DNA of 40,491 nucleotides from Enorma burkinafasonensis (GTDB lineage Bacteria > Actinomycetota > Coriobacteriia > Coriobacteriales > Coriobacteriaceae), in the NCBI RefSeq assembly GCF_902150035.1, contig NZ_LR597513.1:1-40491 (forward strand). Reading direction: 5' to 3'. Position 1 is the stretch's first letter. Every line of letters starts with the position of its first letter. The position numbers and the translations under genes are program-made. Below, in pieces: positions 1 to 40,491 of the stretch. The notes under the pieces were generated by a model, which ran no database searches, was not told where the DNA came from, and saw nothing but the letters and a program-made list of their open reading frames with translations.

Positions 1-62
1 TCCGGACATGCCGTCCTCCGATCTCCCGGGGCCGGCCGATCCGGCCCTCAGGGTATCGGGTT

Positions 63-98
63 CCCACATTCATCCGCACATGTGCGGATGAATGTGGG
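63..98. repeat. Perfect 36-bp palindrome with no spacer
   Basis: Two 18-base arms meet at 80/81 and are exact reverse complements; the outer bases are CCCACATTCATC and the centre is GCACATGTGC. Neither strand has a T tract after it, so it is a poor Rho-independent terminator. It lies about 140 bases upstream of the GH5-like gene. It may be an operator, a cruciform-forming site, or the end of a transcript from left of the window. Confidence 0.75.
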
Positions 99-239
99 AG
101 GTGTTCGGATAAAGTTGATAATCAAGGTCCCCCGAATCTTTCGCAGCGCGGCGGATATAGTAGGGTACATGGCCTATACTCAGGTAACCATCGAGCGAGC
201 TATGGTACCCATCGGGCGAGCGATTTGGAGCGTGCGAGC

Positions 240-1340
240 ATGAACAGGGACGGCAAGGCAGAGCGAACGAGGGGCGCGGCGGACCGGATCCTCGGCGTCA
301 ACCTGTCCGGGTGGTTCATCCCCGAGCCGTGGGTCACGCCGTCGCTGTTCGCGGCGACGGGCGCCTCGAACGAGGCCGAGCTCCAGGTCGCGCTCGGCAC
401 CGCCGCGTACAGCGATCGCATCCGCCAGCATTACGAGACATTCATCACCGAGGACGACTTCCGCCGCATGTCGGCTATCGGCCTCAACGCGGTGCGCCTG
501 CCGGTACCGTGGTACACCTTCGGCGCCCAGCAGGAGTCCGAGGTCCACATCCCCGTCGTCGACTACGTCGACCGCGCCTTCGAGTGGGCGCGCAAGTACG
601 ACATGCGTGTGCTACTCGACCTGGCGACGGTCCCCGGCGGCCAGGGCGACTCGAACGACTCCCGCAGCACGCCCGAGTCGACGGTCGACTGGCACTCCTC
701 CACGAACGGGCGGCATATCGCCCTGAACGTGCTCGAGCGCCTCGCCGCGCGCTACGGCACGAACCCCAACCTCATGGGCATCGAGCTGCTCGACTCGCCC
801 ATCATGAGCGTGCGCAAGAACCTTATGACGGTGACCGAGGGCATCCCCAGCCATTACCTCAGGAACTTCTACCGCGACGCCTACGGCCTGGTGCGCATGC
901 ACATGGGCGAGGACAAGATGGTCGTGTTCTCGGCGTCGGGCCACCCCAAGGCGTGGAAGCGCTTCATGAGCAGCTCCCGCTACCGGAACGTGTGCATGGA
1001 CGTGCACCTCTACCACTACCGCGACGAGATGGCGCTCGACATCACCATGCCGCACGGGCTCTCGGCGGCGCTCGCGCGCAACCGCCGCCTCATCCACGAG
1101 GCGCGTCAGGCGGGCTTCCCCGTGATCGTGGGCGAGTGGTCGGGCGCGGCCGTGTTCACGAACGTCTCGATCACGCCCGAGGGCCGCTCGGCCTACGAGC
1201 GCGTGTTCATCTCCAACCAGATGGCGTCGTTCGCCGAGGCGCGCGGCTGGTTCTTCCAGACCTGGAAGACCGAGAAGCGCATCGCCGCCTGGGACGCGCG
1301 CGCCGCGCTGGGCACGCTCGAGCGCGCGATGCTCGACTAG
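240..1340 (+). CDS. GH5 (exo-1,3-glucanase-like) protein with a degenerate active site
   Basis: A (beta/alpha)8-barrel protein of 366 residues resembling glycoside hydrolase family 5 exo-beta-1,3-glucanases. The family landmarks appear in order: GVNLSGW near the N-terminus, EPWVTPSLF, FITEDDFRRM, GLNAVRLPVPWYTFG, VDVHLYHY-like CMDVHLYHYRD, and the nucleophile motif VGEWSG (Glu299). The acid/base motif, normally LNEP, reads LLDSP (Asp185-Ser186), so the catalytic Glu is absent. The usual DLHGAPGSQNG segment is also altered to DLATVPGGQGDSND. There is no signal peptide. The ATG at 240 is chosen over an in-frame TTG at 225 because GGAG (227-230) sits 9 bases before it. By inference it is a non-catalytic carbohydrate binder, or an enzyme with a changed mechanism. 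It ends 4 bases before rsmI, so the two are probably co-transcribed. Confidence 0.8.
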   Translation: MNRDGKAERTRGAADRILGVNLSGWFIPEPWVTPSLFAATGASNEAELQVALGTAAYSDRIRQHYETFITEDDFRRMSAIGLNAVRLPVPWYTFGAQQESEVHIPVVDYVDRAFEWARKYDMRVLLDLATVPGGQGDSNDSRSTPESTVDWHSSTNGRHIALNVLERLAARYGTNPNLMGIELLDSPIMSVRKNLMTVTEGIPSHYLRNFYRDAYGLVRMHMGEDKMVVFSASGHPKAWKRFMSSSRYRNVCMDVHLYHYRDEMALDITMPHGLSAALARNRRLIHEARQAGFPVIVGEWSGAAVFTNVSITPEGRSAYERVFISNQMASFAEARGWFFQTWKTEKRIAAWDARAALGTLERAMLD

Positions 1341-1344
1341 CGCC

Positions 1345-2253
1345 ATGGGTACGCAGGCGCAGGCGGCCGGCCGCCTCATCGTGGTCGGCACGCCGATCGG
1401 CAACCTGGGCGACCTCTCGCCGCGCGCCGTCGAGGCGTTCCGCCGCGCCGACGCCGTGTGCTGCGAGGACACGCGCGTGACGGCCAAGCTGCTCGCGCAC
1501 GCCGGCGTATCGCGGCCGCTCGTGCGCTGCGACGAGAACGTGATCGCGGGCAGGGCGGCGGGCCTGGTGGAGCGCATGGAGGCCGGCGACACGCTCGCGT
1601 TCGCGTCCGATGCGGGCATGCCGGGCGTCTCGGACCCCGGGCAGGTGCTCGTCGACGCGGCGCGCGCGGCGGGCGTGGCCGTCGAGGTCGTGCCGGGGCC
1701 CACGGCGTGCGTCACCGCGCTCGTGGCATCGGGCATCCCATGCGAGCACTTCTTCTTCGAGGGGTTCCTGCCGCGCAAGGCGGGCGAGCGCGCGCGGCGC
1801 CTGGCCGAGCTCGCCGCCGTGCCGGGGGCGCTGCTGTTCTACGAGTCCCCGCACCGCGTGGCGGCGACGGTCGCGTCGCTCGCCGAGGCGTTTCCCGCCC
1901 GCGAGGTCGCGCTCTGCCGCGAGCTCACCAAGCTGCATGAGGAGGTGCTGCGCGGAACGGCCTCCGAGGTGCTCGAGGAGCTGCAGGCCCGCGGCGAGGT
2001 GCGCGGCGAGATCGTGCTCGTGGTGGCGCCGCCGACCGCCGACGAGCTCGCGGGGATCGCGGCGCGCTCCGCAGGCGGCGCGGATGCGGCGGGCGCAGGG
2101 GCCCCTGACCCGGACGGGGCGCTCCGGGCGGACATCGAGCGCGCGCTCGCGGAGGGCGAGGCGCCCTCGGCGATAGCCAAACGCCTCTCGCAGCGCTACT
2201 CGCGCCGCCGCCGCGAGGTCTACGCCATGGTGGTCGATCAGCAGGGCGAGTGA
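1345..2253 (+). CDS. rsmI: 16S rRNA (cytidine1402-2'-O)-methyltransferase RsmI
   Basis: Uses S-adenosylmethionine to 2'-O-methylate C1402 of 16S rRNA in the decoding centre. The 302 residues show the tetrapyrrole-methylase fold signatures of RsmI: VVGTPIGNLGDLSPRA at the N-terminus, CCEDTRVT, FASDAGMPGVSDPG, VPGPTACVTALVASGI and FFFEGFLPRK. A Gly/Ala-rich linker around residues 245-258 precedes a helical C-terminal segment ending in SQRYSRRRREVYAMV, which is typical of the family. Length is close to the usual 280-300. The start lies 4 bases after the preceding stop with no clear Shine-Dalgarno, which suggests translational coupling to the GH5-like gene. Confidence 0.95.
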   Translation: MGTQAQAAGRLIVVGTPIGNLGDLSPRAVEAFRRADAVCCEDTRVTAKLLAHAGVSRPLVRCDENVIAGRAAGLVERMEAGDTLAFASDAGMPGVSDPGQVLVDAARAAGVAVEVVPGPTACVTALVASGIPCEHFFFEGFLPRKAGERARRLAELAAVPGALLFYESPHRVAATVASLAEAFPAREVALCRELTKLHEEVLRGTASEVLEELQARGEVRGEIVLVVAPPTADELAGIAARSAGGADAAGAGAPDPDGALRADIERALAEGEAPSAIAKRLSQRYSRRRREVYAMVVDQQGE

Positions 2254-2326
2254 CGCTTTACATGGCGCTCTCGGCCTTCGATAGGGTAGTCCGGGAGGGC
2301 ATTTTCGCCGAAGCGGATCCAAGAAT

Positions 2327-2382
2327 GTAGTTTACAAACTGCGATCGGGCAGCCAGAAGCGAAAACGTAGTTTACAAACTGC
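2327..2382. promoter_or_regulatory. Twin operator-like direct repeats upstream of metG
   Basis: GTAGTTTACAAACTGC occurs exactly twice, at 2327-2342 and 2367-2382, a 40-base period or about four helical turns. Each copy holds the near-dyad AGTTT-AC-AAACT. They sit between rsmI and metG, 100-160 bases before the metG start, in locally AT-richer sequence. Two phased dyads suggest a transcription-factor site, but I do not recognise the regulator. Confidence 0.6.
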
Positions 2383-2439
2383 ATTTTACCGTCCGAACAC
2401 TCGATGGCAGGCGCAGGCATGGAATCGGCGCGCATGCGA

Positions 2440-2445
2440 TAGAAT
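2440..2445 (+). promoter_or_regulatory. Possible -10 element for metG
   Basis: TAGAAT, 39 bases before the metG ATG, preceded by TGCGA. No good -35 is visible, so this is only a candidate. Confidence 0.35.
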
Positions 2446-2484
2446 GGGAGGTCGAATGCAGCGACCACCGGAGGGGATCCAAGC

Positions 2485-4110
2485 ATGGAGCACACCAAGC
2501 CTTCGTACTACATCACCACGCCCATCTACTACGTGAACGCCAAGCCGCATCTGGGGACGGCGTACTGCACGGTCCTCGCCGACGTGCAGGCGCGGTTCCG
2601 TCGCTCGTGCGGCTACGACGTCAAGTTCCTCACCGGTATGGACGAGCACGGCGAGAAGGTCGCCGAGGCCGCCGAGAAGAACGGTTTCGACTCGCCGCAG
2701 GCGTGGTGCGACTCCATGGAGCCGGCCTTCCGCGACCTGTGGGGCGAGCTCGAGATCTCGAACGACGACTTCATTCGCACCACGCAGCCGCGCCACATCG
2801 CCGGCGTGCAGCGGTTCCTCGAGGTCCTGCTCGACCGCGGCTACATCTACAAGGACGCCTACGACGGCTGGTACTGCCGCCCGGACGAGACCTACTTCAC
2901 CGAGACTCAGGTGCGCCACCACGAGGAGGAGCGCGTCGCCGCCGGCGAGGCCCCAGCCGACCCGGAGCACCCGCTCTGCCCCGACTGCGACCGCCCGCTC
3001 GAGCGCATCAAGGAGGAGAGCTGGTTCTTCAAGCTCTCCGCGTTCCAGCAGCCGCTGCTCGACTTCTATGAGGCGCATCCCGACTTCATCCAGCCCGAGA
3101 CCCGCCGCAACGAGGTGCTCTCGTTCGTGAAGGGCGGCCTCAAGGACCTCTCCATCAGCCGCTCGACCTTCGATTGGGGCGTGCCGTTCCCGTTCGACGG
3201 CAAGCACGTCGCCTACGTGTGGGTCGACGCCCTCATCAACTACCTCTCGGCCGTGGGCTACGGCGCCGAGGGCGACGACGCGGCCCAGACGCTCGCCTTC
3301 CGCTGGCCCGCGCAGGTGCACGTGGTGGGCAAGGACATCATCCGCTTCCACTGCGTGATCTGGCCGGCGCTGCTCATGGCCGCGGGCCTGCCGCTGCCCG
3401 AGAAGGTCTTCGTGCACGGCTTCCTCACCGTGCGCAACGAGGAGACCGGCAAGATCGAGAAGATGAGCAAGAGCCGCGGCAACGTGATCGCCCCGCAGGA
3501 GGTCGTGGACCTGGTCGGCGTGGACGCGTACCGCTACTACTTCATGACCGACGTGGTGCACGGCGCGGACTCGCCCATCTCGTGGGGCCGCATGCGCCAG
3601 GTGTACAACGCCGACCTCGCCAACAGCTGGGGCAACCTCGTCTCGCGCACGCTCAACATGAGCGCGAAGTACTTCGACGGACGGGCGCCCGAGCGCCCGG
3701 CGGACTTCGACCGCGCCTCGGCGCTGCACGACGCGTGCGCGGGCGTGTTCGAGCGTTATGCCGAGCGCATGGAGGCCATGGACTTCGGCGGGGCGGCGAG
3801 CGAGGTGCTCGGCATCGTCTCCGCGGCGAACCACTACATCGAGGACATGGCGCCCTGGGCGCTCGCGAAGGACCCCGAGCGCGCCGACGAGCTCGCGTAC
3901 GTGATCTGGAGCCTGCTCGAGGTGATCCGTATCGCCTCCGAGCTCTACGACCCCTTCATGCCGAGTATCTCCGCCGAGGTGCGCCGCCGCCTGTCGCTCG
4001 ACCCCGCGCCGACGGCCGACCTGGCCGCTGCGTGCGCCTGGGGCGGCCTCGCGGGCGGCGCGCCGGTCGAGAAGGGCCAGCCGCTCTTCCCGCGCCTGAC
4101 CGACGAGTAG
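2485..4110 (+). CDS. metG: Methionyl-tRNA synthetase
   Basis: Charges tRNA-Met with methionine in the cytoplasm (class I synthetase). The 541 residues show ITTPIYYVNAKPHLGTAY, whose PHLGT (residues 21-25) is the HIGH box, then TGMDEHGEKV. A CPDC pair (Cys165/Cys168) lies in the connective region. HVAYVWVDALINYLSA and IRFHCVIWPALLMA follow, and the KMSKS loop is at residues 326-330. A helical anticodon-binding domain fills roughly 370-510. The C-terminal EMAP/Arc1-type tRNA-binding domain of the long bacterial form (about 660-680 residues) is absent, so this is the short form. GGAGGGG (2470-2476) lies 8 bases before the ATG. rsmA follows after 6 bases in an apparent operon. Confidence 0.97.
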   Translation: MEHTKPSYYITTPIYYVNAKPHLGTAYCTVLADVQARFRRSCGYDVKFLTGMDEHGEKVAEAAEKNGFDSPQAWCDSMEPAFRDLWGELEISNDDFIRTTQPRHIAGVQRFLEVLLDRGYIYKDAYDGWYCRPDETYFTETQVRHHEEERVAAGEAPADPEHPLCPDCDRPLERIKEESWFFKLSAFQQPLLDFYEAHPDFIQPETRRNEVLSFVKGGLKDLSISRSTFDWGVPFPFDGKHVAYVWVDALINYLSAVGYGAEGDDAAQTLAFRWPAQVHVVGKDIIRFHCVIWPALLMAAGLPLPEKVFVHGFLTVRNEETGKIEKMSKSRGNVIAPQEVVDLVGVDAYRYYFMTDVVHGADSPISWGRMRQVYNADLANSWGNLVSRTLNMSAKYFDGRAPERPADFDRASALHDACAGVFERYAERMEAMDFGGAASEVLGIVSAANHYIEDMAPWALAKDPERADELAYVIWSLLEVIRIASELYDPFMPSISAEVRRRLSLDPAPTADLAAACAWGGLAGGAPVEKGQPLFPRLTDE

Positions 4111-4116
4111 CGCCCC

Positions 4117-4962
4117 ATGACCACATCGCCCCTAGCCAACCTCGGCGCGACGCGCGCGCTGCTCGATGAGTTCGGGCTGGCGACCAAGCACCGCCTGGGC
4201 CAGAACTTCCTCGTGGACAACCACGTCATCGAGCGCATCTGCGCACTGGCCGAGCTCACCGGTTCGGAACGCGTGCTCGAGGTGGGGCCGGGTATCGGCA
4301 CGCTCACGCTCGCGCTCGTGCAGGAGGCGGCGCGCGTCGTGTCGATCGAGATGGACGCCGAGCTCGAGCCGGTGCTCGCCGAGCACGCCGCCGAGCACGC
4401 GAACTTCGCCTACCTGATGGGTGACGCGCTCAAGGTGCCCCTCGAGCGCATCGTCGAGGCGATGGGCGGCGAGCCCGAGCTGCTCGTCGCGAACCTGCCC
4501 TACAACGTTGCCGCGACGATTATCCTCGCGTTCTTCGAGCGGATGCCGTCGATTCGGCGCGCCGTCGTCATGGTGCAGAAGGAGGTCGCGGACCGCATCG
4601 CGGCCGTGCCGGGCACCAAGGCGTACGGCGCCTACACGGTGAAGCTCGCGCTGCACGGGCAGGTCACCGGGCGCTTCGAGGTGCCGCCGCGCTGCTTCAT
4701 GCCCGCGCCGCACGTCGACTCGGCCGTGGTACGCATCGACCGTCGGAGCGAGCCGCTGGCCGCGAGCGACGAGGTCGCCCGCGTGGTCGAGGCCGCGTTC
4801 GCGCAGCGGCGCAAGACCATCCGCAACTCCATGTCGTCGAACGGGTTTAGCAAGGGGGAGCTCGACCGGGCCTTCGCGGCGACGGGGATCGCGCCCACGT
4901 CGCGCGCCGAGACGCTCTCCGTCGAGGAGTTCATCCGGCTCGCGGGGGAGCTCGCGGGCTGA
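4117..4962 (+). CDS. rsmA: 16S rRNA dimethyladenosine transferase (KsgA)
   Basis: Dimethylates A1518 and A1519 of 16S rRNA late in small-subunit assembly, using SAM. The protein has 281 residues, a normal length. It begins with the family's HRLGQNFLVDNHVIERI segment, then SAM motif I EVGPGIGTLT (residues 55-64). The catalytic motif NLPYNVAA starts at Asn126. The C-terminal helical part carries VDSAVVRI and FAQRRKTIRNSMSS, typical of KsgA. The gene starts 6 bases after metG, so expression is probably coupled to it. Confidence 0.96.
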   Translation: MTTSPLANLGATRALLDEFGLATKHRLGQNFLVDNHVIERICALAELTGSERVLEVGPGIGTLTLALVQEAARVVSIEMDAELEPVLAEHAAEHANFAYLMGDALKVPLERIVEAMGGEPELLVANLPYNVAATIILAFFERMPSIRRAVVMVQKEVADRIAAVPGTKAYGAYTVKLALHGQVTGRFEVPPRCFMPAPHVDSAVVRIDRRSEPLAASDEVARVVEAAFAQRRKTIRNSMSSNGFSKGELDRAFAATGIAPTSRAETLSVEEFIRLAGELAG

Positions 4963-4987
4963 AGCGGGGGATCGGCTGAGGTTCGAG

Positions 4988-5113
4988 CAAGAATACTGTG
5001 GGTAATCTGCGCCATGCCGCTGAGACCCTCAGGCGAGAGAAGTGCCACCTGCGGTTTTGACGTTTGTTTCGACGGTGTGGTCGCCGGTTTGGGAATAAGG
5101 CACAGTATTCTTG
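4988..5113. repeat. 126-bp intergenic element bounded by 13-bp inverted repeats
   Basis: CAAGAATACTGTG (4988-5000) and its exact reverse complement (5101-5113) enclose 100 bases. Inside, CGCTGAG (5018-5024) pairs with 5028-5035 around the loop ACC, leaving one bulged G. Transcribed, the element would close into one long stem with internal hairpins. It ends about 20-30 bases before the tatD start. It could be a miniature mobile element, a structured leader or a small RNA; no target-site duplication is evident. Confidence 0.55.
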
Positions 5114-5133
5114 ATTGAGTTGCGCGAGAGCGG

Positions 5134-6222
5134 GTGGTTGGCATGCCGGTACGCGAATCGAAGACGCTGGCGGAGCAGGAAACGGACGATCGGGGCGCCG
5201 CTCCGACCACGCGGGCGGGCGCCCTTGCGCTCGAGTTCAGGAAAAAGAAGAAATCCAAGGTGCAGGTCTATGCCCCGCCCCGGGTGCCGGTTCCTGTAGC
5301 CGACACGCATGCGCATCTCACCTGCTTCTGGAGCAAGGATCCCGCCGAGGTCGTCGCCCGCGCGGCGCTCGCGGGCGTCGGGCGGCTCGTGACGCTCTAC
5401 GACCCGGTCGCGGACGGCGTCGACCCGCAGGGGTTCCGAGTGCAGCTGGACGCGGTGCTCGAGCGCGCAGGCGAGCTGCTCGCGTGCGCGGCGGCGGACG
5501 GTGCGCCGGCGGATGCGGCGCCGAGTGGGCGGCCGGCCGGTGCGGCGAACGCCCTGGAGCTGCCCGGCCGCGTGCGCTACCTGGTGGGCGTGCACCCGTA
5601 CGGCGCCCCGGACTACGACGACGCGGTGCATGCGCGGCTCGCCGAGGCGCTGAGCGACCCGCGCTGCATCGGTATCGGCGAGATCGGTCTGGACTACCAC
5701 TTCGACGCGGACGATGGGATCGAGGCCGCGCCGCATGATATCCAGATCGCCTGCATGGAGCGGCAGCTCGCGTTCGCGCGCGAGAGCGGGCTCCCGGTGG
5801 AGCTGCACCTGCGCAACGATGACGGCGACGAGGGCCGCGCCGCGCATGCGGACGCCTACCGCGTCCTCGCCGACCAGGGCGTTCCCGAGGCGGGTTGCGT
5901 GCTCCACTGCTTCACGGAGGACCGACCCACGATGGAGCGCTTCGTGGGCCTCGGCTGCTCTATCGCCTTCGGTGGCGCGGCCACCTTCAAGCGCAACGAG
6001 GCGATCCGCGAGGCGTTCGCCGCGTGCCCGCTCGACCGGATCCTCTTCGAGACCGACTGCCCCTACATGGCGCCCGACCCCATCCGCGGGCTCGAGTGCG
6101 AGCCGGCCATGATCGCGTTCACCGTGGACGCACTCTGCCGCGACCGCGCCGCGCGCACGGGCGAGGAGCCTTTGGATATCGCCCGCGCCGCCTGGGGGAA
6201 CGCGCTCAGGCTGTTCGGGTAG
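5134..6222 (+). CDS. TatD-family metal-dependent hydrolase (DNase-like)
   Basis: A TIM-barrel amidohydrolase of the TatD family, whose characterised members are metal-dependent 3'-5' exonucleases or hydrolases. Metal and active-site motifs are VADTHAHL (Asp57, His59, His61), GEIGLDYH, LPVELHLRND, GCVLHCFTED and LFETDCPYMAP. The first roughly 50 residues are an extra, basic segment (EFRKKKKSKVQVY) absent from short TatD proteins. An Ala/Gly-rich insertion lies around residues 118-142. The start is uncertain: GTG at 5134 or ATG at 5143, both with weak ribosome-binding sites. Placement after rsmA matches the common metG-tatD-rsmA neighbourhood of Gram-positive bacteria. Confidence 0.88.
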   Translation: MVGMPVRESKTLAEQETDDRGAAPTTRAGALALEFRKKKKSKVQVYAPPRVPVPVADTHAHLTCFWSKDPAEVVARAALAGVGRLVTLYDPVADGVDPQGFRVQLDAVLERAGELLACAAADGAPADAAPSGRPAGAANALELPGRVRYLVGVHPYGAPDYDDAVHARLAEALSDPRCIGIGEIGLDYHFDADDGIEAAPHDIQIACMERQLAFARESGLPVELHLRNDDGDEGRAAHADAYRVLADQGVPEAGCVLHCFTEDRPTMERFVGLGCSIAFGGAATFKRNEAIREAFAACPLDRILFETDCPYMAPDPIRGLECEPAMIAFTVDALCRDRAARTGEEPLDIARAAWGNALRLFG

Positions 6223-6237
6223 GCCGCTCGCCGCAAA

Positions 6238-6306
6238 GGGCGCGTCCCGCTGCCGGCCAAGCCGCCCGCCGCCGCGCGGGGCGATTGCGGACGCGCTGCC
6301 CGTTTT
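6238..6306 (+). terminator. Probable Rho-independent terminator after tatD
   Basis: CGCGTCC (6241-6247) pairs with GGACGCG (6289-6295), extended by GGG/CCC across a three-base bulge, and is followed by GTTTT (6302-6306). The long GC-rich loop lowers confidence. Confidence 0.45.
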
Positions 6307-6322
6307 CGCCAGCGGCGCCTGC

Positions 6323-6331
6323 TGCTACCAT
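6323..6331 (+). promoter_or_regulatory. Extended -10 promoter element for the PHP gene
   Basis: TGCTACCAT, a TGn-extended -10 (TACCAT), 26 bases before the ATG. The same TACCAT hexamer recurs upstream of other genes in the window. Confidence 0.45.
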
Positions 6332-6357
6332 GGGGGCATACGTACCGGGGAGGCGCC

Positions 6358-7458
6358 ATGGCGAAGAAGGACAAGAACGGGGCCCGCGAGGACGAGGCCC
6401 GCATCAAGCGGAGCAAGAAGGAGGCGCGCGCCCGCGCCGAGGCGGCGGAGAAGGTGCGCCGCAAGGCGGAGCGCAAGGCGGCGAAGGCCCGCAAGCGCGC
6501 TGCCGAGGACGCCGCGACGAAGCTCGTCCAGTGCGCGCGGGCGTCGGCGGACGCGACGCTGCGCATCCAGGAGCCGCGCTCCGCCGAGGGCGCCTGGGAC
6601 CTGCACAACCACTCCGTGTTCTCCGATGGCTCCAAGACCGTCGACGAGCTCGTGGCCGAAGCCCGCGCCGCCGGCCTCGCCCGCATCGCCATCACCGACC
6701 ACGACACCCTCGCGCAGCTCTCCTACGTGCGCGAGCGCTCGCGCGAGCTCGGCTTCCCCGTGCTCGCGGGCACCGAGGTCTCGGCGCACGACCCCGCGAC
6801 GGGCCGCAAGGTCCACATCCTGGCGTTCGGCCTCGAGGCGACCCCCGACGCGTCGGGCCCGCTCGAGCGCCTGGTCGCGCAGACGCTGTTCGACCGCACG
6901 GCGAACACGCTCTGGCAGGCCTGGGTGCTCCGCCGCGCCGGTGCCGAGTTCTCGGGGCACACCGTCTCGCTCGACGAGGTCGTCGCCGTGGCGGGGGAGA
7001 GCAAGGGCGTCTACAAGCAGCATGTCATGGAGGCGCTCACGCGCCGGCCGCAGACCGACCTGGACTACCGCTTCTGCTATCGCTGCCTCTTCAAGGGCGA
7101 CGGCATCGCGGCGCGCGACATCGCCTCGCCGGCGGCGGTGGACGCCGTGCGCGCGGTGCGCGAGCAGGGCGGCGTGCCCGTGCTCGCCCATCCCGGCCAG
7201 ATGGACTCGTGGGGCGTCGTGCCCGAGCTCGTGAAGGCCGGTCTCATGGGTATCGAGGCCTTCCATCCCGACCACGATTCCAAGGATACGGTGCATGCGT
7301 TCGAGCTCGCCGAGCGCTACGGCCTCTTCGTGACCGGAGGCAGCGACTACCATGGCAAGTACGGCGACTCGCCGGCGATGGGCACGAGCTTCATCATGCC
7401 GGGCGAGGCAGGCGAGCGCGTGGAGGAGCTGTTCTTAGCGGAGGAGCGGCTGGGCTAG
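6358..7458 (+). CDS. PHP-domain phosphoesterase (RNase AM/YciV-like) with a basic N-terminal coil
   Basis: Residues 1 to about 60 form a highly charged Lys/Arg/Ala/Glu helix, likely a coiled coil or nucleic-acid-binding tail. A PHP domain of the YciV type follows. Metal ligands are visible in DLHNHSVFSDGS (His83, His85), ITDHDTL (Asp114, His115), GTEVSAH, PVLAHPGQ, IEAFHPDH and GGSDYHG (Asp330, His332). The best-known relative, RNase AM/YciV, hydrolyses 5' ends of RNA and 3',5'-nucleoside bisphosphates; that activity is inferred here only from the fold and motifs. GGGGAGG (6347-6353) precedes the ATG. The gene is transcribed towards the opposing carboxypeptidase gene. Confidence 0.82.
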   Translation: MAKKDKNGAREDEARIKRSKKEARARAEAAEKVRRKAERKAAKARKRAAEDAATKLVQCARASADATLRIQEPRSAEGAWDLHNHSVFSDGSKTVDELVAEARAAGLARIAITDHDTLAQLSYVRERSRELGFPVLAGTEVSAHDPATGRKVHILAFGLEATPDASGPLERLVAQTLFDRTANTLWQAWVLRRAGAEFSGHTVSLDEVVAVAGESKGVYKQHVMEALTRRPQTDLDYRFCYRCLFKGDGIAARDIASPAAVDAVRAVREQGGVPVLAHPGQMDSWGVVPELVKAGLMGIEAFHPDHDSKDTVHAFELAERYGLFVTGGSDYHGKYGDSPAMGTSFIMPGEAGERVEELFLAEERLG

Positions 7459-7539
7459 CGAGGCGCCCGAGCGGGGTCGCCCCGCCGGGACGCGCGCCGT
7501 GCCGGGCCGGACGCCGCGGGCGTGCGCCGCCCCCTGTAA

Positions 7540-8883
7540 TCACACCGCGGGTACCGTGGCGAGCACCTCGTCCGGTGCGGTGGCGGGCTCGCCGGTGAAG
7601 AAGCGCACGAACCGGTCGAGCTGGATGAGCGCCCACTCGAGCGGGCTCGGCGCGGTGACGCCCTCGGCGGTGACGAGATCGACCTCCGCGAGCGTTTCGT
7701 CGCCCTGCATGAGCGTGAGCGTCCCCGCATCGGCCCCGCGCTCGACGTCCCCGCTGAAGGTCGCGAGGTCGACCTCGAGCTCGAGCTCCCCCTCGAGGTC
7801 GAAGAAGCGCACGGTCGCCGTGGGGTCCGCGGCGACGATGTCGATCGTCTTGTCGGCCCAGTCGGAGGCGCCGGCGCGCGCGACCAGCGTCTCGCCCTCG
7901 GGCGTGGTGCGCGTGCCGTTCACGACGGGCACCGTGTGCGCGTGGGCATAGTACCAGTTGGCGAGCGCGAACGTGTCGGCCCAGCGGATGTCGCCATCCT
8001 CGCAGCCGAGCACCACGGTGTAGATCTCGTCCCCGTCGCGCGAGAACGCCCCCACGAAGCACGAGAGCGCCTCGTAGGTGCCGCCGGTCTTGCCGCCGAT
8101 GTTGCCCTGCTGGCCCAAGATCTCGTTGCGCTCGAGAAGCTCGATCTGGCGCTCGGCGCCGTCGGCGCCCGTGACGGTGATGACGTTGTCCGTGCTGGCC
8201 GAGATTGCGCGGAAGTCCTCGTTTCGCATGGCGTGCGCGAACATGATGGCGACGTCGCGCGCCGAGGCGTGCATCGCATCATCCTCCCACACCCCGAAAT
8301 CGAGGCCGTGGGGGTTGGTGAAGACGGCCTCCATGCCGAGCTCCGCCGCCTTGTCGTTCATCGCCCGGATGAAGGTCGCGTACGGGTCGGGGCTCGCGGG
8401 GTCGATCATCGCGCCCACCGAGCGCGCGATAGCCATCGCCGCGTCGTTGCCCGAGGGCATGAGCAGCGCCTTCAGGGCGGTGCCGAGCGTCATGGTGTCG
8501 CCCTCGCACAGGTGCGCGGTCGACTCGCCCACGGTCGCGGCCGCGTGGTCGACGGTGACGGTGTCGTCGAGCGCGGCGTGCTCGAGGGCGACGATGGCGG
8601 TCATGACCTTGGTGGTCGAGGCGATCTTGACCTGCGCGTCGGCGTCGCGCTCGAAGTAGACCTCGCCGTCGCTGCGCACGACGATGGCGTTGCGCGCGGA
8701 GATGTCGGGCAGGTCCGCGGCGGCAAGCGAGCGCTCGTCGGCGGTCTCGCCGCAGACGATGTCGCTGCCGCGGGTCTCGGCCCATGCGGCGGTCGGGAGC
8801 GCGAGGGCGAGGGCGGCCGCGAGCGCGCGCAGCGCGGCGGCGGGCAGATGGCGATGGCGACGGGTGGTGACAGATTCGGTCAC
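7540..8883 (-). CDS. D-alanyl-D-alanine carboxypeptidase (penicillin-binding protein, peptidase S11)
   Basis: Trims the terminal D-Ala from peptidoglycan pentapeptides outside the membrane. The GTG at 8883 is preceded by GGAGG at 9 bases and gives 447 residues. An Arg/His-rich n-region, an Ala/Leu core and AWA|ET (cleavage after residue 35) form a signal peptide. The three penicillin-binding motifs are present: STTK (Ser89, Lys92), SGN (144-146) and KTG in IGGKTGGTYEAL. The C-terminal part is an acidic beta-rich domain ending in a short amphipathic stretch (PLEWALIQLDRFVRFF) that could act as a membrane anchor, as in DacA-type proteins. It is divergent from the VanR-like regulator with a 222-base shared control region, suggesting it is a target of that system. 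Confidence 0.92.
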   Translation of the reverse strand: MTESVTTRRHRHLPAAALRALAAALALALPTAAWAETRGSDIVCGETADERSLAAADLPDISARNAIVVRSDGEVYFERDADAQVKIASTTKVMTAIVALEHAALDDTVTVDHAAATVGESTAHLCEGDTMTLGTALKALLMPSGNDAAMAIARSVGAMIDPASPDPYATFIRAMNDKAAELGMEAVFTNPHGLDFGVWEDDAMHASARDVAIMFAHAMRNEDFRAISASTDNVITVTGADGAERQIELLERNEILGQQGNIGGKTGGTYEALSCFVGAFSRDGDEIYTVVLGCEDGDIRWADTFALANWYYAHAHTVPVVNGTRTTPEGETLVARAGASDWADKTIDIVAADPTATVRFFDLEGELELEVDLATFSGDVERGADAGTLTLMQGDETLAEVDLVTAEGVTAPSPLEWALIQLDRFVRFFTGEPATAPDEVLATVPAV

Positions 8884-8937
8884 GGGGACCTCCGGGTGCG
8901 TTTGGGGTGCGTCTGGGCGGGCGGGGCCCGCAAGCAG

Positions 8938-8943
8938 ATTATA
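8938..8943 (-). promoter_or_regulatory. -10 promoter element for the carboxypeptidase gene
   Basis: Reads TATAAT on the minus strand, 54 bases before the GTG start. No clear -35 is present, which fits an activator-dependent promoter in the region shared with the divergent response-regulator gene. Confidence 0.5.
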
Positions 8944-9105
8944 CCGGCAGCGCGCGGCCGCATGCCCGTCCCCGCCCGGTTGAGGCGCTCCGCACGCCCG
9001 TGCGCACCCGCGCCGCCATCCATTAGTGAAGACTCCCTTAATCCCTTCTGAACAGGTAACGGGACGGTTTCGCTTGGGCATAATGTGACGGGGAAAGGAG
9101 CACAT

Positions 9106-9804
9106 GTGGAACCTCGTATCCTCGTCGTCGATGACGAGAAGACCATAACCGATCTCGTCGGCATCTACCTTCGCAACGAAGGCTACGACGTGACGCTCGC
9201 CTACAACGGCGCAGACGCCGCCCGCGCGATCCTCGCACGGGAATTCGACCTCGCGGTCCTGGACATCATGCTGCCCGACATCGACGGGTTCGAGCTTTTG
9301 CGTACCATCCGCGCCGAGCACACCTACCCGGTGATCATGCTCACCGCGCGCGACTCGCAGACCGACAAGATCGAGGGCCTGAGCCTGGGCGCCGACGACT
9401 ACGTGGTGAAGCCCTTCCGCCCGCTCGAGCTCGTCGCCCGCGTGAAGGCGCAGCTGCGCCGCTACACGAGCTATGGGAACCGCGAGAAGGCCGACGGGCC
9501 CGCGATCATCTCCATCAATGGGCTCGAGATCAACCCCGACGCCCATGCGGTGACGGTCGACGGCAAGCCGGTGCGCTGCACGCCGCTCGAGTACGCGATC
9601 TTGCTCTACCTGGCCGAGAACCAGGGGCGCGTGGTGCCGGTGGAGGACCTGTTCCGCGCGGTGTGGAAGGAGGAGTTCATGTCGAGCTCCAACAACACCG
9701 TGATGGTGCACATCAGGCACCTGCGCGAGAAGATCGGCGACGACGCGCAGAACCCGCGCTTCATCAAGAACATCTGGGGCGTGGGCTACACCATCGAGGC
9801 GTAG
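9106..9804 (+). CDS. OmpR/PhoB-family response regulator, VanR-like
   Basis: A 232-residue transcription regulator. The receiver domain starts with ILVVDDEKT, has the phospho-acceptor in VLDIMLPD (Asp53), and ends with LTARD and the conserved Lys in YVVKPF. A winged-helix DNA-binding domain follows (LEYAILLYLAENQGRVV, then NNTVMVHIRHLREKI and WGVGYTIE). The GTG at 9106 is chosen because AAAGGAG (9094-9100) precedes it; an in-frame GTG lies 21 bases upstream. Sequence style matches VanR/VncR regulators. The sensor kinase follows about 180 bases downstream and a D,D-carboxypeptidase is divergent, so a role in cell-wall stress is likely. Confidence 0.92.
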   Translation: MEPRILVVDDEKTITDLVGIYLRNEGYDVTLAYNGADAARAILAREFDLAVLDIMLPDIDGFELLRTIRAEHTYPVIMLTARDSQTDKIEGLSLGADDYVVKPFRPLELVARVKAQLRRYTSYGNREKADGPAIISINGLEINPDAHAVTVDGKPVRCTPLEYAILLYLAENQGRVVPVEDLFRAVWKEEFMSSSNNTVMVHIRHLREKIGDDAQNPRFIKNIWGVGYTIEA

Positions 9805-9892
9805 GCGCCCCGGCACCGCGGCGCGCGGAGCACGCAGGCCGTTCATCGCATCTTAAGCGTTTCTTCCCTACTGCCCTCGGCGAATCGTTACC

Positions 9893-9898
9893 TATACT
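9893..9898 (+). promoter_or_regulatory. Possible -10 element ahead of the VanS-like kinase
   Basis: TATACT, followed by a TTACC...GGTAA inverted repeat across 9889-9914. It suggests the kinase has its own promoter as well as read-through from the regulator gene. Confidence 0.35.
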
Positions 9899-9984
9899 TA
9901 ATTAACGGTAAGGATGACATTCACTGAGGCGGGCAGGGCCGTTTGCGCGAACCCGCCGTTCCACCGCTGGGGAGACGACGGAAC

Positions 9985-11403
9985 GTGAAGATCGGGGATA
10001 TCGTAGGGGACCGCGAGCCGCATGCGCCGGTGAACCCGTATGCGGGCATGTCGAGCGATCCGGGCCGCCGGCCGCATGCAGGCGGGCAGGACGCCCAAGG
10101 CGGGCAGCCGCGTGCGGACGGCGTGCCCGGCCAGCCTGCGACGCCCGCCGGCATGCCGCAGGGTGCGCCCGGCCCCATGCCCCCTGGGGACGATGGGTCC
10201 GGAGGCGGAGAGTTCCTCGAGCGCCTGGACGCCATCGCCGGCAGCCGCACGTGCTCGATGGTCGCCTTGGCGCTCGCGCTCCTCGTCATCGTGGGCACGG
10301 GCAACCTGCTGGTGTTCCTGGCGCTCCTCCTCGGCGGCTTTCTGCTCATCGACCGCTTCGAGACCGTGCGCCGCTGCGTGGTGCTCGGCGGCGTCTCGTG
10401 GCTCGCCGTCGTCCTTCTGGGCAGGTTCATCGAACGCAGCGTTCCCGGCCGCATGTTCGTGGAGCTCGACTACCTCTTCATGTTCTGCGGCTTCCTCTTC
10501 GGGGTCGCGATCTGCGCGTCGTTCTTCGCGGGGCGCGCGATGTACTGGCACGGCTACGCCGCCGGCCAGGAGGAGGCCGACGGGGCCATCGCGGCGCACA
10601 TCGTGGGCAGGCTCATCGACCACCCGGACGACTGGGAGGGCCTGGACGGCGACTACCTCGAGGTCGAGAGCGCCATCAACCGCGTGCGCGAGCGCCAGCG
10701 CCTGGCCGAGCAGGCCCTGCGCGACGAGGCCCGCCGCAAGGACGACCTGGTGACCTACCTCGCGCACGACCTCAAGACCCCGCTCGCGAGCGTGGTGGGC
10801 TACCTGTCGCTGCTCGACGAGGCTCCCGACCTGCCGACCGAGCAGCGCGCCCGCTTCGTGGGCATCACGCTCGACAAGGCGCACCGTCTGGACGCGCTCA
10901 TCGAGGAGTTCTTCGACATCACGCGCTTCGACTTCCACGACATCGTGCTCACCCGCGGCTACGTCGACTTGAGCTTCATGCTCGGGCAGGTGGTGGACGA
11001 GTTCTACCCCGCGCTCGAGGAGCAGCGCAAGCGGGCGGTCGTCGACGCGCCCGAGGGCCTCACCGCGCTCATCGACGGCGACAAGATGGCGCGCGTGTTC
11101 AACAACGTGATGAAGAACGCCATCGCCTACAGCTACGAGGGCTCGACCATCCGCGTGTCAGCCGAGCGGCGCGACCAGACGGTCGAGATCAGGTTCGAGA
11201 ACCAGGGCGACCCCATCCCCAAGCCCAAGCTGCAGGTGATCTTCGAGAAGTTCTACCGGCTCGACGCGGCGCGCGCGACGGACCGCGGCGGGGCGGGGCT
11301 GGGGCTCGCCATCGCCAAGGAGATCGTGACCGCGCACGGCGGCACCATCGAGTGCGACTCGACGCCGGAGCGCACGGTGTTCACCATCGTGGTGCCTGCG
11401 TGA
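9985..11403 (+). CDS. Sensor histidine kinase, VanS-like
   Basis: Membrane kinase of 472 residues. An unusual cytosolic N-terminal tail of about 70 residues is rich in Pro, Gly and Ala. Three or four close hydrophobic segments follow (around VALALALLVIVGTG, VFLALLLGGFLL, GGVSWLAVVLLG and YLFMFCGFLFGVAICASFF) with almost no extracellular loop. The H-box is LAHDLKTPL with the phospho-His at 261, followed by GYLSLLDEAPDLP as in VanS. The N-box is VMKNAIAYS and the G-box is GGAGLGLAIAKEI. With so little extracellular sequence, it probably senses within the membrane. The start is taken as GTG 9985 (GGGGAG at 9969-9974); an upstream in-frame TTG at 9943 is less likely. Confidence 0.9.
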   Translation: MKIGDIVGDREPHAPVNPYAGMSSDPGRRPHAGGQDAQGGQPRADGVPGQPATPAGMPQGAPGPMPPGDDGSGGGEFLERLDAIAGSRTCSMVALALALLVIVGTGNLLVFLALLLGGFLLIDRFETVRRCVVLGGVSWLAVVLLGRFIERSVPGRMFVELDYLFMFCGFLFGVAICASFFAGRAMYWHGYAAGQEEADGAIAAHIVGRLIDHPDDWEGLDGDYLEVESAINRVRERQRLAEQALRDEARRKDDLVTYLAHDLKTPLASVVGYLSLLDEAPDLPTEQRARFVGITLDKAHRLDALIEEFFDITRFDFHDIVLTRGYVDLSFMLGQVVDEFYPALEEQRKRAVVDAPEGLTALIDGDKMARVFNNVMKNAIAYSYEGSTIRVSAERRDQTVEIRFENQGDPIPKPKLQVIFEKFYRLDAARATDRGGAGLGLAIAKEIVTAHGGTIECDSTPERTVFTIVVPA

Positions 11404-11510
11404 GAGCATGCCCGCGGCCATGCGGCGCCCGGGTGCCACGTGACCCGGTGACCAGCGACTTTACCGTTTCTTGACATTGCCCTTTCGCCTTATTGAACCT
11501 TGACGCGTAG

Positions 11511-11516
11511 TATAGA
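11511..11516 (+). promoter_or_regulatory. Possible -10 element ahead of the PhoB-like regulator
   Basis: TATAGA in the context GTAGTATAGACT, about 115 bases before the start. TTGAAC and TTGACG lie nearby but at wrong spacing for a -35, which suggests activator dependence. Confidence 0.4.
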
Positions 11517-11629
11517 CTCGGCATATTGGAACCAGAGGGCACGCACCGCCCCGTGGGACCGGGCATCCGGCCCCGCGCGCGACGGGCGCCCCCCAAAGGC
11601 ACCGCCATCGGGTTGGAGTGACGCGAGCT

Positions 11630-12322
11630 GTGATCTACTACGTCGAAGATGACGACAACATCCGCGGCCTCACGCTGTACGCCCTGCACCAGCAGGGTAT
11701 CGAGGCCGAGGGCTTCTCGTGCGACAGCGAGTTCAAGGCCGCCGTGGCGCGCCGCGTGCCCGATGCCGTGCTGCTGGACATCATGCTGCCCGACACCGAC
11801 GGCCTCGAGATCTTGCGCCGCCTGCGCACCGACCAGGAGACCGCGACGGTGCCTATCATGATGCTTACCGCCAAGGACACCGAGCTCGACAAGGTGGTCG
11901 CGCTCGACGGCGGCGCCGACGACTACCTCACCAAGCCGTTCAGCCTGATGGAGCTCACGAGCCGCTGCCGGGCGCTTCTGCGCCGCGGCGGCATGATCAA
12001 GAAGACGACCGACATCCTCTCCTTCTGCGGCATCGTGCTCTCGCCGAGCCACCGCGAGGTGACCGTCGACGGCCAGCCCGTCAAGCTCACCCTGCGCGAG
12101 TTCGACCTCCTGGAGTACCTCATGCGCAAGCCCGGCGTGGTGTTCAGCCGCGAGGCGCTGCTGCAGAGCGTGTGGGGCTGGGACTTCGACGGCGGCTCGC
12201 GCACGGTGGACGTGCACGTGCAGACGCTGCGCCAGAAGCTCGGCGACCGCTCGGGCTGCATCGAGACGGTGCGCGGCGTGGGGTACCGCTTCGCGGACCG
12301 CGCCGCCGACCAGGGCGCGTAG
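11630..12322 (+). CDS. OmpR/PhoB-family response regulator, PhoB/PhoP-like
   Basis: A receiver plus winged-helix regulator of 230 residues from GTG 11630. The receiver has YYVEDDDNIRGL at the start, LLDIMLPDTDG with phospho-acceptor Asp50, MLTAKD and the Lys in YLTKPFS. The DNA-binding domain shows LTLREFDLLEYLM, VFSREALLQSVWGWDF and RTVDVHVQTLRQKLGD, ending in VRGVGYRF, close to PhoB/PhoP. GTG 11630 is preferred over GTG 11618 because the only ribosome-binding site (GGAG, 11615-11618) overlaps the latter. The partner kinase follows after 15 bases. Phosphate sensing is a family-based guess; no pst genes are in the window. Confidence 0.9.
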   Translation: MIYYVEDDDNIRGLTLYALHQQGIEAEGFSCDSEFKAAVARRVPDAVLLDIMLPDTDGLEILRRLRTDQETATVPIMMLTAKDTELDKVVALDGGADDYLTKPFSLMELTSRCRALLRRGGMIKKTTDILSFCGIVLSPSHREVTVDGQPVKLTLREFDLLEYLMRKPGVVFSREALLQSVWGWDFDGGSRTVDVHVQTLRQKLGDRSGCIETVRGVGYRFADRAADQGA

Positions 12323-12337
12323 CGGCGGACCGGCCCC

Positions 12338-13768
12338 ATGAGCCCCATCGGCAGCAAACGCTCGCTCTTCAGGCGCGTTTTCGGGACCATCTTCGTCGTG
12401 GCGGTGGTCGTGGTCGTCGTCCTCACGGCGGCGGGCACCGCCTACCTGCAGCGCAACCTCGCCGACGTGACGCGCGCCGAGCTCCACGACGAGGCCGCGT
12501 TCATGGCCTCCGCCCTGAACCGGACCGAGGACGACGTCGCCACGATCGAGAGCCTCTCGCTCCAGGGCAAGCGCGTGACGCTCATCGCCCCCGACGGGAC
12601 CGTCGTCTACGACAGCGAGGAACCCGCCGCCCAGATGGAGAACCACGCCGGCCGCCCCGAGGTCGCCGCCGCCCTCGCGCAGGGCCAGGGCGCCTCCGAG
12701 CGTGCGAGCTCGACTTTGGGCGAAGTGATGCTCTACCAGGCGGTCCGCCTCGACGACGGCATGGTGGTGCGCCTCGCGCAGGAGCAGGACGGCTTTTTGA
12801 GCGTGCTCGTGTCGCTCGCCGTGCCGCTGGTGCTGCTCGCCGCGGTGCTGCTCGCGATCTCGTTCGCCACGGCCCGCCGCGCGGCGCGCGCCATCATCGC
12901 GCCCCTGCTCGACGTCGACCTCGACCACCCGCGTCGCAACAACGACACCGTCTACGCGGAGATGATGCCCATGCTCGACCGCATCGAGAGCCAGCGCCAG
13001 GAGCTCAAGCAGCAGATGCGCGCGCTCGCCGACAACGACCGCATGCGCCGCGAGTTCACCGCCAACATCACGCACGAGCTCAAGACGCCGCTCACCACGA
13101 TCTCGGGCTACGCCGAGCTCATCGCCGGCGGGATGGTGGCCGACGAGGCGGACCTGCGCGATTTCGGCGGCCGCATCCACCGGGAGGCCGGCCGGCTCAC
13201 CGCGCTCGTGAACGACATCCTGACGCTCTCCAACCTCGACGAGGCGGAGCGCTCGGACATCGACGGCGCCGACGCCACCGCGTCGGTCCTGGGCTCGGTC
13301 GAGCCGGTGGACCTGCCGCGCATGCTCGAGTCGATCCAGCAGCGCCTGGAGCAGATGGCCGCGCGCAGCGAGGTGACCCTTGTGGTCGAGGCCGAGCCCG
13401 CGATGGTGCTCGGCGTGCCGCGCCTGCTCGACGAGCTGGCCTACAACCTGGCGAGCAACGGCATCCGCTACAACCTGCCCCAGGGCACGGTCACGCTCAA
13501 GTGCGGCGTGGATGCCGAGGACCACCCCTACATCCAGGTGATCGACACGGGCATCGGCATCGCGCCGGAGGAGCAGGGCAAGGTCTTCGAGCGGTTCTAC
13601 CGCGTGGACAAGAGCCGCAGCAAGGCGCGCGGAGGCACGGGCCTGGGGCTCGCCATCGTGAAGCACGCCGCGGTGTTCCACGGCGCGACCATCGACATGG
13701 CGAGCGAGCTCGGCATGGGGACCTGCATCACGGTGACGTTCCCCGTGCAGGACCTGCCCGAGATGTAG
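12338..13768 (+). CDS. Sensor histidine kinase, PhoR-like
   Basis: A 476-residue two-transmembrane kinase. TM1 (about residues 15-32) contains VVAVVVVVVLTAAGT, followed by an extracytoplasmic sensor of about 110 residues with a PAS-like TLIAPDGTVVYDSEE segment. TM2 (around 150-170) is VSLAVPLVLLAAVLLAIS. A linker leads to the H-box ITHELKTPL (His246), an N-box DELAYNLASNGIRYN, IDTGIGIAPEE, an F-box VFERFYRVDKSR and a G-box GGTGLGLAIVKH. The layout is that of PhoR. It is co-transcribed with the regulator just upstream. Confidence 0.92.
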   Translation: MSPIGSKRSLFRRVFGTIFVVAVVVVVVLTAAGTAYLQRNLADVTRAELHDEAAFMASALNRTEDDVATIESLSLQGKRVTLIAPDGTVVYDSEEPAAQMENHAGRPEVAAALAQGQGASERASSTLGEVMLYQAVRLDDGMVVRLAQEQDGFLSVLVSLAVPLVLLAAVLLAISFATARRAARAIIAPLLDVDLDHPRRNNDTVYAEMMPMLDRIESQRQELKQQMRALADNDRMRREFTANITHELKTPLTTISGYAELIAGGMVADEADLRDFGGRIHREAGRLTALVNDILTLSNLDEAERSDIDGADATASVLGSVEPVDLPRMLESIQQRLEQMAARSEVTLVVEAEPAMVLGVPRLLDELAYNLASNGIRYNLPQGTVTLKCGVDAEDHPYIQVIDTGIGIAPEEQGKVFERFYRVDKSRSKARGGTGLGLAIVKHAAVFHGATIDMASELGMGTCITVTFPVQDLPEM

Positions 13769-13802
13769 GGGCGCCGGGGCGGCTCCCGTCTACGATGCGC
13801 GA

Positions 13803-13838
13803 TGGAAAAGCGGGGAGACGGCATGCCGCCTCCCCGCT
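13803..13838 (-). terminator. Rho-independent terminator of the aminotransferase gene
   Basis: AGCGGGGAG (13809-13817) pairs with CTCCCCGCT (13830-13838); the intervening bases contain GGCATGCC. On the minus strand the stem is followed by TTTTCC, so it terminates the aminotransferase transcript and may also stop the opposing kinase transcript. Confidence 0.75.
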
Positions 13839-13882
13839 CGCTGTCTGTTCCGCCGCAGCGGCGGGCCCGGCCGGATGGCCCG

Positions 13883-15013
13883 CTATTCCAACGTGCGCAG
13901 GTAGCTCGAGATTGCGGCGAGCCCGCGCTTGAGGTCCTCGACGTTGTCGGAGTAGGCGTACCCGATGCGCATGCTCTTCGGCTCCTCGAAGCAGTCACCC
14001 GGGGTGACGAGCGCGCCGGAGCGCTTGATCATGTCGATGCAGAACGTGTAGGAGTCGATGTCGTAGTCGTAGTAGACGAGCGCCGTGGTGCCGGCCTCGG
14101 GCTTCACGAACGAGAGGTGCGGCTCGCTTGCCACCCACTCCTCGAGGGCGGCGAGGTTCTGGCGCACGATGCGGCGGCTGCGCTCGAGGATCTTGTCGGC
14201 GTTGGCGAGCGCGAGCGCCGCGACCGCTTCGTCGAACATGCCGCAGGAGATGAGGTTGTAGTCGCGGTGCGACAGCAGGTCGTGCCGGAGCTCGGCGCTC
14301 TTGGTGATGCACCAGCCCAGGCGGATGCCCGCGAGCGACCAGACCTTGGACATCGACGAGGTCACGACGGCCTTGTCGTAGAGGTCGATGGCGGACTCGG
14401 GGTAGACGTCGTCCTGCGTGAGCAGGCGGTAGACCTCGTCGCACACGAGCCAGGCGTCATGCTTGCGGGCGATCTCGACGATGGTCTCGAGCTCCTCGGC
14501 CGTGAGCAGCGCGCCGGTGGGGTTGTCGGGGTTGTTGATGCAGATGGCCTTGGTGTCGTCGGTCACGAGCGCCTCGAGCTCGGCGGGGTCCACGTGGTAG
14601 TGCTTCGCCGGGTCGAGGTGCATGATGTCGACCTTCGCGCCGCACATCTCGGGGATGGAGTAGAGCTGCTGGTAGGTGGGCATGATCGAGACCACGTGGT
14701 CGCCGGGTGCGATGAGCGTGGTCAGCACGAGCGAGTTGGCGCCCGTGGCGCCGTGGGTGGGGATGATGTGCCCGGGCTCGACCGTGCGGTAGAGCTTCGC
14801 CACGCCCTCGAGGAACGCGGGGCTGCCCTCGATGTCGCCGTAGGTGAAGCGCCGGCTCGAGATCGCGCCGTAGAACTCCTGCGGGTCGGTGCCGCAGAGC
14901 TCGAAAAGCTCGTTGAGGCTCAGCGAGTAGACGCAGGTCTCGGCGACGTTGTACGTGCACTTGGTCTCCCAGGCGTTCATCCACTGCTCGACGCCGAAGT
15001 CCTCGATCTTCAT
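13883..15013 (-). CDS. Class I/II pyridoxal-phosphate aminotransferase
   Basis: A fold-type I PLP enzyme of 376 residues. The Schiff-base lysine is in SSMSKVWSLAGIRLGW (Lys223). Other PLP contacts are NNPDNPTG (160-167), CDEVYR (Asp192) and the HGATGANS loop near residue 87. The N-terminal MKIEDFGVEQWMN followed by NVAETCVYSL is shared by a set of clostridial and actinobacterial class I/II aminotransferases related to capreomycidine-synthase-like proteins. The substrate cannot be read from the sequence. The ATG has GGAGA 7 bases upstream. It is transcribed away from the amide-hydrolase gene across a 506-base region full of dyads. Confidence 0.88.
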   Translation of the reverse strand: MKIEDFGVEQWMNAWETKCTYNVAETCVYSLSLNELFELCGTDPQEFYGAISSRRFTYGDIEGSPAFLEGVAKLYRTVEPGHIIPTHGATGANSLVLTTLIAPGDHVVSIMPTYQQLYSIPEMCGAKVDIMHLDPAKHYHVDPAELEALVTDDTKAICINNPDNPTGALLTAEELETIVEIARKHDAWLVCDEVYRLLTQDDVYPESAIDLYDKAVVTSSMSKVWSLAGIRLGWCITKSAELRHDLLSHRDYNLISCGMFDEAVAALALANADKILERSRRIVRQNLAALEEWVASEPHLSFVKPEAGTTALVYYDYDIDSYTFCIDMIKRSGALVTPGDCFEEPKSMRIGYAYSDNVEDLKRGLAAISSYLRTLE

Positions 15014-15136
15014 AGGTGTCTCCTTCCGCCCGGTGGCCGTACCGGTTGCGCGCCCTACTCCGTTGATTATGCCTGAAGGGAGGTGTCCCATGGCTTCGCG
15101 GCCGGTTTTTCGGCTCGCCCGCCCAATTTTGGCAGT

Positions 15137-15306
15137 CCAGTTCAGATATGAACGATTTGCCGGGCGCATGAGCGCCTGTCGCCCCCCCATATCGCTGCTC
15201 CGGGTCGGCGGCGCGCGGGCGCGCGCGACAAAAGCCCAGGATTCACTCGCCTGAGACCATGGGGGTCCCGCCATCCCGACAGCGCAATCGTTCATATCTG
15301 AACTGG
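15137..15306. repeat. 170-bp element bounded by perfect 21-bp inverted repeats
   Basis: Positions 15137-15157 and 15286-15306 are exact reverse complements. Each arm itself contains the dyad GTTCA-GATA-TGAAC. Similarity continues imperfectly outward for another 10-20 bases on both sides. It could be two copies of an operator inverted relative to each other, or the termini of a miniature element. Confidence 0.65.
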
Positions 15307-15434
15307 GCGGCCATAAAACCGCTCCAATCGATTCAATTCGAGGACTCGAGGGCTCCGCGCGGGCAGGATGGCGCCGCGACGGGCGGCGCGCTCCACGAAT
15401 CGCCCAGCCTGCCATGGATCCCGACCCGCTCGAT

Positions 15435-15459
15435 TTGACGTTTATATAAAGAACGTCAA
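15435..15459. promoter_or_regulatory. Dyad operator overlapping the likely amide-hydrolase promoter
   Basis: TTGACGTT (15435-15442) and AACGTCAA (15452-15459) are perfect inverted repeats around a 9-base spacer that contains the AT-rich TATATAAAG. A regulator bound here would cover the probable -10 of the downstream gene, implying repression. Confidence 0.6.
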
Positions 15460-15519
15460 CAAAACACCTCATCTTTGCTAGCATGATGCGCCGTTGTGTT
15501 GTCTGAGAAAGGGGGAGCT

Positions 15520-16674
15520 GTGGAGGAGACGACAAAGACGGAGGCCGCGTCGGCGGTAAAGAAGCCCGGCGGCGCGAAGCGCATCGTCGCGCGCGTCCTG
15601 ATCGCGCTCGTGGTGCTTGTCATCGTGGCCGTGGGCGCCGTGGCGTTCATGTTCCGGCACGAGATCGCGACCGTCGCGTCCATCCGGAAGGTCAACGACT
15701 ACCCGATGTACACCATGGACTACGACGGCGACTACGGTATCGACGAGTTCCTGGAGCAGGGAGGCGCCTCCAACGACGCCGAACTCATCGAGTTCGTGGT
15801 CCAGCACCTCATGAAGGGCCTGCCGATCACCATCGAGCTGCCCGACCTCGCGTGCTCGACCTTCAACGCCACCACGCCGGAGGGCGAGGCGATCTTCGGG
15901 CGCAACTTCGATCTGTCCTACTCGCCGAGCATGCTCGTGCGCACCGACCCCGATGACGGCTACGCGAGCATCAGCATGGTGAACCTGGGCTTCCTCGGCT
16001 ACGGAGAGGACAAGCTGCCCGATTCGCCCACCTCGAGCATCACGGCGCTCGCCGCCCCGTACGCCCCGCTCGACGGCGTGAACGAGGCCGGCCTCGCCGT
16101 GGGCGTGCTGCTCATCGATACCGACCCCACGAACCAGCAGACCGACCGCGTGGACATCACCACCACGACCGCCATCCGCCTCATGCTCGACAAGTGCGCC
16201 ACGGTGGACGAGGCAATCGAGCTGCTCGGCCGCTACGACATGCACTCGAGTGCCAACAGCTGCTACCACTTCCAGATCGCCGACGCGAGCGGCGCCTCGG
16301 TCGTGGTCGAGTACATCGACGACGAGATCTCGGTGCTCGAGGCCGACGACGTGACGACCGCCGGTGCGCCCGCCGAGGGCCGGACCTACATGGCGGCGAC
16401 GAACTTCCTGCTCACGCCCGGCGACTACGATTTCGGCGGCGGCCAGGACCGCTACGCTATCGTGATGGAGGGGCTCACCGCCGCGGACGGCGTGCTCACC
16501 GAGGAGGCCGCCATGGACCTGCTCGCCGCCTGCGCGCAGGAGCCGCACCTCAACAGCCGCGGCGAGGAGAGCGCGACGCAGTGGTCGGTGGTGTACAACC
16601 TCGACGAGCCGGGCGCGACCATCGCCGTCGGCATGGATTACGAGGACGTTTTCGAGGTGAGCCTCGCGGAGTAG
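15520..16674 (+). CDS. Membrane-anchored linear amide C-N hydrolase (choloylglycine hydrolase family)
   Basis: An Ntn-hydrolase superfamily protein of 384 residues, the family of bile-salt hydrolase, penicillin V acylase and related amidases. An N-terminal Lys/Arg-rich stretch and one TM helix (about residues 25-45, VLIALVVLVIVAVGAVAFMF) are followed by the hydrolase domain. The candidate nucleophile is Cys112 in LACSTFNA, followed by FGRNFDL, VNEAGLAVGVLLID, MAATNFLLT and TQWSVVYNLDE, matching the order of conserved Cys, Arg/Asp, Asn, Asn positions. In classical enzymes the Cys is N-terminal after processing; here it is well inside, so internal autocleavage or another cleavage would be needed. 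Start GTG 15520 has GGGGGAG just upstream. The substrate is unknown; bile-salt activity should not be assumed. Confidence 0.82.
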   Translation: MEETTKTEAASAVKKPGGAKRIVARVLIALVVLVIVAVGAVAFMFRHEIATVASIRKVNDYPMYTMDYDGDYGIDEFLEQGGASNDAELIEFVVQHLMKGLPITIELPDLACSTFNATTPEGEAIFGRNFDLSYSPSMLVRTDPDDGYASISMVNLGFLGYGEDKLPDSPTSSITALAAPYAPLDGVNEAGLAVGVLLIDTDPTNQQTDRVDITTTTAIRLMLDKCATVDEAIELLGRYDMHSSANSCYHFQIADASGASVVVEYIDDEISVLEADDVTTAGAPAEGRTYMAATNFLLTPGDYDFGGGQDRYAIVMEGLTAADGVLTEEAAMDLLAACAQEPHLNSRGEESATQWSVVYNLDEPGATIAVGMDYEDVFEVSLAE

Positions 16675-16677
16675 CGC

Positions 16678-16683
16678 TACCAT
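16678..16683 (+). promoter_or_regulatory. Possible -10 element for the DUF3830 gene
   Basis: TACCAT right after the preceding stop codon and 39 bases before the ATG, overlapping the dyad that follows. Confidence 0.4.
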
Positions 16684-16710
16684 GGTCGCTGAGTCCTGTC
16701 GGGCGACCAT
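16682..16710 (+). promoter_or_regulatory. Dyad/hairpin just before the DUF3830 gene
   Basis: ATGGTCGC (16682-16689) and GCGACCAT (16703-16710) are perfect inverted repeats around 13 bases. They lie immediately upstream of the ribosome-binding site GAGGAGG. No T tract follows, so an operator at the transcription start or a leader hairpin is more likely than a terminator. Confidence 0.5.
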
Positions 16711-16722
16711 CGAGGAGGCAGC

Positions 16723-17142
16723 ATGACCGCAAAGCTCAAGATCACCCTCGGAGGCGAGGCCTACCTTGCCGACCTGCTCTGGGACGAGGCGCTGCGAACC
16801 TGCGAGGCGTTCGTCGCGTCGTGCCCGTTCGAGTCGCGCGTGTTCTCTGCGCGCGTCTGTGACGCCGAGGTCACCTATCCCGTCCCCGGTGACATCGCCG
16901 ACCTCGACCTCATGGAGAACCCCAAGTTCGAGGAGCCGGCGGGCGCCATCGTGTGGTACGGGGCGTGGTCGTGCATCTGCATCTTCTTCGACGAGTGCGA
17001 GCCCTACGGCACGTGCAACATGTTCGCGCGCGTCTGCGAGCCCGATCGGGAGCGCTTCGCGCGCGCCTGCCGCGCCGTCTGGGACGTGCCGGACGCCGTC
17101 GTCTTCAACGAGATCGTCGACGTCGAGGAAGAGGGGGAGTAA
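16723..17142 (+). CDS. DUF3830 (cyclophilin-like fold) protein
   Basis: 139 residues resembling the DUF3830 family, which has a cyclophilin-like beta-barrel but no demonstrated isomerase activity. Shared features are the N-terminal KLKITLGGEAYLADL strand pair, CEAFVASCPFESRV, the Gly/Ile-rich PAGAIVWYGAWSCICIFF centre and the C-terminal VWDVPDAVVFNEIVD. It is rich in Cys (seven visible). Ribosome-binding site GAGGAGG at 16712-16718. It is followed after 2 bases by a gene of unknown function, so the two are one transcription unit. Confidence 0.72.
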   Translation: MTAKLKITLGGEAYLADLLWDEALRTCEAFVASCPFESRVFSARVCDAEVTYPVPGDIADLDLMENPKFEEPAGAIVWYGAWSCICIFFDECEPYGTCNMFARVCEPDRERFARACRAVWDVPDAVVFNEIVDVEEEGE

Positions 17143-17144
17143 CC

Positions 17145-17669
17145 ATGGCCGCGATCGAGTCGCTTTCCACCCTGTCCGCCCGCGAGTTGGCCGCCGCCCT
17201 GCGCGCCTGCGCGGACCACATGATCGCCCACGAGCCCGCTGACATCGCGCGCCTGCGCGAGCGCAAGCTCGACACCGGGCGCGAGTTCTCCGTCTGGGAG
17301 TACACGATCGGCTACTGCATGAACCTCTCGGACGTCGCGAGCGTCCTGCGCGACCAGGCGGGCTGCGCCGCGCGCGGCGAGGAGCCGGGCGACATCGCCA
17401 CGCTCGCCCGCACCATGGAGCGCCTGTGCACCTGGTACGCCGGGCAGTACGAGACCACGGGCAAGATGGTCGACACCGAGGCGGTCCTCGCGCGGTGCGC
17501 CGAGCTGTTCGCCGAGGTCGATGACGCCGAGACCTTCTGCGACCTGGCGCGCGGGCTGGAGCGCTACATCGTGCAGCTCATGTTCTGGGTCGACCGCCAG
17601 CTCCCCTGGAGCGCGGTGAGCGACCTGGTGCACGGCTACCGCCTGCGCCAGGCGGCGTCGGCGAGGTAG
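17145..17669 (+). CDS. Hypothetical alpha-helical protein
   Basis: A 174-residue protein I do not recognise. It looks fully helical and soluble, with LSARELAAALRACADHMIAHE at the start (listed here in part), a Trp/Tyr-containing VWEYTIGYC, and an Arg-rich tail. There is no signal peptide or membrane helix. Start ATG 17145 has AGGGGGAG 5 bases upstream and lies 2 bases after the DUF3830 stop, so the two are very likely co-translated. GC-rich codon use matches its neighbours. Confidence 0.75.
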   Translation: MAAIESLSTLSARELAAALRACADHMIAHEPADIARLRERKLDTGREFSVWEYTIGYCMNLSDVASVLRDQAGCAARGEEPGDIATLARTMERLCTWYAGQYETTGKMVDTEAVLARCAELFAEVDDAETFCDLARGLERYIVQLMFWVDRQLPWSAVSDLVHGYRLRQAASAR

Positions 17670-17741
17670 ACGGTCGGGAGGGCTTGCGTCGGCTCGCTTC
17701 TCCACCACCGCGCCGTGCGGGTCGCACCCTGCAGCTGCGTG

Positions 17742-17750
17742 TGCTATCAT
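17742..17750 (+). promoter_or_regulatory. Extended -10 promoter of the pheST leader
   Basis: TGCTATCAT (TGn plus TATCAT) just ahead of the T-box leader. Confidence 0.5.
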
Positions 17751-17756
17751 TTCGAC

Positions 17757-18046
17757 CAACGCGTTGACGGAGAGGTCGACACCTCGGATGTCGCGGCGAA
17801 GAGAGGGAGGGTCACCGGCTGAGAGCCCACCCGCTGCGACGAGGCGCCGAGTTCACTCCCGAGCAGCGACCTGAACGGTCGGTCGCCTGCGCCGCTCGCG
17901 CCGCGCGCCGATGCCAGTAGGAGAGCCGCCCGCCCGGGCGACATCGGGCCAAAGGGGGCATGCGGGGCGGACAGCCCGCAGCCAAGCAAGGTGGTACCGC
18001 GGATCGAATCCGTCCTTGGGCAAATGATGCCCGAGGACGGTTTTTT
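17757..18046 (+). promoter_or_regulatory. T-box leader (tRNA-Phe responsive) of pheST
   Basis: A transcription-attenuating T-box RNA that reads the charging state of tRNA-Phe. Stem I elements are AAGAGAGGGAGG (17799-17810) and the distal GGCTGAGAGCCC hairpin (17817-17828). The likely specifier codon is TTC (Phe, 17852-17854), followed by A as is usual. The hallmark T-box AAGGTGGTACCGCGG is at 17988-18002, with TGGT available to pair with the acceptor end of uncharged tRNA. The downstream terminator (18010-18046) would be replaced by the antiterminator when uncharged tRNA binds. Confidence 0.92.
18010..18046 (+). terminator. T-box attenuator terminator
   Basis: A 12-pair stem (18010-18021 with 18029-18040, one G-T pair) with loop AAATGAT, followed by six T residues (18041-18046). 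Its 5' arm lies close behind the T-box sequence, as required for switching. Confidence 0.9.
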
Positions 18047-18064
18047 GTTAGAGAGGATGGACAC

Positions 18065-19141
18065 ATGGCGTTGATCGACGAACTGGATGCGCTCGAGCGC
18101 AAGGCCCGCGAGCTTATCGGCGAGGCCGACTCCGCCGAGCGGCTCGAGGCCGCGCGCGTGGCGCTGCTCGGCAAGAAGGGCGAGATCACGGCCCTCATGC
18201 ACATGATGGGCAAGGTCGCCCCCGAGGAGCGCCCGGTGCTCGGCAAGCGCGCCAACGAGCTGCGCCGCATGGCCGAGGAGCTCCTGCGCGAGCGGACCGA
18301 CGACATCAAGCGGCACGAGATGAGCGGGCGCATGGCCGCCGAGGCCGTGGACATCACGCTGCCCGGCGTGCGTCCCACCATCGGCCACCAGCACCTCATC
18401 AACCAGATCAAGGAGGAGATCGAGGACGTCTTCTGCGCGATCGGCTACACGGTCGAGTCGGGTCCCCAGGTCGAGACGAGCTGGTACAACTTCACCGCGC
18501 TGAACGCACCGATGGACCACCCGAGCCGCTCGGCGCGCGACACGTTCTACGTGGTCGACAACGCCCCCGGCTCCGTGCCCCATCCCGAGGCGCACGCCCA
18601 CGGCGAGTCCGACGTGCTGCTGCGCACCCAGACCTCGGGCGTGCAGATCCACATCATGGAGCACCAGAAGCCGCCCATCTACGCGATCGTCCCGGGCACG
18701 GTCTACCGCCCCGACACGGCCGACGCCTGCCACCTGCCGCAGTTCAACCAGGTCGAGGGCCTCGTGGTGGACGAGGGCATCACCTTCGGCGACCTCAAGG
18801 GCACGCTCGACTACTTCGCCAAGTGCATGTTCGGCGCCGACCGCAAGACGCGCTACCGCCCGCACTTCTTCCCCTTCACCGAGCCCTCCTGCGAGCTCGA
18901 CGTGTCGTGCAACGTCTGCGGCGGCAAGGGCTGCAGCTTCTGCAAGCACAGCGGCTGGATCGAGATCCTGGGCTGCGGCATGATCGACCCCAACGTGCTC
19001 ATCAACTGCGGTGTCGACCCCGAGCGCTACACGGGCTTCGCCTTCGGCATCGGCGTCGAGCGCGTCGCCGCGCTCCGCTACGACCTGCCCGACCTGCGCA
19101 CGCTCATGACGGGCGACATGCGCTTCCTGGCTCAATTCTAA
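18065..19141 (+). CDS. pheS: Phenylalanyl-tRNA synthetase alpha subunit
   Basis: The catalytic subunit of the (alpha-beta)2 enzyme that charges tRNA-Phe in the cytoplasm. It has 358 residues, close to normal. An N-terminal coiled coil (residues 1-85, with LLGKKGEITALMHMM) contacts tRNA. The class II core has PTIGHQHLINQIKEEI, GYTVESGPQVE, the motif 2 region RTQTSGVQIHIM and TVYRPDTADACHLPQFNQVEGL, and the motif 3 GFAFGIGVERVAALRY. A CNVCGGKGCSFC cluster near residue 282 is the Cys-rich insert common in Gram-positive PheS. GAGAGGA precedes the ATG. It is governed by the T-box upstream and followed by pheT after 12 bases. Confidence 0.97.
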   Translation: MALIDELDALERKARELIGEADSAERLEAARVALLGKKGEITALMHMMGKVAPEERPVLGKRANELRRMAEELLRERTDDIKRHEMSGRMAAEAVDITLPGVRPTIGHQHLINQIKEEIEDVFCAIGYTVESGPQVETSWYNFTALNAPMDHPSRSARDTFYVVDNAPGSVPHPEAHAHGESDVLLRTQTSGVQIHIMEHQKPPIYAIVPGTVYRPDTADACHLPQFNQVEGLVVDEGITFGDLKGTLDYFAKCMFGADRKTRYRPHFFPFTEPSCELDVSCNVCGGKGCSFCKHSGWIEILGCGMIDPNVLINCGVDPERYTGFAFGIGVERVAALRYDLPDLRTLMTGDMRFLAQF

Positions 19142-19153
19142 AGGGGGAGAGAC

Positions 19154-21619
19154 ATGCGCGTTTCCTATAGCTGGCTGAAGGACCTGATCGACGTCCCCGA
19201 GACGCCCGATGAGCTCAGCCGTGAATTCATCCGCACCGGCACCGAGGTCGAGGCAATCGATCAGGTGGGGCAGTCGTTCGATAACATCGTGACCGCCCAG
19301 GTGCTCGAGAAGGAGCCCCACCCCGACTCGGACCACATGTGGGTCACGAAGGTCGACGTGGGCCGCTTCAACCTCGGCGAGGACGGCGAGCCCGAGCCGC
19401 TGCAGATCGTCTGCGGCGCCCAGAACTTCAACGCGGGCGACCACATCGTGACCGCGCTCGTGGGCGCCGAGCTCCCGGGCGACATCAAGATCAAGAAGAG
19501 CAAGCTGCGCGGCGTCGTGTCGTGGGGCATGAACTGCTCCGCGCGCGAGCTGGGGCTCTCGGGCGACCACTCGGGCATCATGATCCTGCCCGAGGACGCG
19601 CCGGTGGGCGTTCCGTTCGCCGACTACCTGGGCACCTCCGACGTGGTGCTCGACTGCGAGATCACGCCCAACCGCCCCGACTGCCTCTCGATGGTGGGCA
19701 TCGCGCGCGAGGTCGGCGCCATTTTCGACCGCGACACGCATATCGAGCTGCCCGCCATCAAGCGCGAGGTGGGGCGCCCCACCGCCGACGAGGTCTCGCT
19801 CGAGATCGCCGACGCGGGCCTGTGCGACCGCTACGTCGCGCGCATCGTGCGCAACGTCCAGGTGGGCCCCTCGCCCGACTGGATGGTCGAGCGCCTCGCC
19901 GCTGCGGGCGTGCGCTCCATCAACAACATCGTCGACATCACGAACTACGTGATGATGCTCACCGGCCAGCCGCTGCACGCCTTCGACCTCGACACCTTCG
20001 CCGAGCGCGACGGACGACGCCGCGTGGTCGTGCGCGCCGCGCGCGAGGGCGAGGTGTTCCAGACCCTCGACGGCCAGGAGCGCACGCTCGACGCCGGCAT
20101 GGGCCTCATCACCGACGGCGAGCGCCCCGTCGCGCTCGCGGGCGTGATGGGCGGCATGGACTCCGAGATCGAGGACACGACGCGCGACGTGCTCGTCGAG
20201 AGCGCCTGCTTCGACGCCGGCCGCACCTCCCACACGAGCCGCGACCTGCAGCTCATCTCCGAGGCCTCCATCCGCTTCGAGCGCCAGGTCGACGAGGCCG
20301 GCTGCATCGACGTCGCGAACATCACCTGCGCGCTCATCGAGGAGCTCGCGGGCGGCGAGGTGGCCCCGGGCTACGTGGACCTGTACCCCGCGCCCAAGGA
20401 GCGCGCGGATATCGAGCTGCGCCAGAAGCGCGTCGAGCTCATCAGCGGCGCGGCGATCGAGCCCGCGTTCACGGAGCGCGCGCTCACGCGCCTGGGCTGC
20501 ACGGTCGAGCGCGCGGCCGAGGGCGGCGAGCCGGTCTTCAAGGTCGTGCCGCCCACGTTCCGCCCCGACCTCGAGCGCGAGATCGACCTCATTGAGGAGG
20601 TCCTGCGCCTGTGGGGCATGGACCGCGTCGAGGCGACCATCCCCGCCGCCAGGAACCACATCGGCGGCCTCACGCACGATCAGCGCCAGATGCGCCGCGT
20701 GGGCGCCATCCTGCGCTCCTGCGGCTTGAACGAGACCACGACCTACTCCTTCGCCGCGCCGGGCGACCTTGAGAAGACGCGCATGAGCGCCGAGGGCCGC
20801 GGCGTGCCGGTGGTCCTCATGAACCCGCTCGTCGCCGAGCAGACCGAGATGCGCCGCTCGCTTCTGTCGGGCCTTCTGCAGTCGGTCGCCTACAACGAGG
20901 CGCACGGCACCGCGAACGTGCACCTCTACGAGGTGGGCACGCTCTTCCACGGCCGCGAGAACGCGAGCCTGCCCAAGGAGCGCACCTCGCTCGCCGCGGT
21001 GCTCACGGGTGCATGGGGCGACGACACCTGGGCGCGCCGCTTCGAGCCACTGCGCTTCTTCGACGGCAAGGGCATCGTGGAGGAGCTCCTCGCCCAGCTG
21101 CGCGTCGAGAAGGTGCGCTTCCGCCCGGCCGAGGGCGACGGCTACGGGCACCTGCAGCCCGGCCGCGCCGCCGAGGTGCTCGCGGGCGGCGTGGTGCTCG
21201 GCTGGGTCGGCGAGATCCACCCCGAGGTGCGCGACGCCTACGACATCTCGACACCGGTGACCGCCTTCGAGCTCAACCTTGACGCCGTCCTGCGCGAGGC
21301 GCACGACCAGGCCGCCTACCGCAGCTACTCGACCTATCCCGCGGTCGAGGTCGACCTCGCCATCGTGGTCGACGAGGACGTCACGGTCGAGACGCTCGTC
21401 CAGCGCCTCACCTCCGCCGGCGGCAAGCTGCTGCGCGACGTGCGCCTGTTCGACGTCTACCGCGACGAGGAGCGCCTCGGCGCGGGCAAGAAGTCGATGG
21501 CGTTCTCGCTCACCTACCGGGCCGACGACCACACGCTCACCTCGGACGAGGTGGAGAAGGTCCATGGCAAGCTGGTGACCAAGGTCTGCAAGGCCGTCGC
21601 CGGCGAGGTCCGCTCGTAG
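19154..21619 (+). CDS. pheT: Phenylalanyl-tRNA synthetase beta subunit
   Basis: Structural and editing partner of PheS, 821 residues as in most bacteria. The order is: an N-terminal MRVSYSWLKDLIDVP segment; an EMAP-like tRNA-binding domain (about 40-155, with HPDSDHMWVTKVDVG); the B3/B4 editing domain (about 210-390, with NNIVDITNYVMMLTGQPLHAFD and SRDLQLISEASIRFERQVD in part); B5 (about 415-480); a class II-like catalytic remnant (RMSAEGRGVPVVLMNPL); and a C-terminal anticodon-binding FDX-ACB domain (STYPAVEVDLAIVVDEDV). AGGGGGAGAG lies just before the ATG. Confidence 0.97.
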   Translation: MRVSYSWLKDLIDVPETPDELSREFIRTGTEVEAIDQVGQSFDNIVTAQVLEKEPHPDSDHMWVTKVDVGRFNLGEDGEPEPLQIVCGAQNFNAGDHIVTALVGAELPGDIKIKKSKLRGVVSWGMNCSARELGLSGDHSGIMILPEDAPVGVPFADYLGTSDVVLDCEITPNRPDCLSMVGIAREVGAIFDRDTHIELPAIKREVGRPTADEVSLEIADAGLCDRYVARIVRNVQVGPSPDWMVERLAAAGVRSINNIVDITNYVMMLTGQPLHAFDLDTFAERDGRRRVVVRAAREGEVFQTLDGQERTLDAGMGLITDGERPVALAGVMGGMDSEIEDTTRDVLVESACFDAGRTSHTSRDLQLISEASIRFERQVDEAGCIDVANITCALIEELAGGEVAPGYVDLYPAPKERADIELRQKRVELISGAAIEPAFTERALTRLGCTVERAAEGGEPVFKVVPPTFRPDLEREIDLIEEVLRLWGMDRVEATIPAARNHIGGLTHDQRQMRRVGAILRSCGLNETTTYSFAAPGDLEKTRMSAEGRGVPVVLMNPLVAEQTEMRRSLLSGLLQSVAYNEAHGTANVHLYEVGTLFHGRENASLPKERTSLAAVLTGAWGDDTWARRFEPLRFFDGKGIVEELLAQLRVEKVRFRPAEGDGYGHLQPGRAAEVLAGGVVLGWVGEIHPEVRDAYDISTPVTAFELNLDAVLREAHDQAAYRSYSTYPAVEVDLAIVVDEDVTVETLVQRLTSAGGKLLRDVRLFDVYRDEERLGAGKKSMAFSLTYRADDHTLTSDEVEKVHGKLVTKVCKAVAGEVRS

Positions 21620-21736
21620 CGCACGAGCCGCTGGCGGCCGCCGGAGCGCGGCCTGCTGTCGTCTGCCGGTAGCGGGCTGCCGCCGGCTATCGCCGGCCTG
21701 CCGGCGACCGGTTGGCGCCACACTTCAATGCTCTTG

Positions 21737-21786
21737 AGCGATAACAGGCTCACGGGTAACGTACCCGTGAGTCTGTTACGCTTCTT
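21737..21786 (+). terminator. Long-stem hairpin after pheST, probable terminator
   Basis: Positions 21742-21758 pair with 21762-21778 (17 pairs, one G-T) around loop ACG. AGCG/CGCT extend the stem to 21 pairs with one bulged A. TCTTT follows. The stem is unusually long and the T tract weak, so a second role such as RNA 3'-end protection is possible. Confidence 0.65.
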
Positions 21787-21815
21787 TCGGTACCGTTCGT
21801 TACGCGGAGGCCTCG

Positions 21816-22682
21816 ATGCCCAGCTGGAACATACATATCGCGCAGGCGGAGCGGATCCTCGAGCGGCGAGGGCCCCTCGAGCGCGCCGTGCGCGACCGCA
21901 ACGCGTTCCTGTTCGGCTGCCTCGTGCCCGACATCTACGTGGGCTACATGGTGCCCGCCGTCGAGCATCCCATCGCGTATCGCATCACGCACTTCGCGGC
22001 GCCGGCGCACATCCCCAAGCCGCGCGAGGACGAGTTCTGGGACATGTACGTGGCGCCCGCGGCGAAGCGCGTCGCGGCTTCGGGCGGCGCCTCCGGCAGC
22101 GCCCGCAGCGACGGCTCCGGTGCAGGCCCCGCGCCCGGAGGCGCGATCCCGTACGCGTCCCTGCGTGCGGAGGCCGACCGCGTGAGCCGCGTCCACTACC
22201 CGCAGCGCTATGAGGGCACGCCCGAGCCGCCGGCGCCCGGCTGCGCCGCCGACGCCCTCGTGGACGCGGAGGCGGTCGAGCGCTCCGTCTTCGACCTCGT
22301 GCTGGGTGCGTGGGTGCACCTCGTGGCCGACAACATCTGGAACACGCGGGTGAACGAGTTCCTGGACGCGATCGGCGGCAAGCCGAGCGAGGAGTTCCGC
22401 ATCAAGAAGCAGGGGGACTTCGACCTCTTCGGGAAGGCGCTTCCCATCGATGCCCTGCCGCGGGTGACGCCCCGGCTCATTGCCGCCGCCGCGGCCTTTC
22501 CCCAGTATCCCATCGCCGAGGGCGAGGTGCGCTCCACCGTGGGCGTGGCCCACGAGATCGTGCGCACGAACCACGGGGACGAGAACCCGACGTACCGCCT
22601 GCTCACGGAAGACTTCTTCGAGCACGTCTTCGCCGAGTCGGTCGAGCTGCCCGACCGGCTGCTCGCCGAGCGGCTGGGCTAG
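21816..22682 (+). CDS. Zinc-dependent phospholipase C family protein
   Basis: 288 residues resembling the Zn-dependent PLC/S1-like family of helical hydrolases. Visible family traits are MPSWNIHIAQAERIL at the N-terminus, LFGCLVPDIYVGYM, ITHFAAP and the central LGAWVHLVADNIWNTR, which supply His/Asp metal-ligand candidates. A low-complexity Gly/Ser/Ala insert lies near residues 90-112. There is no signal peptide, so the protein is probably cytosolic, unlike secreted clostridial PLC. Biochemical function is unproven for this subgroup. GCGGAGG precedes the ATG. It stands alone between two terminators. Confidence 0.72.
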   Translation: MPSWNIHIAQAERILERRGPLERAVRDRNAFLFGCLVPDIYVGYMVPAVEHPIAYRITHFAAPAHIPKPREDEFWDMYVAPAAKRVAASGGASGSARSDGSGAGPAPGGAIPYASLRAEADRVSRVHYPQRYEGTPEPPAPGCAADALVDAEAVERSVFDLVLGAWVHLVADNIWNTRVNEFLDAIGGKPSEEFRIKKQGDFDLFGKALPIDALPRVTPRLIAAAAAFPQYPIAEGEVRSTVGVAHEIVRTNHGDENPTYRLLTEDFFEHVFAESVELPDRLLAERLG

Positions 22683-22712
22683 GGCAACGCGCTCTCCACG
22701 GCAGTTCATCGC

Positions 22713-22835
22713 TCTTGGCGGTGGTCGCGTTAGGGACCGCCGGGTACAGAGGGCGTTGATTATCGTGAATGTGCAGGTACACGGCTTGCGTCTCTGAGGT
22801 CTACCTGGCGGACGGTCGATCGACCACCGCCAAGA
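22713..22835. repeat. 123-bp element bounded by 15-bp inverted repeats
   Basis: TCTTGGCGGTGGTCG (22713-22727) and its exact reverse complement (22821-22835) enclose 93 bases. A perfect 12-bp palindrome GGTCGATCGACC (22814-22825) overlaps the right arm. It could be a structured RNA or a miniature element remnant. Confidence 0.5.
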
Positions 22836-22953
22836 TGCCCGAAGGTCCCCGCGCCGGTCTCGTGCCCCCTTGATGCCGTCCCTAGATCTGGCAGAACGGT
22901 CGTGAGTGCTCGGGTTTGGGGGAGGCCGGCCGGTTGTCGCCCGTTGCGCAAGA

Positions 22954-22987
22954 AAAACCCGGCATGCCATGGAGCATGCCGGGTTTT
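22954..22987. terminator. Bidirectional terminator
   Basis: AAAACCCGGCATGC (22954-22967) pairs perfectly with 22974-22987 around a 6-base loop, with A tract before and T tract after. It serves both the PLC-like gene (+) and pyk (-). Confidence 0.92.
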
Positions 22988-23017
22988 GCGGTTCGGGTTC
23001 TCTGCGAAGCGCGCGGG

Positions 23018-24487
23018 TTAGCGCACCTCGGCGACGTAGACAACGTTGGTGGAGCTGACCTTGCCGTCGCCAAGCGTGGAGTTGACGGAGGTCTTGGGGT
23101 CGCCGACGGTCACGACGGTGACGTCGCCGGCCTCGACGTAGCCGCGCTCCTTGGCCGAGTCGATGGCCTTGGCCACGGTGTCGTCGACGCTGCCCTGGGT
23201 GATGGCGGCCAGATGCGGCTCGACGCCCCAGTACATGATCATCTTCTGCACGGCCCACTGGTGGCGCGAGAACGCGACGACCGGCGTGTTGGAGCGGAAG
23301 TGCGAGATCAGGCGCGCGGTGCGGCCGGTGGTGGTGGGGGCGATGATGCACTTGGCGCCCACGGTGGTGGCCATGTTCACGGCCGAGAGGCCCACGACGT
23401 TGTTGACCACGCGCACGCCCTGGCTGCCCTCGGGCACCTTGAGCTCGGCATGCGGCGCGAGGTGCTGCTCGGTCTCATGGGCGATCTGGGCCTGCATGCG
23501 CACGGCCTCGACGGGGTAGCTGCCCGCCGCGGTCTCGCCGGAGAGCATCACGGCGTCGGTGCCGTCGTAGATGGCGTTCGCGACGTCGGCGACCTCGGCG
23601 CGCGTGGGGCGCGGGTTGCGGATCATCGAGTCGAGCATCTGCGTGGCGGTGATGACCGGCTTATAGGCGGCGTTGCACTTCTTGATCATTTCCTTCTGCA
23701 GGTGCGGCACGAGCTCGGGCGCGATCTCGATGCCCAGGTCGCCGCGGGCGATCATGATGCCGGTGGAGGCCTTCAGGATCTCGTCGAAGTTCTTGACGCC
23801 CTGCGCGCTCTCGATCTTGGAGAAGACGCCCACGTGCTCGCCGCCATTGGCGTTGCACAGCTCACGGATCTCGCGCACGGCGGAGCCGCTGCGGATGAAG
23901 GAGGCGGCGATGTAGTCGATGCCCTCGGAGAGGCCGAAGAGGATGTCCTCGCGGTCGCGCTCGGTGATGGCGGGCAGGCCGATCTCGACGTTGGGCAGGT
24001 TCACGCCCTTGCGCTCGCCGATCTCGCCGTCGTTCTTGACGACGCAGTGCATGTCCTGGCCGTCGACGCGCTCGACCACGAGCTCGACGATGCCGTCGTC
24101 GATGAGGATGCGGGAGCCCTCCTCGACCTCGGCGGGCAGGTTGACGTAGTCGAGGCTGATGTGGCCGCTGTCGCCGAGCCAGTCCTCGCTGGTGGGCTGG
24201 GCGGTGACCACGATCTTGTCACCGGTCTTGACGGCGATCTTCTGGTGGTCCTTGAGCAGGCCGGTGCGGACCTCGGGGCCCTTGGTGTCGAGCAGGATGC
24301 CGATGGTCATGTCGAGCTCGTCGGCGATGCGGCGCACGCGCTCGATGCGCTCATGGTGCTCCTCGTAGGAGCCGTGCGAGAAGTTGAAGCGGGCGACGTT
24401 CATGCCCGCCTTCATCATCTCGCGGAGCGTATCGTCGTTGTCGCAGGCCGGACCCATCGTGCAGACGATCTTGGTGCGTTTATACAT
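23018..24487 (-). CDS. pyk: Pyruvate kinase
   Basis: Converts phosphoenolpyruvate and ADP to pyruvate and ATP at the end of glycolysis. The 489 residues start with MYKRTKIVCTMGPA and NVARFNFSHGSYEEH. Substrate and metal motifs are LLDTKGPEVRTG, VFSKIESAQGVKNFDEI, GIMIARGDLGIEI and the Thr-containing VITATQMLDSM, followed by PTRAEVADVANAIYDGTDAVMLSGET (given in part). A C-terminal regulatory domain follows (IIAPTTTGRTARLISHFRS). There is no extra PEP-utiliser domain. GGAGG lies 8 bases before the ATG. It is monocistronic, with its own promoter and terminator. Confidence 0.97.
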   Translation of the reverse strand: MYKRTKIVCTMGPACDNDDTLREMMKAGMNVARFNFSHGSYEEHHERIERVRRIADELDMTIGILLDTKGPEVRTGLLKDHQKIAVKTGDKIVVTAQPTSEDWLGDSGHISLDYVNLPAEVEEGSRILIDDGIVELVVERVDGQDMHCVVKNDGEIGERKGVNLPNVEIGLPAITERDREDILFGLSEGIDYIAASFIRSGSAVREIRELCNANGGEHVGVFSKIESAQGVKNFDEILKASTGIMIARGDLGIEIAPELVPHLQKEMIKKCNAAYKPVITATQMLDSMIRNPRPTRAEVADVANAIYDGTDAVMLSGETAAGSYPVEAVRMQAQIAHETEQHLAPHAELKVPEGSQGVRVVNNVVGLSAVNMATTVGAKCIIAPTTTGRTARLISHFRSNTPVVAFSRHQWAVQKMIMYWGVEPHLAAITQGSVDDTVAKAIDSAKERGYVEAGDVTVVTVGDPKTSVNSTLGDGKVSSTNVVYVAEVR

Positions 24488-24989
24488 GCAGACCTCCAAA
24501 GGTAGTGTTCTGCCGATACGACAGGGTTCGTCGTGAGAGATTATAGGGTGATTGCCGCCGTTAAGAAACCATTTATCCGACCAGAAATACCGATTACCGA
24601 TAACATATGTAGAAACTGTGGTGAACAATTTACGAAATGCAAACAGTTCTTTACATGCTCGGGACATTGCGTCCATCGCTCGCTGCGTGGTGCGCGCACG
24701 TAGTGCGGAGCGGCGCGGCCGCGGCATCGGCTGGAGCACCGGGACCGGATCACGGGAGATGGGGCCCGGCATCCGGATGGTCCGGAACACGCCGTGAGCG
24801 ACCGACCATGTCGCCTCAGTGCGAAATTGACGGCGCGAAATGTTCCGCATCACAGGTTTCGACCAACGCCAATCGGCTAAAATGTACGTTTACGTGGCAA
24901 GCCCTTGCCTTCTTGGAATTACTAACGGGGCCATGGTTGTACCGGGGCGCGAGAGCGCCCGTCGTTTCGATGTATCGGGAGGGATACAT
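24488..24989. other. 502-base divergent promoter region of pyk and the P-type ATPase
   Basis: Contains the pyk promoter (24540-24568, minus strand) in a clearly AT-richer stretch (about 24535-24660). A TAAAAT -10 candidate for the ATPase is at 24878-24883, followed by a leader of roughly 100 bases with a GGGCGC-GAGA-GCGCCC hairpin (24945-24960) and the ribosome-binding-site hairpin. I see no gene in it. Confidence 0.55.
24540..24568 (-). promoter_or_regulatory. Promoter of pyk
   Basis: On the minus strand a consensus TATAAT (24540-24545) lies 17 bases downstream of TTTCTT (24563-24568), about 53 bases before the pyk ATG. Confidence 0.65.
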
Positions 24990-24992
24990 TTG
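24971..24992 (+). promoter_or_regulatory. Ribosome-binding site inside a hairpin loop, before a TTG start
   Basis: TGTATC (24971-24976) and GATACA (24983-24988) form a perfect 6-pair stem whose loop is exactly GGGAGG, the Shine-Dalgarno. The TTG start (24990) follows after one base. This decides the start of the ATPase and suggests translational control. Confidence 0.65.
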
Positions 24993-27671
24993 AAGGAGTA
25001 CCTAGCTTCCGCTGAGGACGTGCTCGCGGAGCAATCCACGAGCGAGGAGTCCGGTCTGACTTCCGCCGAGGCGCAGGCGCGCGCGGCGAAGTTCGGCCCG
25101 AACAAGCTCAAGGAGGAGGAGAAGACCCCGCTGTGGATCCGCTTCTTCCAGCAGATGGCCGACCCCATGGTCATCATGCTCATCGTCGCTGCGGTCATCT
25201 CGGCCGTGACCGGCATGATCCAGGGCGAGTCTGAGTGGGCCGACGTCATCATCATCATGACGGTCGTCATCATCAACTCCGCGCTCGGCGTCATCCAGGA
25301 GGCCAAGAGCGAGGAGGCGCTCGCCGCGCTGCAGGAGATGAGCGCCGCCCAGTCCAAGGTCATCCGCGACGGCAAGCAGATCGCGCTGCACTCCTCTGAG
25401 CTCGTCCCCGGCGACATCGTGCTGCTCGAGGCCGGCGACGCCGTGCCCGCGGACTGCCGCGTGCTCGAGAGCGCCTCGATGAAGATCGAGGAGGCCGCCC
25501 TCACCGGCGAGTCCGTGCCCGTCGAGAAGCACACGGACGCCATCGAGCTCGCCGAGGGCACCGACGACGTGCCGCTCGGCGACCGCAAGAACATGTGCTA
25601 CATGGGCTCCACCGTGGTGTACGGCCGCGGTCGCGCCGTCGTGTGCGGCACCGGCATGGACACCGAGATGGGCAAGATCGCCGGCGCCCTGAACGACGCC
25701 AAGGAGGAGCTCACCCCGCTCCAGATGAAGCTCGCCGAGCTCTCGAAGATCCTGACCATCATGGTCATCGTGATCTGCGTGGTCATCTTCGCGGTCGACA
25801 TCCTGCGCACGGGCCTCGGCACCGTCGCCGCCGAGCCGCACATGCTGCTCGACACCTTCATGGTCGCCGTGTCGCTCGCCGTGGCCGCCATCCCCGAGGG
25901 CCTCGTGGCCGTCGTGACGATCGTGCTCTCCATCGGCGTGACCAAGATGGCCAAGCGCCAGGCGATTATCCGCAACCTCTCCGCGGTCGAGACGCTCGGC
26001 TGCACGCAGGTCATCTGCTCCGATAAGACCGGCACCCTCACCCAGAACAAGATGACGGTCGTCAAGCACGAGCTCGCCTCCTCCGAGGAGAAGCTCCTCG
26101 CCGGCATGGCGCTGTGCTCCGACGCCAAGTGGGACGATGAGGCCGGCCAGGCCGTGGGCGAGCCCACCGAGTGCGCGCTCGTGAACGACGCCGGCAAGGC
26201 CGGCATGACCGGGCTCGACGTCGAGCACCCGCGCGTGGGCGAGGCGCCGTTCGACTCCGGCCGCAAGATGATGTCCGTCGTGGTCGAGGAGGCCGACGGC
26301 TCCTTCGAGCAGTACACCAAGGGCGCCCCCGACGTCATCCTGGGCCTGTGCACCCAGGTCTGGCAGGACGGTGAGATCGTCCCCATGACCGACGAGCGCC
26401 GCGAGCAGCTGCTCGCCGCCAACAAGGCCATGGCCGACGAGGCGCTCCGCGTGCTCGCGCTCGCGTCCCGCAGCTATGCCGAGAAGCCGGCCGACTTCAG
26501 CGCCGAGACGCTCGAGCACGACCTCGTGTTCTGCGGCCTCTCCGGCATGATCGACCCCGAGCGCCCCGAGGTGGCCCCGGCCATCGCCGAGGCGCACGGC
26601 GCCGGCATCCGCACCGTCATGATCACGGGCGACCACATCGACACCGGCGTCGCCATCGCCAAGAACCTCGGCATCGTCGAGGGCCGCGACGAGGCCATTA
26701 CCGGCGCCGAGATCGACAAGATGTCCGACGACGAGCTCGACGCCCAGATCGAGAAGTACGGCGTCTACGCGCGCGTCCAGCCCGAGCACAAGACCCGCAT
26801 CGTCGAGGCGTGGAAGTCCAAGGACAAGGTCGTCGCCATGACCGGCGACGGCGTGAACGACGCCCCGTCCATCAAGCACGCCAACATCGGCGTGGGCATG
26901 GGCATCACCGGCACCGACGTCACCAAGAACGTCGCCGACATGGTGCTTGCCGACGACAACTTCGCCACGATCATCAACGCGTGCGAAGAGGGCCGTCGCA
27001 TCTACGACAACATCCGCAAGGTCATCCAGTTCCTGCTCTCCGCGAACCTCGCCGAGGTGTTCTCGGTCTTCGCGGCCACGCTCATGGGCTTCACGCTGTT
27101 CCAGCCCATCCAGCTGCTGTGGGTGAACCTCGTCACCGACTGCTTCCCCGCGCTCGCGCTGGGCATGGAGGAGGCCGAGGGCGACGTCATGAAGCGCAAG
27201 CCGCGTAACGCCACCGACGGCGTGTTCGCCGGCAACATGGGCCTCGACACCGTGGTCCAGGGTGTCGTCATCGCTATCCTCGTGCTCATCAGCTTCTTCT
27301 GCGGTGTGTACTTCGACCTGGGCGAGATTGACCTCTCGCAGCTCGCCACCTCCATGGCGGACGAGGAGGGCGTCATGATGGCGTTCATCACGCTCAACAT
27401 GGTCGAGATCTTCCATTGCTTCAACATGCGCAGCCGCCGTGCCTCCATCTTCCACATGAAGAAGCAGAACAAGTGGCTGTGGGGCGCCGCGTTCCTCGCG
27501 CTCATCCTCACGCTCGTCGTGGTCGAGGTCGACGCGCTCTCGATGATCTTCTTCGGCGTGGAGCACCTCGAGCCCAAGGGCATGGTCACCGCGCTCGCGC
27601 TCGGCTTCCTGATCATCCCGATCGTGGAGATCTACAAGGCCATCATGCGCGCCGTGGAGAAGGAGCAGTAA
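24990..27671 (+). CDS. Calcium-type P-type ATPase (P2A)
   Basis: An integral membrane cation pump of 893 residues, most like SERCA/PMR1-type Ca2+ ATPases. An N-terminal cation-ATPase domain (LTSAEAQARAAKFGPNKL) precedes two TM helices. The actuator has LTGESVPVEK. M4 contains AAIPEGLVAVVTIVLS. The phosphorylation site is CSDKTGTLTQNKM (Asp345). TKGAPD is in the nucleotide-binding domain, and MITGDHIDTG and MTGDGVNDAPSIKHA form the hinge. M6 carries the Ca2+-type NLVTDCFPALALG. Specificity is inferred from PEGL in M4 and N..TD in M6. The TTG at 24990 is chosen from its ribosome-binding site, with no ATG or GTG competitor in frame nearby. It stands alone and probably exports Ca2+. Confidence 0.93.
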   Translation: MKEYLASAEDVLAEQSTSEESGLTSAEAQARAAKFGPNKLKEEEKTPLWIRFFQQMADPMVIMLIVAAVISAVTGMIQGESEWADVIIIMTVVIINSALGVIQEAKSEEALAALQEMSAAQSKVIRDGKQIALHSSELVPGDIVLLEAGDAVPADCRVLESASMKIEEAALTGESVPVEKHTDAIELAEGTDDVPLGDRKNMCYMGSTVVYGRGRAVVCGTGMDTEMGKIAGALNDAKEELTPLQMKLAELSKILTIMVIVICVVIFAVDILRTGLGTVAAEPHMLLDTFMVAVSLAVAAIPEGLVAVVTIVLSIGVTKMAKRQAIIRNLSAVETLGCTQVICSDKTGTLTQNKMTVVKHELASSEEKLLAGMALCSDAKWDDEAGQAVGEPTECALVNDAGKAGMTGLDVEHPRVGEAPFDSGRKMMSVVVEEADGSFEQYTKGAPDVILGLCTQVWQDGEIVPMTDERREQLLAANKAMADEALRVLALASRSYAEKPADFSAETLEHDLVFCGLSGMIDPERPEVAPAIAEAHGAGIRTVMITGDHIDTGVAIAKNLGIVEGRDEAITGAEIDKMSDDELDAQIEKYGVYARVQPEHKTRIVEAWKSKDKVVAMTGDGVNDAPSIKHANIGVGMGITGTDVTKNVADMVLADDNFATIINACEEGRRIYDNIRKVIQFLLSANLAEVFSVFAATLMGFTLFQPIQLLWVNLVTDCFPALALGMEEAEGDVMKRKPRNATDGVFAGNMGLDTVVQGVVIAILVLISFFCGVYFDLGEIDLSQLATSMADEEGVMMAFITLNMVEIFHCFNMRSRRASIFHMKKQNKWLWGAAFLALILTLVVVEVDALSMIFFGVEHLEPKGMVTALALGFLIIPIVEIYKAIMRAVEKEQ

Positions 27672-27707
27672 GGCTTCTTTCACGCAGCACATAGTGCCCT
27701 GAGATGA

Positions 27708-27752
27708 CGGGCGCGTCCTCGCCGCTTCGCGGTCGCAGGGCGCGCCCGTTTC
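27708..27752 (+). terminator. Probable terminator of the ATPase gene
   Basis: ACGGGCGCG (27708-27716) pairs with CGCGCCCGT (27742-27750), with further CCGCTTCGCGG pairing in the loop, followed by TTT. Only a short T tract. Confidence 0.55.
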
Positions 27753-27856
27753 GCGTGCGGGGCCGAGCGAGCGGGTCGCGGGCGGCGTCCCGGCGGCGGC
27801 GCGGCCTTACAGCGGGGCCGCCCCGCCGCCGCAGGAGCTGCCGCTGCGGTGCTGTG

Positions 27857-28070
27857 ATGCGCGTTTGGGATCTCTGGGCGGATTTTAGCAGGAAGCGGCT
27901 TTCGCAGGGCCCTCGTCTTGCTACATCGCGCCCGCAGATCGCGTTGGCGCTTCGGGAGCGGAGCGGTGCCGGCGTCGCGGCGGCGCGGTCCCGCTTTGGG
28001 ATTCGCAAGCAGAAAAACGACGGAGGGTACCCTTCTGGAGCCCTTCACGGTAGATTTTCTGCTTGCGAAT
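27857..28070 (+). repeat. Double-hairpin intergenic repeat, copy A
   Basis: The first half (27857-27956) holds an imperfect hairpin, 27869-27890 with 27918-27940, whose inner flank TTTAGCAGGAAG and later CCTCGTCTTGCTA are shared with copy B. The second half holds a perfect 16-pair hairpin: ATTCGCAAGCAGAAAA (28001-28016) with 28055-28070. Copy B lies at 32411-32629 in the same orientation, on the other side of the surface-protein gene. Confidence 0.8.
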
Positions 28071-28124
28071 GCACAGAGAAAATGTGTCGAAATTGCCGGC
28101 AAACGGTCAGTCAACCTACCATTC

Positions 28125-28140
28125 GGTCGTATATACGACC
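28125..28140. promoter_or_regulatory. Perfect 16-bp palindrome upstream of the surface-protein gene
   Basis: GGTCGTATATACGACC, flanked by CCATTC and CATTGG in partial symmetry. The AT-rich centre TATATA could be part of a promoter, making this a likely operator, 85-100 bases before the start codon. Confidence 0.6.
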
Positions 28141-28178
28141 ATTGGGTAATCAGGGGGCGTCTCGCGGGGGCGGGGGGA

Positions 28179-28184
28179 TACCAT
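28179..28184 (+). promoter_or_regulatory. Possible -10 element of the surface-protein gene
   Basis: TACCAT (context ATACCATAAG), 41 bases before the ATG. It matches the recurrent hexamer seen upstream of other genes in the window. Confidence 0.35.
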
Positions 28185-28225
28185 AAGCGGAATCTGTACA
28201 CCGCTTGCACGTAAGGTGGTCCCGC

Positions 28226-31200
28226 ATGGCTTCGCACCGCGGCTATCGCTCATCCCGTTTCAGGTGGCTCGGCGTCCTGCCGGCCGTCGCCGCGCTCCTG
28301 CTCGCGACGGCGCCCGTCCTCGCGAGCGCGCAGCCGTCCCCGGCGCGCGCCGGCGAGGAGTGGCTCCCCGATCCCACGATTACGATCGAGGACGCATCGG
28401 GGCTGCCGATCACGCTGGATGACGGCGACGTCCTCCCCATCAGGAACGTGACCTACAGCGCCGAGACCGGCGTGAGCCCCATCGCGCTCGCCGATAACGC
28501 GACGGCGACCATCATCGTCGAGGGCACGGTCGAGCTCAACGGCGCCGACGCCGAGGGCCGCACGGGCGCCACGCCCGCCATCGAGGTCCCCGAGACCGCG
28601 ACGCTCGTCGTGTACGGCGCGCACGACGAGGAGCTCGCCGGCACCTACGAGGCGCCCGAGGACTCGCTCATCGTCACCGGCGGCGACCCGGCTGTTGGCG
28701 AGGACGGCCAGGATGCGCGGAGTGCCGGGTACGGAGAAGGTAACGTAGATTTTCTTCCCACTTCGGGCAACGGGGGAGCTGGCGGCGGAGGTGGCGCGGC
28801 AGCCATCGGCGGTAGAGGCGGCGACGGCGGTGCGGGCGGTGCCGGGACTGCCGGAAGCATGAACCGCGATGGCGAGCCGCGTGTCGAATGGTGGGCGCGT
28901 TGGAAGAACGACGAGCTCGCGTCCATCGAAGGCTCGGGAAACGACGGGACCATGGGTCGCGATGGTGAGACCGCAGAGGCGGGCGAGCAGGGCGCAGGAT
29001 GCGGTTCTGTGTATCTGCTGGGTCGCCTGAACATCACGGCGTCGACTTCCGGCGAGAACGCGACGGGCGGCCACGGTGGCAGCGGTGACGGCGGAGGCAA
29101 CGACAACGATGACGGCATTGGAATCGGCGACGGAAAGACGTGGGAGCTGTACGGCGGCGCCGGCGGTGGCGGCGGCGGTGGCGGCGGTACGGCCGCGGCC
29201 GCGATCGGTGCCGGAGGCGCCGGCGGCAGCGGCGGCGGCGGCGGGGGAACGGGACCCTCAGACGATGCCTACAATATGTCTACGACGCAAGACCATCCGG
29301 ACACGGCGCCGGGTGGTGGCGGCGGTGGCGGCGGCTGGCCGAACGGCGGTGGCGGCGGCGGTGGCGGCCCTGCCGACTTTTACGCATATGCAGTTGATGC
29401 CGACAGCTATGGTGGCGATGGTGGTCCCGGCGGTGAAGACAACGGCATCATCGGAGCCGGCGGATATATCATCTCTGAAAGAGGCGAACGCTGGGATCGG
29501 TACCCTGGAAGAGGTGGAGCTGGCGCAGGTGGCATCGACTCGACTGATCAGGCGCTCGGGGGCATTAGAGTTTACGCTCCCGGCTATACCATCCACGATC
29601 CGGATATCTGGAGCGGGTCCGGCGGGTACGGCGGCGGTCCGGTCGCCGCACGGGAGTGGGGATCCAGCGATGGCAAGCCGGCACTCGTGATGAGCACGGC
29701 GGGTCTCTACACGCTTTCGAATGAGGGGAGCCTCGGCTATGCGTGTGGATCGGGCGGCGGCAGCGGTGCCGATGCCCGTGTAGCCACCGAACCTCGTCTC
29801 GTGTACGAGGCCGAGGACCTCGCATACGAGCCGCTATCCGGGGCGGAGGGCTCCTACACCTACACTGGCGGGCAGATTCGCCCGGAAGGAGAGTTCGGCA
29901 CAAGCGCGAGGTACACGGCAGAGTCGGATCGCGACGGGCAGCTCGTGCCGGGTGCCGTCGAGGAGGAGCTCTCGGTCTCCACGACGGGCGATCCCGTCTA
30001 CGGCGAGAACATCCACTGCCCCGAGGGCACGGTCACCTTCGATGCAACCGGCCTGACCGACCGCGCGGACGTGCTCAGACGGCTGCTGGACCCCAGCGAC
30101 ACCGAGCCTATCATCGTGGGCTCCCAGATCACCTGGCGGTTCCCCATCAACAAGGCGACGTTCACCGAGGCGCCCATCAGCTGGAGCACCGAGGGGGACG
30201 TGCCGCGCGTCGGCGAGCCCATCACGCTCTCGCTCGATAGCTATGTGTTCAAGGGCGCCGATGGCGAGGATGTCGAGGGGAGCCTCTCCGAGCTCTGGCT
30301 CGATGCGGATGGAACGGTCGGCGCCCCCACGGTCTTCTGGAGCGCCGAGGGGGTCTCCTACGGGGAGTTCTCCTCCGATGGGAGCCTCCAGACCACGTTC
30401 ACGCCGTATGCCTCAGGCAAGGTCGTCATCCGGGCAGCCATCCTCTATGAGGGCGGCTCCGACCTGGACATGAACGATTTCGTGCACTATGAGACGACGC
30501 TGGAGCTCGAGGTGCAGGTCGGTTCGGATCCGGTTGAGATTACCCTCGACGATGACGGCGACGCCTGCTACGGCGACCTGATCCCGTTCACCGTCACGGG
30601 ACCCGATGGTATGCACATCGATCAGGTCGTGGCGGCGGGCGACGGGGAGATCCGCGCGTACGACCCGCTGACCGGCGAGGGCACGCTCAAGTGCGCCGGT
30701 GCGGGAACGGCGATCGTGATAGCGATCTGTCCCGAGAGCTCAGGCTGGGACATCGCGAGCGTCGAGGTCGCGAAGAGGAGCATCACTGCAGAATGGTCAG
30801 GCACGGAGGACCGTGTCTACGACGGGACCGCCTCGGCGGTGTGGGCGGACTTCGATGATTACATTTTCCGGGGAGACCAACTATACGGCGACGTAATCTC
30901 CCCGGTCACCGGTGGTAACGCTGTGCTCGGCGGGAGACATACGGCAACCGTGGAGCTTGCAGGCGGCCATGCCGACGACTTCGTAGTCACGAACCCGACG
31001 GTCGAGTACGAGATCTTGCAGGCGGCATCGTCGACGCTTACCCCCCGTGTCCTAAACGAGGAGGGGACGCAGGAGATCGACAGCGCGGTCTACGGAGACG
31101 TCGTCGTGCTCGAAGCGGTGGTCACGCCGGGGACCGCTGGGGCGCCTGGGGCCCGGACCGGGGACTCCGATGCGCCGGACGCACCCGATGCTTCGACATT

Positions 31201-32355
31201 CACGTTCACCGTGGACGGAGAAGAGCTGGAAGGGGAGCGCTCGGAGGTGAGCGTGGGCACCGACGGGTCGTTCACGATGCGCTTTACCTACGATACCGCC
31301 TCGCGCCAGATGCCGGTCGATGTGAACGAAATCACCTTCAGCTTTGCAGGCGATGACAGCATGCCGGCGGCTGAGGAAACCGATTCTCTGACGCTCGAGA
31401 GGGCCCCGTTGGGTATCTCGCTCGAGGCCGCCTATGAGAAGCCCTATGACGGGACGACCGAGGTCACCGGCGTCGAGTTCAGCTTCAGGGGCGTCGTGGG
31501 CGACGATGAGCCCTACGTCATCTGGGATGACGCCGCGTGGATCGCGGCCGACCCGGGGACGGATACCGTGCGGGTGTCGGGTATAGCGCTCGGCGATGAC
31601 TATGGCGCGTGGTATGACTTGGACGATGGCGTCGAGGCAGATGGCATCGAAGAGAGAGGCCCTTAAACCGCGCTGCCATCCGCGCGGCCGACGTCGACGT
31701 GACGGTCGAGCTTGAGGGCAAGGTCTACGACGGCGAGCCCGTCGGCGAGCCCGAGGTCGCTGTCACCGCCGAGGCTGGGACGGTCAGCACGGGCGAGGTC
31801 ACGGTGACCTGGTTCGCCTCCAACGGCCAGGGCGGCTGGAACGAGATCGAGGGCGCGCCCGCGGACGCCGGCGACTACAAGGTCGAGGCAACGGTCGCGG
31901 CTGACGACAACCACAACGCGAGCGCCGAGCCGGGCGTCGCGCTCTTCACGATCGCCAAGGCACCCCAGGATGCCCCCTCGGGCGTGACGTCGACGGGGGA
32001 GACCTCTCCGGATGCCGGTGACGGCACGATCTCCGGCCTGCCCGCGGGCTCCGAGTGGCGCCCCGAGGGCGGCACGTGGGCGGACGCCCCCGAGGGCGGC
32101 ACGGTAGAGGGGCTCGCGCCCGGAGCCTACGAGGTCCGCATGAAGGGCGACGCCAACCACGAGCCCTCCGAGGCCGTGACGGTCCGCGTCGACGCGGCGT
32201 CCGCGCTCGCGGGAATCATCGGGTCCCTCGGCGGGGCCTCAGGCGATGCCCAGGGTGGCATCCCCAGCACAGGTGACCCCGCCGCCATCGCGGGTGTCCT
32301 CGCCGCCGCGGGCGCAACCGCGCTGGCCGTGGGCGCCATGCGCCGCCGCCGCTAA
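28226..32355 (+). pseudogene. Gly-rich, YDG-domain cell-wall surface protein, frameshifted before its sortase anchor
   Basis: Frame 1 runs from ATG 28226 (AAGGTGG upstream) to TAA 31664-31666, 1146 residues. The remainder, to 32355, lies in the -1 frame. Together they make one surface adhesin-like protein: a signal peptide (cleavage about ASA|Q, residue 35); a beta-rich segment; a Gly-rich domain (about residues 175-515) with several runs of 6-9 Gly; Ig/MBG-like domains with the marker YDG near 30817 (VYDGTASAV), 31445 (PYDGTTEV) and 31725 (VYDGEPV); and a C-terminal sortase signal IPSTGD (32260-32277), a hydrophobic helix and RRRR. The frame change falls at or before AGGCCCTTAA (31658-31667). 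As it stands the first product is secreted but not wall-anchored. A one-base deletion or an assembly error are both possible. Confidence 0.82.
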
Positions 32356-32373
32356 ACCGGCCCTGGGCAGTCC

Positions 32374-32405
32374 CAGAAGAGCCCGGCACTACGTGTGCCG
32401 GGCTC
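32374..32405 (+). terminator. Rho-independent terminator of the surface-protein gene
   Basis: AAGAGCCCGGCAC (32374-32386) pairs perfectly with GTGCCGGGCTCTT (32392-32404) around loop TACGT, followed by TTT. It lies 19 bases after the stop. Confidence 0.88.
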
Positions 32406-32410
32406 TTTCC

Positions 32411-32629
32411 ATGCGCGCGTTTTGAATCTGCGGGCACGATTTAGCAGGAAGTGCCCTTCGCTAAGCCCTCGTCTTGCTAAATCGTGCCCACAGATCGCGG
32501 CGGCGCTTCGGGTACCGGGTGGTTCTCTGCAACATCGCACCGCCCGGCTCGCTGTGAGAATCACAAGCAGAAAATCGATTGTTCGTGCCTCCAGAGGCTC
32601 TTTTTCAGTCGATTTTCTGCTTGCGAATC
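32411..32629 (+). repeat. Double-hairpin intergenic repeat, copy B
   Basis: Hairpin 1 pairs 32426-32446 with 32475-32495 (20 of 21). Hairpin 2 pairs 32558-32578 with 32609-32629 (19 of 21). ATGCGCG, TTTAGCAGGAAG, CCCTCGTCTTGCTA, CAGATCGCG, GGCGCTTCGGG, CAAGCAGAAAA and GATTTTCTGCTTGCGAAT are shared with copy A in the same order and orientation. The loop of hairpin 2 carries GCCT-CCAG-AGGC followed by TCTTTTT, a small terminator-like unit absent from copy A. Confidence 0.82.
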
Positions 32630-32718
32630 GCGGCGGCGTGAACGGCGCTGCGGTTCGCGGCGTGTCCGATGCCGCGGCCGCGGCTCGGCGATAGCGCCGC
32701 GACCGGGCGCCCTTGCGG

Positions 32719-32724
32719 TACCAT
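32719..32724 (+). promoter_or_regulatory. Possible -10 element of rsgA
   Basis: TACCAT (context GCGGTACCATAGC), 53 bases before the ATG. Confidence 0.4.
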
Positions 32725-32777
32725 AGCTAACGGCAAGATGACGAGCGGATGCGGCGTGGCCGCAGCGGAGGGCGGGC

Positions 32778-33950
32778 ATGGCGAAACGGGCCAAGACCAA
32801 GGGCAAGCGCGGTACGCGCCGGGCGCGGGAGGACGCTGCCGCATCCAGGCAGCTCGATGCCGCCGAGGCGATGGCGTCCCTGCCCAAGATCGACGCCCTC
32901 CACGACCTGCCGGCGTTCGGCGACCTCAGCTGCGATGACGCGCAGCGCGCCGCGTTCGATGGCTTCTGCCGGGCGGCTGAGAGCCCAGACGAGATGCACC
33001 TGGGCTGCGTCGTCCGCCTCGACCGCGGGTTCCCGCTGGTCGTGACCGAGCAGGCGACGCTTCGTGCCGAGCACGCGGTGGGCTTCGCCAAGCAGGACAA
33101 GGACCTCGGGCAGGTGCTCTTCCCGGCGGTGGGCGACTGGGTGGCGATCCGCATCGCGCCGGGGCACGACATGGGCGTGATCGAGCGCGTGCTGCCGCGG
33201 CGCACGGCGTTCGAGCGCTGGCGCGGCAAGAACCGCGGCGAGCGCCAGGTGCTTTGCGCCAACGTCGACACGATCTTGATCGTCCAGGCGCTCGGCGCCG
33301 GCGAGGTGCTGCTCGGCCGCATCGCGCGCTCGCTCGTGCTGGCGGCGGATTGCGGCGCCGAGCCCGTGGTGGTGCTCACCAAGGCAGACCGCTGCGATGA
33401 CGAGGAGCTCTCCCGCGAGCTCGAGCGCGTGCGCCGGCTCGTGGGGCCCGCGGTCGAGGTCGTCGTCACGTCCTCCGCGACGGGGGTCGGCATGGACGGC
33501 GTGCGCGCCTGCGTGGCGCCGCGTACGTGCGCGATGATTCTGGGCGAGTCGGGCGCCGGCAAGTCGACGCTGCTCAACATGCTGCTCGGCCACGAGGCGC
33601 TCGAGACGGGCGCGGTCCGCGAGCGCGACGACATGGGGCGGCACACCACGGTCGCCCGCGTCATGGTGAAGCTGCCCGGCGACTGCGGCGTGATCGCCGA
33701 CGCGCCCGGGCTGCGGAGCCTGCCGCTCGTGGGGCACGAGCGCGGGCTCGCGCGCACGTTCCCCGAGGTGGTGGAGGCGGCGCGCGGCTGCCGCTTCAAC
33801 GACTGCACGCATACGCACGAGCCGGGCTGCGCCGTGCGGGAGGCGGTCGAGGCCGGCGAGATCGACCCCATGCGCCTCGAGGTGTTCGGCGCCCTCGCGT
33901 CCGAGATGCGCGTGAGCGCCCAGAGCCTGGACCCGGACATTCACCTGTAG
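32778..33950 (+). CDS. rsgA: Ribosome small-subunit-dependent GTPase RsgA
   Basis: A circularly permuted GTPase that checks late 30S maturation. It has 390 residues, longer than usual because of a basic Lys/Arg N-terminal tail and about 60 extra residues before the OB fold. The permuted order is clear: OB-fold strand HLGCVVRLDRGFPLVV and VGDWVAIR; G4 VVVLTKADRC; G5-like VTSSATGVGMD; then G1 GESGAGKST (residues 256-264); the G2 region DDMGRHTTVAR; and G3 DAPGLRSL. The zinc knuckle is CRFNDCTHTHEPGC. G3 reads DAPG instead of DTPG, a mild change. GGAGGGCGGGC precedes the ATG. Confidence 0.95.
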   Translation: MAKRAKTKGKRGTRRAREDAAASRQLDAAEAMASLPKIDALHDLPAFGDLSCDDAQRAAFDGFCRAAESPDEMHLGCVVRLDRGFPLVVTEQATLRAEHAVGFAKQDKDLGQVLFPAVGDWVAIRIAPGHDMGVIERVLPRRTAFERWRGKNRGERQVLCANVDTILIVQALGAGEVLLGRIARSLVLAADCGAEPVVVLTKADRCDDEELSRELERVRRLVGPAVEVVVTSSATGVGMDGVRACVAPRTCAMILGESGAGKSTLLNMLLGHEALETGAVRERDDMGRHTTVARVMVKLPGDCGVIADAPGLRSLPLVGHERGLARTFPEVVEAARGCRFNDCTHTHEPGCAVREAVEAGEIDPMRLEVFGALASEMRVSAQSLDPDIHL

Positions 33951-34272
33951 GGGCAGGCGGCGTGCCCGCGGCGCATGCGTGCGCCACACCGTTTGTGCAT
34001 AGCGGGCGGCATCAGCTGACCACAAGATGAATAGCCAGGCGAACCACATGCCGTACCGGCCCGTTTCCCCGGTGCCGGGGCAGTGCGGCATCAAACGGGA
34101 ATCTAACGGGGAGCTTCCCCCAATCTGTCCGGGCGGAAAGGTTCGGGGAAGGGTCTCGTAAGGTCGCGTTCAAGGAATTCAGTCTGTTACCTGCCGCGAC
34201 ACCATGCGCTCGCACAATTGAATCAGGGAGGAAGCCGATGCCGGCGATGGCTCTCGAGACGGGAGGCGACGC
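33951..34272. other. 322-base region upstream of the Tad pilus operon
   Basis: No gene seen. It carries nested inverted repeats: ATGCCG (34048-34053) with CGGCAT (34086-34091) around a perfect CCCCGGTGCCGGGG hairpin (34067-34080). Downstream, TTCCCC near 34115-34120 can pair either with GGGGA (34108-34112) or with GGGGAAG (34145-34151). No clear -10/-35 pair stands out. It is probably a structured leader or control region of the pilus operon. Confidence 0.45.
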
Positions 34273-34941
34273 ATGAAACGAACGACGAGACTGGTGCTGA
34301 GCGTCGCTGCGGGATGTCTCGCCATGGGGCTCGTCTTCGCGTACGGCTCCTCCGTTCGCGCCGAGGCCGAGCAGGCCAGACAGGAGATGCTTGCGGCATA
34401 TGGGGGAGAGCTTGTCACGGTCTGCGTGGCCTCGCGCGCTATCGAGCCCGGCGAGGAGCTCGACGAGTCGAACGTGCAGGCGGAGGAGTGGGTCGCGAGC
34501 CTGCTGCCGCCCGGGGCGGAGACCTCCCTCGAGGAGTTGGTGGGCCGCCGGGCGACCTCGACGGTTCCCGAGCGCGCCGTGATCTGCCCCGCCTACCTCG
34601 AGGAGCGCGGTGGCGCGCTCGAGGTCCCCGAGGGGATGGTCGCGGTCTCCGTCACGGCTGACGCGTCGCATGCCGTCGGCGGGTCGGTCGCGCCGGGCGA
34701 CGAGGTGGACGTCTACGTCTCGAACGCGGGCGTCGCCGACCTGCTCTGCCGGGCGCGCATCTTGGAGACGAGCGCGCGCGCGAGCGAGACCGACGGGGCC
34801 GATTTGAGCTGGGTCACGCTCGCGGTCGAGCCGGAGCGCGTCGAGGAGCTCCTCGCCGCGACGGCGAAGGGCACGGTGAGCCTGACCGTACCGGGTGTCG
34901 GCGCGACGCCCGATGACAACGCAGGGGAGGAGACGTCATGA
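34273..34941 (+). CDS. CpaB/RcpC-like SAF-domain pilus assembly protein
   Basis: First gene of the Tad operon, 222 residues. A single N-terminal membrane anchor (about residues 6-26, VLSVAAGCLAMGLVFAYG) is followed by a short helical segment and a SAF domain (VTVCVASRAIEPGEELDESNVQAEEW, given in part, through GRRATSTVPERAVICPAYL), the hallmark of CpaB/RcpC. The second half (EGMVAVSVTADASHAVGG, SVAPGDEVDVYV) is the usual RcpC beta domain. In Gram-negatives CpaB supports the secretin; no secretin is expected here, so its role is likely at the extracytoplasmic base of the pilus. GGGAGG precedes the ATG. It overlaps the next gene by 4 bases (ATGA). Confidence 0.82.
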   Translation: MKRTTRLVLSVAAGCLAMGLVFAYGSSVRAEAEQARQEMLAAYGGELVTVCVASRAIEPGEELDESNVQAEEWVASLLPPGAETSLEELVGRRATSTVPERAVICPAYLEERGGALEVPEGMVAVSVTADASHAVGGSVAPGDEVDVYVSNAGVADLLCRARILETSARASETDGADLSWVTLAVEPERVEELLAATAKGTVSLTVPGVGATPDDNAGEETS

Positions 34942-36431
34942 AGCCGCTATGGCTCGTATGCTGCTCGAGCGGGGACTACCCCCGCGCCCAGCGCGAGATC
35001 GATATGGATGCCGCCGAGATCCAGGTGCTGCGGCTCGACGACCCCGGGACGCTCGAGCGCGTCGCGCAGGCGTTCGCCGAGCCCCCGTGCGGAGCGGTGC
35101 TCTACAGCAGACACGCGACCCGCGAGGAGCTTGAGGGCACCGTAGGCCGCCTGAAGGGCGCGCATGGCGGCATGCGCATCGTGGTCATCCTCGACGAGCT
35201 CGATGTCGCGCACATCGCGCAGCTGTTCCGTGCCGGGGCGACCGAGGTGGTCGCCGCCGACGGCGCGCGCGATGCGCATGCCGCCCATACCGCGGAGGGC
35301 ACTTGTAGGCATGGCACGGGAGAGGGAAATCCCGAGCATCTCCTGAGCTCTCCGCTGGACATGGCCGTTGAACCTGGGGCGCCGCGTGAGACCGACGGGC
35401 TTGCCTTGAACGCAGCGGAAGCCGCACACGTCCGCGCGCCCCAGGATCAACCCGATGGACAAGGCGCCCGGCTTCCCGGAGCTGCCGCCCGGGCCCAGGC
35501 TCCGGCGGAACTCGCCGACGGCCTGGACGAGCCGGACGGTGTGCGCGTGCAAGGCGGAGCCGCCCGGCGGCCAGCAGGGTGGCGGGAGCCCGCGCCGGGC
35601 CATGCCCCGGTCGTGTGCCTTATCTCCGGCCAGGGGGGAGCCGGCAAGACCACGCTCGCCGCGGCGATGGCCTGGTGCTCGTCGCAGCTGGGCCTGCGCA
35701 CGGCCGCCGTCGATCTGGACCTCATGTTCGGCAACCTCTACCGCCTTGTGGGCGTCACCGCGCCGCGTGACCTCGGGGCCCTGCTCGCCCCCGCGCGCAC
35801 GGGCACGCTCGACGAGGAGGCCATCGTGGGCGCCTCGATGCGCGTCGCCCCGGGCTTCACCCTGTGGGGCCCGCTCGCCGTGCCCGAGCAGGCGGAGCTC
35901 ATGGGCCCTGCGGTCGAGCTCCTGCTCGCCACGCTGCGGGCGGAGTCCGACGTGGTCTTCGTGGACACCGCGACCCAATGGGGCGATGCCGTGGCGGCGG
36001 CGGTCGAGCTGAGCGAGCGGTGCCTCATGGTCTGCGACGGGGCGGTGGGAGCGCGCGAGGCTCTGCGGCGCGTCATCAAGCTGGCGGAGCGGATCGGCGT
36101 GCCGCGCACGCGCATGACCTGCGTCGCGAACCGCGTGGGCGCCCGCGCCCTCAGCGAGGAGCGCGCCTCGGCGCTCGAGATCGCCGCGTCGTTGAGCTCG
36201 GCGCTGCGCATCGCCGAGGGCGGGCCCGACACGGTCGAGCTCCTGCGCGCGGGTCGCATGGACCAGCTCATGGCGGCGCCCCGCCCCTTCCCGCGCTCCG
36301 TGCGCGCGGCGACCGGAAAGCTCCTCCTCGAGCTGGGCTGCCCGGTCGACCGCTCGCGCCTGGACGCAGATGAGGGCGATGAGCCCCGGCCCCGGCTGCG
36401 CCTGCCGTGGGCCAAGACGGGCGGTGCATGA
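34938..36431 (+). CDS. tadZ: TadZ/CpaE-like pilus localisation ATPase
   Basis: 497 residues in three parts: an N-terminal receiver-like (ARD) domain (1 to about 115, including VVILDELDVAHIAQLFRAGATEVV); a long Ala/Pro/Gly-rich linker (about 115-225) of low complexity; and a MinD/ParA-type ATPase domain with a P-loop ISGQGGAGKTTLA (Gly231 to Thr239) and switch segment AAVDLDLMFGNLYRLVG. The receiver-like domain lacks an obvious conserved phospho-acceptor context. TadZ-type proteins place the pilus machine at the membrane. The ATG overlaps cpaB and the stop overlaps tadA, indicating translational coupling. Confidence 0.85.
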   Translation: MKPLWLVCCSSGDYPRAQREIDMDAAEIQVLRLDDPGTLERVAQAFAEPPCGAVLYSRHATREELEGTVGRLKGAHGGMRIVVILDELDVAHIAQLFRAGATEVVAADGARDAHAAHTAEGTCRHGTGEGNPEHLLSSPLDMAVEPGAPRETDGLALNAAEAAHVRAPQDQPDGQGARLPGAAARAQAPAELADGLDEPDGVRVQGGAARRPAGWREPAPGHAPVVCLISGQGGAGKTTLAAAMAWCSSQLGLRTAAVDLDLMFGNLYRLVGVTAPRDLGALLAPARTGTLDEEAIVGASMRVAPGFTLWGPLAVPEQAELMGPAVELLLATLRAESDVVFVDTATQWGDAVAAAVELSERCLMVCDGAVGAREALRRVIKLAERIGVPRTRMTCVANRVGARALSEERASALEIAASLSSALRIAEGGPDTVELLRAGRMDQLMAAPRPFPRSVRAATGKLLLELGCPVDRSRLDADEGDEPRPRLRLPWAKTGGA

Positions 36432-37774
36432 TGGGCGTGTTCGCCCGCGTCGAGCGGGCGGGCAGGACGCGCAGCCGGACGGGGACGGCCCCGGGGCCGC
36501 GCCGTGCGCCTTCGCGCGAGCGCCGCGAGGTGGCGCGCGCGGCGAAACGCGACGTCATGGACCGCGTGGGCTTCTCCGAGGTCGCGCGCATCGCCGCCGA
36601 GCCGGATGCGGCGCGCTCGCGCGAGGAGCTGCGCCCGGCGGTCGAGGCGGTCCTCAACGCGCGCGAGACCGAGGAGCTGGGGGCGGCGGAGCGCGAGGCG
36701 GTCGTCGCCGAGGTGCTCGACGACATCGTGGGGCTCGGCCCGCTCCAGGCGCTCATCGAGGATGACACGGTGAGCGAGATCATGGTGAACGGGAGCGGCT
36801 CGGCGTTCTTCGAGCGCGCGGGCACGCTCCATCCGCTCGGCGCGCTCTTCGAGAACGACGAGCAGATCCGCATCCTCATCGACCGCATCATCTCGCCTCT
36901 GGGCCGGCGCATCGACGAGCGGAGCCCGATCGTGAACGCGCGGCTCAGCCTCGGCTACCGCGTGAACGCCGTGATCCCGCCGGTCGCCCTGGACGGCCCC
37001 GTGCTCACCATCCGCAAGTTCTCGGACCGCATCAGCTCCCTCAAGGAGCTGGTCGATCTGGGCTCGCTGCCCGGTTGGTACGCCGGCCTGCTCTCGTGCG
37101 CGGTGTCGCTCAGGCAGGATTTGGCGGTGGCCGGGGGCACGGGCTCGGGCAAGACGACCCTTCTGAACGCGCTCTCGTGCGAGATCCCCGAGGGCGAGCG
37201 CATCGTGACCATCGAGGATTCCGCGGAGCTCAAGTTCTCGTGGCACCCCCACGTGGTGCGCCTCGAGGCGCGGCCGGCCTCCATCGAGGGGGAGGGCGCC
37301 GTCACCATCCGCGACCTCGTCACGAACGCCCTGCGCATGCGGCCCGACCGCATCGTGGTGGGCGAGGTGCGCGGCGCGGAGTGCATCGACATGCTGCAGG
37401 CCATGAACACGGGCCACGACGGATCGCTCACGACGCTGCACGCCGGGACCGAGGAGGAGGCGATCGTGCGCCTGACGCTTCTGGCCCGCTACGGCATCAA
37501 CCTGCCGTCGGAGCTCATCGAGGAGCAGATCGCCATGGCGCTCGACGGGATCGTGATGTCCGAGCGCCGAGCCGACGGGCGCCGCTTCGTCTCGAGCTAC
37601 GCGGGCGTGCGGCGCGCCGCGACGGGCGGCGTCGAGCTCGAGCGCTACGTGTCGTTCGACAGCGCGTCGGCGACCTGGGTCCTGGAGCGCGAGCCGCCGT
37701 TCATCGACGAGGGCCTCGCGTCGGGCAGGTTGACTGAGGAGGAGGTGGAGCAATGGAGGCGTTCTTGCCCCTAG
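36428..37774 (+). CDS. tadA: TadA/CpaF-type secretion ATPase
   Basis: The hexameric motor that powers Flp pilus assembly, 448 residues. A basic N-terminal stretch leads to the CpaF N-domain (VVAEVLDDIVGLGPLQALI, DDTVSEIMVNG) and RIDERSPIVNARL. The Walker A is AGGTGSGKTT (residues 235-244), then TIEDSAELKF (Asp box), the Walker B region MRPDRIVVGEVRGAE, and the His box TGHDGSLTTLHAG. Two adjacent in-frame ATGs exist (36428 and 36431); the first overlaps the tadZ stop in ATGA. It overlaps tadB by 22 bases. Confidence 0.93.
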   Translation: MMGVFARVERAGRTRSRTGTAPGPRRAPSRERREVARAAKRDVMDRVGFSEVARIAAEPDAARSREELRPAVEAVLNARETEELGAAEREAVVAEVLDDIVGLGPLQALIEDDTVSEIMVNGSGSAFFERAGTLHPLGALFENDEQIRILIDRIISPLGRRIDERSPIVNARLSLGYRVNAVIPPVALDGPVLTIRKFSDRISSLKELVDLGSLPGWYAGLLSCAVSLRQDLAVAGGTGSGKTTLLNALSCEIPEGERIVTIEDSAELKFSWHPHVVRLEARPASIEGEGAVTIRDLVTNALRMRPDRIVVGEVRGAECIDMLQAMNTGHDGSLTTLHAGTEEEAIVRLTLLARYGINLPSELIEEQIAMALDGIVMSERRADGRRFVSSYAGVRRAATGGVELERYVSFDSASATWVLEREPPFIDEGLASGRLTEEEVEQWRRSCP

Positions 37775-38733
37775 GGGCGGGCATCGCCGCGGCGGCGGGC
37801 GCATGGGCCCTCACGGCCGCGGCCGGGCCGCAGCCATCGGCGGATTGCGCCGGGGGCGCGTGGCATGCGGCGTCGCGGGATGCGCTCAGGGCAGCATCGG
37901 GTTGGGTGCGTGCCCTGGGGGCGCGGCTCCCGCGCCGCCTCTCGTCGATCCTCGCGTCGAGGGGTTGCCTCTCCGAGCTCGAGCGCGTCGTGGCGGCCGC
38001 ATGCCGGCGCGCCGGGCCCGGGTCAGCGGCGGGTGCCACCGCCCGCGAGCTTATCCAGGGCCTCTGGCTCTGCATCACGGTCGCGGCAGCCGCCGCGGGG
38101 GCCGCCGTCGCGTCCTCGCCCTGGGGCGCGCCCGTCGGGGCGGCCCTTCCCACCGCCGTGCTCGCGGCACGCGGGGCGCGCCGCAAGCGTGCCGAGAGAA
38201 GACGCGTCGAGGCGGCGATGCCCGAGGCCTTCTCGGCGCTGGCGATCTCGCTCGGGTCGGGCCATACGCTCGCCCAGGGCATGCGCTTCGTGGGCGGGCA
38301 TGCCGAGGAGCCCATACGGACCGAGTTCCTGCGCGTCGCCTGCTCCATCGACTGCGGGGTGCCGGCGGCATCCGCCCTCGACGACCTGCTCGCGCGCCTG
38401 CCCGCGCCGGGGCTCGGCCTGGTATCGCTCGCCCTCAAGGTCTCCCAGCGCACCGGGGCGCCGCTGCGCGACCTGCTGGCCGATGCGGCCGCCATGGTCT
38501 CGGAGCGCATGGAGCTCGTGCGCAAGCTCGACGTGAAGACGTCCCAGGCGCGCATGTCGGCCCGGTTGGTCGCGCTCATGCCCATCGCGATGATCGGCGC
38601 GCTCACGCTGCTGTCGCCGGACTTCCGCGCGGGGCTCGGCGAGCCGGTGGGGATGGGGAGCGTGGCCGTGGCGCTCGCGCTCAACGTCTGCGCCTGGCTC
38701 ATCATCAGGCGGATCATGGAGGTCGAGGTGTGA
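37753..38733 (+). CDS. tadB: TadB-like inner-membrane pilus assembly protein
   Basis: 326 residues with the T2SSF (GspF) domain. An N-terminal TM (LGAGIAAAAGAWALTAAAG) is followed by an amphipathic region and a hydrophobic segment ITVAAAAAGAAVASSPWGAPVGAALP. The cytoplasmic helical T2SSF core contains MPEAFSALAISLGSGHTLAQG, VPAASALDDLLARLP and VSQRTGAPLRDLLADAAAM. C-terminal TM helices are around ALMPIAMIGALTLL and VAVALALNVCAWLII. TadB and TadC form the platform acted on by TadA. GAGGAGGAGGTGGAG lies before the ATG, inside tadA. It ends at the tadC start. Confidence 0.9.
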   Translation: MEAFLPLGAGIAAAAGAWALTAAAGPQPSADCAGGAWHAASRDALRAASGWVRALGARLPRRLSSILASRGCLSELERVVAAACRRAGPGSAAGATARELIQGLWLCITVAAAAAGAAVASSPWGAPVGAALPTAVLAARGARRKRAERRRVEAAMPEAFSALAISLGSGHTLAQGMRFVGGHAEEPIRTEFLRVACSIDCGVPAASALDDLLARLPAPGLGLVSLALKVSQRTGAPLRDLLADAAAMVSERMELVRKLDVKTSQARMSARLVALMPIAMIGALTLLSPDFRAGLGEPVGMGSVAVALALNVCAWLIIRRIMEVEV

Positions 38734-39374
38734 TGGGCGCGCATCTTCCGCTGCTCGGGGCCCTGGGGTGCTCGGGCACGCTCGCGGCATGGCTCGCCCT
38801 GGGGGCGTCCGCGGCGGACCGCAGGTGGGTCCGGGACCTCTGCGCGGCGGGATGGCGCCGTGCGGAGGCAGCCGTGCGGGCATGCGCCGAGTCCCTGGCA
38901 AAGCGCATGCCCCGGCAGGGGGCCGCACGCGCGGTGGGTCTCGCCGACGTCTCCGAGATGATCGACGTGGTGCGCCTGGGTCTCACCGCGGGGCTCTCGT
39001 TCGACGCGGCGCTCGAGCTCTACAGCGAGCAGCGCGCCTGCGCGCTCGCCGGGCACATGCGCCGCGCGCGGCTCTGCTGGCAGATGGGGGTCTGCTCGCG
39101 CGAGGAGGCGCTTTCCGAGGTGGCGCGCGCGACGGGCGTGCGGGCGCTCGAGTCGTTCGCCATCGCCGTCGCGCAGGCGCTCGCCCTGGGTGCCCCGCTC
39201 GCCGAGACCCTCGAGGGGCAGACGCGCGAGATCCGCTCGGCGCACCGGGCCGAGGTGGAGCGCGAGATCGAACGGGTTCCCGTCAAGCTGCTCATCCCCA
39301 CGGGCACGCTTATCCTGCCCGCCCTGCTGCTTTCCATCGTGGGACCGCTGCTCGCTGCGAGCGGCATGATCTAA
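38733..39374 (+). CDS. tadC: TadC-like inner-membrane pilus assembly protein
   Basis: 213 residues, a second and shorter T2SSF-type protein. It begins with a hydrophobic segment (LLGALGCSGTLAAWLALGAS), then a cytoplasmic helical domain (VSEMIDVVRLGLTAGLSFDAAL in part, SREEALSEVARATGVRALESF, LGAPLAETLEGQ) and ends with a TM (LIPTGTLILPALLLSIVGPLL). It is the usual partner of TadB. ATG 38733 shares one base with the tadB stop and has GGAGG at 38718-38722; GTG 38730 is an alternative start. Confidence 0.88.
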   Translation: MGAHLPLLGALGCSGTLAAWLALGASAADRRWVRDLCAAGWRRAEAAVRACAESLAKRMPRQGAARAVGLADVSEMIDVVRLGLTAGLSFDAALELYSEQRACALAGHMRRARLCWQMGVCSREEALSEVARATGVRALESFAIAVAQALALGAPLAETLEGQTREIRSAHRAEVEREIERVPVKLLIPTGTLILPALLLSIVGPLLAASGMI

Positions 39375-39384
39375 GGAGGTTCTT

Positions 39385-39573
39385 ATGGTCTGGAACACAC
39401 GCGCGATCGGCAAGGTGTCGAGCTTTCTCGAGGAGGAGCGCGCCCAGGGCACGACGGAGTACGCCATCCTGGTCGGGGTCCTGGTTGTGATCGCGATTAT
39501 CGCGATCATAGCCTTCCGCGACCGGGTGAGCGAGCTGTGGACCGCGATCTCAGACGGCATCAACAGCCTCTAG
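39385..39573 (+). CDS. flp: Flp-type major pilin
   Basis: A 62-residue prepilin. The charged leader (EEERA) is followed by QGTTEYAILVGVLVVIAIIA, the type IVb class motif with Glu25-Tyr26. If the conserved Glu is at +5 the cleavage is after Ala20 (RA|QGTTEY), with Ala instead of the common Gly at -1; cleavage after Gly22 would put Glu at +3. A hydrophobic helix and a short polar tail (VSELWTAISDGINSL) follow. The strongest ribosome-binding site of the operon, AAGGAGG (39374-39380), fits high expression of a structural subunit. Confidence 0.92.
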   Translation: MVWNTRAIGKVSSFLEEERAQGTTEYAILVGVLVVIAIIAIIAFRDRVSELWTAISDGINSL

Positions 39574-39581
39574 GGCATCGC

Positions 39582-40220
39582 ATGGGGGTGCAGGACGGCT
39601 GCGGGGAGCCCGAGCGCCTGTCCACGCGCGCGCTCAGGCTGCTGGCACCCGCGCTCTGCCTCGCGACCGTGGTCGCCGCCTGCTCGCTCGTGCCCATGGC
39701 GCAGACGGGAGGCGCCGGCTCTGTAGGCAGCGCGGCAGGCTCGTCGCTCGCGGCTCAGGCGGGCTCCGCCGATGCGGATGCCGGGCCGGAGCCGGAGGGG
39801 AGCCCGCCGCGGGAAGGGGAGTCGCCAGGAGATCCGCCTGCCGCGCAGGAGGCGGGCTCCGGCTCGACGCCGGAGGGCGCACCGGAGACCCCATCCGCGG
39901 GAGGTGCCTCCTCCGCGACCTTCATGGGGGAGCTCGAGGAGGCGGCGGCGCGCACGGACGACCCCCAGGTGGGCATCGCATGGGAGGAGCCGCGCGGTCT
40001 CGCGCCGGTCGCGGGAGACATCCTCGACCGCTACGCGGCATGCGGGACGGCGCGGCTCGCCACCAGCGGCTTTATCGACATCAAGGGCAACGTGTGGGGC
40101 GCCGTGATCGAGGACGGGCGCGGTTGGGTCGACGTCGTGACCGTGACGGAGGCGCCGGACGGGGCGAGCTCGACGGCGCGCGTCATCCGGATGCTTCCGC
40201 GCGGAGGGGAGGGATCGTGA
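39582..40220 (+). CDS. Putative lipoprotein or secreted protein of the Tad operon
   Basis: 212 residues not recognised as a known family. After about 15 polar residues comes a hydrophobic segment ending in TVVAAC (lipobox-like, Cys34), so it may be a lipoprotein; alternatively the segment is a plain signal anchor. Residues 40-115 are an extended Gly/Ser/Pro/Glu-rich linker. The C-terminal 90 residues look like a small alpha/beta domain (GDILDRYAACGTARLATSGF, IDIKGNVWGAVIEDG). It lies between two pilin-like genes, suggesting an external role at the pilus base. ATG 39582 has only a weak AGGG; GTG 39588 is an alternative. Confidence 0.65.
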   Translation: MGVQDGCGEPERLSTRALRLLAPALCLATVVAACSLVPMAQTGGAGSVGSAAGSSLAAQAGSADADAGPEPEGSPPREGESPGDPPAAQEAGSGSTPEGAPETPSAGGASSATFMGELEEAAARTDDPQVGIAWEEPRGLAPVAGDILDRYAACGTARLATSGFIDIKGNVWGAVIEDGRGWVDVVTVTEAPDGASSTARVIRMLPRGGEGS

Positions 40221-40221
40221 C

Positions 40222-40446
40222 ATGGAGGATGCCGTTTGCGGGCGCTGGGTCCGCCGGCTCGCGCGCGAGGGCGCCGCGCAGGCGACGCTCGAGTACGCGC
40301 TCACCGTCTTGGCGCTGCTCGCGGTGGTCACCGGGCTCGCGCTCGTCTGGCGCGCGGCGGAGGCCGGGACGCTCACCGCGCTCATCGAGGATGCCGCCTC
40401 GCACGCGCTCGACGGGACCGGCGTGGTGGACATCTCGCTGTACTGA
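40222..40446 (+). CDS. Second Flp/TadE-like pilin-like protein
   Basis: 74 residues with a prepilin-like motif: AREGAA|QATLEYALTVLALLAV, Glu24-Tyr25 at +5/+6 if cleaved after Ala19, then a hydrophobic helix (TVLALLAVVTGLALVW) and a polar tail. It is longer in the tail than the major Flp and resembles minor pilins or short TadE-type pseudopilins. The ATG follows the previous stop by one base, and GGAGGGGAGGG precedes it. Confidence 0.75.
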   Translation: MEDAVCGRWVRRLAREGAAQATLEYALTVLALLAVVTGLALVWRAAEAGTLTALIEDAASHALDGTGVVDISLY

Positions 40447-40450
40447 GGGG

Positions 40451-40491
40451 ATGCGCCCGGGGGCGGGCGGGAGGTTTGGCGCGCCCGCGCG
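40451..40491 (+). CDS. Start of a further Tad-operon gene (cut by the window edge)
   Basis: An open frame from ATG 40451 (MRPGAGGRFGAPA) begins 4 bases after the preceding stop with GAGGGG directly upstream. Position suggests a TadE/TadF-like pseudopilin, but only 13 residues are visible, so the call is tentative. Confidence 0.3.
   Translation, partial: MRPGAGGRFGAPA

Follow-up and report, generated by a model that had tools for sequence, protein, structure and literature searches.

The two direct repeats that bracket a surface-protein gene in Enorma burkinafasonensis, a species of a genus within the Coriobacteriaceae, are each built from two different hairpin elements, H1 and H2, which form two separate families dispersed over the genome. 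Covariance models run against the whole genome detected 11 H1 and 7 H2 copies, mostly single and intergenic. Single H1 or H2 elements also turn up at about 14 further sites, most of them next to ordinary core genes, so they are scattered mobile-looking repeats rather than cassette markers. Our best reading, which we hold with moderate confidence, is that H1 and H2 are two orphan REPIN-like families of non-autonomous palindromic elements, and that the bracketing reflects the local history of the locus. The window analysed here, 40,491 nucleotides, makes up the whole of contig C41 in a genome of 2,234,109 bases in 48 contigs (G000), and genome comparisons were based on one genome per species.

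The ORF list places the surface-protein gene at 28226–31666 on the forward strand, as are all features of the locus described here. It encodes a signal-peptide-like N terminus, a glycine-rich region and a YDG domain (Pfam PF18657). The frame ends at 31666 and the C-terminal part of the protein lies in another frame at 31699–32355, with a sortase-like IPSTGD motif, a hydrophobic stretch and an RRRR tail at its end. A terminator-like hairpin (32377–32408), which was read from the sequence and missed by a simple terminator scan, follows the gene. The neighbours, identified by Pfam and conserved in relatives by synteny, are a cation-transporting P-type ATPase on the left (24840–27671) and the RsgA GTPase on the right (32778–33950), whose best database matches come from Enorma and Collinsella massiliensis records. 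Copy A (27859–28070) and copy B (32415–32629) are direct repeats with 72% identity over 214 bases (blastn, E 6e-24); a repeat search of the window returned the same family (D4) as 109 nt at 78%. Both run in the same direction from H1 (70 nt) through a linker of about 60 nt to H2 (70 nt). In copy A, H1 (27870–27939) has 24-nt inverted arms around a 22-nt spacer and scored 74.1 bits on the forward and 61.7 bits on the reverse strand with the H1 covariance model R1. Its linker (27940–28000) has blocks such as GGCGCTTCGGG in common with that of copy B, and its H2 (28001–28070), with arms of about 21 nt and a 28-nt spacer, scored 78.2 bits with the H2 model R2. The corresponding parts of copy B are H1 at 32426–32495 (83.7 bits), the linker at 32496–32558 and H2 at 32559–32628 (82.3 bits). 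When folded as single-stranded DNA and compared with dinucleotide shuffles, H1 and H2 gave z scores of -1.1 and -6.6 in copy A and of -7.3 and -5.4 in copy B, so that H1 of copy A, the weakest of the four, is a weak hairpin. A first-pass annotation, made from the letters of the window, had described two consecutive hairpins of about 100 and 70 bases in each copy, just outside the gene and its terminator. Block order, orientation and position were read correctly: copy B lies directly 3′ of the terminator-like hairpin and copy A ends about 155 bases upstream of the likely start codon (28226). The size of the first hairpin has to be revised, to 70 nt.

The surface gene belongs to the accessory genome. 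Among 66 relatives none has a homologue that covers most of the gene, the one match in the family having 29% identity over about 200 residues, and its GC3 is 0.79 vs 0.95 in its neighbours. In L017, L020 (Enorma massiliensis) and L022 (Enorma phocaeensis) the ATPase and RsgA genes lie 247–297 bases apart with no surface gene between them, and neither the gene nor the repeats are present in other Enorma species. In further relatives the site is variable and holds PTS-like operons or other genes; an Olsenella uli record (L040) carries an unrelated surface protein there. Such unrelated cargo comes without H1 or H2. A precise empty site of an H1 or H2 element was not obtained among the relatives, whose intergenic DNA is not alignable.

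When the genome was searched with copy B alone, several further contigs gave matches to H1 without H2 or to H2 without H1, and the covariance models were built from these matches. The elements occupy 16 places in 2.23 Mb, in all gene orientations, and the genes next to the other copies include, as read from their translations, tyrS, uvrA, ilvC, topA, aspS and gltX. The H1–H2 composite is restricted to A and B, with no third example in the genome. Where the first-pass annotation had seen one repeat family, the repeats are real, but they belong to two families that also occur apart. The consensus arms are ATCTGCGGGCAGGATTTAGCAGGA for H1 and ATTCGCAAGCAGAAAATCGA for H2. One H2 copy (C32:50939) is located inside a conserved helicase gene and is read in frame, in a linker that varies widely between relatives. 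A clean empty site was not obtained in this gene, as the linker is hypervariable. H1 arms are found in this genome almost only as facing pairs within the 70-nt unit, and an arm search gave no sign of a longer element with these arms as its ends. Besides the pairs there are two single weak H1-like arms; at C11:7532 a degenerate facing arm can be made out by eye, while none was recognised at C35:48692. The impression that the repeat was undescribed has held: neither family matches Rfam at gathering scores, and no paper on them was found. Sub-threshold matches to Rfam microRNAs were rejected as chance hairpin scores.

Among the 11 H1 copies the arms have a mean pairwise identity of 82%, compared with 39% for the 22-nt spacers, in agreement with the earlier remark that arms are better conserved than loops, and not one of the 11 copies departs from a length of 70 nt. 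H2 behaves like H1 in fixed length and conservation, with one length difference of 1 nt. Arm positions still pair in 87% (H1) and 84% (H2) of cells, compared with 36–47% and 23–42% in a slid control. Double-sided arm changes are barely above shuffles for H1 (24/500) and show no excess in the seven H2 copies; they are few because arm conservation is at the level of sequence. Within their arms, the spacers of H2 give more stable folds than shuffled versions do (mean z -2.3, from only seven copies), strongly so in two copies of different sequence, whereas H1 spacers fold only slightly better than shuffled ones (mean z -0.8). Selection on structure, which had been proposed from the two copies, is therefore plausible on moderate evidence, chiefly because of the fixed length; pairing and H2 spacer folding speak for it, and the weak (H1) or absent (H2) covariation speaks against it. 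Since the copies are old (60–80% identical), the conserved length could equally mean a retained function.

REPINs, the best-known example of such hairpins, are linked to transposases of the RAYT type. They consist of two inverted conserved arms around a variable spacer, keep their length and their capacity to form hairpins, and have invariant 16-mers 71 bp apart (PMC3116915). H1 has this architecture, with 70 nt in 11/11 copies, arms at 82% and spacers at 39%. H1 and H2 also resemble REPINs (PMC3116915) in being hairpins of about 70 nt with inverted conserved arms and fixed-length variable spacers, intergenic, of several families per genome and occasionally clustered. They differ in their number, about 10 copies instead of hundreds, in the far greater divergence of the copies, and in having no RAYT (Y1) transposase, no GTAG-type tag and no evidently palindromic arms. 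The genome has no match to the RAYT domain Y1_Tnp (PF01797), which could still lie at a contig break of the 48-contig draft, given as 99.96% complete. Of 67 genomes in the family 55 carry this domain, and RAYT-sized proteins occur in 4/4 same-genus relatives. In 20 RAYT neighbourhoods of relatives we found neither H1 nor H2 nor kindred arms; several of them have other hairpins beside the gene, such as ones with GGGGACG-type arms. A link of H1 and H2 to RAYT was therefore rejected. Of 18 elements only 2 have GTAG or CGTC near the arms, and its position is not constant. H1 and H2 thus work like REPINs but lack two features that define these, the GTAG/CGTC-type tag and a Y1/RAYT transposase in the genome.

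Among described architectures the REPIN comes closest. CGTC-tagged REPs are likewise palindromic repeats with no dedicated transposase and known intragenic copies, but they have stems of 8–9 bp and a CGTC tag (PMC3733652), in contrast to the untagged arms of 21–24 nt found here. H1 and H2 are small non-coding elements with inverted ends in many intergenic regions, as are MITEs, which can also flank gene cassettes. They differ from MITEs in that target-site duplications do not exceed chance (flanking direct repeats of 3.4 vs 2.7 at random positions for H1 and 2.3 vs 2.8 for H2). For H1, the arm search, in which two weak single matches turned up besides the facing pairs, brought up no insertion sequence from which it could derive its ends. 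Integron attC sites are also imperfect hairpins able to mark gene cassettes, but their conserved RYYYAAC/GTTRRRY ends are, by eye, missing from H1 and H2. Rickettsia palindromic elements are palindromic repeats that can be translated in frame as part of a protein-coding gene. They share this feature with the helicase copy described above, which is the only intragenic copy here and lies in a variable linker.

The relation between A and B bears directly on the history of the locus. Their H1 spacers are 73% identical, compared with 55% for the next best pair and 39% on average, and the two are sister copies, each other's nearest kin. Based on this kinship in the H1 spacer, the composite was most likely duplicated once, and the sister copies may record how the surface gene arrived. 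Since the resemblance extends beyond the arms, one copy would have been copied from the other, or both would have been duplicated when the surface gene entered the ATPase–RsgA site. On this reading A and B are a single H1–H2 composite that occurs twice, and the bracketing would be local history and not part of a system of repeat-marked cassettes. As to how the families spread, we infer copying in trans, to intergenic sites, of units whose recognition arms are inverted around a fixed-length spacer of nearly free sequence. An enzyme would recognise these arms, either folded into a hairpin or double-stranded as an inverted site. Since this genome yielded no such enzyme, the families may be remnants or may use some other enzyme. 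Movement is opposed by the lack of target-site duplications above chance, of a precise empty site, of a transposase with matching ends and of hits in viral contigs.

A cassette with the repeats as its boundaries had been proposed for the 4.5-kb locus, together with the possibility that recombination between the copies deletes or exchanges it. Such recombination is unlikely to be frequent today, since A and B have diverged by 28% and share no more than 18 identical bases in a row. The cassette itself is possible at this locus, where an accessory gene lies between sister copies and close relatives have nothing at the site; as a general rule it is not supported, given the lone copies and the topA pair, and the genome-wide search that had been suggested as a check returned composites only at A and B. 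In its MITE-like form, the gene arrived on DNA with one composite that recombined with a resident composite in a Campbell-type event, or moved as a unit between two composites. We consider this unlikely. The direct orientation of the sister composites around an accessory gene, in a site empty in L017, L020 and L022, is consistent with it, and identical MITEs that flank integrons in Acinetobacter are a precedent (PMC10969869). Moreover, elements lie within 5 kb of each other more often than under random placement (16 units with 4 such gaps, P about 0.001). However, the three close pairs besides A and B comprise one around a gene that is ancestral beside topA, one that starts inside the core helicase gene and one around what looks like decayed sequence. 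The topA–[H1]–zinc-ribbon gene–[H2] arrangement was rejected as a cassette, since the enclosed gene neighbours topA in both relatives examined. No recombinase and no transposase with matching ends was found in the genome, the divergence of A and B indicates no recent activity, and there is neither another composite in this genome nor an H1 or H2 beside the cargo that other species carry at the ATPase–RsgA site.

Retention by selection as functional chromosomal or RNA elements, such as palindromic protein-binding sites or processed hairpins within transcripts, appears unlikely to us. Two 24-bp arms separated by a 22-bp spacer, about two helical turns, would suit a binding site, the H1 arm contains GCAGGA twice at a distance of 10 bp, as read from the sequence, and 11 H1 copies without length change despite strongly diverged spacers, as well as the stable folding of H2 spacers, would fit such a role. 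The presence of the elements at only 16 places in all gene orientations, their absence from matching places in relatives and the weak or absent arm covariation argue against it. Several elements lie shortly after stop codons, which might indicate transcription terminators, but no T-run follows the stem-loop, both the surface gene and the ATPase gene already end, as read from the sequence, in a terminator-like hairpin, one element is situated between divergent genes upstream of gltX and another within a gene, and neither A nor B was detected by a terminator scan. We therefore regard terminators as highly improbable. The reading as orphan REPIN-like families offers a practical lesson for such loci, namely that bracketing repeats should be counted genome-wide before a cassette is inferred. 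The elements are unusual in that the enzyme responsible for moving REPINs is missing from the genome, and REPIN-like families without a Y1 transposase would either reveal how families persist after their enzyme is gone or hint at a different way of moving short hairpins.

Our comparison with relatives suggests that each species has its own set of hairpin families. No close copy of H1 or H2 was found in 20 relatives by blastn, and the covariance models detected only weak relatives, of H1 in 3 of 60 and of H2 in 2 of 66 other genomes of the family. Viral contigs have no exact match to the arms. The matching intergenic regions of eight core genes contain neither H1 nor H2 in E. massiliensis (G004) and in a second genome of the genus (G002). 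In G004 a different hairpin follows aspS and another precedes gltX, which is, as we estimate, about as many as its general hairpin density predicts. A core, GAGAGGGCC...GGGGCCCTCTC, is common to H2 and a Collinsella family with other arms. It is conceivable, if quite improbable, that the Coriobacteriaceae have a class of 60–90-nt hairpins that is moved without RAYT by an unknown enzyme reading family-specific arms, with a core common to families across species, and that such hairpins, in pairs, are able to carry surface genes. For these questions, a good test bed is offered by a gut genus in which each species has several families and RAYTs occur in relatives. In E. burkinafasonensis, a survey of about 437 kb revealed three further small hairpin families with the arms GAGATACTG, CGTTAGGTGCAAA and GCATCGCATG. 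In 360 kb of G004 there are 73 hairpins, compared with 11 in a Markov control; among them are families of its own, of 60–85 nt, which include one that is H1-like and one like GCATCGCATG.

The interval between the genes for the cation-transporting P-type ATPase and the GTPase RsgA in a Collinsella record (L027) is a second example, at this site, of an insertion bracketed by hairpin direct repeats. A terminator-like hairpin of 80 nt downstream of the ATPase gene occurs there in two near-identical copies (3741-3820 and 9847-9926), which bracket a 6-kb cargo lying where the window carries its surface-protein gene. This post-ATPase hairpin retains the core CCTCGCCGCTTCGCGG or near variants of it, with arms that vary by species (window 27706-27750; relatives' records L018, L019, L020, L022, L027 and L029).

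Between copy A of the double-hairpin repeat and the surface-protein gene in the window lies a perfect 16-base palindrome, GGTCGTATATACGACC (28125-28140), whose position is that expected of an operator. Within window 31640-31700 the reading frame of the gene shifts: its first frame stops at 31666, close to a GAAGAGAGAGG tract, and the remainder to 32355, including the sortase-like C terminus, lies in a different frame from the 5′ part. This frame change may reflect a pseudogene, a phase-variable tract or a sequencing error.

Elsewhere in the same genome, two copies of hairpin family H1 are spaced by 1.2 kb on contig C29 (70330-71679; 10330-11680 of locus L136). The sequence between them looks decayed and contains a gene fragment of low GC3 and a tract of about 10 C. 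In a different genus of the family (G037; L244, L246 and L247), a long, near-perfect hairpin family with arms CAGTACCCAGAACTGAGAGAGAGGGCC shares its core with family H2, whereas the arms differ. Resembling REPIN-RAYT loci, RAYT-like transposase genes of two further Coriobacteriaceae are closely adjoined by hairpin repeats (L235 1783-1930 and L234 833-882 in G003; L243 3189-3238 and 4554-4603 in G006), including CCCAGGGG as a tandem pair and GGGGACGTAGCC as a pair.
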